From: a virus
Reading direction: 5' to 3' (one strand)
IMG/VR virus record: IMGVR_UViG_3300019776_001028
Span: 1-41,571 of that record
DNA: 41,571 bases
Each line of letters begins with the position of its first letter. Positions within the stretch are counted from its first letter, which is position 1. Made by a program: the position numbers and the translations under genes. The notes below the pieces were generated by a model, which did not search any database, was not told the DNA's origin, and worked only from the letters and a program-made list of their open reading frames with translations. This document shows positions 1 through 41,571 of the stretch, one piece after another.

Positions 1-42
1 CATAGAAGTAATTCATGTCTTTTGAATGTAAAATAGAAACAA

Positions 43-68
43 AAAAACCACTCGACTGAGTGGTTTTT
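43..68 (-). terminator. Host terminator formerly downstream of tRNA-Arg
   Basis: A 6-bp stem (CCACTC / GAGTGG, loop GACT at 54-57) is extended by five A:T pairs, giving a T-run on either strand. It lies just outside attL. Before integration it would have stood directly downstream of the leftward tRNA-Arg gene. The phage has moved it about 41 kb away from that gene and carries a replacement at 41438-41470. Confidence 0.75.
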
Positions 69-111
69 GTGAAGGCAGAAGGATTCGAACCTTCGACCGC
101 CTGCTTAGAAG
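69..111. repeat. attL: 43-bp direct repeat, copy of the tRNA-Arg 3' half
   Basis: Positions 69-111 are identical to 41473-41515. The repeat starts at the tRNA 3' end and runs through the T arm and variable loop into the anticodon loop, after which the two copies diverge (T at 112, G at 41516). The tRNA fragment here has no 5' half, so it is not a gene. Identity over tRNA sequence at the two ends of an integrase-bearing element is the standard signature of tyrosine-integrase insertion. Confidence 0.95.
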
Positions 112-172
112 TAAACAAAATAACCTTATAATCGTATAAAAAACAATCATTTACACGCTTTTACTTAAATAA

Positions 173-190
173 TTTGCAGAACACTTGCAG
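173..190. promoter_or_regulatory. Candidate left integrase arm-binding sites
   Basis: The 11-mer TTTGCAGAACA at 173-183 is repeated exactly at 41336-41346, near the other end of the prophage, and a second TTGCAG follows at 185-190. Short repeats on both sides of the core are typical of arm-type sites bound by tyrosine integrases or excisionases. The role is inferred from position and repetition only. Confidence 0.4.
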
Positions 191-194
191 GAAA

Positions 195-320
195 TTAATC
201 TTTTTCCAGTTCTTTTTCGATGATTTTATTTAGCTTTTCCACCAGTTCCGAGTTAGTGTCTGAAATTTCTAATTTCAATTCCAGATCTTCGGTATCTGTT
301 TTTTTATCTGATTTTTTCAT
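195..320 (-). CDS. Small charged hypothetical protein (41 aa)
   Basis: An open frame with ATG at 320 and stop at 195 begins immediately after the stop codon of the upstream gene (321-782), the tight spacing expected of a co-transcribed partner. The peptide is very rich in Lys, Glu and Asp and has no hydrophobic segment. Its C-terminal half could form an amphipathic helix. No family is recognised. It is the leftmost gene of the prophage, close to the attL arm region, so a role in excision or in lysogeny is conceivable but unsupported. Confidence 0.45.
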   Translation of the reverse strand: MKKSDKKTDTEDLELKLEISDTNSELVEKLNKIIEKELEKD

Positions 321-782
321 CTAGAATGACTTTTCGAATTTCACTGTGTTTGTGAAAGTTGAATCTTTTGGATTATATTTCAAAACACCTGTTTTTAGAT
401 ATTTATTTTGTATCCTGCCTCCAAAGCTATTTGTAGCAGTATAAACTATCTCTACTTTATACAAAGTGTCATTCATAAAAGAATGATCGCTACTAATATT
501 TTCATAAGAGCCTGGGTCTTTTAAGCCAGCCTTTAAAGCCTCTTCAGAAAAGAATGCTATATGAGTCAATTGAGTTTCTTTTTCTTTCTTCAGGTCAAAT
601 TCTGGGGCATTTTTGCCATTTCCCGCACTACCAATTATTACCAAGACGATTGCTGCTGTTACCCCAATTTTCCATCCTTTAGAAATTATTGCGTTTTTCC
701 ACAAAGCATAAAGCCCAACTGGGAAAAATAAAATACACCATAGAACAACTACCCAAGTTTTATTGTACCATTTTAATTCCAT
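321..782 (-). CDS. Membrane-anchored hypothetical protein (153 aa)
   Basis: Two hydrophobic segments (about residues 9-28 and 37-52) lie at the N-terminus, followed by a soluble domain of about 100 residues containing DPGSYE and ending in a beta-rich region. The short loop between the hydrophobic segments contains several Lys residues. The gene sits downstream of the repressor and is transcribed in the same direction, the position where temperate phages often keep lysogenic-conversion or superinfection-exclusion genes. That role is inferred from location and topology only. Confidence 0.7.
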   Translation of the reverse strand: MELKWYNKTWVVVLWCILFFPVGLYALWKNAIISKGWKIGVTAAIVLVIIGSAGNGKNAPEFDLKKEKETQLTHIAFFSEEALKAGLKDPGSYENISSDHSFMNDTLYKVEIVYTATNSFGGRIQNKYLKTGVLKYNPKDSTFTNTVKFEKSF

Positions 783-814
783 AAATTTAATTTTTAAATA
801 TCACAAAAGGCATA

Positions 815-1492
815 TTACCTGCCCACATTACTTTTAATTGGACTTTCTTCCGTTTTAGTCACCTCCTGAAGTTTTTCCAATAGTATAATTTGCTTTTCGA
901 GGGTACTTATCGTTTTATCCTTGTCTTTTATCGTGCTGGACAACAAATTATTGATTTGCTGTAATTGTTCCACTTCTTTAGTATTTTGAGAGCTCACAGA
1001 ACCGCTATTGATTTCCATCTCGCCATTGCCAAACAACACCCATTCGGTATTTAGATTAGGAAAACCCTTTTTTATCTTTTGCAAAACACTCATTCCTATC
1101 GGTAGGCTGCCTTTCAAATGACTTGCTGTGTTGTTATAACCAATACCACATTTTTTCCCAAACTCTGCAATACTTAACCCTTGCACTTCGGCATATTCGG
1201 CCAGTCGTTTTCCTGCAGGATCTATTCGGTTGTGTTCAACCGTTGGTTCTTGAGCAAAATTTTCCTTTAGCATTTCACCATCTTCATTTTTTACCCAATC
1301 CAAATTAATAGAATCATCCAAGGAGCATAGTTTATTTATGAACTTATCAGACAAGGGAACTTTTTCGCCAAGTATTTGAGAGAAAGAAGATTTTGTATAA
1401 CCTAATTTTTCCGCCAACTCGCTCTCTTTACTGGCAAATCCTTTGTAAATAAGCCACTTACACAATTCCCTAACTCTCTCTATTTTAGACAT
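815..1492 (-). CDS. Phage repressor with two helix-turn-helix domains
   Basis: The product is a DNA-binding regulator that probably maintains lysogeny. I use the ATG at 1492, giving 225 aa beginning MSKIERVREL, because the longer frame would add an atypical hydrophobic, Tyr/Phe-rich stretch encoded by the AT-rich promoter region. Two XRE-like HTH units follow one another (roughly residues 5-75 and 90-165). Each ends with a similar motif, LDWVKNEDGEM and TEWVLFGNGEM, typical of Bacteroidetes phage repressors. A C-terminal coiled coil (about 180-215) likely drives oligomerisation. There is no S24 peptidase domain, so induction by RecA-driven self-cleavage is not expected. It is divergent from the Cro-like gene at 1638. 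Confidence 0.85.
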   Translation of the reverse strand: MSKIERVRELCKWLIYKGFASKESELAEKLGYTKSSFSQILGEKVPLSDKFINKLCSLDDSINLDWVKNEDGEMLKENFAQEPTVEHNRIDPAGKRLAEYAEVQGLSIAEFGKKCGIGYNNTASHLKGSLPIGMSVLQKIKKGFPNLNTEWVLFGNGEMEINSGSVSSQNTKEVEQLQQINNLLSSTIKDKDKTISTLEKQIILLEKLQEVTKTEESPIKSNVGR

Positions 1493-1514
1493 TTGCAAAA
1501 AATAATTGAAATAA

Positions 1515-1590
1515 ATATAAAAAAAGTTATATTTTAAAATCAAAATATAAAAATAGTTATATATTTGCTGTTATAAAAAAGTTCTATAAC
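1515..1590. promoter_or_regulatory. Divergent early promoter and repressor operators
   Basis: An 18-mer, ATATAAAAAAAGTTATAT (1515-1532), recurs with one mismatch at 1545-1562, 30 bp away. A third related segment lies at 1571-1588, and GTTATA/TATAAC form an inverted repeat at 1570-1575 and 1585-1590. The box TATATTTG at 1560-1567 matches the Bacteroidetes -7 consensus TAnnTTTG and overlaps the second repeat, so bound repressor would block the rightward early promoter. The region separates the repressor from the Cro-like gene. Motifs are seen directly; binding is inferred. Confidence 0.65.
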
Positions 1591-1637
1591 TAAATTAAAG
1601 GTACACTTTTTATTACATACACAAATAGCAGATAACT

Positions 1638-1874
1638 ATGATAACTAAAAAACAACGAAAAGAATTTACAAAAGCGGTGGGAACTCGCTATGTAAAAAGG
1701 GTTAGAGCCATTTTGGAAGAAAAAAAAGTGCTCTCAAAAGAAGGAAAACCGTACTCAGACAGTACAATTAAGCACGTTTTTAACGGTAGTTTCAGCAATG
1801 AAGCCATAGAAGACGCTTTGTTTGAGGTATGTAAGCAAGCAAAAGAAGAACACTTAAAGCCACGAGTTTTTTAA
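1638..1874 (+). CDS. Cro-like small DNA-binding protein (78 aa)
   Basis: This is the first gene of the rightward early operon, divergent from the repressor. The protein is small and basic, and the segment around residues 38-55 (YSDSTIKHVFNGSFSNEAI) looks like the recognition helix and following turn of an HTH fold. Size, charge and position fit a Cro- or CII-type early regulator competing for the shared operators. I cannot tell Cro from another early regulator by sequence alone. Confidence 0.65.
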   Translation: MITKKQRKEFTKAVGTRYVKRVRAILEEKKVLSKEGKPYSDSTIKHVFNGSFSNEAIEDALFEVCKQAKEEHLKPRVF

Positions 1875-1934
1875 AAATAATTATCCTTGATCGGAACAAA
1901 AATCCAAACGGGAATTTGGATTAATAATGAATTT

Positions 1935-1957
1935 AACTGTCTAAAATTAATAGTATG
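1935..1957 (+). repeat. Repeated 5' leader, copy 1 (AACTGTCTAAA type)
   Basis: The leader running into the start codon at 1955 closely matches the one running into the start codon at 2745: about 22 of 25 positions agree, including AACTGTCTAAA and TATGAA. The spacing to ATG is the same. It may be a shared translation-initiation or regulatory leader, given that Bacteroidetes do not rely on Shine-Dalgarno pairing. Confidence 0.5.
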
Positions 1958-2074
1958 AAAACAATTATCGTTCATCACGTAAACAAGAGTTTTACTGCCA
2001 AAAAAGTAGAAATCAGAACCGTTAAAAACGGAAAAATAGTAAACAGCACCTACAGTAAAACTTTAAAGTTTTAA
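1955..2074 (+). CDS. Small basic protein (39 aa)
   Basis: A short open frame (ATG 1955, stop 2072-2074) fills the gap between the Cro-like gene and the gene at 2078. It starts inside the repeated leader and its stop lies 3 bp before the next ATG. The peptide is Lys-rich with alternating beta-strand-like residues and no recognised motif. Operon position and the leader support translation; function is unknown. Confidence 0.5.
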   Translation: MKTIIVHHVNKSFTAKKVEIRTVKNGKIVNSTYSKTLKF

Positions 2075-2077
2075 CAA

Positions 2078-2392
2078 ATGGAAAATTCAAAAAAAATTAA
2101 AACCCTGTTAGACAAACACATTGTCCACCCGGAGGAATTGACTGCAAAAATAATTAGTGGCGAATACGCCTATTATAAACCAGTCACTTTAAAAGAATTG
2201 GAAACTGAAGCTTTTAGTTCCGGTGTTCCACCAATGGAATTTCGAAAACTAATTTTAGAGGATTTACGATCGCGATACAATAAAATTAAACCAGATCAAT
2301 CAAAATTTCCATTTGGTATTTGGTATCGCCTTGAATGGATAGCTCACTCCTTTTTTCTTAAACGTAAAACTCCAAATCAGTTATGCAAGTAA
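2078..2392 (+). CDS. Early protein sharing a domain with the replication protein
   Basis: A 104-residue protein whose residues 15-65 (IVHPEEL... YYKP... EAF... EFRKLILEDL) align with residues 350-400 of the 585-residue protein encoded at 7728-9485 (IVHPQEL... SYKP... EAY... EFRELCIQDI). The order and spacing of the shared residues are conserved, so this is a true homologous module rather than chance. The domain is not one I can name. It may be a DNA- or protein-interaction module of phage replication, with the stand-alone copy acting as partner or competitor. Its 3' end overlaps the next gene by 10 bp. Confidence 0.7.
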   Translation: MENSKKIKTLLDKHIVHPEELTAKIISGEYAYYKPVTLKELETEAFSSGVPPMEFRKLILEDLRSRYNKIKPDQSKFPFGIWYRLEWIAHSFFLKRKTPNQLCK

Positions 2393-2676
2393 TAGACTTA
2401 AGAACAACCGAAATCCCCATAGGTCATAGAGCGATTATTGTTCCCGAAAAGGTTTTCAATTTTTTGATGAACCGCCAGAGTTGGGCAGAGATCGAGGAGC
2501 CAACGATCGCACAAGTTTCAGAGCATTGCGGCTATTCGGTAAGAACCATTAAGGAAGATTTCAAAAAAGCCGATTGCCCATTGCGCATTTCGACCAAAGG
2601 AAAACAAGGCCGTGGTAGCCAAACGAAATTCCACAAGTTTAGCGTAGAGCAATACAAAAATTACAAAGAAAAATAA
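2383..2676 (+). CDS. Predicted helix-turn-helix DNA-binding protein (97 aa)
   Basis: The central segment (about residues 38-62, PTIAQVSEHCGYSVRTIKEDFKKA) has the pattern of an HTH motif: a helix, a Gly-containing turn and a recognition helix. The C-terminal tail is rich in Lys and Gly (KGKQGRGSQTK), consistent with DNA contact. It overlaps the preceding gene by 10 bp, so the two are probably translationally coupled. It is likely an early transcription or replication regulator; the specific role is unknown. Confidence 0.65.
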   Translation: MQVIDLRTTEIPIGHRAIIVPEKVFNFLMNRQSWAEIEEPTIAQVSEHCGYSVRTIKEDFKKADCPLRISTKGKQGRGSQTKFHKFSVEQYKNYKEK

Positions 2677-2687
2677 GCATAAAAAAA

Positions 2688-2711
2688 CCCCAAAGTCGGG
2701 AAACTCTGGGG
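2688..2711 (+). terminator. Weak hairpin after the early HTH gene
   Basis: CCCCA pairs with TGGGG, extended by AGT/ACT across one mismatch. It lies 11 bp after the stop at 2676. A clear T-run is missing (CAATCATTTTA follows), so it may be a leaky terminator or an mRNA-end stabiliser rather than a full stop. Confidence 0.35.
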
Positions 2712-2724
2712 CAATCATTTTATT

Positions 2725-2747
2725 AACTGTCTAAATCTAATAATATG
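2725..2747 (+). repeat. Repeated 5' leader, copy 2 (AACTGTCTAAA type)
   Basis: Second copy of the leader described at 1935-1957, ending in the start codon of the LuxR-type gene. The AACTGTCTAAA core and the AATA.TATGAA tail are shared. Part of it (ACTGTCTAAA) also occurs at about 10597-10606, upstream of the ASCH gene. Confidence 0.5.
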
Positions 2748-3344
2748 AACAGCAAACATACAACAAATAGTATTAATAATCAAAATTTAATTCATCGATT
2801 ACCAGCGGGTATGATGGCGGGTGATTTTTCAACAGAATTGTTTAGCGAACGGGAAACAAAGAAAGTCTATGCGGTTTCGAACGGCAAAACGATTTCGTTT
2901 GACGAAATAAATCCGAAAATGCGTGCCCAAATATTCGAAAGATTATTGAATGACGATAGAGCCGTTGCCGATTTGAAACATTTAAACCAAAAAGAAGCCA
3001 TCGAGCAATATGCCTTTTGTGTTTATGGAGCCGCCGACAGCGCCGCCGATTTTTGCAAAGATGGGAATTTGCAGGAAGCCGACAATTTCATTTGCTCGGA
3101 CAATTGCCAGTGCCTGAACTGGCGAAGTAAAAAAATAAAAATAGACGGCGAAGTGCTTACTCCGAGACAACTCGAAATAGTAAAGCTTCTCGCCTCGGAT
3201 ATGTGTGATAAGCAAATTGCCGATAAACTTGGTATTTGCCAGTCCACACTTGATACGCATAAAAAACACCTTTTCGAAAAATGCAATGTTTTGTCGAAAA
3301 CGGGATTGGTCATAAAATTAATTGAACATAAAATTATCCAATAG
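2745..3344 (+). CDS. LuxR/GerE-type HTH transcription regulator
   Basis: The C-terminal 60 residues (about 138-199) carry a LuxR/GerE HTH: LTPRQLEIVKLLA, then DKQIADKLGI, then STLDTHKKHLFEK. This is the canonical order for the family. The N-terminal half is not a recognised receiver or sensor domain and includes a Cys cluster (CSDNCQC, about residues 117-123) that could bind metal or be redox-sensitive. The protein probably activates a set of phage promoters; the intergenic TGTCCTATTTT boxes in the late region are candidate targets, but this link is speculation. The start sits at the end of the repeated leader. Confidence 0.8.
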   Translation: MNSKHTTNSINNQNLIHRLPAGMMAGDFSTELFSERETKKVYAVSNGKTISFDEINPKMRAQIFERLLNDDRAVADLKHLNQKEAIEQYAFCVYGAADSAADFCKDGNLQEADNFICSDNCQCLNWRSKKIKIDGEVLTPRQLEIVKLLASDMCDKQIADKLGICQSTLDTHKKHLFEKCNVLSKTGLVIKLIEHKIIQ

Positions 3345-3346
3345 TT

Positions 3347-3544
3347 ATGGTTTTACCTGAATTAATAGAGTTTTTACACGAATGTATAGAAAAACAAATC
3401 GCATTTCCAAAAAATATGATGACAGTTGTATTGGATGATTATTATGATGTTGTGCCAGAAGAACATCACCAAATTAAAGATGTAGAATTTACTCATAGAG
3501 TAGGAAACGAATGCGCCAAAGTCAAAATAATACCCAAAGTTTAA
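3347..3544 (+). CDS. Hypothetical protein (65 aa)
   Basis: Starts 2 bp after the LuxR-type gene and ends in a TAATG overlap with the next start, so it sits firmly inside the early operon. The sequence is acidic in the middle (LDDYYDVVPEEHHQIKD) and has no membrane segment or known motif. Function unknown. Confidence 0.6.
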   Translation: MVLPELIEFLHECIEKQIAFPKNMMTVVLDDYYDVVPEEHHQIKDVEFTHRVGNECAKVKIIPKV

Positions 3545-3723
3545 TGTCCTTTTTTCTACTCTTTAAAAAAAGAACCTTTGAAACCAAAAATTTGGAAATT
3601 CAATTGGTTTTAGGAAGATGGCAGTTAGGCGGAAAACTGTATGGCGAATTATTTGGCGGTGAAAAACGCATTTTCGAAGTGCAACTGGCTTTTATTCAAA
3701 TCTGTAAAAAATACAATTTATGA
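3544..3723 (+). CDS. Hypothetical protein (59 aa)
   Basis: I place the start at 3544 because its ATG overlaps the upstream stop (TAATG), the usual sign of coupled translation. A longer version from 3511 would overlap the preceding gene by 34 bp. The protein is basic and aromatic with a beta-like pattern (LEIQLVLGRWQLGGKLYGELFGG). No family recognised. Confidence 0.55.
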   Translation: MSFFLLFKKRTFETKNLEIQLVLGRWQLGGKLYGELFGGEKRIFEVQLAFIQICKKYNL

Positions 3724-3911
3724 AAATAATAGCCACTAAAATAGACCTTGAGGAATACATCAAAAAGATTGAACGCCAAAAAGAAGTTTTGAAGCTTTCA
3801 TTGCTGTTTACTGATGCCGAAAAAGCAAAAATTAACGAATGCTTTGACGAACTCCTTTGTATATGCAATGTTAGGCTAGTTGTTGAGAGAATTTTTGATT
3901 TAGAAGAATAA
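3720..3911 (+). CDS. Hypothetical helical protein (63 aa)
   Basis: ATGA overlap with the preceding gene. Nearly the whole peptide is predicted helical, with charged heptad-like spacing (EEYIKKIERQKEVLKL...). This suggests a small coiled-coil protein. It is the last gene before the tRNA cluster. Function unknown. Confidence 0.55.
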   Translation: MKIIATKIDLEEYIKKIERQKEVLKLSLLFTDAEKAKINECFDELLCICNVRLVVERIFDLEE

Positions 3912-3977
3912 ACACGAAGAATCGAAAACACCGCTGCCGGAGTTTCAAAAGGACGTCATTTTAAAATTCAGCAAAAC

Positions 3978-4049
3978 GGAACTATAGCTCAGTTGGTAGA
4001 GCAGTGGACTGAAAATCCATGCGCACAGGTTCGAATCCTGTTAGTTCCA
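3978..4049 (+). tRNA. Phage-borne tRNA-Phe (GAA)
   Basis: A full cloverleaf can be drawn: 7-bp acceptor GGAACTA/TAGTTCC, D arm GCTC/GAGC, anticodon stem GTGGA/TCCAT with loop CTGAAAA (anticodon GAA), a 4-nt variable loop, T stem ACAGG/CCTGT with loop TTCGAAT, discriminator A. CCA is not encoded. It lies between early genes inside the prophage, so it belongs to the phage. It could supplement Phe codon reading during lytic growth or resist host tRNA-cleaving defences; both are inference. Confidence 0.93.
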
Positions 4050-4280
4050 CAAGCGCAACGATGTAGTACTGGTTAGTATCTAGCCATCTGGAATAAACCA
4101 GAAGCGTTTTTTAACGCATAACAAAAATGAGACCAGTTCGGCCTTTTAACTCAAAAGAGTTGATGCTTTGATTATATGGAAACCGAAGACGATTCGCTCT
4201 CTTTAGATACCGGTGGAAATTTTGAGAAGTTGAGATAGCACAGGACTTTTATCAGACCGAAATTTTATACTGTGCAACCT
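4050..4280 (+). other. Structured spacer between two tRNAs, no gene seen
   Basis: 231 bp without a convincing reading frame. It contains hairpins: GCGTT/AACGC at 4104-4117, TCTGG/CCAGA around 4087-4101, and AACTC/GAGTT around 4148-4161. The stretch near 4060-4080 (TAGTACTGGTTAGTATC) resembles a tRNA D arm, but no acceptor stem or T arm can be matched, so it may be a decayed tRNA or another structured RNA processed with the tRNAs. Confidence 0.3.
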
Positions 4281-4354
4281 GAAAGAGTGTCCGAATTGGT
4301 TAAGGTCTTCCGTTGCAAGCGGAATGTTTGGGGGTTCGAGTCCCTCCTCTTTCT
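4281..4354 (+). tRNA. Phage-borne tRNA-Cys (GCA), unusual D arm
   Basis: Acceptor GAAAGAG/CTCTTTC (7 bp), anticodon stem TTCCG/CGGAA with loop TTGCAAG (anticodon GCA), T stem GGGGG/CCCTC (one G:T) with loop TTCGAGT, and discriminator T, which is a Cys identity element. The D arm (TCCGAATTGGTTAAGGT) pairs poorly and resembles the D arm of Bacteroidetes tRNA-Ser, so the gene could be a chimera or a diverged isoacceptor. Second tRNA of the prophage. Confidence 0.75.
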
Positions 4355-4441
4355 CTAATAAAATACCCGTCTGCAAAAGCAGTAAACTCCCTAGACGCAA
4401 TTGGCGCATAAGCGCCATTGCCGAAAGGTTAAAACACGACT
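4355..4441 (+). other. tRNA trailer and leader of the adenine methyltransferase
   Basis: An 87-bp spacer with a strong 6-bp hairpin, TGGCGC/GCGCCA with loop ATAA at 4402-4417, 24 bp before the methyltransferase ATG, and a small CTGC/GCAG hairpin near 4377-4388. There is no T-run after the main stem, so it looks more like a processing or translation-control element than a terminator. Confidence 0.35.
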
Positions 4442-5314
4442 ATGTCTGGCAACAAAAACAAATTGATCGCTTTTAATTATTTCGGTGGAAAGTTCACTTG
4501 GCTTAATCATTTGTATGCCTATTTTCCTAATGACTTTACTCATCTGGCAGATTTGTTTGGCGGTTCAATGGTTGTTTCTCTAAATTATAAAGGCAAGTGT
4601 ATTAAAACCGTAAACGAAATAAATGGTAGTGTTACTGATTTTTTTGAAGTACTACGTGATGACACGGAAAATTTGATTCTAAAATTAGAATTGTCGCCCT
4701 GCTCCGAAGAAAATTATAATCAGTGTTGGCCCATTGCTGGCGACAAACTGGAACGTGCAAGAAAATTTTATGTGCGAGCTCGTCAAAGCTATTACGGATT
4801 AGGGGCTCAACGTGAAAATAAGTCGTGGCACATGGCTAAAACAAAACTTCACGCTCAAGTTGGCGAAACGGTTTCTAAATGGAATAATGCTTTGCCCAAA
4901 CTTTTGGAAGTAGCCAGAGTAATCCGTGCAAATTTTCAAATCATAAAAATGGATGCTTTAGAGGCTATCCTGAAATTGGATTCTCCCAAAACATTTTTCT
5001 ATTTGGATCCACCTTATTTATTAGAAACTCGAGGTTCAAAAGATGATTATATGTTTGAGTTTTCAGAATCTCAATATCATGAAATGGCTACCATTCTATA
5101 TAAAATAAAAGGTTACGCAATGATATCTGGATATGACCATCCATTGATGTATGAGTTATTTGAGAGCAAGGGATGGACAAAAATAGAATTCCCTACCAAA
5201 AAGAATAATATCAGATCAAAACAAGTTCGAGAATGCATTTGGATTAATTATCCATTGACCACAACCAATTCTAACAACGGAAAGCAATCAAAGCTTTTAT
5301 TGAAAAACAGTTAA
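4442..5314 (+). CDS. DNA adenine N6-methyltransferase, D12 (Dam) class, copy 1
   Basis: Transfers a methyl group from S-adenosylmethionine to adenine in DNA. The D12-class signature is visible: the FNYFGGK motif near residue 14, the SAM-binding DLFGGS at about 38-43, and the catalytic DPPY at about 183-186. Total length of 290 aa is normal for the family. The target site cannot be read from sequence. It is followed 8 bp later by a cytosine methyltransferase, and no restriction endonuclease is nearby, so the pair is an orphan modification unit, probably protecting phage DNA from host restriction. It is only distantly similar to the second copy at 13449-14306. Confidence 0.93.
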   Translation: MSGNKNKLIAFNYFGGKFTWLNHLYAYFPNDFTHLADLFGGSMVVSLNYKGKCIKTVNEINGSVTDFFEVLRDDTENLILKLELSPCSEENYNQCWPIAGDKLERARKFYVRARQSYYGLGAQRENKSWHMAKTKLHAQVGETVSKWNNALPKLLEVARVIRANFQIIKMDALEAILKLDSPKTFFYLDPPYLLETRGSKDDYMFEFSESQYHEMATILYKIKGYAMISGYDHPLMYELFESKGWTKIEFPTKKNNIRSKQVRECIWINYPLTTTNSNNGKQSKLLLKNS

Positions 5315-5322
5315 AAACGACT

Positions 5323-6903
5323 ATGAAAGAAAACGTTAACATTTATTGGATTGACTTATTTTGCGGTGCTGGCGGCACGTCTCAAGGAATTCATTTAGCA
5401 TCAGAAAACACAAAAGTAATTGCATGTGTCAATCACAGTGCCAACGCCATTCTTTCACACAAACAAAACCATCCAGAAGCACAACATTTCACGGAAGACA
5501 TCAAAGATTTCGAGGTTGTCAAAAAGTTAAAAATAATAGTTGACGATTTAAGAGCCAAGGAACCGGATGCCATCATATCAATTTGGGCAAGTTTGGAATG
5601 CACCAATTTTTCGAACGCCAAAGGCGGTCAACCTCGTGACGCTGATAGCAGATCATTGGCAGAACACATGTTTATGTATTTGGAAAATCTTGATCCTGAT
5701 TTCTTTTGGATTGAAAATGTTCGAGAATTCATGTCGTGGGGACCATTAGACCAAAATGGCAAACCCATTTCTAAAGATGCCGGCACTTATTACCTGAATT
5801 GGGTTAAACAAGTCGAATCTTTCGGTTATTCTTCAGATAAAAAAATATGCAATTCTGCTGATTTTGGAGCCTACCAAGCCCGCAAAAGATTGTTTATCCA
5901 ATTTGCGAAACCCGAATATCCTATTAGTTGGCCAGAACATACCCACGCCAAAAATGTGGAGAATTCTACACTCAAAAAATGGAAACCGGTTAAAGAGGTT
6001 TTGGATCTGGATTTAGAAGGAAAAAGCATTTTCGACCGTAAAATACCACTTTCAGAAAATACTTTGAAACGAATTTATGCGGGTTTAATAAAGTTTGTGG
6101 CCAATGGCGAAAAAGGCTTTACCAAACAGTATAATTCTGGCAACGATGCTCAAAGAGTAAAATCGTTCAATGAGCCAATAGGAACGATTACCACCCAAAA
6201 TTCACACGCCATCGTTTCAACACACTTAAACACCTATTATGGCAATGGTGCAGTTTGTTCTATCGATAGTCCATCGCCAACCATCACAACAAAAGACCGA
6301 ATTGCAAAAGTAGATGTACGTTTTTTAAATATGCAATACGGAAACAGTACAGCTGTAACTATTGATAATCCATCGCCAACAATTACAGCAGTTCCCAAAC
6401 TGAATTTGGTAAAAATTGAGCCTGCTACATTTTTGGTTAATGCCAATAGTAGTACATCAGGACCAAACGACATCAATAATCCGTCACCTACCATCACATC
6501 GGTAAGAACTCATTATTTGGTAAATCCACAATTCACAAGTCCAGGGAATTCTATTGAAGTTCCCGCACCTACTGTTATTGCCCGCCAAGATAAAAAACCG
6601 CTTTCCATCGTTCAAGTTGACTACGGTCAAGCCATCATCAATGTTTTTGAAGACGATTCGGAAACGATGGTTTTGATTAAAGAATTCATGGCATTGTACA
6701 ACATAATTGATATTAAAATGAGAATGTTGATTATTTCAGAATTAAAGCAAATTCAAGGTTTGCCGAGAGATTACAAGCTAATAGGAGCGCAATGGGAGCA
6801 AAAAAAGCAAATAGGCAATGCCGTGGAAGTAAACACAGCAAAGGCATTGGTTCGCCATCATTACAAAACCGTAAATAAACAGTATATAAAACTCGCATCA
6901 TAA
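5323..6903 (+). CDS. DNA cytosine-5 methyltransferase with five repeated PSPTIT boxes
   Basis: C5-methyltransferase motifs appear in order: motif I DLFCGAGGTSQG (about 11-22), motif IV SLECTNFS (about 89-96), motif VI ENV (about 133), motif VIII QARKRLF (about 186-192), and motifs IX/X QGLPRDY and QIGNAVEV near the C-terminus. Motif IV has EC in place of the usual PC, a variant I recall from some phage enzymes. Between VIII and IX, at about residues 283, 315, 348, 385 and 412, lie five copies of a PxPTIT-type box, several preceded by a YGN or NSS/SPGNS turn. One or two such boxes are usual next to the target-recognition domain. At 526 aa the enzyme is long for the class, owing to these repeats. 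Confidence 0.92.
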   Translation: MKENVNIYWIDLFCGAGGTSQGIHLASENTKVIACVNHSANAILSHKQNHPEAQHFTEDIKDFEVVKKLKIIVDDLRAKEPDAIISIWASLECTNFSNAKGGQPRDADSRSLAEHMFMYLENLDPDFFWIENVREFMSWGPLDQNGKPISKDAGTYYLNWVKQVESFGYSSDKKICNSADFGAYQARKRLFIQFAKPEYPISWPEHTHAKNVENSTLKKWKPVKEVLDLDLEGKSIFDRKIPLSENTLKRIYAGLIKFVANGEKGFTKQYNSGNDAQRVKSFNEPIGTITTQNSHAIVSTHLNTYYGNGAVCSIDSPSPTITTKDRIAKVDVRFLNMQYGNSTAVTIDNPSPTITAVPKLNLVKIEPATFLVNANSSTSGPNDINNPSPTITSVRTHYLVNPQFTSPGNSIEVPAPTVIARQDKKPLSIVQVDYGQAIINVFEDDSETMVLIKEFMALYNIIDIKMRMLIISELKQIQGLPRDYKLIGAQWEQKKQIGNAVEVNTAKALVRHHYKTVNKQYIKLAS

Positions 6904-7121
6904 TGAGACAACTAATACAAGAAAGCATAGCTTTTAAAGCCCTTGATCCTATTTCGCAAATGATAGTCAATAAAAGGGAAATCCGCACACAAATAGAAGA
7001 TGCGGTAATTCAGGCCAGAAATATGGGAGTTGCCGAATGGAAAAAACAAAGTCCTCTTTTGTCAAAACATCAAAACATAGTGGAAGAAATCGTAAAAAGC
7101 ACAGAAAATGGAAAAAATTGA
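6903..7121 (+). CDS. Hypothetical helical protein (72 aa)
   Basis: The ATG starts at the last base of the methyltransferase stop codon (TAATG), so translation is coupled. Mostly helical and charged, with IREIRTQIEDAVIQAR-like segments and no known motif. Its 3' end overlaps the next gene by 14 bp. Possibly an accessory to methylation or replication; no direct evidence. Confidence 0.6.
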   Translation: MRQLIQESIAFKALDPISQMIVNKREIRTQIEDAVIQARNMGVAEWKKQSPLLSKHQNIVEEIVKSTENGKN

Positions 7122-7368
7122 TTTAGAAAAACAGTTTGAATTGTTTTTAAAAACGGCGGGACTAGATGCCGAAACAATGCCTAAAATTCAGTTACAGGAA
7201 AGAAAAATAGCTTTTTATGCCGGTCTATCCCAAATGTGGAAACTATTCATGGAGATATCGGAACTACCTGAAGAAGAATGCCCAGAAATTTTTGACGACA
7301 TAGAAAATCAATTATCTCTTTTTTGGCTTGACAAGTTGAAAGCCATAGGAGTTTCCAATGCTAAATAA
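7108..7368 (+). CDS. Hypothetical acidic protein (86 aa)
   Basis: Overlaps the preceding gene by 14 bp in another frame. Helical and acidic, with a Pro/Glu-rich centre (ELPEEECPEIFDDIE). The pattern AFYAGLSQMWKLFMEISELP recalls small hypothetical proteins common in Bacteroidetes phage early operons, but I cannot assign a family. Confidence 0.6.
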   Translation: MEKIDLEKQFELFLKTAGLDAETMPKIQLQERKIAFYAGLSQMWKLFMEISELPEEECPEIFDDIENQLSLFWLDKLKAIGVSNAK

Positions 7369-7375
7369 GTGATCT

Positions 7376-7759
7376 ATGCGAACTGTAGCTCAACTCAAAA
7401 AAACGATAGACGACAACAATTATCGGATTCATTTTTATTTTGACGATATGACTAAAGCCGAACTCAAAAGAATGATTAAGCGTACTGAAGTTCTCGTGGA
7501 TTTGAAACGGTATTTGGAAACAAAACCGAAACAGGAATTTATCGAAAAAGAAAAAGCACGAATCAAGAGAATCATTCTGGCCAAGCAATCGCAATTTGAA
7601 GATTGGCATGTCAATCTTCTTTTAGAACATCGAGAATTTTCTACAGAGAAATTACGTCGCATTTTTTGCAAAGAAATGGGAATTACAGGATTTCGAAAAC
7701 AATTAAAAAATTTAAACTTTCTACTCAATGAGAACCAGGAACACCCAGCCATTAGATAA
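7376..7759 (+). CDS. Basic helical protein upstream of the replication gene (127 aa)
   Basis: Strongly basic and helical throughout. The region DWHVNLLLEHREFSTEKLRRIFCKEMGITGFRKQLKNL (about 79-116) has the spacing of an HTH-like DNA-binding unit. It overlaps the start of the large replication-type protein by 32 bp, so the two are probably made together. A role as replication accessory or origin binder is plausible but inferred from context and charge. Confidence 0.6.
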   Translation: MRTVAQLKKTIDDNNYRIHFYFDDMTKAELKRMIKRTEVLVDLKRYLETKPKQEFIEKEKARIKRIILAKQSQFEDWHVNLLLEHREFSTEKLRRIFCKEMGITGFRKQLKNLNFLLNENQEHPAIR

Positions 7760-9485
7760 CAAGGTTTTTAACCTCGCCTCGACTCTTTTTGGTTTTGGAA
7801 CTACCGAGGCCAAGAAGACCATCGAAAAGGAAATTGCAGTAACTATTCTAGTTTCGGAAAACTTGCCACTTACGGCAGTTTATCCCGCTGTAATAGAGGA
7901 AGCTTTCGCCCAAACGATGGACAATTACCGAAAACACATTGAAATCAAAAATTTCCAATGTAACGAAGAAAATGAGTTGATCGCGGCTCACAATAGAGTG
8001 GTTCGAAAGTTTAAAAAGGAAACCCAATTAACGGAAATTCAGCTGGAGTTTTCCAAATTGTTCGTGAAAAACAAAAAGGCCCTGAACCCACACGACTATA
8101 ACGAAGAAGTGGACTCGTTTTGTGCCGAATACGGCATGATCGTACAGAAAAAGAAACTCATCACGGTAAAATATGCCACCGAGTTGGTTTTCCAGAACCT
8201 CCTTTGCTTGTATAACCAGCAATTGATGGTCAAAAACAAGCGCTATATGTCGCACGGAATCGTCACAGAAAGCCCTTTAGAGGCGTTCAAAGTCAATTCG
8301 TGGAAAGCAACCAAGATTAAACGAAATGGGGTAACCAGCCTGCCTGTTTGCACCAAAACGATACGCAACCATCGCCAACGTCTGGAGGAATTTGGTGTTT
8401 TTACTGAATACCACTATGCCGGATCAAATAGAGCCGTAGAATTACATATAAATCCTACAATTTTGGTTGTGAAAGACCTCCAAAACAACAAATTATGCAC
8501 CTCTGAAAATCAACACGTTACCCCCGATAGTGGGAAAGAAGTTCCTAATGATAATGAAAGTACAAGAACATTTATAAATGAAAATCAAATAAAGAAAGTT
8601 GAAAATTCAACTATCGGGGATAAGGTCTCCCTATCGGTCGGGTCTTTTATTTTTTTTACAAGAACACCCGCCGGCAATACGGAAAATCTAACTGGGGGGG
8701 CCGCGGAAAATGTTAAAGTTTCGGTAAAAAGTGAAAATATTCCCGAAAGTTTATCGGATAAACTGCAAAACCTGATCGTGCATCCACAGGAGTTGGCCGT
8801 GAATCTTGCCGATGGCCAGTACAACAGCTACAAACCCATCCGTTTGGAATATTTGAGAGATGAAGCCTATCACGGAACTTTGCTCAATGAAGAATTTAGG
8901 GAATTGTGTATTCAGGATATTTTCAAACAAAGTGCCAAGATCTGGAAGAATCGAACACCTTATGCCGGAAGTTGGAAAAAAGCCATCAACCTGTATTATC
9001 AAAGCAAATTCATTGCCTTTACTGGTAATTCGTTCAATAAAGCGAACATTTTTGACGAAATGAGAGCAATGCGTTGGCGATTGCATTGGGCGATGAGTTG
9101 GTTTAGGAAAAACAATACCGTAAATCCACTTTTCCCTTCAGATTATTTCGATTTTACTAGAAAAAACGCCAAAGAAGTTGGTTTTGAGTACACCAAACAA
9201 AAATTTGCCGAACACTTAAAATACAAGGAAAAAGCGGAAGCTTTCAAGAAAAAACAGGAAGCGAATGCCAAGAAACGTGCGGAAACTATCAATTATGCCA
9301 AGAAATTCGAAATGGTCGTGAATCGATTCTTCAAAGATAAAATGACTTTGACCGAACTCTACAATCACGTCGATAAGAATTTCCCACCCGAATTTTTGGC
9401 AAAATTGCATGAGAAAATTGAGCAAAAAGCACTAAAAGCGAGTGAAAAACACCATTTCGTGCAATACGATTTAAGCGATTTTTAA
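7728..9485 (+). CDS. Predicted phage replication protein with winged-helix domain
   Basis: The largest early protein (585 aa). An N-terminal all-helical region is followed at about 200-250 by a winged-helix-like segment (CTKTIRNHRQRLEEFGVF, then two strands), as in replication initiators of phages and plasmids. A polar linker (about 260-340), with a G7 tract in the DNA at 8694-8700, separates this from a second domain at about 350-440. That domain is shared with the early protein at 2078-2392. A Lys-rich helical tail follows. No polymerase, primase or helicase motif is visible. Replication is inferred from size, domain type and operon position. Confidence 0.6.
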   Translation: MRTRNTQPLDNKVFNLASTLFGFGTTEAKKTIEKEIAVTILVSENLPLTAVYPAVIEEAFAQTMDNYRKHIEIKNFQCNEENELIAAHNRVVRKFKKETQLTEIQLEFSKLFVKNKKALNPHDYNEEVDSFCAEYGMIVQKKKLITVKYATELVFQNLLCLYNQQLMVKNKRYMSHGIVTESPLEAFKVNSWKATKIKRNGVTSLPVCTKTIRNHRQRLEEFGVFTEYHYAGSNRAVELHINPTILVVKDLQNNKLCTSENQHVTPDSGKEVPNDNESTRTFINENQIKKVENSTIGDKVSLSVGSFIFFTRTPAGNTENLTGGAAENVKVSVKSENIPESLSDKLQNLIVHPQELAVNLADGQYNSYKPIRLEYLRDEAYHGTLLNEEFRELCIQDIFKQSAKIWKNRTPYAGSWKKAINLYYQSKFIAFTGNSFNKANIFDEMRAMRWRLHWAMSWFRKNNTVNPLFPSDYFDFTRKNAKEVGFEYTKQKFAEHLKYKEKAEAFKKKQEANAKKRAETINYAKKFEMVVNRFFKDKMTLTELYNHVDKNFPPEFLAKLHEKIEQKALKASEKHHFVQYDLSDF

Positions 9486-9523
9486 AAACCGACCTTAAAA
9501 AGTCTACATTTTAATAACATAGT

Positions 9524-9934
9524 ATGAAAATAATACAAAATTATTTCAAAAAAATATTAGGAATATCTGATTTAAAGGATAGAATAGAAAAATTAGAATC
9601 TGAAAATAGTTTACTAAAATCAGATAACAATGCTTATAAAATTGAATTAAGAAGACTAATGGATTTTTCTATATTGAATGCCGCAGACAATAGGCTAATA
9701 CTTCATCATATAAAATTTATAAATTCTCAATTTTCAGTTGTTTCTGATATAAATATAAAATATGATCCTTCTATAGTGTTGATAATGAAAAGAGGTTTTG
9801 AAAATGTAGTAAAAACGCATCAATTTAACGATAAAACTGTAGAAGAAATATACAGAATGCTTGAAGGTTTTGGCAAAGACAATAACAGAATTGACAAACC
9901 AAGAGGCTTTCCTTCTCCAAGATGGCGCTATTAA
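9524..9934 (+). CDS. Coiled-coil hypothetical protein (136 aa)
   Basis: Residues 14-50 form a clear heptad coiled coil (ISDLKDRIEKLESENSLLKS...). A globular central part follows, then a Pro/Arg-rich tail ending PSPRWRY. There is no membrane segment. Codon use is more AT-rich than in the methyltransferase genes, suggesting a morphon acquired separately. It is preceded by the TCTACATTTTAA leader. Function unknown. Confidence 0.6.
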   Translation: MKIIQNYFKKILGISDLKDRIEKLESENSLLKSDNNAYKIELRRLMDFSILNAADNRLILHHIKFINSQFSVVSDINIKYDPSIVLIMKRGFENVVKTHQFNDKTVEEIYRMLEGFGKDNNRIDKPRGFPSPRWRY

Positions 9935-10015
9935 TTAAAATCTAAAAAATCTACATTTTAAAAACAGGGTAGCCGAAAACTGGATAGAGTAGGCAAATTT
10001 TAAATACATTTTATT

Positions 10016-10420
10016 ATGAAAAAATTAAGTTTGATTATGTTGGTTTTGGTGTCTTTGAGTTTGGTTTCTTGCTGGGACTGGAACCGGGAACAGGCTTTGA
10101 AAGATGCCGAAAACCAAGGAAAAGCGATTTTATTTAAGTCTGAAAATTCTAAAAAAGCTTTGATTGAGCAAGCCAAAGCCGAAAATGAAAGTGCCACATT
10201 GCACGCTGAAGCAAGAATTAAAATTGCAAAAGCGCAAGCACAAGCTGAAATAGAAAGGGCCTATGGTGTGGCAAAAGCCAATGAAATCATAGGGAATTCA
10301 CTCAAAGGAAATAGTGAATATCTGAGATACTTAATGATTCAAGGCTTAAATGACAGCAAAGGCGAACGAATTTACATCCCTACCGAAGCCGGATTACCCA
10401 TTTTAGAAGCCAGAAAGTAA
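10016..10420 (+). CDS. Lipoprotein with a band-7-like C-terminal tail (134 aa)
   Basis: The N-terminus is a type II signal peptide with lipobox LVSC (Cys at about residue 19), so the mature protein is lipid-anchored. An Ala/Glu/Lys-rich helix (about 40-95, EQAKAENESATLHAEARIKIAKAQAQAEIERAYG) follows. The tail, LRYLMIQGLNDSKGERIYIPTEAGLPIL, resembles the end of prohibitin/HflC-like (SPFH) proteins, but the SPFH domain itself is absent. A lipoprotein in the early region could act in superinfection exclusion or in membrane changes during infection; this is inference. Confidence 0.6.
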   Translation: MKKLSLIMLVLVSLSLVSCWDWNREQALKDAENQGKAILFKSENSKKALIEQAKAENESATLHAEARIKIAKAQAQAEIERAYGVAKANEIIGNSLKGNSEYLRYLMIQGLNDSKGERIYIPTEAGLPILEARK

Positions 10421-10444
10421 TAAAAATTTCAGAAAATAGTATTT

Positions 10445-10471
10445 AAGCCTATTATTTTTGGATAGGCTTTT
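10445..10471 (+). terminator. Intrinsic terminator after the lipoprotein gene
   Basis: The 8-bp stem AAGCCTAT/ATAGGCTT (10445-10452 and 10462-10469, 9-nt loop) is followed by a short T-run and lies 25 bp after the lipoprotein stop. It would separate the lipoprotein from the next small genes, which carry their own TCTACATTTTAA leaders. Confidence 0.6.
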
Positions 10472-10512
10472 AAAAATTGACTTAAAAAAATCTACATTTT
10501 AAAACAATCACT

Positions 10513-10593
10513 ATGGAACGTATCGGGAAAATTATTTTGATTGCTCTATTTCTGTCAGGAGCATTCCTTTTGTATAACGCCATTTTTTTATAA
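10513..10593 (+). CDS. 26-residue single-pass membrane peptide
   Basis: A short frame (ATG 10513, TAA 10591-10593) encodes a Met-Glu-Arg start followed by one hydrophobic segment (IILIALFLSGAFLLYNAIF). The start lies 11 bp after a perfect TCTACATTTTAA leader, as for its neighbours, which is the main reason to believe it is translated. Small membrane peptides of this kind are frequent in phages; the role is unknown. Confidence 0.45.
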   Translation: MERIGKIILIALFLSGAFLLYNAIFL

Positions 10594-10618
10594 ATACTGT
10601 CTAAAAATCTACATTTTA

Positions 10619-11008
10619 ATGAGAAACTTAACCTTGCGCCTGCATCAAAACTGGTTTGATATGACCAAATCAGGCGAAAAAACAGAAGATTATCGGGAAA
10701 TAAACGAATATTGGTTTAAGCGATTGGTGTTCGACTATAAAAAGGTTTTTAAATACTACACCGGTCACGATTGGGCCAACGAAAAAGTAAGAGACGAAGG
10801 CATTGATTTCATTACCAAATCTAAAACCAAACATTTTGGCTTTGTCCCTTTTTATGCCAACATAATGACGTTGGGATATCCCAAAGCTGCCGATCGGGAA
10901 CGAATCCTCACATTGTTTCATAAAGGCATCGAGATAAGAACTGGAAAAAGGGAATGGGGAGCCGAGCCCGGGAAATTATACTTTGTGATTAAGCACGGCT
11001 CGCAGTAA
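10619..11008 (+). CDS. ASCH-domain protein (129 aa)
   Basis: I start at ATG 10619 rather than at the longer upstream frame, because the conserved fold begins right there and the 12-mer leader ends at this ATG. The pattern LRLHQNWFDMTKSGEKTEDYREINEYWFKRL matches the start of the ASCH/PUA-like fold, in which a Lys and an Arg flank a groove for nucleic acid or modified nucleotides. ASCH proteins are common in phages and are proposed to bind RNA or modified bases. Fold assignment is fairly secure, function is not. Confidence 0.75.
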   Translation: MRNLTLRLHQNWFDMTKSGEKTEDYREINEYWFKRLVFDYKKVFKYYTGHDWANEKVRDEGIDFITKSKTKHFGFVPFYANIMTLGYPKAADRERILTLFHKGIEIRTGKREWGAEPGKLYFVIKHGSQ

Positions 11009-11131
11009 TTCTAAATCAATTGGGAATTTCATCATAATTATACCCAATAAAATTAGATACACCAACAAAAAGACAAAACCCCAAAAAACAAGGATTAGCA
11101 TTTCTAAAAAGAAAGTTTTCAAATTATTCAT
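10976..11131 (-). CDS. Possible antisense membrane peptide (51 aa)
   Basis: An open frame on the opposite strand to all surrounding early genes, overlapping the 3' end of the ASCH gene by 33 bp. It encodes a single strong hydrophobic segment (about residues 8-34) with short charged ends. It fills the only sizeable gap in this part of the early region. No promoter box is evident, so it could be fortuitous. Confidence 0.25.
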   Translation of the reverse strand: MNNLKTFFLEMLILVFWGFVFLLVYLILLGIIMMKFPIDLELLRAVLNHKV

Positions 11132-11150
11132 AACTCAAATATACTAAAAA

Positions 11151-11375
11151 ATGGACATCAAAAAAACTCAAAAAGTAATCTTGTTTCCCGAAGACGCAGA
11201 AATTAATAAAGAAGCCAATCAGGAAGTTATAATTTCTGAAAATGGAAAATTTACTAGCATCATGCACGATGGCGATGCAGTATCAATGAGTATTAAAAAC
11301 TTTATAAAAATGAGAGAATTGATGGATTCGGCTTTGAGTGAATTAAGCAATGATAATTATAAACGGCTTTTGTAA
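11151..11375 (+). CDS. Hypothetical protein (74 aa)
   Basis: Begins after a 142-bp gap. Its stop overlaps the next gene's start at 11375 (TAATG). Acidic N-terminal half, helical C-terminal half (NFIKMRELMDSALSELSND). No motif recognised. Confidence 0.6.
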   Translation: MDIKKTQKVILFPEDAEINKEANQEVIISENGKFTSIMHDGDAVSMSIKNFIKMRELMDSALSELSNDNYKRLL

Positions 11376-11593
11376 TGGATATGTTGGTACAAAAATTAAG
11401 AATTTATGCAATGGTTATGCGGCTGCAAGAATTAGAAAAAGAACGTATTAATGAAATTTTGCAACGCAGAATGAAGCCTTTTTTACCCGAACCGATAATG
11501 ATAACAGCATTAAAAGCTTTGCCAGAACCTAAAGAGTGGTGTGATAAAAACGGGAAACCATTTGATCCGCCAAAATCAAAATATCATAAATAA
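11375..11593 (+). CDS. Hypothetical protein (72 aa)
   Basis: TAATG-coupled to the preceding gene. N-terminal helix rich in Met, Leu and Glu, then a Pro-rich, basic C-terminal part ending DPPKSKYHK. No recognised domain. Confidence 0.6.
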   Translation: MDMLVQKLRIYAMVMRLQELEKERINEILQRRMKPFLPEPIMITALKALPEPKEWCDKNGKPFDPPKSKYHK

Positions 11594-11599
11594 CCCACA

Positions 11600-11809
11600 A
11601 TGATAAAAAATAGTACCTACATCAGAAGTTTTACACCGCTTCAGCGCAAACAGTTGGAAGCGGTGCAGCAAGAACAGAATATTAAAACCGTTCCCGAAAT
11701 ACTTTTTTTCACACTGGATAACTACATCGAGCAAAAAAAGGAGATTGAGCGCCTGAAAAGAATCATCCAGTACAAACAAAACAAAATTGACAACTTAAAT
11801 TCAAAATAA
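11600..11809 (+). CDS. Hypothetical coiled-coil protein (69 aa)
   Basis: The first 35 residues (YIRSFTPLQRKQLEAVQQEQNIKTVPEILFFTLDNYIEQ) have the strand-helix-helix spacing of small ribbon-helix-helix-like regulators. A coiled coil (about 42-66) follows. A DNA-binding role is possible but unproven. It lies 6 bp after the preceding gene. Confidence 0.55.
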   Translation: MIKNSTYIRSFTPLQRKQLEAVQQEQNIKTVPEILFFTLDNYIEQKKEIERLKRIIQYKQNKIDNLNSK

Positions 11810-11810
11810 G

Positions 11811-12041
11811 ATGCCGGTATTCGAAAAAGAAAAGTCTAAAATAAAAATGGTCATTCTCACAAAAGCCAAAGAGAAGAATGCGGTTTGGTATTCGCCATTG
11901 AAGCAGAACGGGAAACCCGAAAAAACGGTTATGGCCGGAATGATTCGCCGCTTGCAAAGTCAAAAAATATTCCAGATCACGAACGTGGTGCAGTTTTATG
12001 ATACCAGTTCGAACCTGCTAATCGCAAAATATATCCCATGA
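11811..12041 (+). CDS. Hypothetical basic protein (76 aa)
   Basis: Starts 1 bp after the preceding stop and overlaps the next gene by 4 bp (ATGA). Lys/Arg-rich, with a beta-strand-like C-terminus (QITNVVQFYDTSSNLLIAKYIP). No family recognised. Confidence 0.55.
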   Translation: MPVFEKEKSKIKMVILTKAKEKNAVWYSPLKQNGKPEKTVMAGMIRRLQSQKIFQITNVVQFYDTSSNLLIAKYIP

Positions 12042-12370
12042 ATTTCAAACTTAAAGCCGACACTATTTCTCTTATCAGGTATACGCTGGAGGAAATATAC
12101 TATTTAAACGCATCACAAACAGCAGATTACAGATTGAGCCGTCCAACACTGTTTGCGCTGACTAAAAAATTCACTAATAAACAATTGTCTTTGTATAAAG
12201 AGTTGCCTGTGAATGATAAAAAACGCCATAAAATTAACTTTGAAATTCACGAAGCTGTTTTGTTAAGAGGAATACTGATTACCACAATTGAAGAAATTGA
12301 CAATCAGTATTCCGCTTTGTTAATGAATAATTTTATTGAGGAATTACGCCGCCAAACCACTGCTTTTTAA
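12038..12370 (+). CDS. Last early-operon gene, hypothetical (110 aa)
   Basis: ATGA overlap with the preceding gene. Predicted all-helical; the pattern YYLNASQTADYRLSRPTLFALTKKFTNKQ could hold an HTH. Its 3' end runs 38 bp into the convergent cytosine methyltransferase gene with no visible terminator between, so transcripts from the two sides would overlap. Confidence 0.55.
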   Translation: MNFKLKADTISLIRYTLEEIYYLNASQTADYRLSRPTLFALTKKFTNKQLSLYKELPVNDKKRHKINFEIHEAVLLRGILITTIEEIDNQYSALLMNNFIEELRRQTTAF

Positions 12371-13382
12371 TTTCATTGGCTATGCTGGCCGTCATTAATG
12401 GTGGTACACTCATTCCGCATACATACCGAACATCGGCACCGCAATAATCAAAATCAGTTGGAAAACTGCTCATTCTTGAATATTCAGTATCATTCAGGTT
12501 CCGCACCTCTTCATAATAGACCGTTGTGCCGCTACTGGTAAGCGTAGGTGGCACACTATCATTATAAAGTACACTTGTACTGAAAAAGGCATTATAAGTG
12601 CTTAAATTCCTGTATTTAGCATCGGCAAACTTTAAATTCTGGTCTCCACGTTCCACAAAAGGCCATCGCAATTGTATGGATGGCCACAATGGTTTGTGTG
12701 TTGTAGAACCTTTGTCTACCACGCTCCCAAACTGAATGGGTTTTTCGTTGAATACAGGCTTCAAATCAGGTAAATTCAAATCCTTGCGCCTTGCAATGAA
12801 AAAAATGCGCTCACGGGCTTGCGGTACGCCCATGGTGGCACTATTGAGTTGAAATATCTGAACTTCGTACCCTATTTTATTTAATCGCTCGACAATTTTA
12901 ATAGTGTACCCTTTAGCTCTACCGGCCACAATGCCACAAACATTTTCTAAAATAGCCACTTTTGGGCGAAGCTTTGCAATAGTATCGCAATACACAAACA
13001 CCAGATCATCGAGCGTTTGTTTTTGCTGTCCTTCCCGGAATACTTTTTCTACTCCCCATCCCTTTTCTCTTTTGCCCGACATTGAGAATGTGCTACACGG
13101 TGGCGAGCCGTCTAAAATATCTAAATTATAAAGTTCACTGGGTAAATCAGTACGTTGGTTGAAATCCCGAATGTCCTCCAGATAAAAATATTTTGGATTG
13201 TGGTTGGTTTGGTAAATATGGCCCATTCGTTTGTCAATTTCTACGCCTCCCAAATGATTGAATCCTGCTAATTTATAACCCATCGTAGAGCCACCACCAC
13301 AAACAAAGGTTCCGAAAACGTTTAAACCATTTTTTGATGGGTAGTCATTTTGTTTTGTCCAATCGTATCTTAATTTTTTCAT
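12333..13382 (-). CDS. DNA cytosine-5 methyltransferase, canonical type
   Basis: Methylates cytosine at C5. Motif I is present in modified form (VFGTFVCGGGSTMGYKLAG, about 22-40). Motif IV is GSPPCSTFS (about 92-100) with the catalytic PC, motif VI is ENVCG (about 147), motif VIII is PQARERIFFI (about 188-197), and the C-terminal motif region is YSRMSSFPTDF. At 349 aa it is of normal length for a single-specificity enzyme. It is clearly different from the long enzyme at 5323-6903. It follows an adenine methyltransferase in the same operon, and no cognate endonuclease is present. Confidence 0.92.
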   Translation of the reverse strand: MKKLRYDWTKQNDYPSKNGLNVFGTFVCGGGSTMGYKLAGFNHLGGVEIDKRMGHIYQTNHNPKYFYLEDIRDFNQRTDLPSELYNLDILDGSPPCSTFSMSGKREKGWGVEKVFREGQQKQTLDDLVFVYCDTIAKLRPKVAILENVCGIVAGRAKGYTIKIVERLNKIGYEVQIFQLNSATMGVPQARERIFFIARRKDLNLPDLKPVFNEKPIQFGSVVDKGSTTHKPLWPSIQLRWPFVERGDQNLKFADAKYRNLSTYNAFFSTSVLYNDSVPPTLTSSGTTVYYEEVRNLNDTEYSRMSSFPTDFDYCGADVRYVCGMSVPPLMTASIANEIKKQWFGGVIPQ

Positions 13383-13452
13383 AGTCTTTTTTTATGGTGT
13401 CGATATCCAGTTCACGGTTCACAAAATCCCTCTGTTTCTTTCGCATTTTCAT
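13345..13452 (-). CDS. Small coupled ORF between the two methyltransferases (35 aa)
   Basis: An ATG at 13452 overlaps the adenine methyltransferase stop (ATGA), and the frame runs to 13345, 38 bp past the start of the cytosine methyltransferase. The peptide is highly basic and helical. It may be a real small protein, or a bridge that keeps ribosomes on the mRNA so that the cytosine methyltransferase ATG, which lies inside it, is reached. Expression is unproven. Confidence 0.4.
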   Translation of the reverse strand: MKMRKKQRDFVNRELDIDTIKKDYEKIKIRLDKTK

Positions 13453-14306
13453 GATCCGGTAGAATTTGAAGTCCATCCTTTATACAACATGATATCGGTA
13501 TAACTATTTTGGAAATTAACCTGGTTTTTTGTTTCTTCCCGAATTGCACCGTTAAAAGGATTTGACATTGGAGTTTTGGTTTCAATCCATTCGCACAATT
13601 CGATAATTGACGACTTATTGGAAGTGAAATAGAAATAATTTGTACCATCCAAAACCTGCAGCACATCCAAATAATCTTTGAGTTTCCAATAACTTTTGTA
13701 GGTACCGGTTTCAGTCGATAAATAAGGTGGATCAACAAGAAAAACCACGTTTGGACAATCTTTATATTTGTGGAATAATTCTTTGTAGTCAAGGCTTACC
13801 ACTTCCAGCCCGTCTAAATAACCCACCGCCGTGTAATTTGACTGTCTAACGGTGTTGTATAGGGTTTCTTTTTTCAATTGCTCTAATGACTGTACATATT
13901 TCATCGAAAATAAAACCGAACTACTCAAAGTGATATAGTCCACATAGCCGTTATTGTCTTCGAGTTCCACGCGTTCCATTACTTTGTCCCTGAACTCGTC
14001 AATTATTTTTTTATCGGCCGGGCTGTCTTTTAAAATTGCCCTCAGATCAGCGATAAGTTGATTGGTCTTATCGATGTTGGCCAGCCGTTCCGAATAGCTG
14101 TCAAAGTCGTTGTAAATTACTTTTGCACCGGCATAAACTTGCTTGACCGTGTGCGACAATAACCCACTGCCACCAAATAGATCGACATAGACGGCATCGT
14201 CTGGATAATTGGTTAAAGCATTTTTGAAATCTTTTAAAAACCTCCTTTTTTGACCCATAAACGGCAATGGTGCTGCCGTGTAATTTTTCTTTTTTTCTAA
14301 ATTCAT
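13449..14306 (-). CDS. DNA adenine N6-methyltransferase, D12 (Dam) class, copy 2
   Basis: D12-class motifs: PFMGQKRRF near residue 14, SAM-binding DLFGGSG (about 42-48), NDFD (about 66), and catalytic DPPY (about 157-160). 285 aa, normal for the class. Outside these motifs it shares little with the copy at 4442-5314, so it probably recognises another site and is not a recent duplicate. It is the first gene of the leftward methyltransferase unit. The + strand RNA gene at about 14342-14466 starts in the opposite direction from the DNA just upstream. Confidence 0.92.
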   Translation of the reverse strand: MNLEKKKNYTAAPLPFMGQKRRFLKDFKNALTNYPDDAVYVDLFGGSGLLSHTVKQVYAGAKVIYNDFDSYSERLANIDKTNQLIADLRAILKDSPADKKIIDEFRDKVMERVELEDNNGYVDYITLSSSVLFSMKYVQSLEQLKKETLYNTVRQSNYTAVGYLDGLEVVSLDYKELFHKYKDCPNVVFLVDPPYLSTETGTYKSYWKLKDYLDVLQVLDGTNYFYFTSNKSSIIELCEWIETKTPMSNPFNGAIREETKNQVNFQNSYTDIMLYKGWTSNSTGS

Positions 14307-14308
14307 TT

Positions 14309-14337
14309 TTTGATTGATAATTGATGATGTATCTTTG
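14309..14337 (+). promoter_or_regulatory. Bacteroidetes-type promoter for a small RNA
   Basis: TATCTTTG at 14330-14337 matches the -7 consensus TAnnTTTG exactly. TTTG at 14309-14312 provides the upstream element, with a 17-bp gap. A start about 6-7 bp after the -7 box falls at about 14343, where the first arm of the RNA's outer stem begins. No + strand reading frame follows. It lies directly upstream of, and divergent from, the adenine methyltransferase start. Confidence 0.65.
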
Positions 14338-14341
14338 TCGC

Positions 14342-14466
14342 CTCACAGAATTAAAATAGCAAAGCCAACGAATAAGAAGACATTAAATTTTGTCCTCCAA
14401 CTCGTTGGCTTTGTGCTAAAAATTAAAATTCTGTGAGAAGTTTTTAATTGTTGGAGGACTTTTTTC
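14342..14466 (+). ncRNA. Putative structured small RNA with loop-tail pseudoknot
   Basis: Outer stem P1 pairs 14342-14352 with 14427-14437 (11 bp, CTCACAGAATT). Inner stem P2 pairs 14361-14371 with 14402-14412 (11 bp), then TAGC/GCTA across a 2-nt bulge. The last 10 nt of the 30-nt apical loop (14392-14401, GTCCTCCAAC) are perfectly complementary to 14450-14459 (GTTGGAGGAC). That segment runs into six T's, so it can be read as a pseudoknot or as a terminator stem. A further CCTCCAA at 14471-14477 can pair with the same GGAGG, giving a competing hairpin. No open frame fits. A 5'-UTR role on the other strand for the methyltransferase is the main alternative. Confidence 0.6.
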
Positions 14467-14496
14467 CTTGCCTCCAAAGGATTTTATTAAGTTGTT

Positions 14497-14991
14497 TTAT
14501 GGTTCAAAATTCCATTTTTCGGGATTTAAGACCATTGGTTCGTGATTTTTCAATTCATAAAGAACATTCCAACCATACATGTTGTCGAAAATAGGCCCTA
14601 CTTTTTCGATTTTTACCGAATTGATATCGAACATTCCGAACAACCAGGAGCCGTTTGTTTTATTTTGGGTGACCAAATAAGAAATGATATCCAAGGCGAT
14701 ATTTTCCAATCTGTCCAATACTTCATTTTGCTTGTCGAAATTGCCTGCCTTGCCTGCAAAATCTAACAATAGAAAGGATATTTTACGACTATTGAAATTG
14801 GAAACCATTTTGGTTTGGCTTTCCAAGTCGCTAGAATGACTTTCTAGCAAAAAAGCTGGTGTGGAAACTCCAGAACGGAACTGCCCAATTATCTCATTCA
14901 TATCGAACCGATAAAATCCTTTGATGTCCACGTGTGCCGTGGCAATGTCTTCGTTAAATTTTACAATTTCACTATGTGTTTTTCTGGGCAT
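14497..14991 (-). CDS. Hypothetical phage protein, last gene of the leftward late operon (164 aa)
   Basis: No recognised domain. The C-terminal half (DRLENIALDIISYL, then VGPIFDNMYGWNVLYEL) has the alternating helix-strand look of small head-tail or tail-completion proteins in Bacteroidetes phages, but this is only resemblance. It overlaps the upstream gene by 20 bp. Its distal position after the lysis genes is unusual for a completion protein, so the role stays open. Confidence 0.55.
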   Translation of the reverse strand: MPRKTHSEIVKFNEDIATAHVDIKGFYRFDMNEIIGQFRSGVSTPAFLLESHSSDLESQTKMVSNFNSRKISFLLLDFAGKAGNFDKQNEVLDRLENIALDIISYLVTQNKTNGSWLFGMFDINSVKIEKVGPIFDNMYGWNVLYELKNHEPMVLNPEKWNFEP

Positions 14992-15706
14992 CTTTTGCGT
15001 CTTTTAGATTTTGTTCGAATTCTTCCAAGAAAGTATAAATGTTGGTCAATTTGGTTTGTTCGTGATTACCGAACTTGCCACCGGCCATTTGCAAAATGAC
15101 TTTACCAAAGCCATATTTTGAACCCGTTACCTTTTTGGTTGATTTTGGGAAAGCTTTTGGAAATCGTTTTACCAGATTGTTTTTGCTTCCAAAATAAGCC
15201 AGATCCACACGCAGTAAATCGGCGGCAGTAACTTTTTGGAAATACTTGATTTTATCCGGCAAATTGTTTTTGTCGAAAACTTCCCGTGGCTGTTTGGTTT
15301 TTGAATACAAAACGGCAGCCAAATAAATCAGGTAGTCTTTGTTTTGGGTTTGACGCCATTTGATGTGCAAATCATCGGCTACCGAGAATTCATCGGCCGT
15401 GAGATTTGTAATTTTGTCGAATGGTGCAAAATAGCCGTTTATTTCAGCTGGGAAAATAGTTCGATCGTTGGTTGTGTAGATAAAATCAAAATGTTTCTTC
15501 AGTTCTTTTATTGGAATTTGCGAAAGCACATAAGTCAGTTCCATTCTCTTTGAGAACTGCCACCAACGAATGTCAAGTAGAATTCGGAAACATTTTAAAT
15601 CAAAAGCAACGCCTTGTTTTTCGGAAAGCAAAAGTTTAGCCAGTTTTTTGAACTGGCCATCCGATAACTCGTTCCAAGATTTTGGAATTTTGATTTTGAT
15701 TGACAT
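14972..15706 (-). CDS. Hypothetical phage protein (244 aa)
   Basis: Starts with IKIPKSWNELSDGQFKKLAKLL, a pattern I associate with uncharacterised proteins of flavobacterial prophages. It is mostly helical, ends in a Lys-rich tail, and carries a basic segment near residues 175-205. TAATG coupling with the upstream gene at 15706 ties it to the late operon. Function unknown; a virion-assembly or chaperone role is possible. Confidence 0.6.
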   Translation of the reverse strand: MSIKIKIPKSWNELSDGQFKKLAKLLLSEKQGVAFDLKCFRILLDIRWWQFSKRMELTYVLSQIPIKELKKHFDFIYTTNDRTIFPAEINGYFAPFDKITNLTADEFSVADDLHIKWRQTQNKDYLIYLAAVLYSKTKQPREVFDKNNLPDKIKYFQKVTAADLLRVDLAYFGSKNNLVKRFPKAFPKSTKKVTGSKYGFGKVILQMAGGKFGNHEQTKLTNIYTFLEEFEQNLKDAKDAQKNT

Positions 15707-16077
15707 TATCTAATAAAATGTTCGGCAATGGTTTCGAGCGTGAATTCCGTACTGCCCAAAAATGAAGTCACTACTTGATCGAGAATGTTGTTTCCATCGA
15801 TGTCGATAAATTTGATTTGAAAACTGTCTTTGTTTTCGAAATTTTCGAACTTCAAAATTCCTTTTTTGAGCCATTTGAAATCCAACAATGTTGGTGTATT
15901 TGGAGCAAAAAATACAATTCGAAGTAATTCTTCGTCGATGTCAATATTTTCCTGAAGTTTGAAATATTGTTTTACAATTTCAATTTCTCTAGCATCTTTT
16001 ATAAAAAAAACGCCGTTGGATTCTTCGATTTTATATTTGAAATCGATTAAGCTAAAAGCCGGTGTGATTGGTGGCAT
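15706..16077 (-). CDS. Hypothetical phage protein (123 aa)
   Basis: Mixed alpha/beta protein without membrane segments or known motif. It lies 17 bp downstream of the spanin gene and is coupled (TAATG) to the following gene. It could be a small structural protein of the tail tip or a lysis-timing factor; neither is supported by a motif. Confidence 0.55.
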   Translation of the reverse strand: MPPITPAFSLIDFKYKIEESNGVFFIKDAREIEIVKQYFKLQENIDIDEELLRIVFFAPNTPTLLDFKWLKKGILKFENFENKDSFQIKFIDIDGNNILDQVVTSFLGSTEFTLETIAEHFIR

Positions 16078-16094
16078 AGTGTTGTTGTTTTTGA

Positions 16095-16673
16095 TTAATA
16101 AATACCGGATAAATACCCGATTATTTTTGTTTTATTTTTCCAAACCAAATAAATGCCGATAGGAATTAGCAGCCAAAGCAAGTTCCACATACTCCAAGAT
16201 TCTCGATCCACGTGAATTGCTTCAGCGGCTGTTTTGGCAGTGGCTTTGGCTTTTATGTTATTGCCCGCCGATTCTTTTTTGATTGATTTATTAGCCAACT
16301 TTTTGAAAGTGTCGGTTTTTGTGGCCGATTCCGTTTTTTTATTATTTTTTTCCGTTTTGGTCTCGGTAGTTTTTTTGGCGTTATTCAAAACCTGCTTTTT
16401 GCCCGAAGTATCTATATAACTGGCTTCCTTGGTAGGGTCTAAAGGCTCGATTACTTCCTTGACCGATTCGGTTTGGTCCTGGTCATTAACCGTCAGCTGT
16501 TGCGATTTTTTGATATTGGTTTCGCCGTTGGTTTCGGCAATTTCGGACTTGTCATTTTTTGACTTGTCCTCCATTTCGGTTTTGATGACTTCCTCGGTTT
16601 TGGTTTTGTCTTTTTTGACAGCGCCGCAGGAACAGAAAAGAATAAGCAAAGCAATAATTAAGTAATTTTTCAT
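16095..16673 (-). CDS. Probable one-piece spanin (u-spanin)
   Basis: The N-terminus is a lipoprotein signal with lipobox LFCSC (Cys about residue 16), which would place the mature end in the outer membrane. A 140-residue low-complexity stretch of Lys, Thr, Glu and Asn follows, then one transmembrane segment near the C-terminus (about 166-183, NLLWLLIPIGIYLVW). Outer-membrane lipid at one end and inner-membrane helix at the other is the defining layout of u-spanins, which fuse the two membranes in the last step of lysis. It is adjacent to the endolysin (1 bp apart), which supports the call. The low-complexity linker prevents a family match. Confidence 0.75.
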   Translation of the reverse strand: MKNYLIIALLILFCSCGAVKKDKTKTEEVIKTEMEDKSKNDKSEIAETNGETNIKKSQQLTVNDQDQTESVKEVIEPLDPTKEASYIDTSGKKQVLNNAKKTTETKTEKNNKKTESATKTDTFKKLANKSIKKESAGNNIKAKATAKTAAEAIHVDRESWSMWNLLWLLIPIGIYLVWKNKTKIIGYLSGIY

Positions 16674-16674
16674 T

Positions 16675-17121
16675 TTATGCAGTTTTTAAAAATTTAAGAG
16701 CATCGCTCAATTTATGTGTTGGTTGGCTATAAGGAGATCCTGGAAGCGAAGCCCAAACCTTGTTTGTTTTTTCGATGGCTTCCTCAAATTTTCCGTCGAT
16801 AATTAATTGATATCCTCCGGCTCTTTTTATAAGCCAAATAGCGATTCTATCCTGCCATTCGGGTGTAAATTCCGCTTCGGGATATTCTTTTTTGAACATT
16901 AACCACGTAGTATAAAGAACTTGGTATCTTCCTGCAGCTGTGCTGGTATAATTAGAAGCTTTGATTTTGATTTTTGGGTGTGATTTGTACCCAACAAAAT
17001 TTGTAAAGCCAAACAACTCGTTATAAGGTGTTTTTTGCCGATCAGTTCCTTCAGTAAATGTTATGAGCATTAGAAATTTTCTAATGTTATTGTTTAGGCC
17101 TTTTAATGCTATGGGTATCAT
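16675..17121 (-). CDS. Endolysin, phage lambda R-type transglycosylase
   Basis: Cleaves peptidoglycan at lysis. The signature of lambda R-like lysozymes is clear: ITFTEGTDRQ with the catalytic Glu, then YNELFGF, HPK, and STAAGRYQ..TTW. I choose the ATG at 17121 (148 aa) because it overlaps the stop of the upstream small membrane gene (TAATG); a start at 17154 would add 11 basic residues. There is no signal peptide, so it needs a holin to cross the inner membrane, and two candidates lie directly upstream. Confidence 0.88.
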   Translation of the reverse strand: MIPIALKGLNNNIRKFLMLITFTEGTDRQKTPYNELFGFTNFVGYKSHPKIKIKASNYTSTAAGRYQVLYTTWLMFKKEYPEAEFTPEWQDRIAIWLIKRAGGYQLIIDGKFEEAIEKTNKVWASLPGSPYSQPTHKLSDALKFLKTA

Positions 17122-17282
17122 TACTCTTTTTTGTTTTTTTCTAATAAATACCATCTTCTAATTGTATAGCCAATGGTTAGCAACAATGCCAATATTCTCA
17201 CGCCTGTTTCTAAATTTGAAAACGAAATGGCCATTGTGGTTCCGAATATCAAACTTGCTTTTAAATCGATTAAATTCATCAT
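17121..17282 (-). CDS. Small membrane protein in the lysis cassette (53 aa)
   Basis: A frame beginning ATGATG at 17282 encodes a hydrophobic N-terminal segment (about 8-22), a short polar turn, a second hydrophobic segment (about 28-42) and a basic tail (RRWYLLEKNKKE). Two membrane spans, a charged C-terminus and TAATG coupling to the endolysin fit a holin or antiholin. With the gene at 17325-17531 it may form a holin/antiholin pair. Confidence 0.55.
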   Translation of the reverse strand: MMNLIDLKASLIFGTTMAISFSNLETGVRILALLLTIGYTIRRWYLLEKNKKE

Positions 17283-17324
17283 ATTTTTTTTCATAATTAT
17301 GAAATTAGTATTCTGCCAGAAGCT

Positions 17325-17531
17325 CTATTTTTTATTGAAAAGCTTCAATATCAAATCTGGAATTGCTGTTGGCCGAATCATAAACATTAGCCCAACGAAT
17401 AGAATTATAGCTTCATTAGCATTGAATTCTAATGTGTTTGTAACATATTTACTTACTTGTATGGAAACTAAAATGATTCCCACGATGAGCCAAAACCAAT
17501 ATTTTACAGCTGTTTTGAAATTTTGTGACAT
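17325..17531 (-). CDS. Probable holin (68 aa, two membrane spans)
   Basis: Two hydrophobic segments (about residues 11-28 and 38-54) are separated by a short polar loop, with a basic C-terminus (KLFNKK). Size and topology fit class II holins, and it lies upstream of the endolysin and spanin in the same operon. Sequence identity cannot confirm this because holins are diverse. Confidence 0.65.
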   Translation of the reverse strand: MSQNFKTAVKYWFWLIVGIILVSIQVSKYVTNTLEFNANEAIILFVGLMFMIRPTAIPDLILKLFNKK

Positions 17532-17555
17532 AATTTATTTTTTAAAGTTTAAAAT

Positions 17556-17876
17556 TTATTGAATTGAATTAAGGCAATGATTTTTGTCTATCCTGTTCAA
17601 TTGGCGCACCAACCATTTTCCTTTAGATTTTAGCGTTTCATCACGTTGATTCTTGCCCAATGCACTCGATAGTGTTTCGCCTTCCCTTCCGAATTTATAC
17701 CCATTCGGCTCGATTAAAACTGAATTCCAAAACGCTCTAAACTCACGATTGGCGAAAATATCCAGGTTCTTGGCCGTGCTTTTGAAATACCCTTTTTTGT
17801 TGTCTACGTACCAATAATTGACAATCGTCAAAAAAAATATCAGTATCAGGGCAATGACGAATAATAGAAAACCCAT
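17556..17876 (-). CDS. Membrane-anchored protein near the lysis genes (106 aa)
   Basis: One N-terminal membrane anchor (about residues 2-21) is followed by a soluble basic domain (EFRAFWNSVLIEPNGYKFGREGETLSSALGKNQRDETL). Similar short membrane proteins precede holins in flavobacterial prophages. It is coupled (TAATG) to the upstream gene. It could be a lysis regulator; no direct motif. Confidence 0.55.
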   Translation of the reverse strand: MGFLLFVIALILIFFLTIVNYWYVDNKKGYFKSTAKNLDIFANREFRAFWNSVLIEPNGYKFGREGETLSSALGKNQRDETLKSKGKWLVRQLNRIDKNHCLNSIQ

Positions 17877-18271
17877 TAGCCCGGGATTAACATTGGGAAC
17901 ATTTCTAAAACCTCAGGAGTATAATCCCAATCGGATGGATTCAATTGATAGATTGTTTTTCCGCTTTCAAGAAGATTGGTTTGCGTGTCCAGCATCAAGC
18001 CAACAATGATTTTAAACCATTCCTTTTCGGCATAGGTCAATCCGCTTAAATCATAATTTGTTTCGATGTACGCATTAATTTGATTTTTCGTTTCGCTGCT
18101 ATACGTCACCGTTTTTGACTTCCAGGCGTTGTCGGGATTTGCATTATCCCAATCGATAACCAAATAATCTTGACTATCTTTTTTCATTTCTTGCGGGCGA
18201 GCTTCCAATCTGATTTGACCAGTTCTCTCATTACGATCACCGTAATTTATTGGCGTTTTTGTCTGTATCAT
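17876..18271 (-). CDS. Protein encoded directly after the tail fibre (131 aa)
   Basis: I start at ATG 18271, which lies just past the tail-fibre stop; the longer form from 18292 would overlap that gene. The sequence is acidic, with Trp-rich segments (VIDWDNANPDNAW) and a helical C-terminal half. Genes in this position often encode fibre-assembly chaperones or small receptor-binding accessories. That is inference from context only. Confidence 0.55.
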   Translation of the reverse strand: MIQTKTPINYGDRNERTGQIRLEARPQEMKKDSQDYLVIDWDNANPDNAWKSKTVTYSSETKNQINAYIETNYDLSGLTYAEKEWFKIIVGLMLDTQTNLLESGKTIYQLNPSDWDYTPEVLEMFPMLIPG

Positions 18272-18281
18272 AATTTCTTTT

Positions 18282-20660
18282 TTAGTAAACAATCATTAAA
18301 CTTCCCGTGGATGTTCGGTAGAATTTACCAGCGGTCAAGCCTCCGGCCAAAGCAGCTGTATTGTCGGCATAAACCGGCATAGTTGTGGCCGTGATATGGC
18401 CCTCGTTGTCGATTTTCAGGCGCAAAGTTTCGGTTTGCATATCTGTGCCGGACGTAGTTTTTTGACTCGTGTAAAAATTTATAGCTGAGTCTCCTGTTCC
18501 TTTAGCTGTACCAGACGCAAGTTTTAGAGTTCCTCCTTTTAAATCAGGAATTCCTGCTGCATAATTAGTTTGTTTTGATATTTTATTGGTGGAAGCATTT
18601 ACTGCATAAACATTACCTAAAGAATCTATACCCATACCAGTAATCCAAGAATTACTAATAGAACCTCCCTGATTTATAAAACTTCCACTTCCTCCAGTCT
18701 GCTTTAATACCGAAGTCGTTGTAAGTATATATACATCATTGTTAGTATAATTTATCTCTATCTCTAAGTTATTTCCTGAGTAGATTTGATTGAAACTTCC
18801 TGTACTTGCTGTTTGTTTATAAACTTTATTTGCACTACTATTAGTCCCTCCATCACAAACAAAAATATCCTTAGTAATAGGATTCAACTTAATTTTAGCT
18901 CCATCACCAAAAGTTATCCCACTAGTATACAATGAAAAACTCCCCGTTCCTCCTGTTTGCTTATATATCCCTCCGGTTCTTAATGCAACCCATACATCAC
19001 TATTTAATGGGTCAACAAATATCCCATTTCCTCCCCAACTGCTGGCACTAATTGTAGGTAATCCCGTGGTAGTATAGGCTACGAAACTTCCTGTACCCGC
19101 TGTTTGTTTATATATAGAACTACCTATTGTAAATACATCGCCATTAGATGTATTTATTGATATAGAAGTTATAAAATTATCTGGTCTTCCTTGACTTGTA
19201 AAAACTCCAGTTCCGCCTATTTGTTTGTAAATATCATTATATGCTGTAGAAACGTAGACATTATTAGAAACTCTATTAATGGATAAACAGTTATTCGAAC
19301 CTATCGAATATGGTAATGAAACTAAGTCAACAAAACCACTACTCTTAGCAGTATTTAATGTATTTCCAGCTTTTATCTTTAAATCTCTTCCTACTATTGT
19401 ATTGTCAGAATCTTCAATACTAATTATCTTATCATTATCGAATCCTAAAGAGATATCATATCCTGAATTTGGATAATTTTCAGCATTATTAATAAGGATT
19501 TTTCCATTTATTTCTCTTATTGTGCTATTTCCAATAGTAGTTGCTGTCAAGAATTTTGACAAGTAATTGGCTGTTCCTGACGGATTGGCCATTTTACCAG
19601 CTATGCTTGAATTAATAGTAGATAAATCGGTATTATCCAGTAAAGTACCATTGCGATTTTGCAAAGTATAAGTCCAGCTGGCCGTGTTTGCGTTTGTAAA
19701 AAAAGACGTGAAGGTGTTGGCTGCGTTTCGAAATCCAAAAGTTCCGTTTAAAAAAGTTTTTACACCAGAAACATTTTGTGCAGTTGTAGTAGTCATGTCT
19801 CCAGTTGTAACATCGCCGCTCCCCAAAATAGAACCTCCGTTTATTGTTTTGATGTTAGTTCCAGAAACTAAAGCAGATTGTTTTGCTGCCAAATCAGATG
19901 TTAAATTAGTAACTTGCGATTCTGAAATATTTGGGATATCGCCAGCGACCAATGAAGTTCCTGACGTTACTAAACCTTTTGAATCGTATGTTATTTTAGT
20001 ATTCGTTGATCCAGTAATAGACGTGTTTTTGTCCACTTTTAAATTAACATCCGAAGTCAATGCTAAAGTTCCGCTCTGATTAGGAAAAATATAATCTCGA
20101 TCTTCTGTAAACCCAGCGGTACTTAAAGTGGCTGATCCACTGCCACTTCCAATATTGGAAAGAATCGCCAATTTATCATTTTTCCTAAACACAAAAATTG
20201 ATCCAGAACTGTTGTAGCTTTTATTCGTGCTGAATTGCAGACCATCTGAAAGAATCGGCGTGTTAGAAAATGTTTTACTTCCTGAGATAGTCTCATTACC
20301 AGTCAATGACACTTTATTGTTCAATGAAGCCTGAAGCGCGTTTATAATTTCTTGGTCTGTTGGAGACAACAACCCCGCATTGGTCGTGGTTGCCAATGGT
20401 AAAGTCACATAGTTCCCAGTGCTTGAAAATAATAGTCCGCCTGTTGGCGTTGGCCAGTAATCTAAATTTGTTGGCACTTTTATTTGGGAAACTGGCAAAT
20501 ATTTCAATACCTTGGCGTTTCCATTGGTCACAACTACACTGTCGTGTAGTGTTCCTATAGGTAACTTTGTCAATTTTACATTTGGATAGGAAGGAATTGT
20601 TCCTTGAGCAGTTCCAATTAATCCAGTAATCAGTAATAAGAAAATAAGTAATCTTTTCAT
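18282..20660 (-). CDS. Secreted tail-fibre/receptor-binding protein with beta-propeller repeats
   Basis: The first 19 residues form a Sec signal peptide (KRLLIFLLLITGLIGTAQG), unusual for a virion protein. Collagen-free fibre-like sequence full of Ser, Thr, Asn and Gly follows (about 20-440). About six repeats of 35-45 residues then each carry a [VIS]YKQT.GTGSF-type motif (about 460-690), looking like propeller blades. The C-terminus (YADNTAALAGGLTAGKFYRTSTGSL) is an ending I recognise from tail-associated proteins of Bacteroidetes phages. It is the largest gene of the leftward late operon (792 aa) and probably determines host adsorption. Confidence 0.75.
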   Translation of the reverse strand: MKRLLIFLLLITGLIGTAQGTIPSYPNVKLTKLPIGTLHDSVVVTNGNAKVLKYLPVSQIKVPTNLDYWPTPTGGLLFSSTGNYVTLPLATTTNAGLLSPTDQEIINALQASLNNKVSLTGNETISGSKTFSNTPILSDGLQFSTNKSYNSSGSIFVFRKNDKLAILSNIGSGSGSATLSTAGFTEDRDYIFPNQSGTLALTSDVNLKVDKNTSITGSTNTKITYDSKGLVTSGTSLVAGDIPNISESQVTNLTSDLAAKQSALVSGTNIKTINGGSILGSGDVTTGDMTTTTAQNVSGVKTFLNGTFGFRNAANTFTSFFTNANTASWTYTLQNRNGTLLDNTDLSTINSSIAGKMANPSGTANYLSKFLTATTIGNSTIREINGKILINNAENYPNSGYDISLGFDNDKIISIEDSDNTIVGRDLKIKAGNTLNTAKSSGFVDLVSLPYSIGSNNCLSINRVSNNVYVSTAYNDIYKQIGGTGVFTSQGRPDNFITSISINTSNGDVFTIGSSIYKQTAGTGSFVAYTTTGLPTISASSWGGNGIFVDPLNSDVWVALRTGGIYKQTGGTGSFSLYTSGITFGDGAKIKLNPITKDIFVCDGGTNSSANKVYKQTASTGSFNQIYSGNNLEIEINYTNNDVYILTTTSVLKQTGGSGSFINQGGSISNSWITGMGIDSLGNVYAVNASTNKISKQTNYAAGIPDLKGGTLKLASGTAKGTGDSAINFYTSQKTTSGTDMQTETLRLKIDNEGHITATTMPVYADNTAALAGGLTAGKFYRTSTGSLMIVY

Positions 20661-20679
20661 TTTATTTTGTTTTATTAAT

Positions 20680-21120
20680 TTAGATATTGTAGGAGGTTAA
20701 TAAAGTTTTATCGCCGCCTAGATAGTCTGCATTAATGAACTGTCCTTCGACAAAGCCCATGCAGTAATCCCCTGGTTCTTGTTCCTTCTTGTTTATATTT
20801 GGCGCAACTTTGAAAAATAGCATCGAGCCTGCTTTAACTGCAACCCCACCGCCGTTGCCCCCACCTTTTTTAAAAACTATCTGGTTCAGCAAACTGATGC
20901 AATCTTCTTGAGTTACCGGCACCACGCCATCAATCAAGTATTCATCAAATAAAAGCGACTCCTGAAGCACAAATTCATTCCTTTGTATAGGGATTATTTT
21001 CACACCTTGTTTGTCGGCCAATAGCTTCACGCCTATTGCTTCATAAGTCCTTGGGCGGTGTATTCCATTTAGAATAAAATAATCGCTGTCATCAACTGAT
21101 TCTACTATTGCTTTTGTCAT
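20680..21120 (-). CDS. Hypothetical tail-region protein with a Gly-rich loop (146 aa)
   Basis: First gene after the TGTCCTATTTT box at 21170-21180, 19 bp before the tail-fibre gene. It contains a glycine-rich turn (KKGGGNGGGVAV, about residues 84-95) between beta-rich halves. A tail-tip or fibre-connector role is suggested by its neighbour, not by a motif. Confidence 0.6.
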   Translation of the reverse strand: MTKAIVESVDDSDYFILNGIHRPRTYEAIGVKLLADKQGVKIIPIQRNEFVLQESLLFDEYLIDGVVPVTQEDCISLLNQIVFKKGGGNGGGVAVKAGSMLFFKVAPNINKKEQEPGDYCMGFVEGQFINADYLGGDKTLLTSYNI

Positions 21121-21169
21121 TATGTGTGCGCTGTTTTGATGTTGTAAAATTGATTTTATTTAAAAAAAT

Positions 21170-21180
21170 AAAATAGGACA
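21170..21180 (-). promoter_or_regulatory. Late box TGTCCTATTTT, copy A
   Basis: On the minus strand the box begins right after the stop of the gene at 21181-22140 and ends 50 bp before the ATG at 21120. An A/T-rich inverted repeat follows. It is identical to four other copies that head late operons. Confidence 0.55.
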
Positions 21181-22140
21181 CTAAATTCCCACGACTCCAG
21201 TTGTGTTGTACACTTTGAATTTCGTAGGTGTTTTGGTTAATAAAGGATTGGTGCATTGCGTGAAACTAGTTGGATTGTCAATAATCAATTGCTTGGCCAG
21301 CCCTATGTAATTAGTTCCATTGTCGGTGTTTTTTTTAACGGATCGTTCGAGTTGTCCAACTGCTTTTCCGTAATCAATTGCCTTGGCGGTTTCATTTGGC
21401 AAAGTGTCGAATTTTAGTTTTATACCTGAAGCATCCAAATGAAAAATTCCTTCGTCATAGACTTTGGCAATGGTAAAATGCACGATGGCTTTTTGCAGAT
21501 ACTCTTTTAATTTTAAAATATGATCTACTGGGTTGGCTTTTAATACAGCTAATAGTTCCGGGCATAAAAAAGTATTGATATACTGGTCTTCTACTTGTCT
21601 AATCGCTGGAATTAGTGCCAAAAATGTTTGTCTACTCTCGAAAATATTGTAGCATTTTTGGAATTCATCGGTGTTGTGGACCAGCAATTCCTTGTTTTTA
21701 GAACCAAATTTGGTTGTCCAATCGGTAAAAACAGTGGGATTGGCTTCGAGAATTGCCAAAAGCAAGTCCATACTTTCGTGGCCAGAGCGCAAAAGTTCCC
21801 TGCGGATGTCGTTTAGTTGCCACCACTCAATGTTTTTTCGGCTCTCCGATACATTGTTAGACATACCTGACCCATCCATATTTACGGAATTGAATGGCGT
21901 AAACATAAAATAGCCAAAGTTTGCAATGGCAGATTGTAAATGTTTGCGCGCTTGATTCTTTATTTCGGAGTTGGCAGCTTCGGCTTCGGTTTCTGAATTT
22001 AAAAACACGTGGAGTTCGCCCACGTATTTTCGAGTGTAGGAGTTAAGGGCCTTTTCAATATAAGGTTCAAAATCCGTGAACTCAAAGTTTTCGGAAACTG
22101 AAATGTATTTTTTTAAATCTTCGGTTGTAGCTAGTATCAT
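21181..22140 (-). CDS. Probable head-tail connector-region protein (319 aa)
   Basis: No named motif, but it is encoded immediately after the portal (one-base overlap at 22140). Its length and helical content, beginning with an ATTEDLKKYIS-type segment, resemble uncharacterised connector-region proteins of Bacteroidetes phages. It may serve as head-completion or connector protein. The call rests on position. Confidence 0.55.
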   Translation of the reverse strand: MILATTEDLKKYISVSENFEFTDFEPYIEKALNSYTRKYVGELHVFLNSETEAEAANSEIKNQARKHLQSAIANFGYFMFTPFNSVNMDGSGMSNNVSESRKNIEWWQLNDIRRELLRSGHESMDLLLAILEANPTVFTDWTTKFGSKNKELLVHNTDEFQKCYNIFESRQTFLALIPAIRQVEDQYINTFLCPELLAVLKANPVDHILKLKEYLQKAIVHFTIAKVYDEGIFHLDASGIKLKFDTLPNETAKAIDYGKAVGQLERSVKKNTDNGTNYIGLAKQLIIDNPTSFTQCTNPLLTKTPTKFKVYNTTGVVGI

Positions 22141-23501
22141 TAGATCGTGGCGTTTTGTGTGCCGGTAGGGTTTTTGTCCAGCGTAGTTAGTACTGTATTT
22201 TCAAAGTTGGCAGTAATGGTTTCGTCCCAAGCGTTGTAACCAGCAACGAAATCATAAATTTCAAGTGTGCTTTCCCGATCGGTTTTTTTCAAAGCTTGCA
22301 GGATATTGAAAGCGGCATTTTTGTCGGAGCCAGAACCGGCACCAAGTTTTCCACCCGGAATACCGGCACCAATTAATGACGGGTCAACCCCCATCGCAAA
22401 AAGTATTTCGGAGTTTGCGGCTTCGGCTTCTGGTAGGTAGATGCCGTCTTTTAGTTTGTCATCAACGGCAGTGATTTTCAAAGCAGAAACTTGAATTCCT
22501 TTCTCGTCTGAAAACATCATTGACTGGATGGACTTGGCGGCATTCTTGTTGCCTACCAAGCTTTCGTTTATGCCGTCAATTAAATCTTCACGAATTTTTT
22601 TTCTTTCGGCAACACTATAGTCTCTCCAGTCTGTTGAGTAAATATTTTCAAAATAACGCTCGTCAATTTCAATCATGTACTTGATTGAAACTTGGTTTAG
22701 GAATATATTTTTTTTGTATTCTGGAATTGAATTGGCGACATCTAGCCACCCATTATTTACAACGCTATGCCATTCGGCTTGTGGATAATAAGCCTCGTCA
22801 ATTAAAGGATAAAAGACCGGGCGAACGAATTTATAAATTTTGTTTGCCTTGCAATATTCGCGCACTTCATCGGGTGACCAATAACTATCAATCAATGGAA
22901 TTTTAGAAACAAAAGGAGAATCTTCCGAAACGGATTCTTTCCCAAATTTTTCGGAGATGTAAACATTTTCGACTAATCCATTGTCTGGATTCATTGTTTC
23001 GAAACGACACCAAGCCGCCTGATGACGTTTAACCCGATTGATAGTTTTGAAATTATTGGACAAAATATATTCTGGAAAGGCAATGGAAAACCATTCCATA
23101 TCGGCAATAATTTCTTTAAAAAAACGTGGTACTTGCGATTGTTTAAAAAAGGTATTTATTTCAGGGTAATCTAAAATATTAATGAGTTTTGGCGACTTCT
23201 TACCATTTTCATCTGGAGCATTGTTAATTAAATGAATTCCCCCACCATAATGGGCCTTTCTTAAAAAACGTAAAGCCGATGAACCTGAACCTGAAGCTTT
23301 GATTGCTTTTAGAATTTTTTGCGGATAGTCATTGTTTGGTCCCCATGAGGCAATATTTCCCGTTTTGTCTTTAACTTCTATGGCAAGAGACGTAGGATTT
23401 TCGGGATTGAGTTCCGTCGTGTTTTTGAAAGTATAAGCAATACCGATTCCTTTATGCTCAGAAACCGCAATGTTGCCAAAAAATTTAGTGGTTGAACTCA
23501 T
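22140..23501 (-). CDS. Portal protein
   Basis: 453 aa, in the expected size range. The C-terminal region EILFAMGVDPSLIGAGIPGGKLGAGSGSDK (about 360-390) has the form found in phage portal proteins, where it is followed by a long helix. The portal forms the ring at the capsid vertex through which DNA is packed. It sits downstream of the terminase operon and ahead of the connector-like gene. Overlaps with both neighbours are one base each. Confidence 0.85.
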   Translation of the reverse strand: MSSTTKFFGNIAVSEHKGIGIAYTFKNTTELNPENPTSLAIEVKDKTGNIASWGPNNDYPQKILKAIKASGSGSSALRFLRKAHYGGGIHLINNAPDENGKKSPKLINILDYPEINTFFKQSQVPRFFKEIIADMEWFSIAFPEYILSNNFKTINRVKRHQAAWCRFETMNPDNGLVENVYISEKFGKESVSEDSPFVSKIPLIDSYWSPDEVREYCKANKIYKFVRPVFYPLIDEAYYPQAEWHSVVNNGWLDVANSIPEYKKNIFLNQVSIKYMIEIDERYFENIYSTDWRDYSVAERKKIREDLIDGINESLVGNKNAAKSIQSMMFSDEKGIQVSALKITAVDDKLKDGIYLPEAEAANSEILFAMGVDPSLIGAGIPGGKLGAGSGSDKNAAFNILQALKKTDRESTLEIYDFVAGYNAWDETITANFENTVLTTLDKNPTGTQNATI

Positions 23502-23845
23502 TAGTAAATAACTTTTCGGTTGTTGATTGATATGATGAAATCGATACGTACTTTTTTTATTTCGCCATTCGGCAATTCAATGTTTCTTGTTCGATTGTCA
23601 AAGTGCGATGGTTTTTTTTCTGATTTTTCTTCAGCGAAAATGGCTTCGATAGATTTGCTTGGCAAAGCGTTTGGATTGGCTTCTGGAAGATGTTTTACTT
23701 TTTCGTAAACTTTCAATTTTCCGCCTTGCTTGGTTTGGGAGTTGAAGGTTCTATACGTCAAATCGAAAGGGAAAGGTTTTCCTTCCTTGTCTTTCAACTG
23801 CATAATTTTTAATGCTTCGTTCAAATAGATTTCTGTGCTTTCCAT
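23501..23845 (-). CDS. Hypothetical protein heading the portal operon (114 aa)
   Basis: I use the ATG at 23845. A longer frame starting with TTG at 23869 is less likely. Basic, mixed alpha/beta, with the motif FDLTYRTFNSQTKQGG. First gene after the late box at 23875-23885 and coupled to the portal gene. Function unknown. Confidence 0.55.
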   Translation of the reverse strand: MESTEIYLNEALKIMQLKDKEGKPFPFDLTYRTFNSQTKQGGKLKVYEKVKHLPEANPNALPSKSIEAIFAEEKSEKKPSHFDNRTRNIELPNGEIKKVRIDFIISINNRKVIY

Positions 23846-23874
23846 AGGACAAACTTCCAAAACCTGCAAAACAT

Positions 23875-23885
23875 AAAATAGGACA
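23875..23885 (-). promoter_or_regulatory. Late box TGTCCTATTTT, copy B
   Basis: On the minus strand the box lies 13 bp after the terminator stem at 23899-23925 and ends 30 bp before the ATG at 23845. A partial copy (TGTCCTAT) overlaps that start codon. It matches the four other late boxes exactly over 11 bp. Confidence 0.6.
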
Positions 23886-23898
23886 GCATTTTTTATCC

Positions 23899-23925
23899 AA
23901 AACCCACTATTTAAGAGTGGGTTTT
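23899..23925 (-). terminator. Intrinsic terminator between terminase and portal units
   Basis: A 10-bp stem AAAACCCACT/AGTGGGTTTT with a 7-nt loop, followed on the minus strand by an A/T-rich tail. It would end the terminase transcript just before the late box of the portal unit. The stem's T-run on the other strand makes it potentially bidirectional. The 150 bp between it and the terminase stop hold no convincing gene. Confidence 0.7.
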
Positions 23926-24070
23926 CTATTTTTCAAAACGTTACTTTAATGAAATTCAACATTTTGACCCTATTGAAACTGTTTAAAATTCTATTTTTTA
24001 TCTAGCAACCACGCCTGTCCCTTAAAATTTTTACACTTTCCATTTGTGAAAATTCAGGATATATGAAAAG

Positions 24071-25567
24071 CTATGTGGTTTTGATTTGAAATTCGCTTGC
24101 AAAGGACTTCTTGCCCTTGAAGATGTCATTGTACATCGTAACGATAGGGATGTCGAACGCATCACTCAGGTGAGTAGCGTGCTGTTGTAGTATAGACTTG
24201 TTACGCTCGCTACTCTTACTCTTCTCAACGCCTGCGCCATTCAATCCTTCACGTGCTTCAGCGCGCTCGATGGATATGATTAGGTCGGCATTGTTGTGTT
24301 CATTAATTCTAATTTTAGGTAGTCCTGGGTATCCTTTAAGCATTGCGTTAAGAAGAAGATACTTATCGAAGTGAGTAGCTGCTGCACCTTTGGTCATTGG
24401 GTACACTTTCCAACCGTGTTTAACTAATATATCTTCTACCTGTTGGAATAGAGTTTTACTACTGTTTGGTAGGCGATTGTTTCCGTCGTGTCCACCGTAT
24501 AGGCATATTATCTTCTCTTGGTGGGGTTGGTAGTATGGTATAATCTGCTCAATAAATAAGTCATCTAATAGCTTTGGCGACTTAACGAAAAACGACTTCA
24601 ACACTCGTAGTTCATCCTCGTGTTGTTGCATAACCACCGCACAATTAAATACACCCCAGTCAAGCGATAAGATAAGTGGTTGGTGTCGTTGTATATCGTT
24701 ATCCTGATGACAGTTGAAATGTTCTTTCTTTGCCGTTACGCCAATCGTTTCAAGATAACTATTATTAAAATCAGTATAGTAATGATCGGGCGTTATGTTG
24801 GCATAAAAACCATCTGTGATTTCTTTTGGTCTAATGTTTAGGATTTCGGCATTATAAATCAATTCGCTAGAAGCTTCCTCTCTCATTTCTTTAAACCATT
24901 CCTTTCTCAAATAAGGATTGCTCAAAGCGCTACATTTTAAGAAGAAGTAAGTTAAAGGGTCTTCTTGTGCCTTTTTTTCCATCTCAATAAACCACTTCCC
25001 TTTTTTATTGATCGGTGTTGAAGAATAATAAGCCTCGGAACCGACTAATGGATTTTTGCCATAGACAGCCTTTTTTGCAACTCTATTGGTTGCCTTTACA
25101 TTTACATATAATTTTTCAGGGTCTAACAACGCACCTTCATCGCCTGTAATTGAACTAGAATTCAATCCACGTCCTGAATTAGGATTGTCAAGTGATACTA
25201 ACTGGTAAATAGTACCATTGCTGAAATGGATGATATTATTCCATCCTGCTGGACCGGTAGGCGGTTGCCACGGCATTTCAAAGCCGTTTTTTTTTCCACA
25301 TTTCCCAACAACATAATCCACGTCTTGATATAAATTATACATTTCCAAACCTTCAATTGCACTTGGTAATGTTCTTGATAGCATTTGAGAATATGTACAA
25401 CCTACTAAAGCATTGGACGACCTTGGTAGATTAACTGCCAAGTCTCTTAATCTTTTACCTAAAATAGTTGTTTTGCCGGCACCACGGCCGCCTTCAAAAT
25501 ACTTTTTAGGCTGTTTAGCTAAATCAAAAGTTAATTGCGGAATTGTTAGTTCAATTTGTTTAATCAT
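24071..25567 (-). CDS. terL: Terminase large subunit
   Basis: ATP-driven DNA-packaging motor with nuclease. From the ATG at 25567 (498 aa) the Walker A motif GGRGAGKTT is at about 26-34, the Walker B-like ITGDEG at 140-145, and the nuclease region starts at LSLDWG (about 310). The alternative start at 25600 would add 11 residues overlapping the upstream gene. Its start overlaps the small subunit stop by 8 bp. It lies last in the operon headed by the box at 27042-27052. Confidence 0.92.
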   Translation of the reverse strand: MIKQIELTIPQLTFDLAKQPKKYFEGGRGAGKTTILGKRLRDLAVNLPRSSNALVGCTYSQMLSRTLPSAIEGLEMYNLYQDVDYVVGKCGKKNGFEMPWQPPTGPAGWNNIIHFSNGTIYQLVSLDNPNSGRGLNSSSITGDEGALLDPEKLYVNVKATNRVAKKAVYGKNPLVGSEAYYSSTPINKKGKWFIEMEKKAQEDPLTYFFLKCSALSNPYLRKEWFKEMREEASSELIYNAEILNIRPKEITDGFYANITPDHYYTDFNNSYLETIGVTAKKEHFNCHQDNDIQRHQPLILSLDWGVFNCAVVMQQHEDELRVLKSFFVKSPKLLDDLFIEQIIPYYQPHQEKIICLYGGHDGNNRLPNSSKTLFQQVEDILVKHGWKVYPMTKGAAATHFDKYLLLNAMLKGYPGLPKIRINEHNNADLIISIERAEAREGLNGAGVEKSKSSERNKSILQQHATHLSDAFDIPIVTMYNDIFKGKKSFASEFQIKTT

Positions 25568-26129
25568 TAGGCAATTCTTCAAAATTAACATCAGTAACAT
25601 TCAAGCTATTGAAGTCAACAACTCCACTACCTACCATTCCTTTAAGAACATCAAGCATTTGTTTTGGCAATACAATTTGTATTTCTTTATTTTCGAGTTT
25701 TTCCGGGTTGAATTGTAGCTCGTCTTTATCCAAATCGCCATATTGAGCTAACAACACTAATGCTTTAGCTTCATTGACTCTATCATCTTTTTGTCGGCAT
25801 CTTTTCAAATAGTCTTTTGTCCATTCAATCCACATCGCTTTGAAAGCATTGCTTTCAGTTGTTGTGACTGTTCCAAAAATATTCTCGGCATTTCTGATGT
25901 CGATGTAAGCTTGTGCCGGTTTTATTCCATAGTCACGAACCAGCATGTTGGCAATTTCAATTTTACCATACGCTTTCGAAGAAAAATTATTGACTGCTAC
26001 CCAACGGCGGCGAATTTCCTCCAATTTGTCGGATAGCGGAAATTCTTCCGGGTTGATGTAAAAAGCTTTGATTTTATCAAACGTGCTATCGCCTATTTTT
26101 GCCAGCATTGGCCGTTTTTTATCTGCCAT
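25560..26129 (-). CDS. Terminase small subunit candidate (189 aa)
   Basis: Directly upstream of the large subunit with an 8-bp overlap. The N-terminal half contains an HTH-like segment (KAYGKIEIANMLVRDYGIKPAQAYIDIRNA, about 53-82), typical of small terminases, which bind the packaging site on phage DNA. The rest is helical with an acidic tail. The call rests on position plus the HTH. Confidence 0.75.
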   Translation of the reverse strand: MADKKRPMLAKIGDSTFDKIKAFYINPEEFPLSDKLEEIRRRWVAVNNFSSKAYGKIEIANMLVRDYGIKPAQAYIDIRNAENIFGTVTTTESNAFKAMWIEWTKDYLKRCRQKDDRVNEAKALVLLAQYGDLDKDELQFNPEKLENKEIQIVLPKQMLDVLKGMVGSGVVDFNSLNVTDVNFEELPND

Positions 26130-26835
26130 CGATTAGCTTGGTTATAATTTGTAATTCTTCATTTTTTTTAATCAAATCGGCATCTTGTTTAGTTACCAAT
26201 CGTTGCAGTCGTGATTTTGCCGTAATGCTTTCCGTGGATGATAATTGCTTTAAATTTTGATCAAAACGCCTTTTCATCTTGGAAATATTCTGAAACAAAT
26301 ACTGCTGTTTTTTGACTAATTGCGCCCCGGTTAACTTTTCAAAACCTGATGTGACTTCTTTTGGAAGTTGCCTATGTTCTAACCAAAAATCAATTTTTTT
26401 CCAGCAAAGGCGGTTTGTTTTGAAATTTTCTGATATCTCCATTTGCAAATTCAAAGCTTCGGTTTCGGCAGCTGGAGGCAAGTCGTTAAGCGTAACTTTC
26501 AAGTAACAATTCTTCCGGAATAATTCATTTGCCTTTAAGAGTACCGGGCGAAGTTCTGCCGGTAGATCATGAAACATTAATTGTTGCTTTTTTTCGGTAG
26601 CAACGGCGGTGGCTTCAATCTTTACTGTTGGTTTTTCTTCAATTGGTTTAGTGACTGGGGTAGTTGAATTTCTTAATTTGCCTAATTCATACTTCAGCTT
26701 TTCCAAATTGGCCGCCGTTTCCTTCGCTTTAAATAACCGCAATAAATTGGCATTGCGACCTTTCAAATCCGCATAAATCGCTACACCTTCAGCGTATGGG
26801 CAATCGTTGGAAAACCATTTATCAACGCTTTCCAT
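26119..26835 (-). CDS. Hypothetical helical protein upstream of the terminase (238 aa)
   Basis: I use the ATG at 26835, which overlaps the stop of the small membrane gene before it (TAATG); a frame from 26868 is possible but less likely. The N-terminal segment VDKWFSNDCPYAEGVAIYADL is followed by long basic helices. Proteins starting like this occur next to terminases in Bacteroidetes phages. A DNA-packaging accessory is a reasonable guess. Confidence 0.55.
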   Translation of the reverse strand: MESVDKWFSNDCPYAEGVAIYADLKGRNANLLRLFKAKETAANLEKLKYELGKLRNSTTPVTKPIEEKPTVKIEATAVATEKKQQLMFHDLPAELRPVLLKANELFRKNCYLKVTLNDLPPAAETEALNLQMEISENFKTNRLCWKKIDFWLEHRQLPKEVTSGFEKLTGAQLVKKQQYLFQNISKMKRRFDQNLKQLSSTESITAKSRLQRLVTKQDADLIKKNEELQIITKLIDGR

Positions 26836-26993
26836 TAATAATATGCCGAAAGAATAATAAGAGCACACCGAATCAATGAAACCAATATGGTTGCGACTGT
26901 GCGAATTTTGTCTTTTTCCTTGAAAGCGGATTTAATGGACGGGATTATTCCGAAAACAGAAAATGCCAGTAAAATGTAGTGGAAGATGTTCAT
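26835..26993 (-). CDS. Small membrane protein heading the terminase operon (52 aa)
   Basis: A frame from ATG 26993 to TAA 26835-26837 encodes two hydrophobic segments (about 5-20 and 33-51) split by a charged loop (KSAFKEKDK). It begins 48 bp after the late box at 27042-27052 and is TAATG-coupled to the next gene. Function unknown. Confidence 0.5.
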   Translation of the reverse strand: MNIFHYILLAFSVFGIIPSIKSAFKEKDKIRTVATILVSLIRCALIILSAYY

Positions 26994-27041
26994 TTGTATA
27001 ATGTTTTAATTTTATACAAAAATGGAAAGTGTAAAAATGAA

Positions 27042-27052
27042 AAAATAGGACA
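27042..27052 (-). promoter_or_regulatory. Late box TGTCCTATTTT, copy C
   Basis: On the minus strand it follows the terminator at 27054-27078 at once and ends 49 bp before the ATG at 26993. Terminator and box together are repeated in the opposite direction at 33030-33068. Confidence 0.6.
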
Positions 27053-27053
27053 T

Positions 27054-27078
27054 AAAAAAACCCGCAAATTGCGGGGTT
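27054..27078 (-). terminator. Intrinsic terminator ahead of the terminase operon
   Basis: CCCGC/GCGGG stem with a 5-nt AT loop and flanking A and T runs. On the minus strand a run of seven T's follows the stem. It lies 18 bp after the stop of the gene at 27097. Confidence 0.75.
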
Positions 27079-27096
27079 TAGATAAATTGAAATCAA

Positions 27097-27309
27097 TTAT
27101 TTTTTCCAGCTATCTATACATAGATTGTATAGATTGTAGAGTTGTTCTTCAGATAGTTTATTAAGTTCGGAGTCGTTCCATGACCACGTACCGGCAGAAC
27201 CGTTAAATGTACCACAAACTTTTACTAATTCGTTTTCGAATAAATCAAAATGTGGATATGTTCCGTTAGCTAAATGAATTAACCCTTTTTTATCTAATTC
27301 TATTTTCAT
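27097..27309 (-). CDS. Hypothetical protein (70 aa)
   Basis: I choose ATG 27309 because the longer frame from 27366 would overlap the upstream gene by 41 bp and add an Arg-rich stretch. The sequence contains ELVKVCGTFNGSAGTWSWND and an acidic helical C-terminus. It ends just before the terminator. No family recognised. Confidence 0.55.
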   Translation of the reverse strand: MKIELDKKGLIHLANGTYPHFDLFENELVKVCGTFNGSAGTWSWNDSELNKLSEEQLYNLYNLCIDSWKK

Positions 27310-27325
27310 AATTTCACTTTTTTTC

Positions 27326-27628
27326 CTACGGTATCTTCTGGCTAAACATACACCAGCCAGATACAAGATAGTGGGTTATTTTTGGAACTTTTTCGCCATC
27401 TTCATCTTTGTCATAACTAATGCTTTGAAGTGTATAGGTAAACCGTTCATAATCCAAAGATATTAAAATTTCGTTCAACTCGTAATCTGAAATACAGCCA
27501 ACTGGAAAAACCTGAAACAAAAACCCCAAAAACTCCTCGGTAGTATATTTTACGTTGGCCAAATCGGGATAGGCAGGCATAAAATTCTGTTTTATAAATT
27601 TCTCGATTTCTTCCTTATAATCAAACAT
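27326..27628 (-). CDS. Hypothetical acidic protein (100 aa)
   Basis: Begins 19 bp after a strong terminator on the same strand, so it relies on read-through or on its own promoter, which I cannot identify. Helical N-terminus (YKEEIEKFIKQNFMPAYPDLA), then mixed structure. In siphophages the slot after the tail-tube gene usually encodes the two tail-assembly chaperones; this gene and the next could fill that role, but no slippery frameshift site is evident. Confidence 0.55.
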   Translation of the reverse strand: MFDYKEEIEKFIKQNFMPAYPDLANVKYTTEEFLGFLFQVFPVGCISDYELNEILISLDYERFTYTLQSISYDKDEDGEKVPKITHYLVSGWCMFSQKIP

Positions 27629-27646
27629 AAACTATCATATTTAAAA

Positions 27647-27672
27647 AAAGCGTCTCACTATCGAGACGCTTT
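27647..27672 (-). terminator. Strong intrinsic terminator after the tail-tube gene
   Basis: 10-bp stem AAAGCGTCTC/GAGACGCTTT with a 6-nt loop; on the minus strand seven T's follow. It lies 27 bp after the stop at 27699, ending the capsid/tail-tube transcript before the small genes at 27097-27628. Confidence 0.85.
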
Positions 27673-27698
27673 CAAAATTAACTAAAAACTAAAAAAAA

Positions 27699-28268
27699 CT
27701 ACGGCGCGGGAACAACCGAAATTTCGCCTTTATAAATACTCGCTGGACCAAAATTTTTGTCCTTAAAAGTAATTTTAGCCGAGTTTTTGCCTTCTAATAA
27801 TGCTCCAATCTCGTGCTCTAAATCGCTAGCTTCAGCGGCATATTTTGACCATCCAAGCTGTCTGATATTTGTGGTTCCAACTTCTTCTGCTAAAATAATG
27901 AGTTTTTCATTTTTTATTGCTCGCATAAAACCAAGTAGATCAGCACTAGAACCAGCTAGTTCAATAGCAATGCTGTTTTCAAATAATTTACCGCCTTTGG
28001 CGCCAATATTTTTCGTTTTAACTTCGCCCGTTTCTTGGATAAAATCAATGGTTTTAAAGCATTTTGTGGTTTTAAAAACGTGATTTTCGGTAATTTCCAT
28101 CAACTCTGCGTAATTTCCAGCAACATTAAGAGGGTCTTCGTCCTCCATTTTTTTGGTGTCAACAATGGTTTCAAAATCGCTTTTTCTAGCATACCATACT
28201 TTTGTTGCCAACCCTGCAATTGGTTCGGTGCTTTCGCCACCCAAATCTTCTAAAGGTAATAATGCCAT
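27699..28268 (-). CDS. Major tail tube protein candidate (189 aa)
   Basis: Downstream of the capsid gene and of normal tail-tube length. The protein is beta-rich and has the layout seen in tail-tube proteins of Bacteroidetes siphophages: an early WYARKSDFETI segment, a central strand-rich part, and a KITFKDKNFGPASIYKGEI end. It would polymerise around the tape measure. No signature motif confirms it, so context carries much weight. A terminator follows directly. Confidence 0.65.
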   Translation of the reverse strand: MALLPLEDLGGESTEPIAGLATKVWYARKSDFETIVDTKKMEDEDPLNVAGNYAELMEITENHVFKTTKCFKTIDFIQETGEVKTKNIGAKGGKLFENSIAIELAGSSADLLGFMRAIKNEKLIILAEEVGTTNIRQLGWSKYAAEASDLEHEIGALLEGKNSAKITFKDKNFGPASIYKGEISVVPAP

Positions 28269-28270
28269 AA

Positions 28271-28756
28271 TTATTGTCTTTTTACAAAAGGACTATTACC
28301 AACTATTAGGTTGGCCATAATCTCTTTATTGGTTAAAATTTCTTCTCTCGAGTAAACTCTCCCGTTTACTTGTAATTTTTTCACATACTTTGCAAGTGTG
28401 TAATTTTTGCCGTTGTATTCGAAAATTTCAGGAACTACAATCTCCGCATCGTTTACGGTAATGCCTGTAGTTTGTTCCGCTTCCGGTGCTTTTTCTTCGG
28501 TAGAAGTTTCTCCCACAATTGAAGTAGTTTGTTCCGCTTCCGGTGCTTTTTCTTCGGTAGAAGTTTCTTCTACAACTGGTGCAGATTCTTCCACAATTGA
28601 AGTAGTTTGTTCCGCTTCCGGTGCTTTTTCTTCCACAACTGGTGCAGATTCTTCCACAACAGGCGTAGTTTGTTCCACTACCGGTGCTGCGAGTTTTTCG
28701 GATTTAACTCCATCGGCAACTTGTGCCGTTGGAGTGTTTTTTTTTGGTATACTCAT
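28271..28756 (-). CDS. Repeat-rich virion-region protein (161 aa)
   Basis: The N-terminal two thirds consist of degenerate repeats built from VVEE, EEKAPEAEQTT and SIVEE units (about residues 20-95). The remainder is a compact domain (YNGKNYTLAKYVKKLQVNGRVYS). It lies between the capsid and tail-tube genes. The acidic, Pro/Glu/Val-rich repeat is probably an extended linker; an accessory capsid or tail protein displaying a flexible arm is possible. Confidence 0.6.
   Translation of the reverse strand: MSIPKKNTPTAQVADGVKSEKLAAPVVEQTTPVVEESAPVVEEKAPEAEQTTSIVEESAPVVEETSTEEKAPEAEQTTSIVGETSTEEKAPEAEQTTGITVNDAEIVVPEIFEYNGKNYTLAKYVKKLQVNGRVYSREEILTNKEIMANLIVGNSPFVKRQ
28467..28660. repeat. Intragenic tandem repeats (57- and 78-bp spacing)
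   Basis: A 32-bp unit beginning GTAGTTTGTTCCGCTTCC occurs at 28467, 28524 and 28602, with shorter repeated blocks (CAACTGGTGCAGATTCTTCC) between. Spacings of 57 and 78 bp are multiples of three, so gain or loss of a unit keeps the frame. The repeats can expand or contract by recombination or slippage. Confidence 0.85.
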
Positions 28757-28759
28757 TTT

Positions 28760-29764
28760 TTAAGGTGTTACGACAAGATTTTCACTATCATAATACAAGG
28801 CATTCTTGACGGCATCGCCTAGACCTCGATCAGAACCATCAAATACGGCAACATATACCAACTCGTTAATCATGAAGTCGTAGCCAAGCCAGAACTCCAT
28901 AAAGATTTTAACGATGTAATCCAAAATCTGAATATCGGTGATTGCCGGTTTGTCGAACACGTCAATCAAGCGGATCATGTTTTCCTCTACCGTGGCAAAA
29001 ATCAAATTGTCCGGAATGCTTGGCAAACCAACAATTTCCAATTTTGTCAGTGGCGTTTTGATGGTGTCGCCATCAGTATAGGTCACTTTCGTTCCGTAGT
29101 GCTGTTCGTACTGGTCCATAAACTCTAACTTCAAGTTTTCGCTCATGAATAAGTATTTGATTTTTTTACGGGTTTTCTTTGGCAATCCTTTTTCAAACGA
29201 TTTTACTTCGTCCAAAATATTTTCTGGAGTAATAGCATTCAAAGGAATTTTAAACGCTGGATGCGTGGCACTTGCCAAAGCTGCTTCAATAACAGCTGCA
29301 ATTCCGTTCAAAGAACTTCCGTAGCTACCTGCGGCGGTTAAAGCATCGTACTCTCCGGTTTGAGACAAATCTTCTAAATCATCGATGGTTTTCAACATCA
29401 AATCGGCAATGATGTATTTTGAAATTGGATGTTGGTCCGCTTTCAAACCTTCGGTGTACAAAAATGCCAACCAAGTGTTCAACACTTCAGATGGTATAAC
29501 CGGAAAGTTAACTTTTTGGTGGAAGTTTTCCAGTTTTTTACTTTTGAAAGAAGCCTCTCCAAGTGCTTGCCATTCTGCTTTAAAACCTTGAACTACTCTC
29601 GAAGTGATTTGGTTGAATTGCGGAAATTTCCCCTTCACTGCCGTGATGGTTTTGCAATACTTGTTCAGCGTAATTTCAGGCGAATAAACACCCGTTTGAG
29701 CCACGATGTTTGGATTGGCTGCGATATATTCTTGCAATTCTTTTGCAATGTCTTGAATATTCAT
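28760..29764 (-). CDS. Major capsid protein
   Basis: 334 aa, in the normal range for an HK97-type capsid protein. It directly follows the protease/scaffold gene (3 bp apart) and precedes the tail-tube candidate, the usual order of a head operon. Composition (few Cys, no membrane segment, regular alpha/beta mix, ending in an acidic tail) fits. I recognise it mainly from position, size and resemblance to Bacteroidetes phage capsid proteins rather than from a named motif. Confidence 0.8.
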   Translation of the reverse strand: MNIQDIAKELQEYIAANPNIVAQTGVYSPEITLNKYCKTITAVKGKFPQFNQITSRVVQGFKAEWQALGEASFKSKKLENFHQKVNFPVIPSEVLNTWLAFLYTEGLKADQHPISKYIIADLMLKTIDDLEDLSQTGEYDALTAAGSYGSSLNGIAAVIEAALASATHPAFKIPLNAITPENILDEVKSFEKGLPKKTRKKIKYLFMSENLKLEFMDQYEQHYGTKVTYTDGDTIKTPLTKLEIVGLPSIPDNLIFATVEENMIRLIDVFDKPAITDIQILDYIVKIFMEFWLGYDFMINELVYVAVFDGSDRGLGDAVKNALYYDSENLVVTP

Positions 29765-29767
29765 TTC

Positions 29768-30229
29768 TTATTTTTTAGGGTTAAACATTTCGTTTGCAAG
29801 TTGATTATGCCCCGCATTGGCATCGACATAAGTTTTCGTTTGTCCAGCTGCTTGTTTTGGATCAACTATGGTGGTTGTGTGGTTCGCACCGTCTTTATTT
29901 GCCATCTCTTTAACTTTTCCAGATAAAGCGGCAATTTTTTCGGTTACAGTTCCTGTGGCTTCAAGTCCAGCCTCCACAAGAATGGCATCAACAGACGTTT
30001 CCAAACTGGCAATGGTGCCGGTTGCTGTCGCTAGTTCGGTTTGAAGCGCCGGGTTTTTCTTCGCTTCTTCCAGTTGCGTTTGCAGATCAGCCTCGGATGT
30101 TTCCAAAGCATCGATACGATTTTCGATTAAGTCCAGTTGTTCTTCGTTCAAATAACTGCCATTGTCCGTAGTGGCCAAGGCAGCCGTTAAACCCAAAACA
30201 GCCTGCACTTTTAGCAGTTGTTTACTCAT
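29768..30229 (-). CDS. Possible nested scaffold gene (internal start)
   Basis: An in-frame ATG at 30229 (residue 290 of the long product) begins MSKQLLKVQAVLGL right where the peptidase domain ends, and an A-rich stretch lies just upstream. In phage lambda the protease gene C contains the scaffold Nu3 as a nested gene in the same way. The 153-aa product would be pure scaffold. Internal initiation is inferred. Confidence 0.4.
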   Translation of the reverse strand: MSKQLLKVQAVLGLTAALATTDNGSYLNEEQLDLIENRIDALETSEADLQTQLEEAKKNPALQTELATATGTIASLETSVDAILVEAGLEATGTVTEKIAALSGKVKEMANKDGANHTTTIVDPKQAAGQTKTYVDANAGHNQLANEMFNPKK

Positions 30230-31096
30230 ATTTTTGTTTGTGTTTTGATTGATATTATCGTTTAAATTGGCAAGGCTAAACACCTTGTCTATTGCAGTTT
30301 GCAAAGTCCCTGTTTCATCAATTAAGCCCATTTCTAAAGCTTTTTCGCCGCTCCAAGTTCCGCCAGCAAAAACGGCTTCATTCAATTGCGGACGTGTCGC
30401 CAACATATCCGCGTGAAATGTGGCAACAATTGGATCTAATACATTTTTGATGTATGGCTCGTAGTTGGAATTGTCGATTACTTCTCTATAATCGCCGTTT
30501 TTTTCGGTAGAAGCTGTGGCATAAAATTCATGTACTTTTGCACCGTATTTTTCCCATATTCCAGAAAAATCAACAATTGTAGTGTAAGCTCCGATAGAGC
30601 CAATGGCATCGGCACGCTTATTGGCTACAATCCATGTAGCGGCATTTCCAAGATAGTAAGCCGCTGAACACATATAACCATCGGTATAAGTAACAATGGG
30701 TTTTGGGTATGCTCTTAAATAATCATAAAATTCGCCGGTTCCATATACTTGACCGCCTCCGCTGTCTATATCCAAAACAACTCCAGCAACACTAGGGTCA
30801 TTTTTATAATAGTCTAAAATGGAGACAAAGGATTTTGTACCTAAATATTCATAAGTTGAAAATTTTTGAATAGGCGTTTTAATGGAGAGAATAACTACCG
30901 TAGTGGCAGTTACTCCAGAAGTATCATTTGATGAAGATTGCGATTTGTTAACCGCTGCCAATTCTTTTTCCTTTTCGGTTTTGACAGAAGTTTTACCAAG
31001 TACTAAAGCAGAATATAGCGAAGGGATTAATGACTGCGCATATTCCTTGTTGATGTAGAATGGACTTGCAAAAATGCTCTGTAGATTGTTTTCCAA
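29768..31096 (-). CDS. Prohead protease (S49/SppA type) fused to a scaffold domain
   Basis: Residues about 60-270 are an S49 peptidase: DIDSGGGQV (about 109-117), GYMCSAAYYLGNAA with the catalytic Ser (about 144), then GSIGAYTT, and a conserved Lys in ASTEKNGDYRE (about 199) completing the Ser/Lys dyad. A second part (about 290-442) is a Glu/Ala-rich coiled coil, typical of internal scaffolds. Such proteins cleave the scaffold and capsid tails during head maturation. An in-frame ATG at residue 290 could allow the scaffold to be made alone. Confidence 0.88.
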   Translation of the reverse strand: MENNLQSIFASPFYINKEYAQSLIPSLYSALVLGKTSVKTEKEKELAAVNKSQSSSNDTSGVTATTVVILSIKTPIQKFSTYEYLGTKSFVSILDYYKNDPSVAGVVLDIDSGGGQVYGTGEFYDYLRAYPKPIVTYTDGYMCSAAYYLGNAATWIVANKRADAIGSIGAYTTIVDFSGIWEKYGAKVHEFYATASTEKNGDYREVIDNSNYEPYIKNVLDPIVATFHADMLATRPQLNEAVFAGGTWSGEKALEMGLIDETGTLQTAIDKVFSLANLNDNINQNTNKNMSKQLLKVQAVLGLTAALATTDNGSYLNEEQLDLIENRIDALETSEADLQTQLEEAKKNPALQTELATATGTIASLETSVDAILVEAGLEATGTVTEKIAALSGKVKEMANKDGANHTTTIVDPKQAAGQTKTYVDANAGHNQLANEMFNPKK

Positions 31097-31103
31097 TGCA
31101 AAA

Positions 31104-31135
31104 AAATTTGTACTTATTATTTCAAGTACAAATTT
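31104..31135 (-). terminator. Leader hairpin/terminator upstream of the protease gene
   Basis: A perfect 12-bp stem AAATTTGTACTT/AAGTACAAATTT with an 8-nt loop. On the minus strand it ends in seven T's, eight bases before the protease ATG. It lies between the late box at 31154-31164 and the gene, so it would end transcription from that box unless antiterminated; alternatively it is a 5' stabiliser. Confidence 0.6.
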
Positions 31136-31153
31136 TAGTTTTTAGTCAATCTT

Positions 31154-31164
31154 AAAATAGGACA
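31154..31164 (-). promoter_or_regulatory. Late box TGTCCTATTTT, copy D
   Basis: On the minus strand it begins 5 bp after the stop of the gene at 31170 and ends 58 bp before the protease ATG at 31096, heading the capsid operon. It matches the other four copies exactly. Confidence 0.55.
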
Positions 31165-31169
31165 CGATT

Positions 31170-31631
31170 TTATCCCTTGTAGTACACTGGTCTTTTTCGG
31201 GTTTCGCCCTTGATATTTACGGTGATAAGACCTAAATCATCTATCTTTTTACCTTCATCAATTTTATAAGTTAGAATAAGTGGTTCTTCATTTGTGCCAT
31301 ACATTTTTTTTAAACCGGTGTTCAAATACCCAACAGCTACCACGGGCTTATTTTGGTAATAATCCAAATATTTTTCCAACTCAATTATTCTATTGGAAAA
31401 ACTAAAAACAATTTCAGTTGGATAAATAGTGCCTTCCGCTGATTGTTTCGGCGTAATATTCACATCAATACTGTCGTCGGCAATTATTCCGTAATTGTCA
31501 ATTCGTGACGGATTATGAGTTATTTGCGTGGCCGTTTCGTCATTTACAACAATGGGCCAGTTGGCTGTCTCTTCCAAAAGAAAAAATTCCACTTTTTCAA
31601 ATCCTCCTAATTGTTCAAAATCTGCTTCCAT
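31170..31631 (-). CDS. Hypothetical tail/neck protein (153 aa)
   Basis: Beta-rich protein with an N-terminal LGGFEKVEFFLLEETANWP segment. It is located just upstream of the head operon but separated from it by the late box. Similar small proteins in Bacteroidetes phages are tail-completion candidates. The 100 bp upstream contain a TTTGGC/GCCAAA hairpin and a degenerate, inverted copy of the late box. Function unresolved. Confidence 0.55.
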   Translation of the reverse strand: MEADFEQLGGFEKVEFFLLEETANWPIVVNDETATQITHNPSRIDNYGIIADDSIDVNITPKQSAEGTIYPTEIVFSFSNRIIELEKYLDYYQNKPVVAVGYLNTGLKKMYGTNEEPLILTYKIDEGKKIDDLGLITVNIKGETRKRPVYYKG

Positions 31632-31737
31632 AATAAATTATTTTTTTTAAACTGTCCTATTCGCACGCCTTTGTGGCTTTGGCTTACGGCTGTTTTTTGC
31701 CAAAAGTCGATTTTTTTAAATCAATTATTTTTAAAAT

Positions 31738-32202
31738 TTATTTGCCGTTGCTGTGGCGTAAATAAGCACGGTAAAGACTATCAAATTTCACTTCATTTTC
31801 CGAAATTCCGTATTTATTCAAAAAAATACGCATTGCTTCGGCGGCCGATGAGTTCATTTTATCAACGGCAATATCAATGTGGGAATAAAAATCTTCCATA
31901 AATAATTTTTCTAGGCATATTGCCAGAAATCGCCTTTTTCTCAATGTAATTTGAAAACCAAATTCGTAAAAATATTGTTGTGAAATCTGTATCACGTATT
32001 TTTCAGTGTAGTCAGCAAAACCTTGATCGGGTTTTTCGGTTTTTTTATCCAGAATATTAAATATTAAAATCCCCAGCAATGATTTTTTTGTCAAAGTATG
32101 TTCCTCACCATATCTAACAGCGATGTATTTTTTGATATGCGGTTTTACTGGAATTTTAATCGAAATGAATGTAGGTTGTTTTTTAGCGGAGGCGTTTTTC
32201 AT
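31738..32202 (-). CDS. Hypothetical basic protein, possible regulator (154 aa)
   Basis: A Lys-rich N-terminus is followed by IPVKPHIKKYIAVRYGEEHTLTKKSLLGILIFNIL, an opening I associate with small uncharacterised proteins of Bacteroidetes mobile elements. The rest is helical and basic. It is a single gene with its own 190-bp upstream region containing a 12-bp palindrome. Standing alone between the head operon and hicAB, it could be a late regulator or a DNA-binding protein; there is no diagnostic motif. Confidence 0.55.
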   Translation of the reverse strand: MKNASAKKQPTFISIKIPVKPHIKKYIAVRYGEEHTLTKKSLLGILIFNILDKKTEKPDQGFADYTEKYVIQISQQYFYEFGFQITLRKRRFLAICLEKLFMEDFYSHIDIAVDKMNSSAAEAMRIFLNKYGISENEVKFDSLYRAYLRHSNGK

Positions 32203-32233
32203 TGGTATTAAAATAAATTTAAATTCAATTTCT

Positions 32234-32245
32234 TTTACCGGTAAA
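32234..32245. promoter_or_regulatory. Perfect palindrome upstream of the gene at 31738-32202
   Basis: TTTACCGGTAAA is a perfect 12-bp palindrome 32 bp upstream of the ATG at 32202, in otherwise AT-rich intergenic DNA. It is a candidate operator, possibly autoregulatory. The rest of the 32203-32337 stretch shows no gene. Confidence 0.4.
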
Positions 32246-32337
32246 CTTTCCCGCTAGATACCTTGTAATAATTTTATGATGTAAAATTAACAAAATCACT
32301 CAATAATAAGTGCGTTTGAAAAAAAATAACTTTTTTG

Positions 32338-32368
32338 TTTGTAAATGATATAAATATTTATATCTTTG
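32338..32368 (+). promoter_or_regulatory. hicAB promoter with overlapping operator palindrome
   Basis: TTTG (32338-32341) and TATCTTTG (32361-32368), 19 bp apart, match the Bacteroidetes promoter consensus. A perfect 18-bp palindrome, GATATAAATATTTATATC (32347-32364), overlaps the -7 box, the expected place for the HicB antitoxin (which has a DNA-binding domain) to repress its own operon. Predicted start about 32374. Confidence 0.75.
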
Positions 32369-32396
32369 AAGTGTCAAACAATAACAAATAAATGCA

Positions 32397-32591
32397 GTGA
32401 AAAAATTTAAAGTAAGAGAAATTCTTAAAATGCTGGGCGATGATGGTTGGTACCTCGCAAAGCAAAATGGAAGCCACCGACAATTCAAACATTTAACAAA
32501 ATCAGGAAAAGTAACGGTAAATGCAAAACCAAGTGACACATTAAGTCAAGAGCTTTTAAACAGTATTTTTAAACAAGCAGGGTGGAAATAG
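32397..32591 (+). CDS. hicA: HicA-type mRNA interferase toxin
   Basis: The 64-aa sequence has the HicA pattern: MKKFKVREILKMLGDDGWYLAKQ, then GSHRQFKH with the catalytic His, then GKVTVNAKPSDTLSQELLNSIFKQAG. HicA folds like a double-stranded RNA-binding domain and cleaves mRNA. The start is GTG at 32397. An ATG five bases upstream opens only ATG-CAG-TGA, whose stop overlaps that GTG, so toxin translation may be coupled to or dampened by a two-codon leader. The toxin gene precedes the antitoxin gene, as usual for hicAB. Confidence 0.9.
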   Translation: MKKFKVREILKMLGDDGWYLAKQNGSHRQFKHLTKSGKVTVNAKPSDTLSQELLNSIFKQAGWK

Positions 32592-32616
32592 CCACCCTGC
32601 TAAAAACAAAAACATC

Positions 32617-32997
32617 ATGAAAAAACAAATCAATATATTAATTAGCTGGAGTGGGGATAATTATAGTGCTGGAACTAACGACCTTGATGGCGTGGTTATG
32701 GCTACAAGTAAAAATTATGCCGGTATAAAAAAAGAATTTGAATCTGCTTTTGCTTTTCATTTGGAAGATGGGGACAGCATTGATAATTATAAACTAAATT
32801 ATGAACTGCAAACATCTGCCCTTTTGCGAAAATTAGATGGGGTGTTAACTCGATCGGCATTATCTCGAGTTACTGGAATAAATGAGCAACAACTAAGCCA
32901 TTATATCACTGGGCACAGAAATCCTAGAGAAAAACAACGAAAAAGAATAATCGAAGGAATTCACTCCATTGGGAAAGAATTAATAAGCGTTGTGTAG
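32617..32997 (+). CDS. hicB: HicB-type antitoxin with DNA-binding domain
   Basis: The N-terminal half (about 1-60) has the HicB fold pattern: ILISWSGDNYSAGTNDLDGVVMATSKNYAGIKKEF...AFHLEDG, a partial RNase H-like fold that neutralises HicA. The C-terminal half carries an XRE-like HTH (about 76-110, SALSRVTGINEQQLSHYITGHRNPREKQ), which probably binds the palindrome upstream of hicA. The pair may stabilise the prophage or block other phages. It ends in a terminator at 33030. Confidence 0.88.
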   Translation: MKKQINILISWSGDNYSAGTNDLDGVVMATSKNYAGIKKEFESAFAFHLEDGDSIDNYKLNYELQTSALLRKLDGVLTRSALSRVTGINEQQLSHYITGHRNPREKQRKRIIEGIHSIGKELISVV

Positions 32998-33029
32998 TTA
33001 TTGTTTGACGACTTTTCTGCCAACAACTG

Positions 33030-33055
33030 AACCCCGCAATTTGCGGGGTTTTTTT
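33030..33055 (+). terminator. Intrinsic terminator after hicAB
   Basis: 8-bp stem AACCCCGC/GCGGGGTT with a 5-nt loop, followed by five further T's. It is nearly identical to the terminator at 27054-27078, but points the other way, and like that one is followed at once by a late box. Confidence 0.85.
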
Positions 33056-33056
33056 A

Positions 33057-33067
33057 TGTCCTATTTT
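33057..33067 (+). promoter_or_regulatory. Late box TGTCCTATTTT, copy E
   Basis: The only + strand copy, and it heads the only rightward late operon. It begins 1 bp after the terminator's T-run and ends 40 bp before the ATG at 33108. The box always reads in the direction of the operon it precedes. Confidence 0.6.
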
Positions 33068-33107
33068 TAGATTTTGTCCAAGCTTAATTTAGCTTAAAAA
33101 TTAAGCA

Positions 33108-33494
33108 ATGGCATCGGCAATAGACTTATACAATCTCGAAAGACAATTAGCTACCAAAGGCACTGCTGCCTTGAAAAGCGCGTTGAAAAATGCCATCAAT
33201 TCAACGGTTGGTTTTAAGACTTTTGCTGCTTTAAATCAGGCAAATTCCCGCGCAGTTTACCGTGATCAACGCCTCCAAAGAATTACAATCCAAGCCCCGC
33301 ATTATATTTTCAAGCAAAATTATGGTTTTGAAGGAACCAAGTCCAACGGCATCAATATGCGTTTAAAAGAAACTGATGTTTTGGCAAAAGCATTAGATAC
33401 TTCAAACATTTTGAACACGTTGGCAGATGGTATTTCGGAAATACGTTTAAGTCAAGTTGCCGCATTAATCAAATTCTCTAATAATGGCAGCTAG
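33108..33494 (+). CDS. Hypothetical tail protein upstream of the tape measure (128 aa)
   Basis: First gene of the rightward tail operon; it overlaps the tape measure gene by 11 bp. Ala/Leu-rich helices at the N-terminus (LYNLERQLATKGTAALKSALKNAI) and a beta-like centre. A minor tail or tape-measure partner is likely from position. Confidence 0.6.
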   Translation: MASAIDLYNLERQLATKGTAALKSALKNAINSTVGFKTFAALNQANSRAVYRDQRLQRITIQAPHYIFKQNYGFEGTKSNGINMRLKETDVLAKALDTSNILNTLADGISEIRLSQVAALIKFSNNGS

Positions 33495-36400
33495 AAAAGA
33501 AATTCCTAGAGAAATATCGATCTACATCAATGATGTTGCTGTTGTCAATTCCTTTACTGGAATCAATCGCGCTATTCGGCAAACTAACAACGAAATTGGT
33601 GCCTTAAATAGAAATTCGGCTACTTATGATGCCGATTTACAAAGGCTTCAAGCGACTTTAAGCGGATTAAGAGATACACAATCTGAATTTAGTGAAGAAA
33701 TAAATGGCACTAATGTAGGTGCTAACCAAGCAACCGAAGCATTCTCCAAATTATTTGTTGGTTTGCGTTCTGGCGATTTAGCCACGGCCAAAGAAGGCTT
33801 CAATGAAATCAAAGAAGGCATTGGCGGAATGGTGAAATCGTCATTGGATTTTATTGCAACGCCATTGGGTGCGGCAATTGCAGTTGTTTCAGGAATTGCC
33901 ATTGGAGCCAAAGCTATTTTTGATTTCAATGATGGACTTCAAAAGTCAAACAATTTACTGATGGCTTTTGGTTTGAATGGTGCCGAAATGTCGAAAGTGC
34001 GTTCGGAAATCCAAGCAACGGCCACCACATTTGACAAAGAATTTGAAGAAATTGCTGGTAAAGCCAACTCACTTTCTAAAACTTTTGGAATTTCAATGTC
34101 GGAAGCCAATGATATTATAGCACGTGGTTTGGCTGACGGTGGCGCACAAAATTCCGAGTTTTTAGATAGTTTAGGCGAGTATGACGAGTTTTTTGCAAAA
34201 GCAGGCTATTCCGCCACGGAATTCACGAACATATTAAACAAAGGTTTCGACATTGGTATCTATTCCGATAAACTGCCCGATGCGTTAAAAGAGGCAGATT
34301 TGTCGCTAAAAGAACAAACAAAAGCCAGTCGTGATGCTTTGACTAATGCTTTCGGCGCTTCTTTTACCGATGATATTTTGGCAAAAGTTTCCACTGGCCA
34401 AATGACAACCAAAAAGGCCCTTGAAGAAATTGCGCAAAAAGCTAAAGAAACCGGAATAACCCAACAGCAAAACGCACAACTTACAGCTGACGTGTTTCGA
34501 GGTGCTGGAGAAGATGCCGGGGGAGCAATGAAAGTATTGGAAGCCGTTGGCGCAGCTACTCAACAAGAAATGTCCGAATCTACAAAAGCATCATTGGCTT
34601 TGGTAGATGCTAACGAAAAATTAAACAAAGTGCAATCCGATTTATTTGAAATCGAAAACTTTGGCAATATCTGGACAAACATAAAAGCGGAATCTATCGA
34701 CGCATTGAGCTCAATTCTCGAATGGATTTTAGATGTAAAAAAAGACATACAGCCACTTATTGACTTTGTGGGTGTCGTTTTTGTAAACGCCTGGCACGGA
34801 TTAAAAACAAATGTTCAAGTTGCCTTTGATGTCATAGGTGGTATTTTAAAGTACTTCGGCACCTACATTTCGACAATATTCAATTTTGTGATTAAATTAT
34901 TTCAAGGCGATTTTACCGGTGCATTAAATGTCTTGAAAAATGGATTTGTAAAACTAGGAAATATTGTTGGTGATACTTTTGCAAAAATAAAAAACCACGT
35001 TATCGATGGATTGTTGGCAATTGTCAAGAATGTAGCGCCGTTCCTCGATGCCATCGGCTTGGACGTGGATAAAATTCAAAAGAAACTAGATAGTTTCAAA
35101 TCCAAAACCGTGGTTTTAAAAACATCTTCTGAAAACGGAAAACCAACGGACAACCCGGAAACGGCAAATACCAAAGCCACAACCGAAGAATTGGCAAAAC
35201 AAAAAGCCCTTCGAGATGCAGCACGTCAAAAAGAAATTGATGCCAATCAAAAAGCCATCGACAAAAAGCAAGCAGCCGAAGACAAGGCAAATAAAGAAAT
35301 CGCTGACAAAGCCATTGCTTTGGCTAAATCAAAAACCGATTTAGCAAAAGCCGAGTTAGACAACTTTATTTCAAAAAACAGAAGTAAAATAGACTCAACC
35401 AAGCAATTGACAAATGACTTGATTGATGAAGAAACAAAGCGATTAGATCATATAAGAGCAATGGAGCTTTCTGCTATTGAAGAAAAAAAGAAAAATGACC
35501 TCGCTAAATTAGCTCTTGAAAAACATTCTGCAGATGAATTAACTAATCTAAAAAAAATTATTGATTTTGATTACGAAACTTCTAAACAAAATCTTCAATT
35601 TCAGTTTTTAGAAAGTACAACGGCGCTAAAAAAACAATACGACGAACAACAAAAATTAATTACCGCCGAGCAATTAAAGGCTGATAATGAAATAAAATTA
35701 GGAGAGTTAAACGATGATTATGCTAAAAAAAGGGAAACAGAAAATCAACGCTATGATGCCGAAAAATTAGACCTAGATAAAAGGGAAAAGGAAGGTTTAA
35801 TTTCTAAAACTCAAAAATTAAAACTTCTGGCAGTTGCCGAAAAAAACCATACTAAAGGAAACATAGAACTGGCACACGCTGAACGTGACGCTCGTTTATC
35901 GGCTTATGGCGAAATGTTTGGAAACATTGCTAAACTATTGGGGGAAAATACCGCCGCTGGTAAATCGGCTGCATTAGCACAAGTGGCCATATCGCAAGGA
36001 TTGGCAGTTGCCAAAATTTGGGAAACGCCTTCAACGCTACCATCTCCTTTTGATGTTGCCGCTAAGGTAGTTGGTACTACGGTTGCGGTTGGAAATGTTG
36101 TTGCGGCTGCTAAGCAAATTAATTCTGTAAAAACTCCTAAATTCTTCTATGGAGGTCACACCGGTAATAACTCCGTTGTTGGGAATGATGAATTTGGCCC
36201 AGTTACCGGCGTGGTGCATGCAAACGAATGGGTTGCTCCTGCGGTTATGACGCAGTCGCCAAAATACGCCGCTACTTTTGCGTGGTTGGAAAATGAAAGA
36301 AAAGGAATTACCACCAATAAATTTTTTGATGGCGGCGAAACTTCAACTGGAACCGTCGCTCCTTTTGTTGGAACACCTACCCAAAACGGCGATGCACTTT

Positions 36401-36543
36401 TAACCGCGATCAATCGACTTAATGACCATCTGGACAAAGGCATCGATGCCAAAACGGTCATTGGGTATCAGCAAGCAAAAGAAATTCAAGATTTAAACGA
36501 CGAACGAAATAACTCTAATCAATACGGAATAGTAAGCAAATGA
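33484..36543 (+). CDS. Tail tape measure protein
   Basis: Sets tail length and is packed inside the tail tube. At 1019 aa it is the largest product. Features: an N-terminal coiled region, hydrophobic segments (about 120-150, TPLGAAIAVVSGIAIGAKAIF, and again near 420-500), a phage-type tape measure core (NLLMAFGLNG...SEIQATATTFDKEF), long Lys/Ala/Glu/Gln helices (about 570-830), and a C-terminal Gly-rich end with YGGHTGNNSVVGNDEFG and HANEWVAP. By the rule of roughly 0.15 nm per residue, the tail would be about 150 nm. Confidence 0.92.
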   Translation: MAARKEIPREISIYINDVAVVNSFTGINRAIRQTNNEIGALNRNSATYDADLQRLQATLSGLRDTQSEFSEEINGTNVGANQATEAFSKLFVGLRSGDLATAKEGFNEIKEGIGGMVKSSLDFIATPLGAAIAVVSGIAIGAKAIFDFNDGLQKSNNLLMAFGLNGAEMSKVRSEIQATATTFDKEFEEIAGKANSLSKTFGISMSEANDIIARGLADGGAQNSEFLDSLGEYDEFFAKAGYSATEFTNILNKGFDIGIYSDKLPDALKEADLSLKEQTKASRDALTNAFGASFTDDILAKVSTGQMTTKKALEEIAQKAKETGITQQQNAQLTADVFRGAGEDAGGAMKVLEAVGAATQQEMSESTKASLALVDANEKLNKVQSDLFEIENFGNIWTNIKAESIDALSSILEWILDVKKDIQPLIDFVGVVFVNAWHGLKTNVQVAFDVIGGILKYFGTYISTIFNFVIKLFQGDFTGALNVLKNGFVKLGNIVGDTFAKIKNHVIDGLLAIVKNVAPFLDAIGLDVDKIQKKLDSFKSKTVVLKTSSENGKPTDNPETANTKATTEELAKQKALRDAARQKEIDANQKAIDKKQAAEDKANKEIADKAIALAKSKTDLAKAELDNFISKNRSKIDSTKQLTNDLIDEETKRLDHIRAMELSAIEEKKKNDLAKLALEKHSADELTNLKKIIDFDYETSKQNLQFQFLESTTALKKQYDEQQKLITAEQLKADNEIKLGELNDDYAKKRETENQRYDAEKLDLDKREKEGLISKTQKLKLLAVAEKNHTKGNIELAHAERDARLSAYGEMFGNIAKLLGENTAAGKSAALAQVAISQGLAVAKIWETPSTLPSPFDVAAKVVGTTVAVGNVVAAAKQINSVKTPKFFYGGHTGNNSVVGNDEFGPVTGVVHANEWVAPAVMTQSPKYAATFAWLENERKGITTNKFFDGGETSTGTVAPFVGTPTQNGDALLTAINRLNDHLDKGIDAKTVIGYQQAKEIQDLNDERNNSNQYGIVSK

Positions 36544-37652
36544 TACATATAGATAAATGCCCAACTCCAAATTGTATTTTACTGGATGCAAACAATACCT
36601 TGATTACGATTACTTCAAGTAATGGTTTAGGTTTTTATTTTCGTGCCAAAATCTACATAGACAATCAATTATTTGACGAACAAAGCTGGTCTCGAAAAAA
36701 TTCATTCACCGCTTCAAAAGATTTGAAAAAACTATACAACGCCTATTTTGAAACTATTTTCACTCCAATTATTACCAGCGGTTTAACTCAGCAAACGCAT
36801 CTTGTAAAAAAAGTGTCAATCACCATCAATGAACATTCCATTGGTGATGACGTTGTAGTTCAAAGTAAAGACTTTCCCGAATTTTATTTGATGTACAACT
36901 CTAAACCGGTTGTTTTTTACGATACAATAAAACTGCAATTTCTAGGCATTAATCCTGATATTTTGCAAATACCAGCAACGGGCAAAATCTCCATTCCATT
37001 TATGGTCAATGCGAATAATGAAGCTTTGCTAGTGGAATTAAAAGACAATTTTGGATCGGTAATAGATTCAAAATCAAAATCCAATTTCACGGATAAACGA
37101 GTTTATCAATATAATTTCGATTTTTCAACTGTCGTTTTGGCTTTCGGAACGCTTTATTTTACACTTTCCATTACTGTGGGAACAACGGTAATTACCAAAA
37201 ACATTCGTCTATTGGCTTTTCCAAAATACGACATCAAAGAAATTGCTTTCTTGAATAGTTTCGGATATTGGTGTTATGCCTATTTAGATGGCCAGTTGTC
37301 TATCGACAATAATCTGGATGTTAAATTGTATGAAGAATTAGATGGTTCTGAAAAAGTCTATGAAATCAACGAAAAACAAACATACACTTTAAACACTGGT
37401 TCACTTCTGGCTTCTGAAAAAGACATCATAAATCAAATCTGCACCGCATTGGAGACAAAAATTTATTTGAATTCGGAATTTGTAAATATGGTAAATGCCA
37501 CAAAAAAAATTAACACTTATAAAGATAGAAATAATTTGTATTCCGAAAATTTGACATTTTCTGTCAGACAAAACAACTCGGTTGATAATGCGTATTACAC
37601 CGTCAACGATTATGATTCCAACGATTATGATTCCAACGATTACAACACTTAA
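36540..37652 (+). CDS. Distal-tail-like protein with a C-terminal repeat (370 aa)
   Basis: ATGA overlap with the tape measure. It follows the tape measure, the slot of the distal tail protein in siphophages, and is beta-rich throughout, which fits. The C-terminus ends in a short tandem repeat NDYDSNDYDSNDYNT. No signature motif confirms the assignment. Confidence 0.6.
   Translation: MIHIDKCPTPNCILLDANNTLITITSSNGLGFYFRAKIYIDNQLFDEQSWSRKNSFTASKDLKKLYNAYFETIFTPIITSGLTQQTHLVKKVSITINEHSIGDDVVVQSKDFPEFYLMYNSKPVVFYDTIKLQFLGINPDILQIPATGKISIPFMVNANNEALLVELKDNFGSVIDSKSKSNFTDKRVYQYNFDFSTVVLAFGTLYFTLSITVGTTVITKNIRLLAFPKYDIKEIAFLNSFGYWCYAYLDGQLSIDNNLDVKLYEELDGSEKVYEINEKQTYTLNTGSLLASEKDIINQICTALETKIYLNSEFVNMVNATKKINTYKDRNNLYSENLTFSVRQNNSVDNAYYTVNDYDSNDYDSNDYNT
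37605..37649 (+). repeat. 15-bp in-frame tandem repeat
   Basis: AACGATTATGATTCC occurs at 37605-37619 and 37620-37634, and a diverged third copy fills 37635-37649 before the stop. It encodes NDYDS units at the extreme C-terminus of the distal-tail-like protein, so copy-number change would lengthen or shorten that acidic tail. Confidence 0.85.
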
Positions 37653-37664
37653 AAATTAGAAATA

Positions 37665-38207
37665 ATGATACTTAAACAGACTATTCTAAACTTAATAAAT
37701 ATTAACATTAGAAACAAAAATCCTAAAGTTCTAAAGGCTGAACACGCCGATGTGGAGGAAGCTTTACTGGATGCTATATTTATTCCATTTCAAGTCATAG
37801 AGTTAGATTGTACACAGCAATTTATCGATGATAATTTTGAGTTGGCTCCTAGCGAAACAATGGGTTTGGGAAAAAATTTAATGGTAGGTTATGCCATGAG
37901 CAACGGAAACAATGGCACACGCGACCGTCGAAAAAAAGTTTCTGTTGGATATGATCCTTCTGCTTATGTTAGTGGTCCTGACTTTTCTATTATGGGAAAT
38001 CCAATTGGAAGTGCAAATGCTGTACTGGTGGAGCACGACCATAAGATAAAAAGAAACAATAATGATGCTGGAGGATCTGGCAGTCAATGGACGCTCGATA
38101 ACTCAGGCTCTTCTACAAATTTAGCATCAACTGAACTGGCGGGAGAATCCGGAATTAATAAAAACTATCAACCATCTATTGTGACATTATTTATTCAACG
38201 AATCTAA
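37665..38207 (+). CDS. Tail-collar-like fibre protein (180 aa)
   Basis: The C-terminal region has the pattern of phage tail-collar fibres: a short His-containing turn (VEHDHKIK, with HxH possibly holding metal), then Gly/Ser/Asn-rich sequence, then ENK-like NYQPSIVTLFIQRI at the end. Such domains close short tail fibres and often follow baseplate genes. The N-terminus (IRNKNPKVLKAEHADVEEALLD) likely attaches it to the tail. It overlaps the next gene by one base. Confidence 0.65.
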   Translation: MILKQTILNLININIRNKNPKVLKAEHADVEEALLDAIFIPFQVIELDCTQQFIDDNFELAPSETMGLGKNLMVGYAMSNGNNGTRDRRKKVSVGYDPSAYVSGPDFSIMGNPIGSANAVLVEHDHKIKRNNNDAGGSGSQWTLDNSGSSTNLASTELAGESGINKNYQPSIVTLFIQRI

Positions 38208-40105
38208 TGAGTTTAATTAAGATAATTGCAAACAATATTGAACTGGATATTGTAAAGGAAACTTTAACCATTACCAAGGAAAACAATTCTTTGATAAATG
38301 ATTTTAAAGTTTCATTTTCCAATTTTCCTTTTTTGATTGTTGAAAATTCAAAAACAATAAAAGCACTCGGTGGCAGGGATATTACAACGTGCAATAAACC
38401 AAAAATAGTGCCTGTAATTGTCGAAGAACTTAATCAAAGATATTATGGCGAATTACAAATTTTATCCTATTTGAATGGTTTTAGAAAAGTCACTTTGAAG
38501 TATGCCACGGAATTACTCTCAATAATGGACAAGCCAATTGCGAGTTTTATGCCTGTAGTTTCGGTAATACCGGAAGAAATATCGCCAGTTCCATATGCAG
38601 AAACTGCAACGGACATAATTACTGGTTCCGAATATTGGGAAACCTATCCAATTCCTTTTATGTCCCAAGGATTTCCTGATGTAAAGTGGCAATTTCCAAC
38701 GATGAAATGGCAAGATAAATTTGGCAAAGAATTGACCGCTGAGGATTCTTGGTTTCTATACGAAGCCGAAATAAATAAATATTCGATGGATTTAACTGCT
38801 TTTATAAAAAACACCTTTACGGAAAGTAGTTCGGAAATAACCGGAGTGGTTAACAAAAATGTTCCTAGTCCACAACTTTATCTATTGTCTCCATTATTTT
38901 ATGCCTTGCAATCCAAAGGATTTACCGCTGAAGGTACGTTTTGTTCAAATGATTTTGTAAAAAAAATATTAATTCAATCCAGTAAAAATAATATCTCTGA
39001 AACTTCTTTGGTTAAACTGGTACATACTTTTGTTTTTTCTGGAGGGTTTGCGTATGATTCTTATTCACAGATGCACTACAAAGACATATCTTATAATGTT
39101 GCAGTGGCTGGAAACTACATACTGGACTATTCATTTACTTTTGCAGGCCCATTGTCATTAAGTAACAATCCATCGTTGTTTAAATTATTTTTTCAACGTC
39201 CTCCAAAACCAGGATTCACGCCTTCTGATCTAATTTTTAATATTACTGAAATAACAGATGCTACTTATACAATTTCCGGCACCCAGAATTTTGAATTGTT
39301 GGCCGGAACTTCACACGTTTCTTATTTTGCCAAAACGACAGTGATGCCTATATCTTATGAAGTAAATCTAAAAATTCCATCAGAAAAAAAACTCCAACAA
39401 ATGCATCCTACCATTGATCTTGGTAGATATGTGCCTGACTGGACTTTTGGCACTTACTTGAATGAATTGAAGAAGTTGTTTAATTTAAAATTTGATATTG
39501 ATGATTTTAGAAAAAAAATCAGTCTTAATTTCAACGAAGAAATAATTGAAAATTCAGAAAAGGAAATCTTGAAACAATCACTGGCCATAAAAACGTATGA
39601 CCAGCCACCTTACACGGCATTTCACTTGAAATTTCAAAATGATGTCGATACGGCTCTTTGGATTACTTCAGATGGAGCCGATACTTTTGTAGCTCAAAAA
39701 TCTGATTTTTCTGAATCACTGGAAAGTAAATTTAAAATTGTTCCCAATAATGCGTACACCGCTGAATTATCCGACGATTTGGACAGCAAAGATGGCGTGG
39801 GCTTAATGATTTACGACAATTATTTTCCGCCATACATAGTCGCAAAATATGCCAACAAAACCTTGTCAATGGATGGTAAAGGCGGCATTTATAATTTCTT
39901 TCATAAAAACTGGCTAAAATTCAGGCTAAACGCATCGCCTGTTGAATTGACAGGATATTTCACTGAAATGGAATTGTCAAAAATTCAAAAATTGGAAAGA
40001 ATTTATGTTGATAACCAAGACTATTTAGTTTCTATTTTAGAATACTCGGAAACGGATCAGAATAATTTCGAAGTGTTGTTGAAAGTGGTAAGTGTAAATC
40101 TTTAA
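38207..40105 (+). CDS. Large baseplate/tail-tip protein (632 aa)
   Basis: Beta-rich protein with an N-terminal INNIELDIVKETLTITKEN-like opening and no enzymatic motif. It is the last gene of the tail operon, placed where siphophages encode hub or tip proteins. It probably contacts the fibre at 37665-38207. Its stop overlaps the integrase stop by 4 bp, with no terminator between the convergent genes. Confidence 0.65.
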   Translation: MSLIKIIANNIELDIVKETLTITKENNSLINDFKVSFSNFPFLIVENSKTIKALGGRDITTCNKPKIVPVIVEELNQRYYGELQILSYLNGFRKVTLKYATELLSIMDKPIASFMPVVSVIPEEISPVPYAETATDIITGSEYWETYPIPFMSQGFPDVKWQFPTMKWQDKFGKELTAEDSWFLYEAEINKYSMDLTAFIKNTFTESSSEITGVVNKNVPSPQLYLLSPLFYALQSKGFTAEGTFCSNDFVKKILIQSSKNNISETSLVKLVHTFVFSGGFAYDSYSQMHYKDISYNVAVAGNYILDYSFTFAGPLSLSNNPSLFKLFFQRPPKPGFTPSDLIFNITEITDATYTISGTQNFELLAGTSHVSYFAKTTVMPISYEVNLKIPSEKKLQQMHPTIDLGRYVPDWTFGTYLNELKKLFNLKFDIDDFRKKISLNFNEEIIENSEKEILKQSLAIKTYDQPPYTAFHLKFQNDVDTALWITSDGADTFVAQKSDFSESLESKFKIVPNNAYTAELSDDLDSKDGVGLMIYDNYFPPYIVAKYANKTLSMDGKGGIYNFFHKNWLKFRLNASPVELTGYFTEMELSKIQKLERIYVDNQDYLVSILEYSETDQNNFEVLLKVVSVNL

Positions 40106-41325
40106 AAATTTACACTTTCTATAATTTTCCTATGCACTTCATCTTGAGTGCTGTCGAGAAAATCACCTTCATAAATGCTATGAACATCGCCACGGGTATG
40201 GCCAGTTAATTCCATAATTACATCTCGGTTCAGCTCTAGTTTTTTTCCGATATCAATAAATGTGTAACGGGGTGTTTTGGTGGTAAAATAGCTGTCAACC
40301 CCAATCGATTTCAGCCATTTTCCAAATCGGTCGTTGTAATTTTTTCGTAAATTTTCGTATTCCACCGTGTGGCAATTAATCAAATAATCGGAATCGTCTT
40401 TGTATAAATCCAAAATTGCCTGAGCCTGGGGGAATATTTTATTGTTGATCCATTCGTATGTGGTTCCGCCTTTGAAGCGTTTAAAAATAACACGGTCTTT
40501 TTTTACGTGCGCAGAATACCGCAAATTGGCGATATCAATAAAATCCAAACCTCCAAGATAAAAGCACAGTAAAAAATAATTATGGTAATGATAGGGTCTG
40601 TCTTTGCTTTTTTCGCTGCTATTGTAGCTTAAAATGGTTGGAGCGTTAAATCCATTTTTGGGATTCAAATTAGCCAAAACAGTCTTCATTTCTTCAATTG
40701 TGAAATACTTGTCTTTAGTTTTCTCTGTTTTTTTAATCACTCCAGAAAAAGGATTTTTGGCAGTTTTCGGAATAAAAACATCTCGCCTAATAGCCTCGTT
40801 ATAAACGGCTCTCATTGTTCGCAAATAAACATTTATACCATTTGTTTCGCAACCGTTTTTTAGTTTATAATCCCGGTAAGCGATTAAAAAACTATAATCT
40901 ACATCATCAAAATTTACCTCGCTTCGCCATTGTTTCAAAAGCGACAAATGAAGTTTGTAGGCTTTGTGGACGGCTTTTCCGTTTTTTTCATACTCCTGGG
41001 CCAGCGAATGCCAAAAATCCAAATAGCTTTCTGAATTTCCGCCAATCAGTGCTTTTTCAATTTTTTCCAAACTCCAGTGTTCGGAAGTTGCTGTATTTTT
41101 AAGGTTTAATATTTCAATTTTTTTCAAAGCAATCCACTCGTATAGAAACAAAAAATTAGGATGCTGTTTAGTTGGCTCGAAGGCTTCGACATTAAATTGT
41201 TCCAAAAAAGTATAGTGAGGTGTTGAAATCCATTTTTCGCTCCCTTTTTTCAAATACACATAAATTTTAATTGGATATCCCTGACTGGTAAGGTTTCGTT
41301 TGTCTATTTTTAATTGAATATTCAT
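40102..41325 (-). CDS. int: Tyrosine site-specific recombinase (integrase), divergent active site
   Basis: Drives integration at, and excision from, tRNA-Arg. The N-terminal arm-binding part (about 1-90) is followed by a SAM-like core-binding domain (about 100-190, YLDFWHSLAQEYEKNGK...) and the catalytic domain. Lys at 282-285 (FKRFKGG), RYTF with Arg 353, TGH (His 376) and the nucleophile SIYEGDF (Tyr 385) are visible. The usual first Arg is absent: the segment reads FYLGGLDFIDIANL (about 255-268). The first His of HxxR is Lys 350. It lies next to attR and is transcribed away from it. Confidence 0.92.
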   Translation of the reverse strand: MNIQLKIDKRNLTSQGYPIKIYVYLKKGSEKWISTPHYTFLEQFNVEAFEPTKQHPNFLFLYEWIALKKIEILNLKNTATSEHWSLEKIEKALIGGNSESYLDFWHSLAQEYEKNGKAVHKAYKLHLSLLKQWRSEVNFDDVDYSFLIAYRDYKLKNGCETNGINVYLRTMRAVYNEAIRRDVFIPKTAKNPFSGVIKKTEKTKDKYFTIEEMKTVLANLNPKNGFNAPTILSYNSSEKSKDRPYHYHNYFLLCFYLGGLDFIDIANLRYSAHVKKDRVIFKRFKGGTTYEWINNKIFPQAQAILDLYKDDSDYLINCHTVEYENLRKNYNDRFGKWLKSIGVDSYFTTKTPRYTFIDIGKKLELNRDVIMELTGHTRGDVHSIYEGDFLDSTQDEVHRKIIESVNF

Positions 41326-41335
41326 TTACAGAAGT

Positions 41336-41346
41336 TTTGCAGAACA
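41336..41346. promoter_or_regulatory. Candidate right integrase arm-binding site
   Basis: TTTGCAGAACA, identical to 173-183 at the left end. It lies between the int start codon and attR, overlapping the downstream side of the int promoter, so integrase bound here could also repress its own gene. Confidence 0.4.
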
Positions 41347-41367
41347 AATGTATATTTATGTACATTT
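41345..41367 (-). promoter_or_regulatory. Integrase promoter -7 box within an inverted repeat
   Basis: On the minus strand TACATTTG (41352 to 41345) matches TAnnTTTG, 20 bp upstream of the int ATG. AAATGTA (41346-41352) and TACATTT (41361-41367) form an inverted repeat over it, a possible operator. A good -33 element is not obvious. Confidence 0.5.
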
Positions 41368-41437
41368 CTTTCCTATTTTATTGTTTGAATTATTCTTTTT
41401 TTAGGTAAAAAAGTGCAGTTTACAAACTCCTAAAAAC

Positions 41438-41470
41438 AAACAAAGCCTTGAAAATCAAGGCTTTGTTTTT
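41438..41470 (-). terminator. Phage-supplied terminator for the host tRNA-Arg
   Basis: A 14-bp stem with a 3-nt loop (AAACAAAGCCTTGA / TCAAGGCTTTGTTT), flanked by A and T runs, placed 3 bp beyond the tRNA 3' end inside the prophage. It replaces the host terminator that integration displaced to 43-68. Confidence 0.75.
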
Positions 41471-41472
41471 AA

Positions 41473-41547
<75 letters not shown>

Positions 41548-41571
41548 ATTAATCATTAAATTTACTAATTA

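Follow-up and report, generated by a model that had tools for sequence, protein, structure and literature searches.

A predicted structured RNA of Bacteroidota phages that keeps its fold beside DNA-modification genes while its sequence changes

The present study analyzes a window comprising the whole of a 41,571-nucleotide viral record (IMGVR_UViG_3300019776_001028), and in particular a noncoding interval between a divergent D12-class DNA methyltransferase gene and a gene for a late protein (14497-14991). The elements recognized there are given in Table 1. Several of them had been proposed in the first-pass annotation, and direct reading agrees with it on the promoter (TTTG, 17 bp, TATCTTTG), on a perfect 11-bp outer stem, on an inner stem (read here as 12 bp extended by weaker pairs), and on a loop segment, A, fully complementary to a downstream segment, B, that runs into T6 (10 bp, 100% complementary in the window). 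That observation was right and, if anything, undersold; two hairpins, P4 and P3, are added to the description here. P4 is A/T-only and weak in the window RNA, whereas it is strong in a second group of loci (group 2). The region folds with a minimum free energy of -52.4 kcal/mol, a figure that omits the pseudoknot, compared with -29.1 +/- 3.7 kcal/mol for dinucleotide shuffles (z -6.3), and none of 200 shuffles was as stable. The expected product is a noncoding RNA of approximately 120-140 nt, whose transcription would begin at P1 under the control of a host-type promoter of its own.

Table 1. Elements of the putative RNA locus and its divergent neighbor in the window.
Feature	Position	Strand	Remarks
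Bacteroidota-type promoter	14309-14337	+	TTTG 14309-14312, 17-nt spacer, TATCTTTG 14330-14337; read directly
P1 5′ strand, CTCACAGAATT	14342-14352	+	perfect 11-bp pairing with 14427-14437; probable RNA 5′ end
P2 hairpin	14360-14413	+	arms 14360-14371 and 14402-14413; 12 bp, weaker pairs extend the stem
A′, purine-rich, within P2 loop	14373-14381	+	
Segment A, GTCCTCCAAC, within P2 loop	14392-14401	+	pairs with B
P4 hairpin	14421-14449	+	arms AATTAAAA 14421-14428 and TTTTAATT 14442-14449; encloses P1 3′ strand
P1 3′ strand, in P4 loop	14427-14437	+	partner of 14342-14352
Segment B, GTTGGAGGAC	14450-14459	+	common partner for A and C
T-run (T6)	14460-14465	+	probable short-form termination point
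P3 hairpin, TCCTT/AAGGA	14465-14481	+	segment C in loop
Segment C, CCTCCAA	14471-14477	+	from repeat search
D12-class N6-adenine DNA methyltransferase gene, divergent neighbor	13449-14306	-	Pfam MethyltransfD12, E 4.9e-12

Other features of the window lie farther from the locus. Two tRNA genes are found towards the left end (3978-4049 and 4281-4354) and a third at the right end (41474-41547), and the end tRNAs with an integrase-like open reading frame (40102-41325, minus strand) could represent an attachment-site arrangement. Methyltransferases occur in two clusters, one at 4442-6903 with a second D12 enzyme (4478-5185) and a C5-like open reading frame (5323-6903, by eye), the other at 12333-14306, where a C5 enzyme recognized by Pfam (12333-13382) stands beside the D12 enzyme adjoining the RNA. 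A DUF805b RNA (Rfam RF02914) at 9963-9995 on the plus strand, at 36.5 bits and barely over the cut-off, precedes an open reading frame at 10016.

Searching phage records by BLASTN with the window RNA gave nothing useful because the stem sequences diverge fast; homologues were reached via the neighboring D12 methyltransferase protein, then with a custom parser and two covariance models (R1, built from A2, and R2, built from A4), and parser and models recovered well over a hundred copies. From a GTDB scan, 76 of 80 homologue loci had the RNA on the opposite strand within approximately 1.3 kb upstream of the D12 methyltransferase (43 by the parser and 33 by the model, L090 among these being weak at E 0.015), and one of the remaining four, L068, was without upstream sequence. 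A blind search detected the RNA in 35 of 300 Flavobacterium genomes, with up to five matches per genome, and a D12 methyltransferase was absent within 1.5 kb of over half of those copies that were examined. R2 matched in 5 of 395 genomes when a broader, class-level sample was searched with strict filters. Hankyphage p00 (at about 40,530-40,683) and the isolated Flavobacterium phage fF4 (at 30,967-31,103) both carry the RNA on the minus strand. Using the downstream late protein as bait yielded loci without the RNA at that place. One additional weak R1 match within the window itself (23830-23952, minus strand; 24.2 bits, E 0.37) is probably due to chance.

Comparison across more than 100 loci supports the earlier proposal of a selected RNA having its own plus-strand promoter, a pseudoknot and a competing segment. 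Among 116 distinct copies, 1138 of 1218 interior positions of P1 were Watson-Crick paired, and P1 covaries. Many two-sided changes were found in P2 and P4, with strong covariation in P2 and, for group 2, covariation in P4, whose score was at least 7 in 72% as opposed to 23% of controls. For the entire structure the covariation score was 0.495, compared with 0.197 when shuffled and at most 0.13 with partners slid. The A:B pairing held in 97-99% of cells in both alignments, and its score of 12.5 exceeded the 8.7 +/- 0.2 obtained with permuted partners. The suggestion that a third segment, C, vies for B was upheld too, a B:C run of at least 5 Watson-Crick pairs occurring in 67% vs 14% of shuffles, as was a hairpin around C (P3) in 55% vs 11%. 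In one locus, L171, both sides of the pseudoknot were wholly replaced (A is GAGCATCCGGTT, B is AACCGGATGCTC) with 12 bp retained, and past the T-run ACTC-AACATCCAA-GAGT again presents a hairpin loop complementary to B. Hankyphages jmh43 and jmh47/jmh72 are otherwise near-identical in this region, but P2 has been rewritten between them with its pairing retained, and in jmh72 compared with jmh43 both arms of P3 change together, from ATCC/GGAT to CCC/GGG. The first-pass annotation had asked whether paired segments change in related phages without compensation; compensatory changes were many, and the RNA withstood the comparison. These alignments give good support to the existence and fold of a genuine family of structured RNAs in Bacteroidota phages, with gut and freshwater hosts, and the predicted fold is kept beside DNA-modification genes while the sequence has changed almost completely. 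The two P2 arms of some group 2 loci (for example L056, L018 and L157) are each near-palindromic (GGTGC....CACC), a pattern suggestive of descent from a binding site for a protein or from a hairpin that was duplicated. CCUCC was also considered as an anti-Shine-Dalgarno sequence; this was rejected, because lineages replace it (by CCCCC, or by GCAUCC in L171) together with B.

Several patterns point to the plus strand. In 108 of 113 copies a TAnnTTTG box preceded P1, mostly by 0-4 nt, compared with 2 of 113 in a control stretch, and 112 of 116 copies had at least 5 T within 8 nt after B. Pair types in A:B comprised 98 G.U against 5 A.C, and those in P4 lean the same way; this excess suggests that the plus strand is the structured RNA. 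Nearly all strong covariance-model matches point away from the neighboring gene, and the reverse strand had the lower covariance score wherever both strands matched. An opposing sign is that the weak apical pairing A′:A has A.C on the plus strand. This may be due to composition, A′ being purine-rich and A pyrimidine-rich, and the A.C pairs would leave A′:A a weak competitor displaceable by A:B (median helix energies are -16.8 kcal/mol for A:B, -15.5 for P1, -10.3 for B:C and -3.9 for A′:A). A terminator scan of the plus strand found no conventional hairpin directly before the T-run, so that A:B is the sole candidate terminator stem, and the pseudoknot probably doubles as the terminator of the RNA. 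C and P3 are conserved past this putative terminator, so the usual 3′ end may lie elsewhere than at the T-run.

Across 38 contexts mapped, the RNA was typically antisense to the late operon and located at its 3′ end. The distance from the RNA 5′ end to the start codon of a divergent gene, most often one for DNA modification, was usually 25-60 nt. Orientation speaks against a cis riboswitch or attenuator for the methyltransferase, and this reading was rejected, as genes downstream of the RNA in these contexts were almost all on the opposite strand. The divergent gene could be a D12 methyltransferase, a ThyA-family protein (PF00303, E 4e-23), a second D12 methyltransferase, or an ABC-ATPase/GNAT protein, the last followed by a formyltransferase-like gene (a label assigned by eye). 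Adjacency to a methyltransferase operon, as first annotated, is therefore correct in the window and incomplete for the family, and a dedicated methyltransferase partner was rejected since ThyA-like or ABC/GNAT genes can substitute. Where a more distant methyltransferase was examined, the intervening genes encoded ThyA, an 80-aa winged-helix protein, or both. In L256 (around the RNA) and L244 the ABC-ATPase/GNAT and formyltransferase-like genes replace the methyltransferase, possibly as a Mom-like DNA-modification cassette, and in fF4 (L269; MN850656.1 31160-31624) the methyltransferase gene is truncated to approximately 155 codons beside an intact RNA. In hankyphage p00, which has MuA and MuB, the RNA lies between Avd and hp44-ThyA-methyltransferase, and in Mu-like phages (hankyphage p00, fF4) its site is a right-end accessory module. 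At its ends the phage in the window carries tRNAs and an integrase-like gene; it is of the integrase type, and the module is thus not confined to transposable phages.

These patterns suggest a mechanism in which P1 and P2 form and A, in the P2 loop, pairs with the tail segment B as a pseudoknot. Forming against the U-tract, A:B would act as a terminator and give a short form, and transcripts that pass the U-tract would keep B bound to C in the P3 loop as a long form. P4 would vie with P1 for the P1 3′ strand, possibly as a second switch in group 2 because a spacing of 0-1 nt makes both hard to combine. Since the RNA is antisense at the late-operon end and near the divergent start codon, a late transcript expressing that gene would carry the exact complement of the RNA, standing just before the coding sequence. 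The RNA promoter would be independent of the late programme, and the RNA could keep the modification module, and perhaps late read-through too, low by antisense pairing or convergent transcription. A phage-internal pairing search found no exact consistent second target within three phage genomes, which favors action at the locus itself. A selected plus-strand RNA in which B has two competing partners is well supported by the comparative data, and from the geometry its role is probably antisense restraint of the adjoining modification module. The complete reading, i.e. an autonomous plus-strand phage RNA that alternates between A:B termination and B:C read-through and restrains the adjoining module by antisense action, is the one we favor, tentatively. 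More doubtful is its extension to an RNA device in which a second partner captures the read-through tail of a loop-tail pseudoknot terminator, as a two-state switch guarding the right-end DNA-modification module of Bacteroidota transposable phages. A simple antisense RNA would need neither the conserved pseudoknot nor the competing C, so that such a role does not explain the main structural feature. At least two loci (L252 and L255) where the RNA adjoins apparent host genes and no modification gene, and one (L250) where it stands beside a membrane protein, count against a role tied to the modification module. So does, for the favored reading as a whole, the lack of correlation between linker length and P2 stem length, which a cis pseudoknot might require to track one another.

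An alternative explanation, possible and nearly as likely as antisense restraint, is a structured RNA acting in trans, which would bind a host protein or RNA polymerase as a decoy or in counter-defence, with the modification genes as fellow accessories and not targets. This would account for a structure kept while stem sequences drift, as for RNA recognized by shape, and for an autonomous promoter beside a varying neighbor gene, and there is a resemblance to 6S RNA in the closing stem, the A-rich internal loop and the apical hairpin. It would not account for the failure of the Rfam search to match any 6S family, for lineages keeping the sequence of the A/B pairing segment as opposed to an internal-loop motif, or for why a partner segment that the short form lacks, C, should be compulsory. 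The T-run directly after B in nearly all copies, with A:B as the only candidate stem, and the opposite-strand late genes that follow the RNA in the contexts mapped could also reflect a transcription insulator, in which the host-type promoter and pseudoknot terminator control antisense transcription into the late operon and the short RNA is a by-product. We regard this as unlikely, because a plain hairpin terminator would suffice, conservation of P1, P4 and P3 would be needless, and promoter retention would be unexplained.

It is quite improbable that the functional RNA is instead the minus strand, as a leader of the modification-gene mRNA whose long hairpin controls translation. On that strand the element mostly precedes a coding gene, and A.C mismatches of the apical A′:A pairing become G.U there (P2 has 175 A.C vs 36 G.T), but the bias of A:B is opposite (98 to 5) with P4 leaning likewise, promoter and T-run are oriented to the plus strand, covariance-model scores are higher on it, and a purine-rich A′ facing a pyrimidine-rich A yields A.C by composition alone. 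Pairing of A and B between molecules to give dimers or multimers, by analogy with phi29 pRNA or the ROOL and GOLLD RNAs, would fit both the survival of loop-tail complementarity through total replacement in L171 and the uncorrelated linker and P2 lengths; it leaves the T-run adjoining B unexplained, and we give it very little probability. Least likely of all is a palindromic element acting as DNA, for example a cruciform or a replication or transposition site, which the position near the right end of transposable phages might suggest. Such an element would not be expected to use G.U asymmetrically between strands in A:B and P4 or to conserve an oriented promoter, and it is also present in the integrase-type phage of the window.

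We could not find a catalogued family, in Rfam 15 or the literature, that the RNA matches. At the Rfam 15 gathering score no family was reached on the RNA, the only hits in the window being the three tRNAs and DUF805b, and relaxed searches (E <= 10 for window positions 14250-14560, E <= 1 for homologues) gave only implausible eukaryotic or low-complexity matches. The first-pass annotation had offered a 6S-like RNA as one reading and a covariance search as the check; no 6S family matched by cmscan at window positions 14250-14560 at E <= 10, nor in 18 homologous loci, which lends the 6S-like reading no support. The RNA resembles 6S RNA, including 6S-Flavo, in its closing stem, internal loop, apical stem and Bacteroidota hosts, but adds a loop-tail pseudoknot with an adjacent T-run and has so far been seen only in phage-like settings; a conserved tail pseudoknot is, to our knowledge, not a 6S feature. 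Its logic is most like that of the phage P4 CI (immunity) and P1 C4 RNAs, a likeness that need not mean membership. In those RNAs one segment has two partners, upstream and downstream, and the pairing decides termination or expression; the shared segment, part of a hairpin loop, acts in trans on replication or antirepressor leader transcripts, within an immunity region. Here too a small structured phage RNA has a segment with partners up- and downstream (A:B and B:C being above chance), but B is a linear tail whose partners lie in loops, and the gene is antisense at the late-operon end. The search for exact complements elsewhere in three phage genomes gave no consistent leader target, and imperfect ones may exist.

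The locus recalls com-mom of phage Mu, a right-end DNA-modification gene of a transposable phage that has to stay off until late. The Mu mom module is tightly limited, by the proteins C and Com and by Dam methylation, as opposed to the structured antisense RNA proposed here, and we know of no such RNA at com-mom. A 2017 survey by Weinberg reportedly described a D12-methyl RNA motif near D12 DNA methyltransferase genes; the phage RNA is likewise found near such genes but is divergent from them and not tied to D12 enzymes, a comparison based on the Rfam scan. GOLLD and ROOL are highly structured, often phage-borne noncoding RNAs (PMC12286853), similar in elaborate structure and phage carriage but several hundred nucleotides long and multimeric, in contrast to approximately 120-140 nt and another topology here. 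No earlier description of the RNA was found in the literature searched, that on hankyphages included.

Temperate hankyphages are widespread in Bacteroides of the human gut, and the RNA gene that they carry is unannotated and, by prediction, strongly structured. Published stranded RNA-seq covers a hankyphage lysogen both before and after induction (PMC12135933), and the genome of that lysogen (PV107405.1) carries the RNA, so that its transcription can be checked at once from public data. If true, ending transcription by a pseudoknot next to a U-tract, with a rival partner on the far side, would be unusual. Present in approximately one in nine sampled Flavobacterium genomes as well as in hankyphages, the RNA may offer a handle on how these phages regulate themselves.
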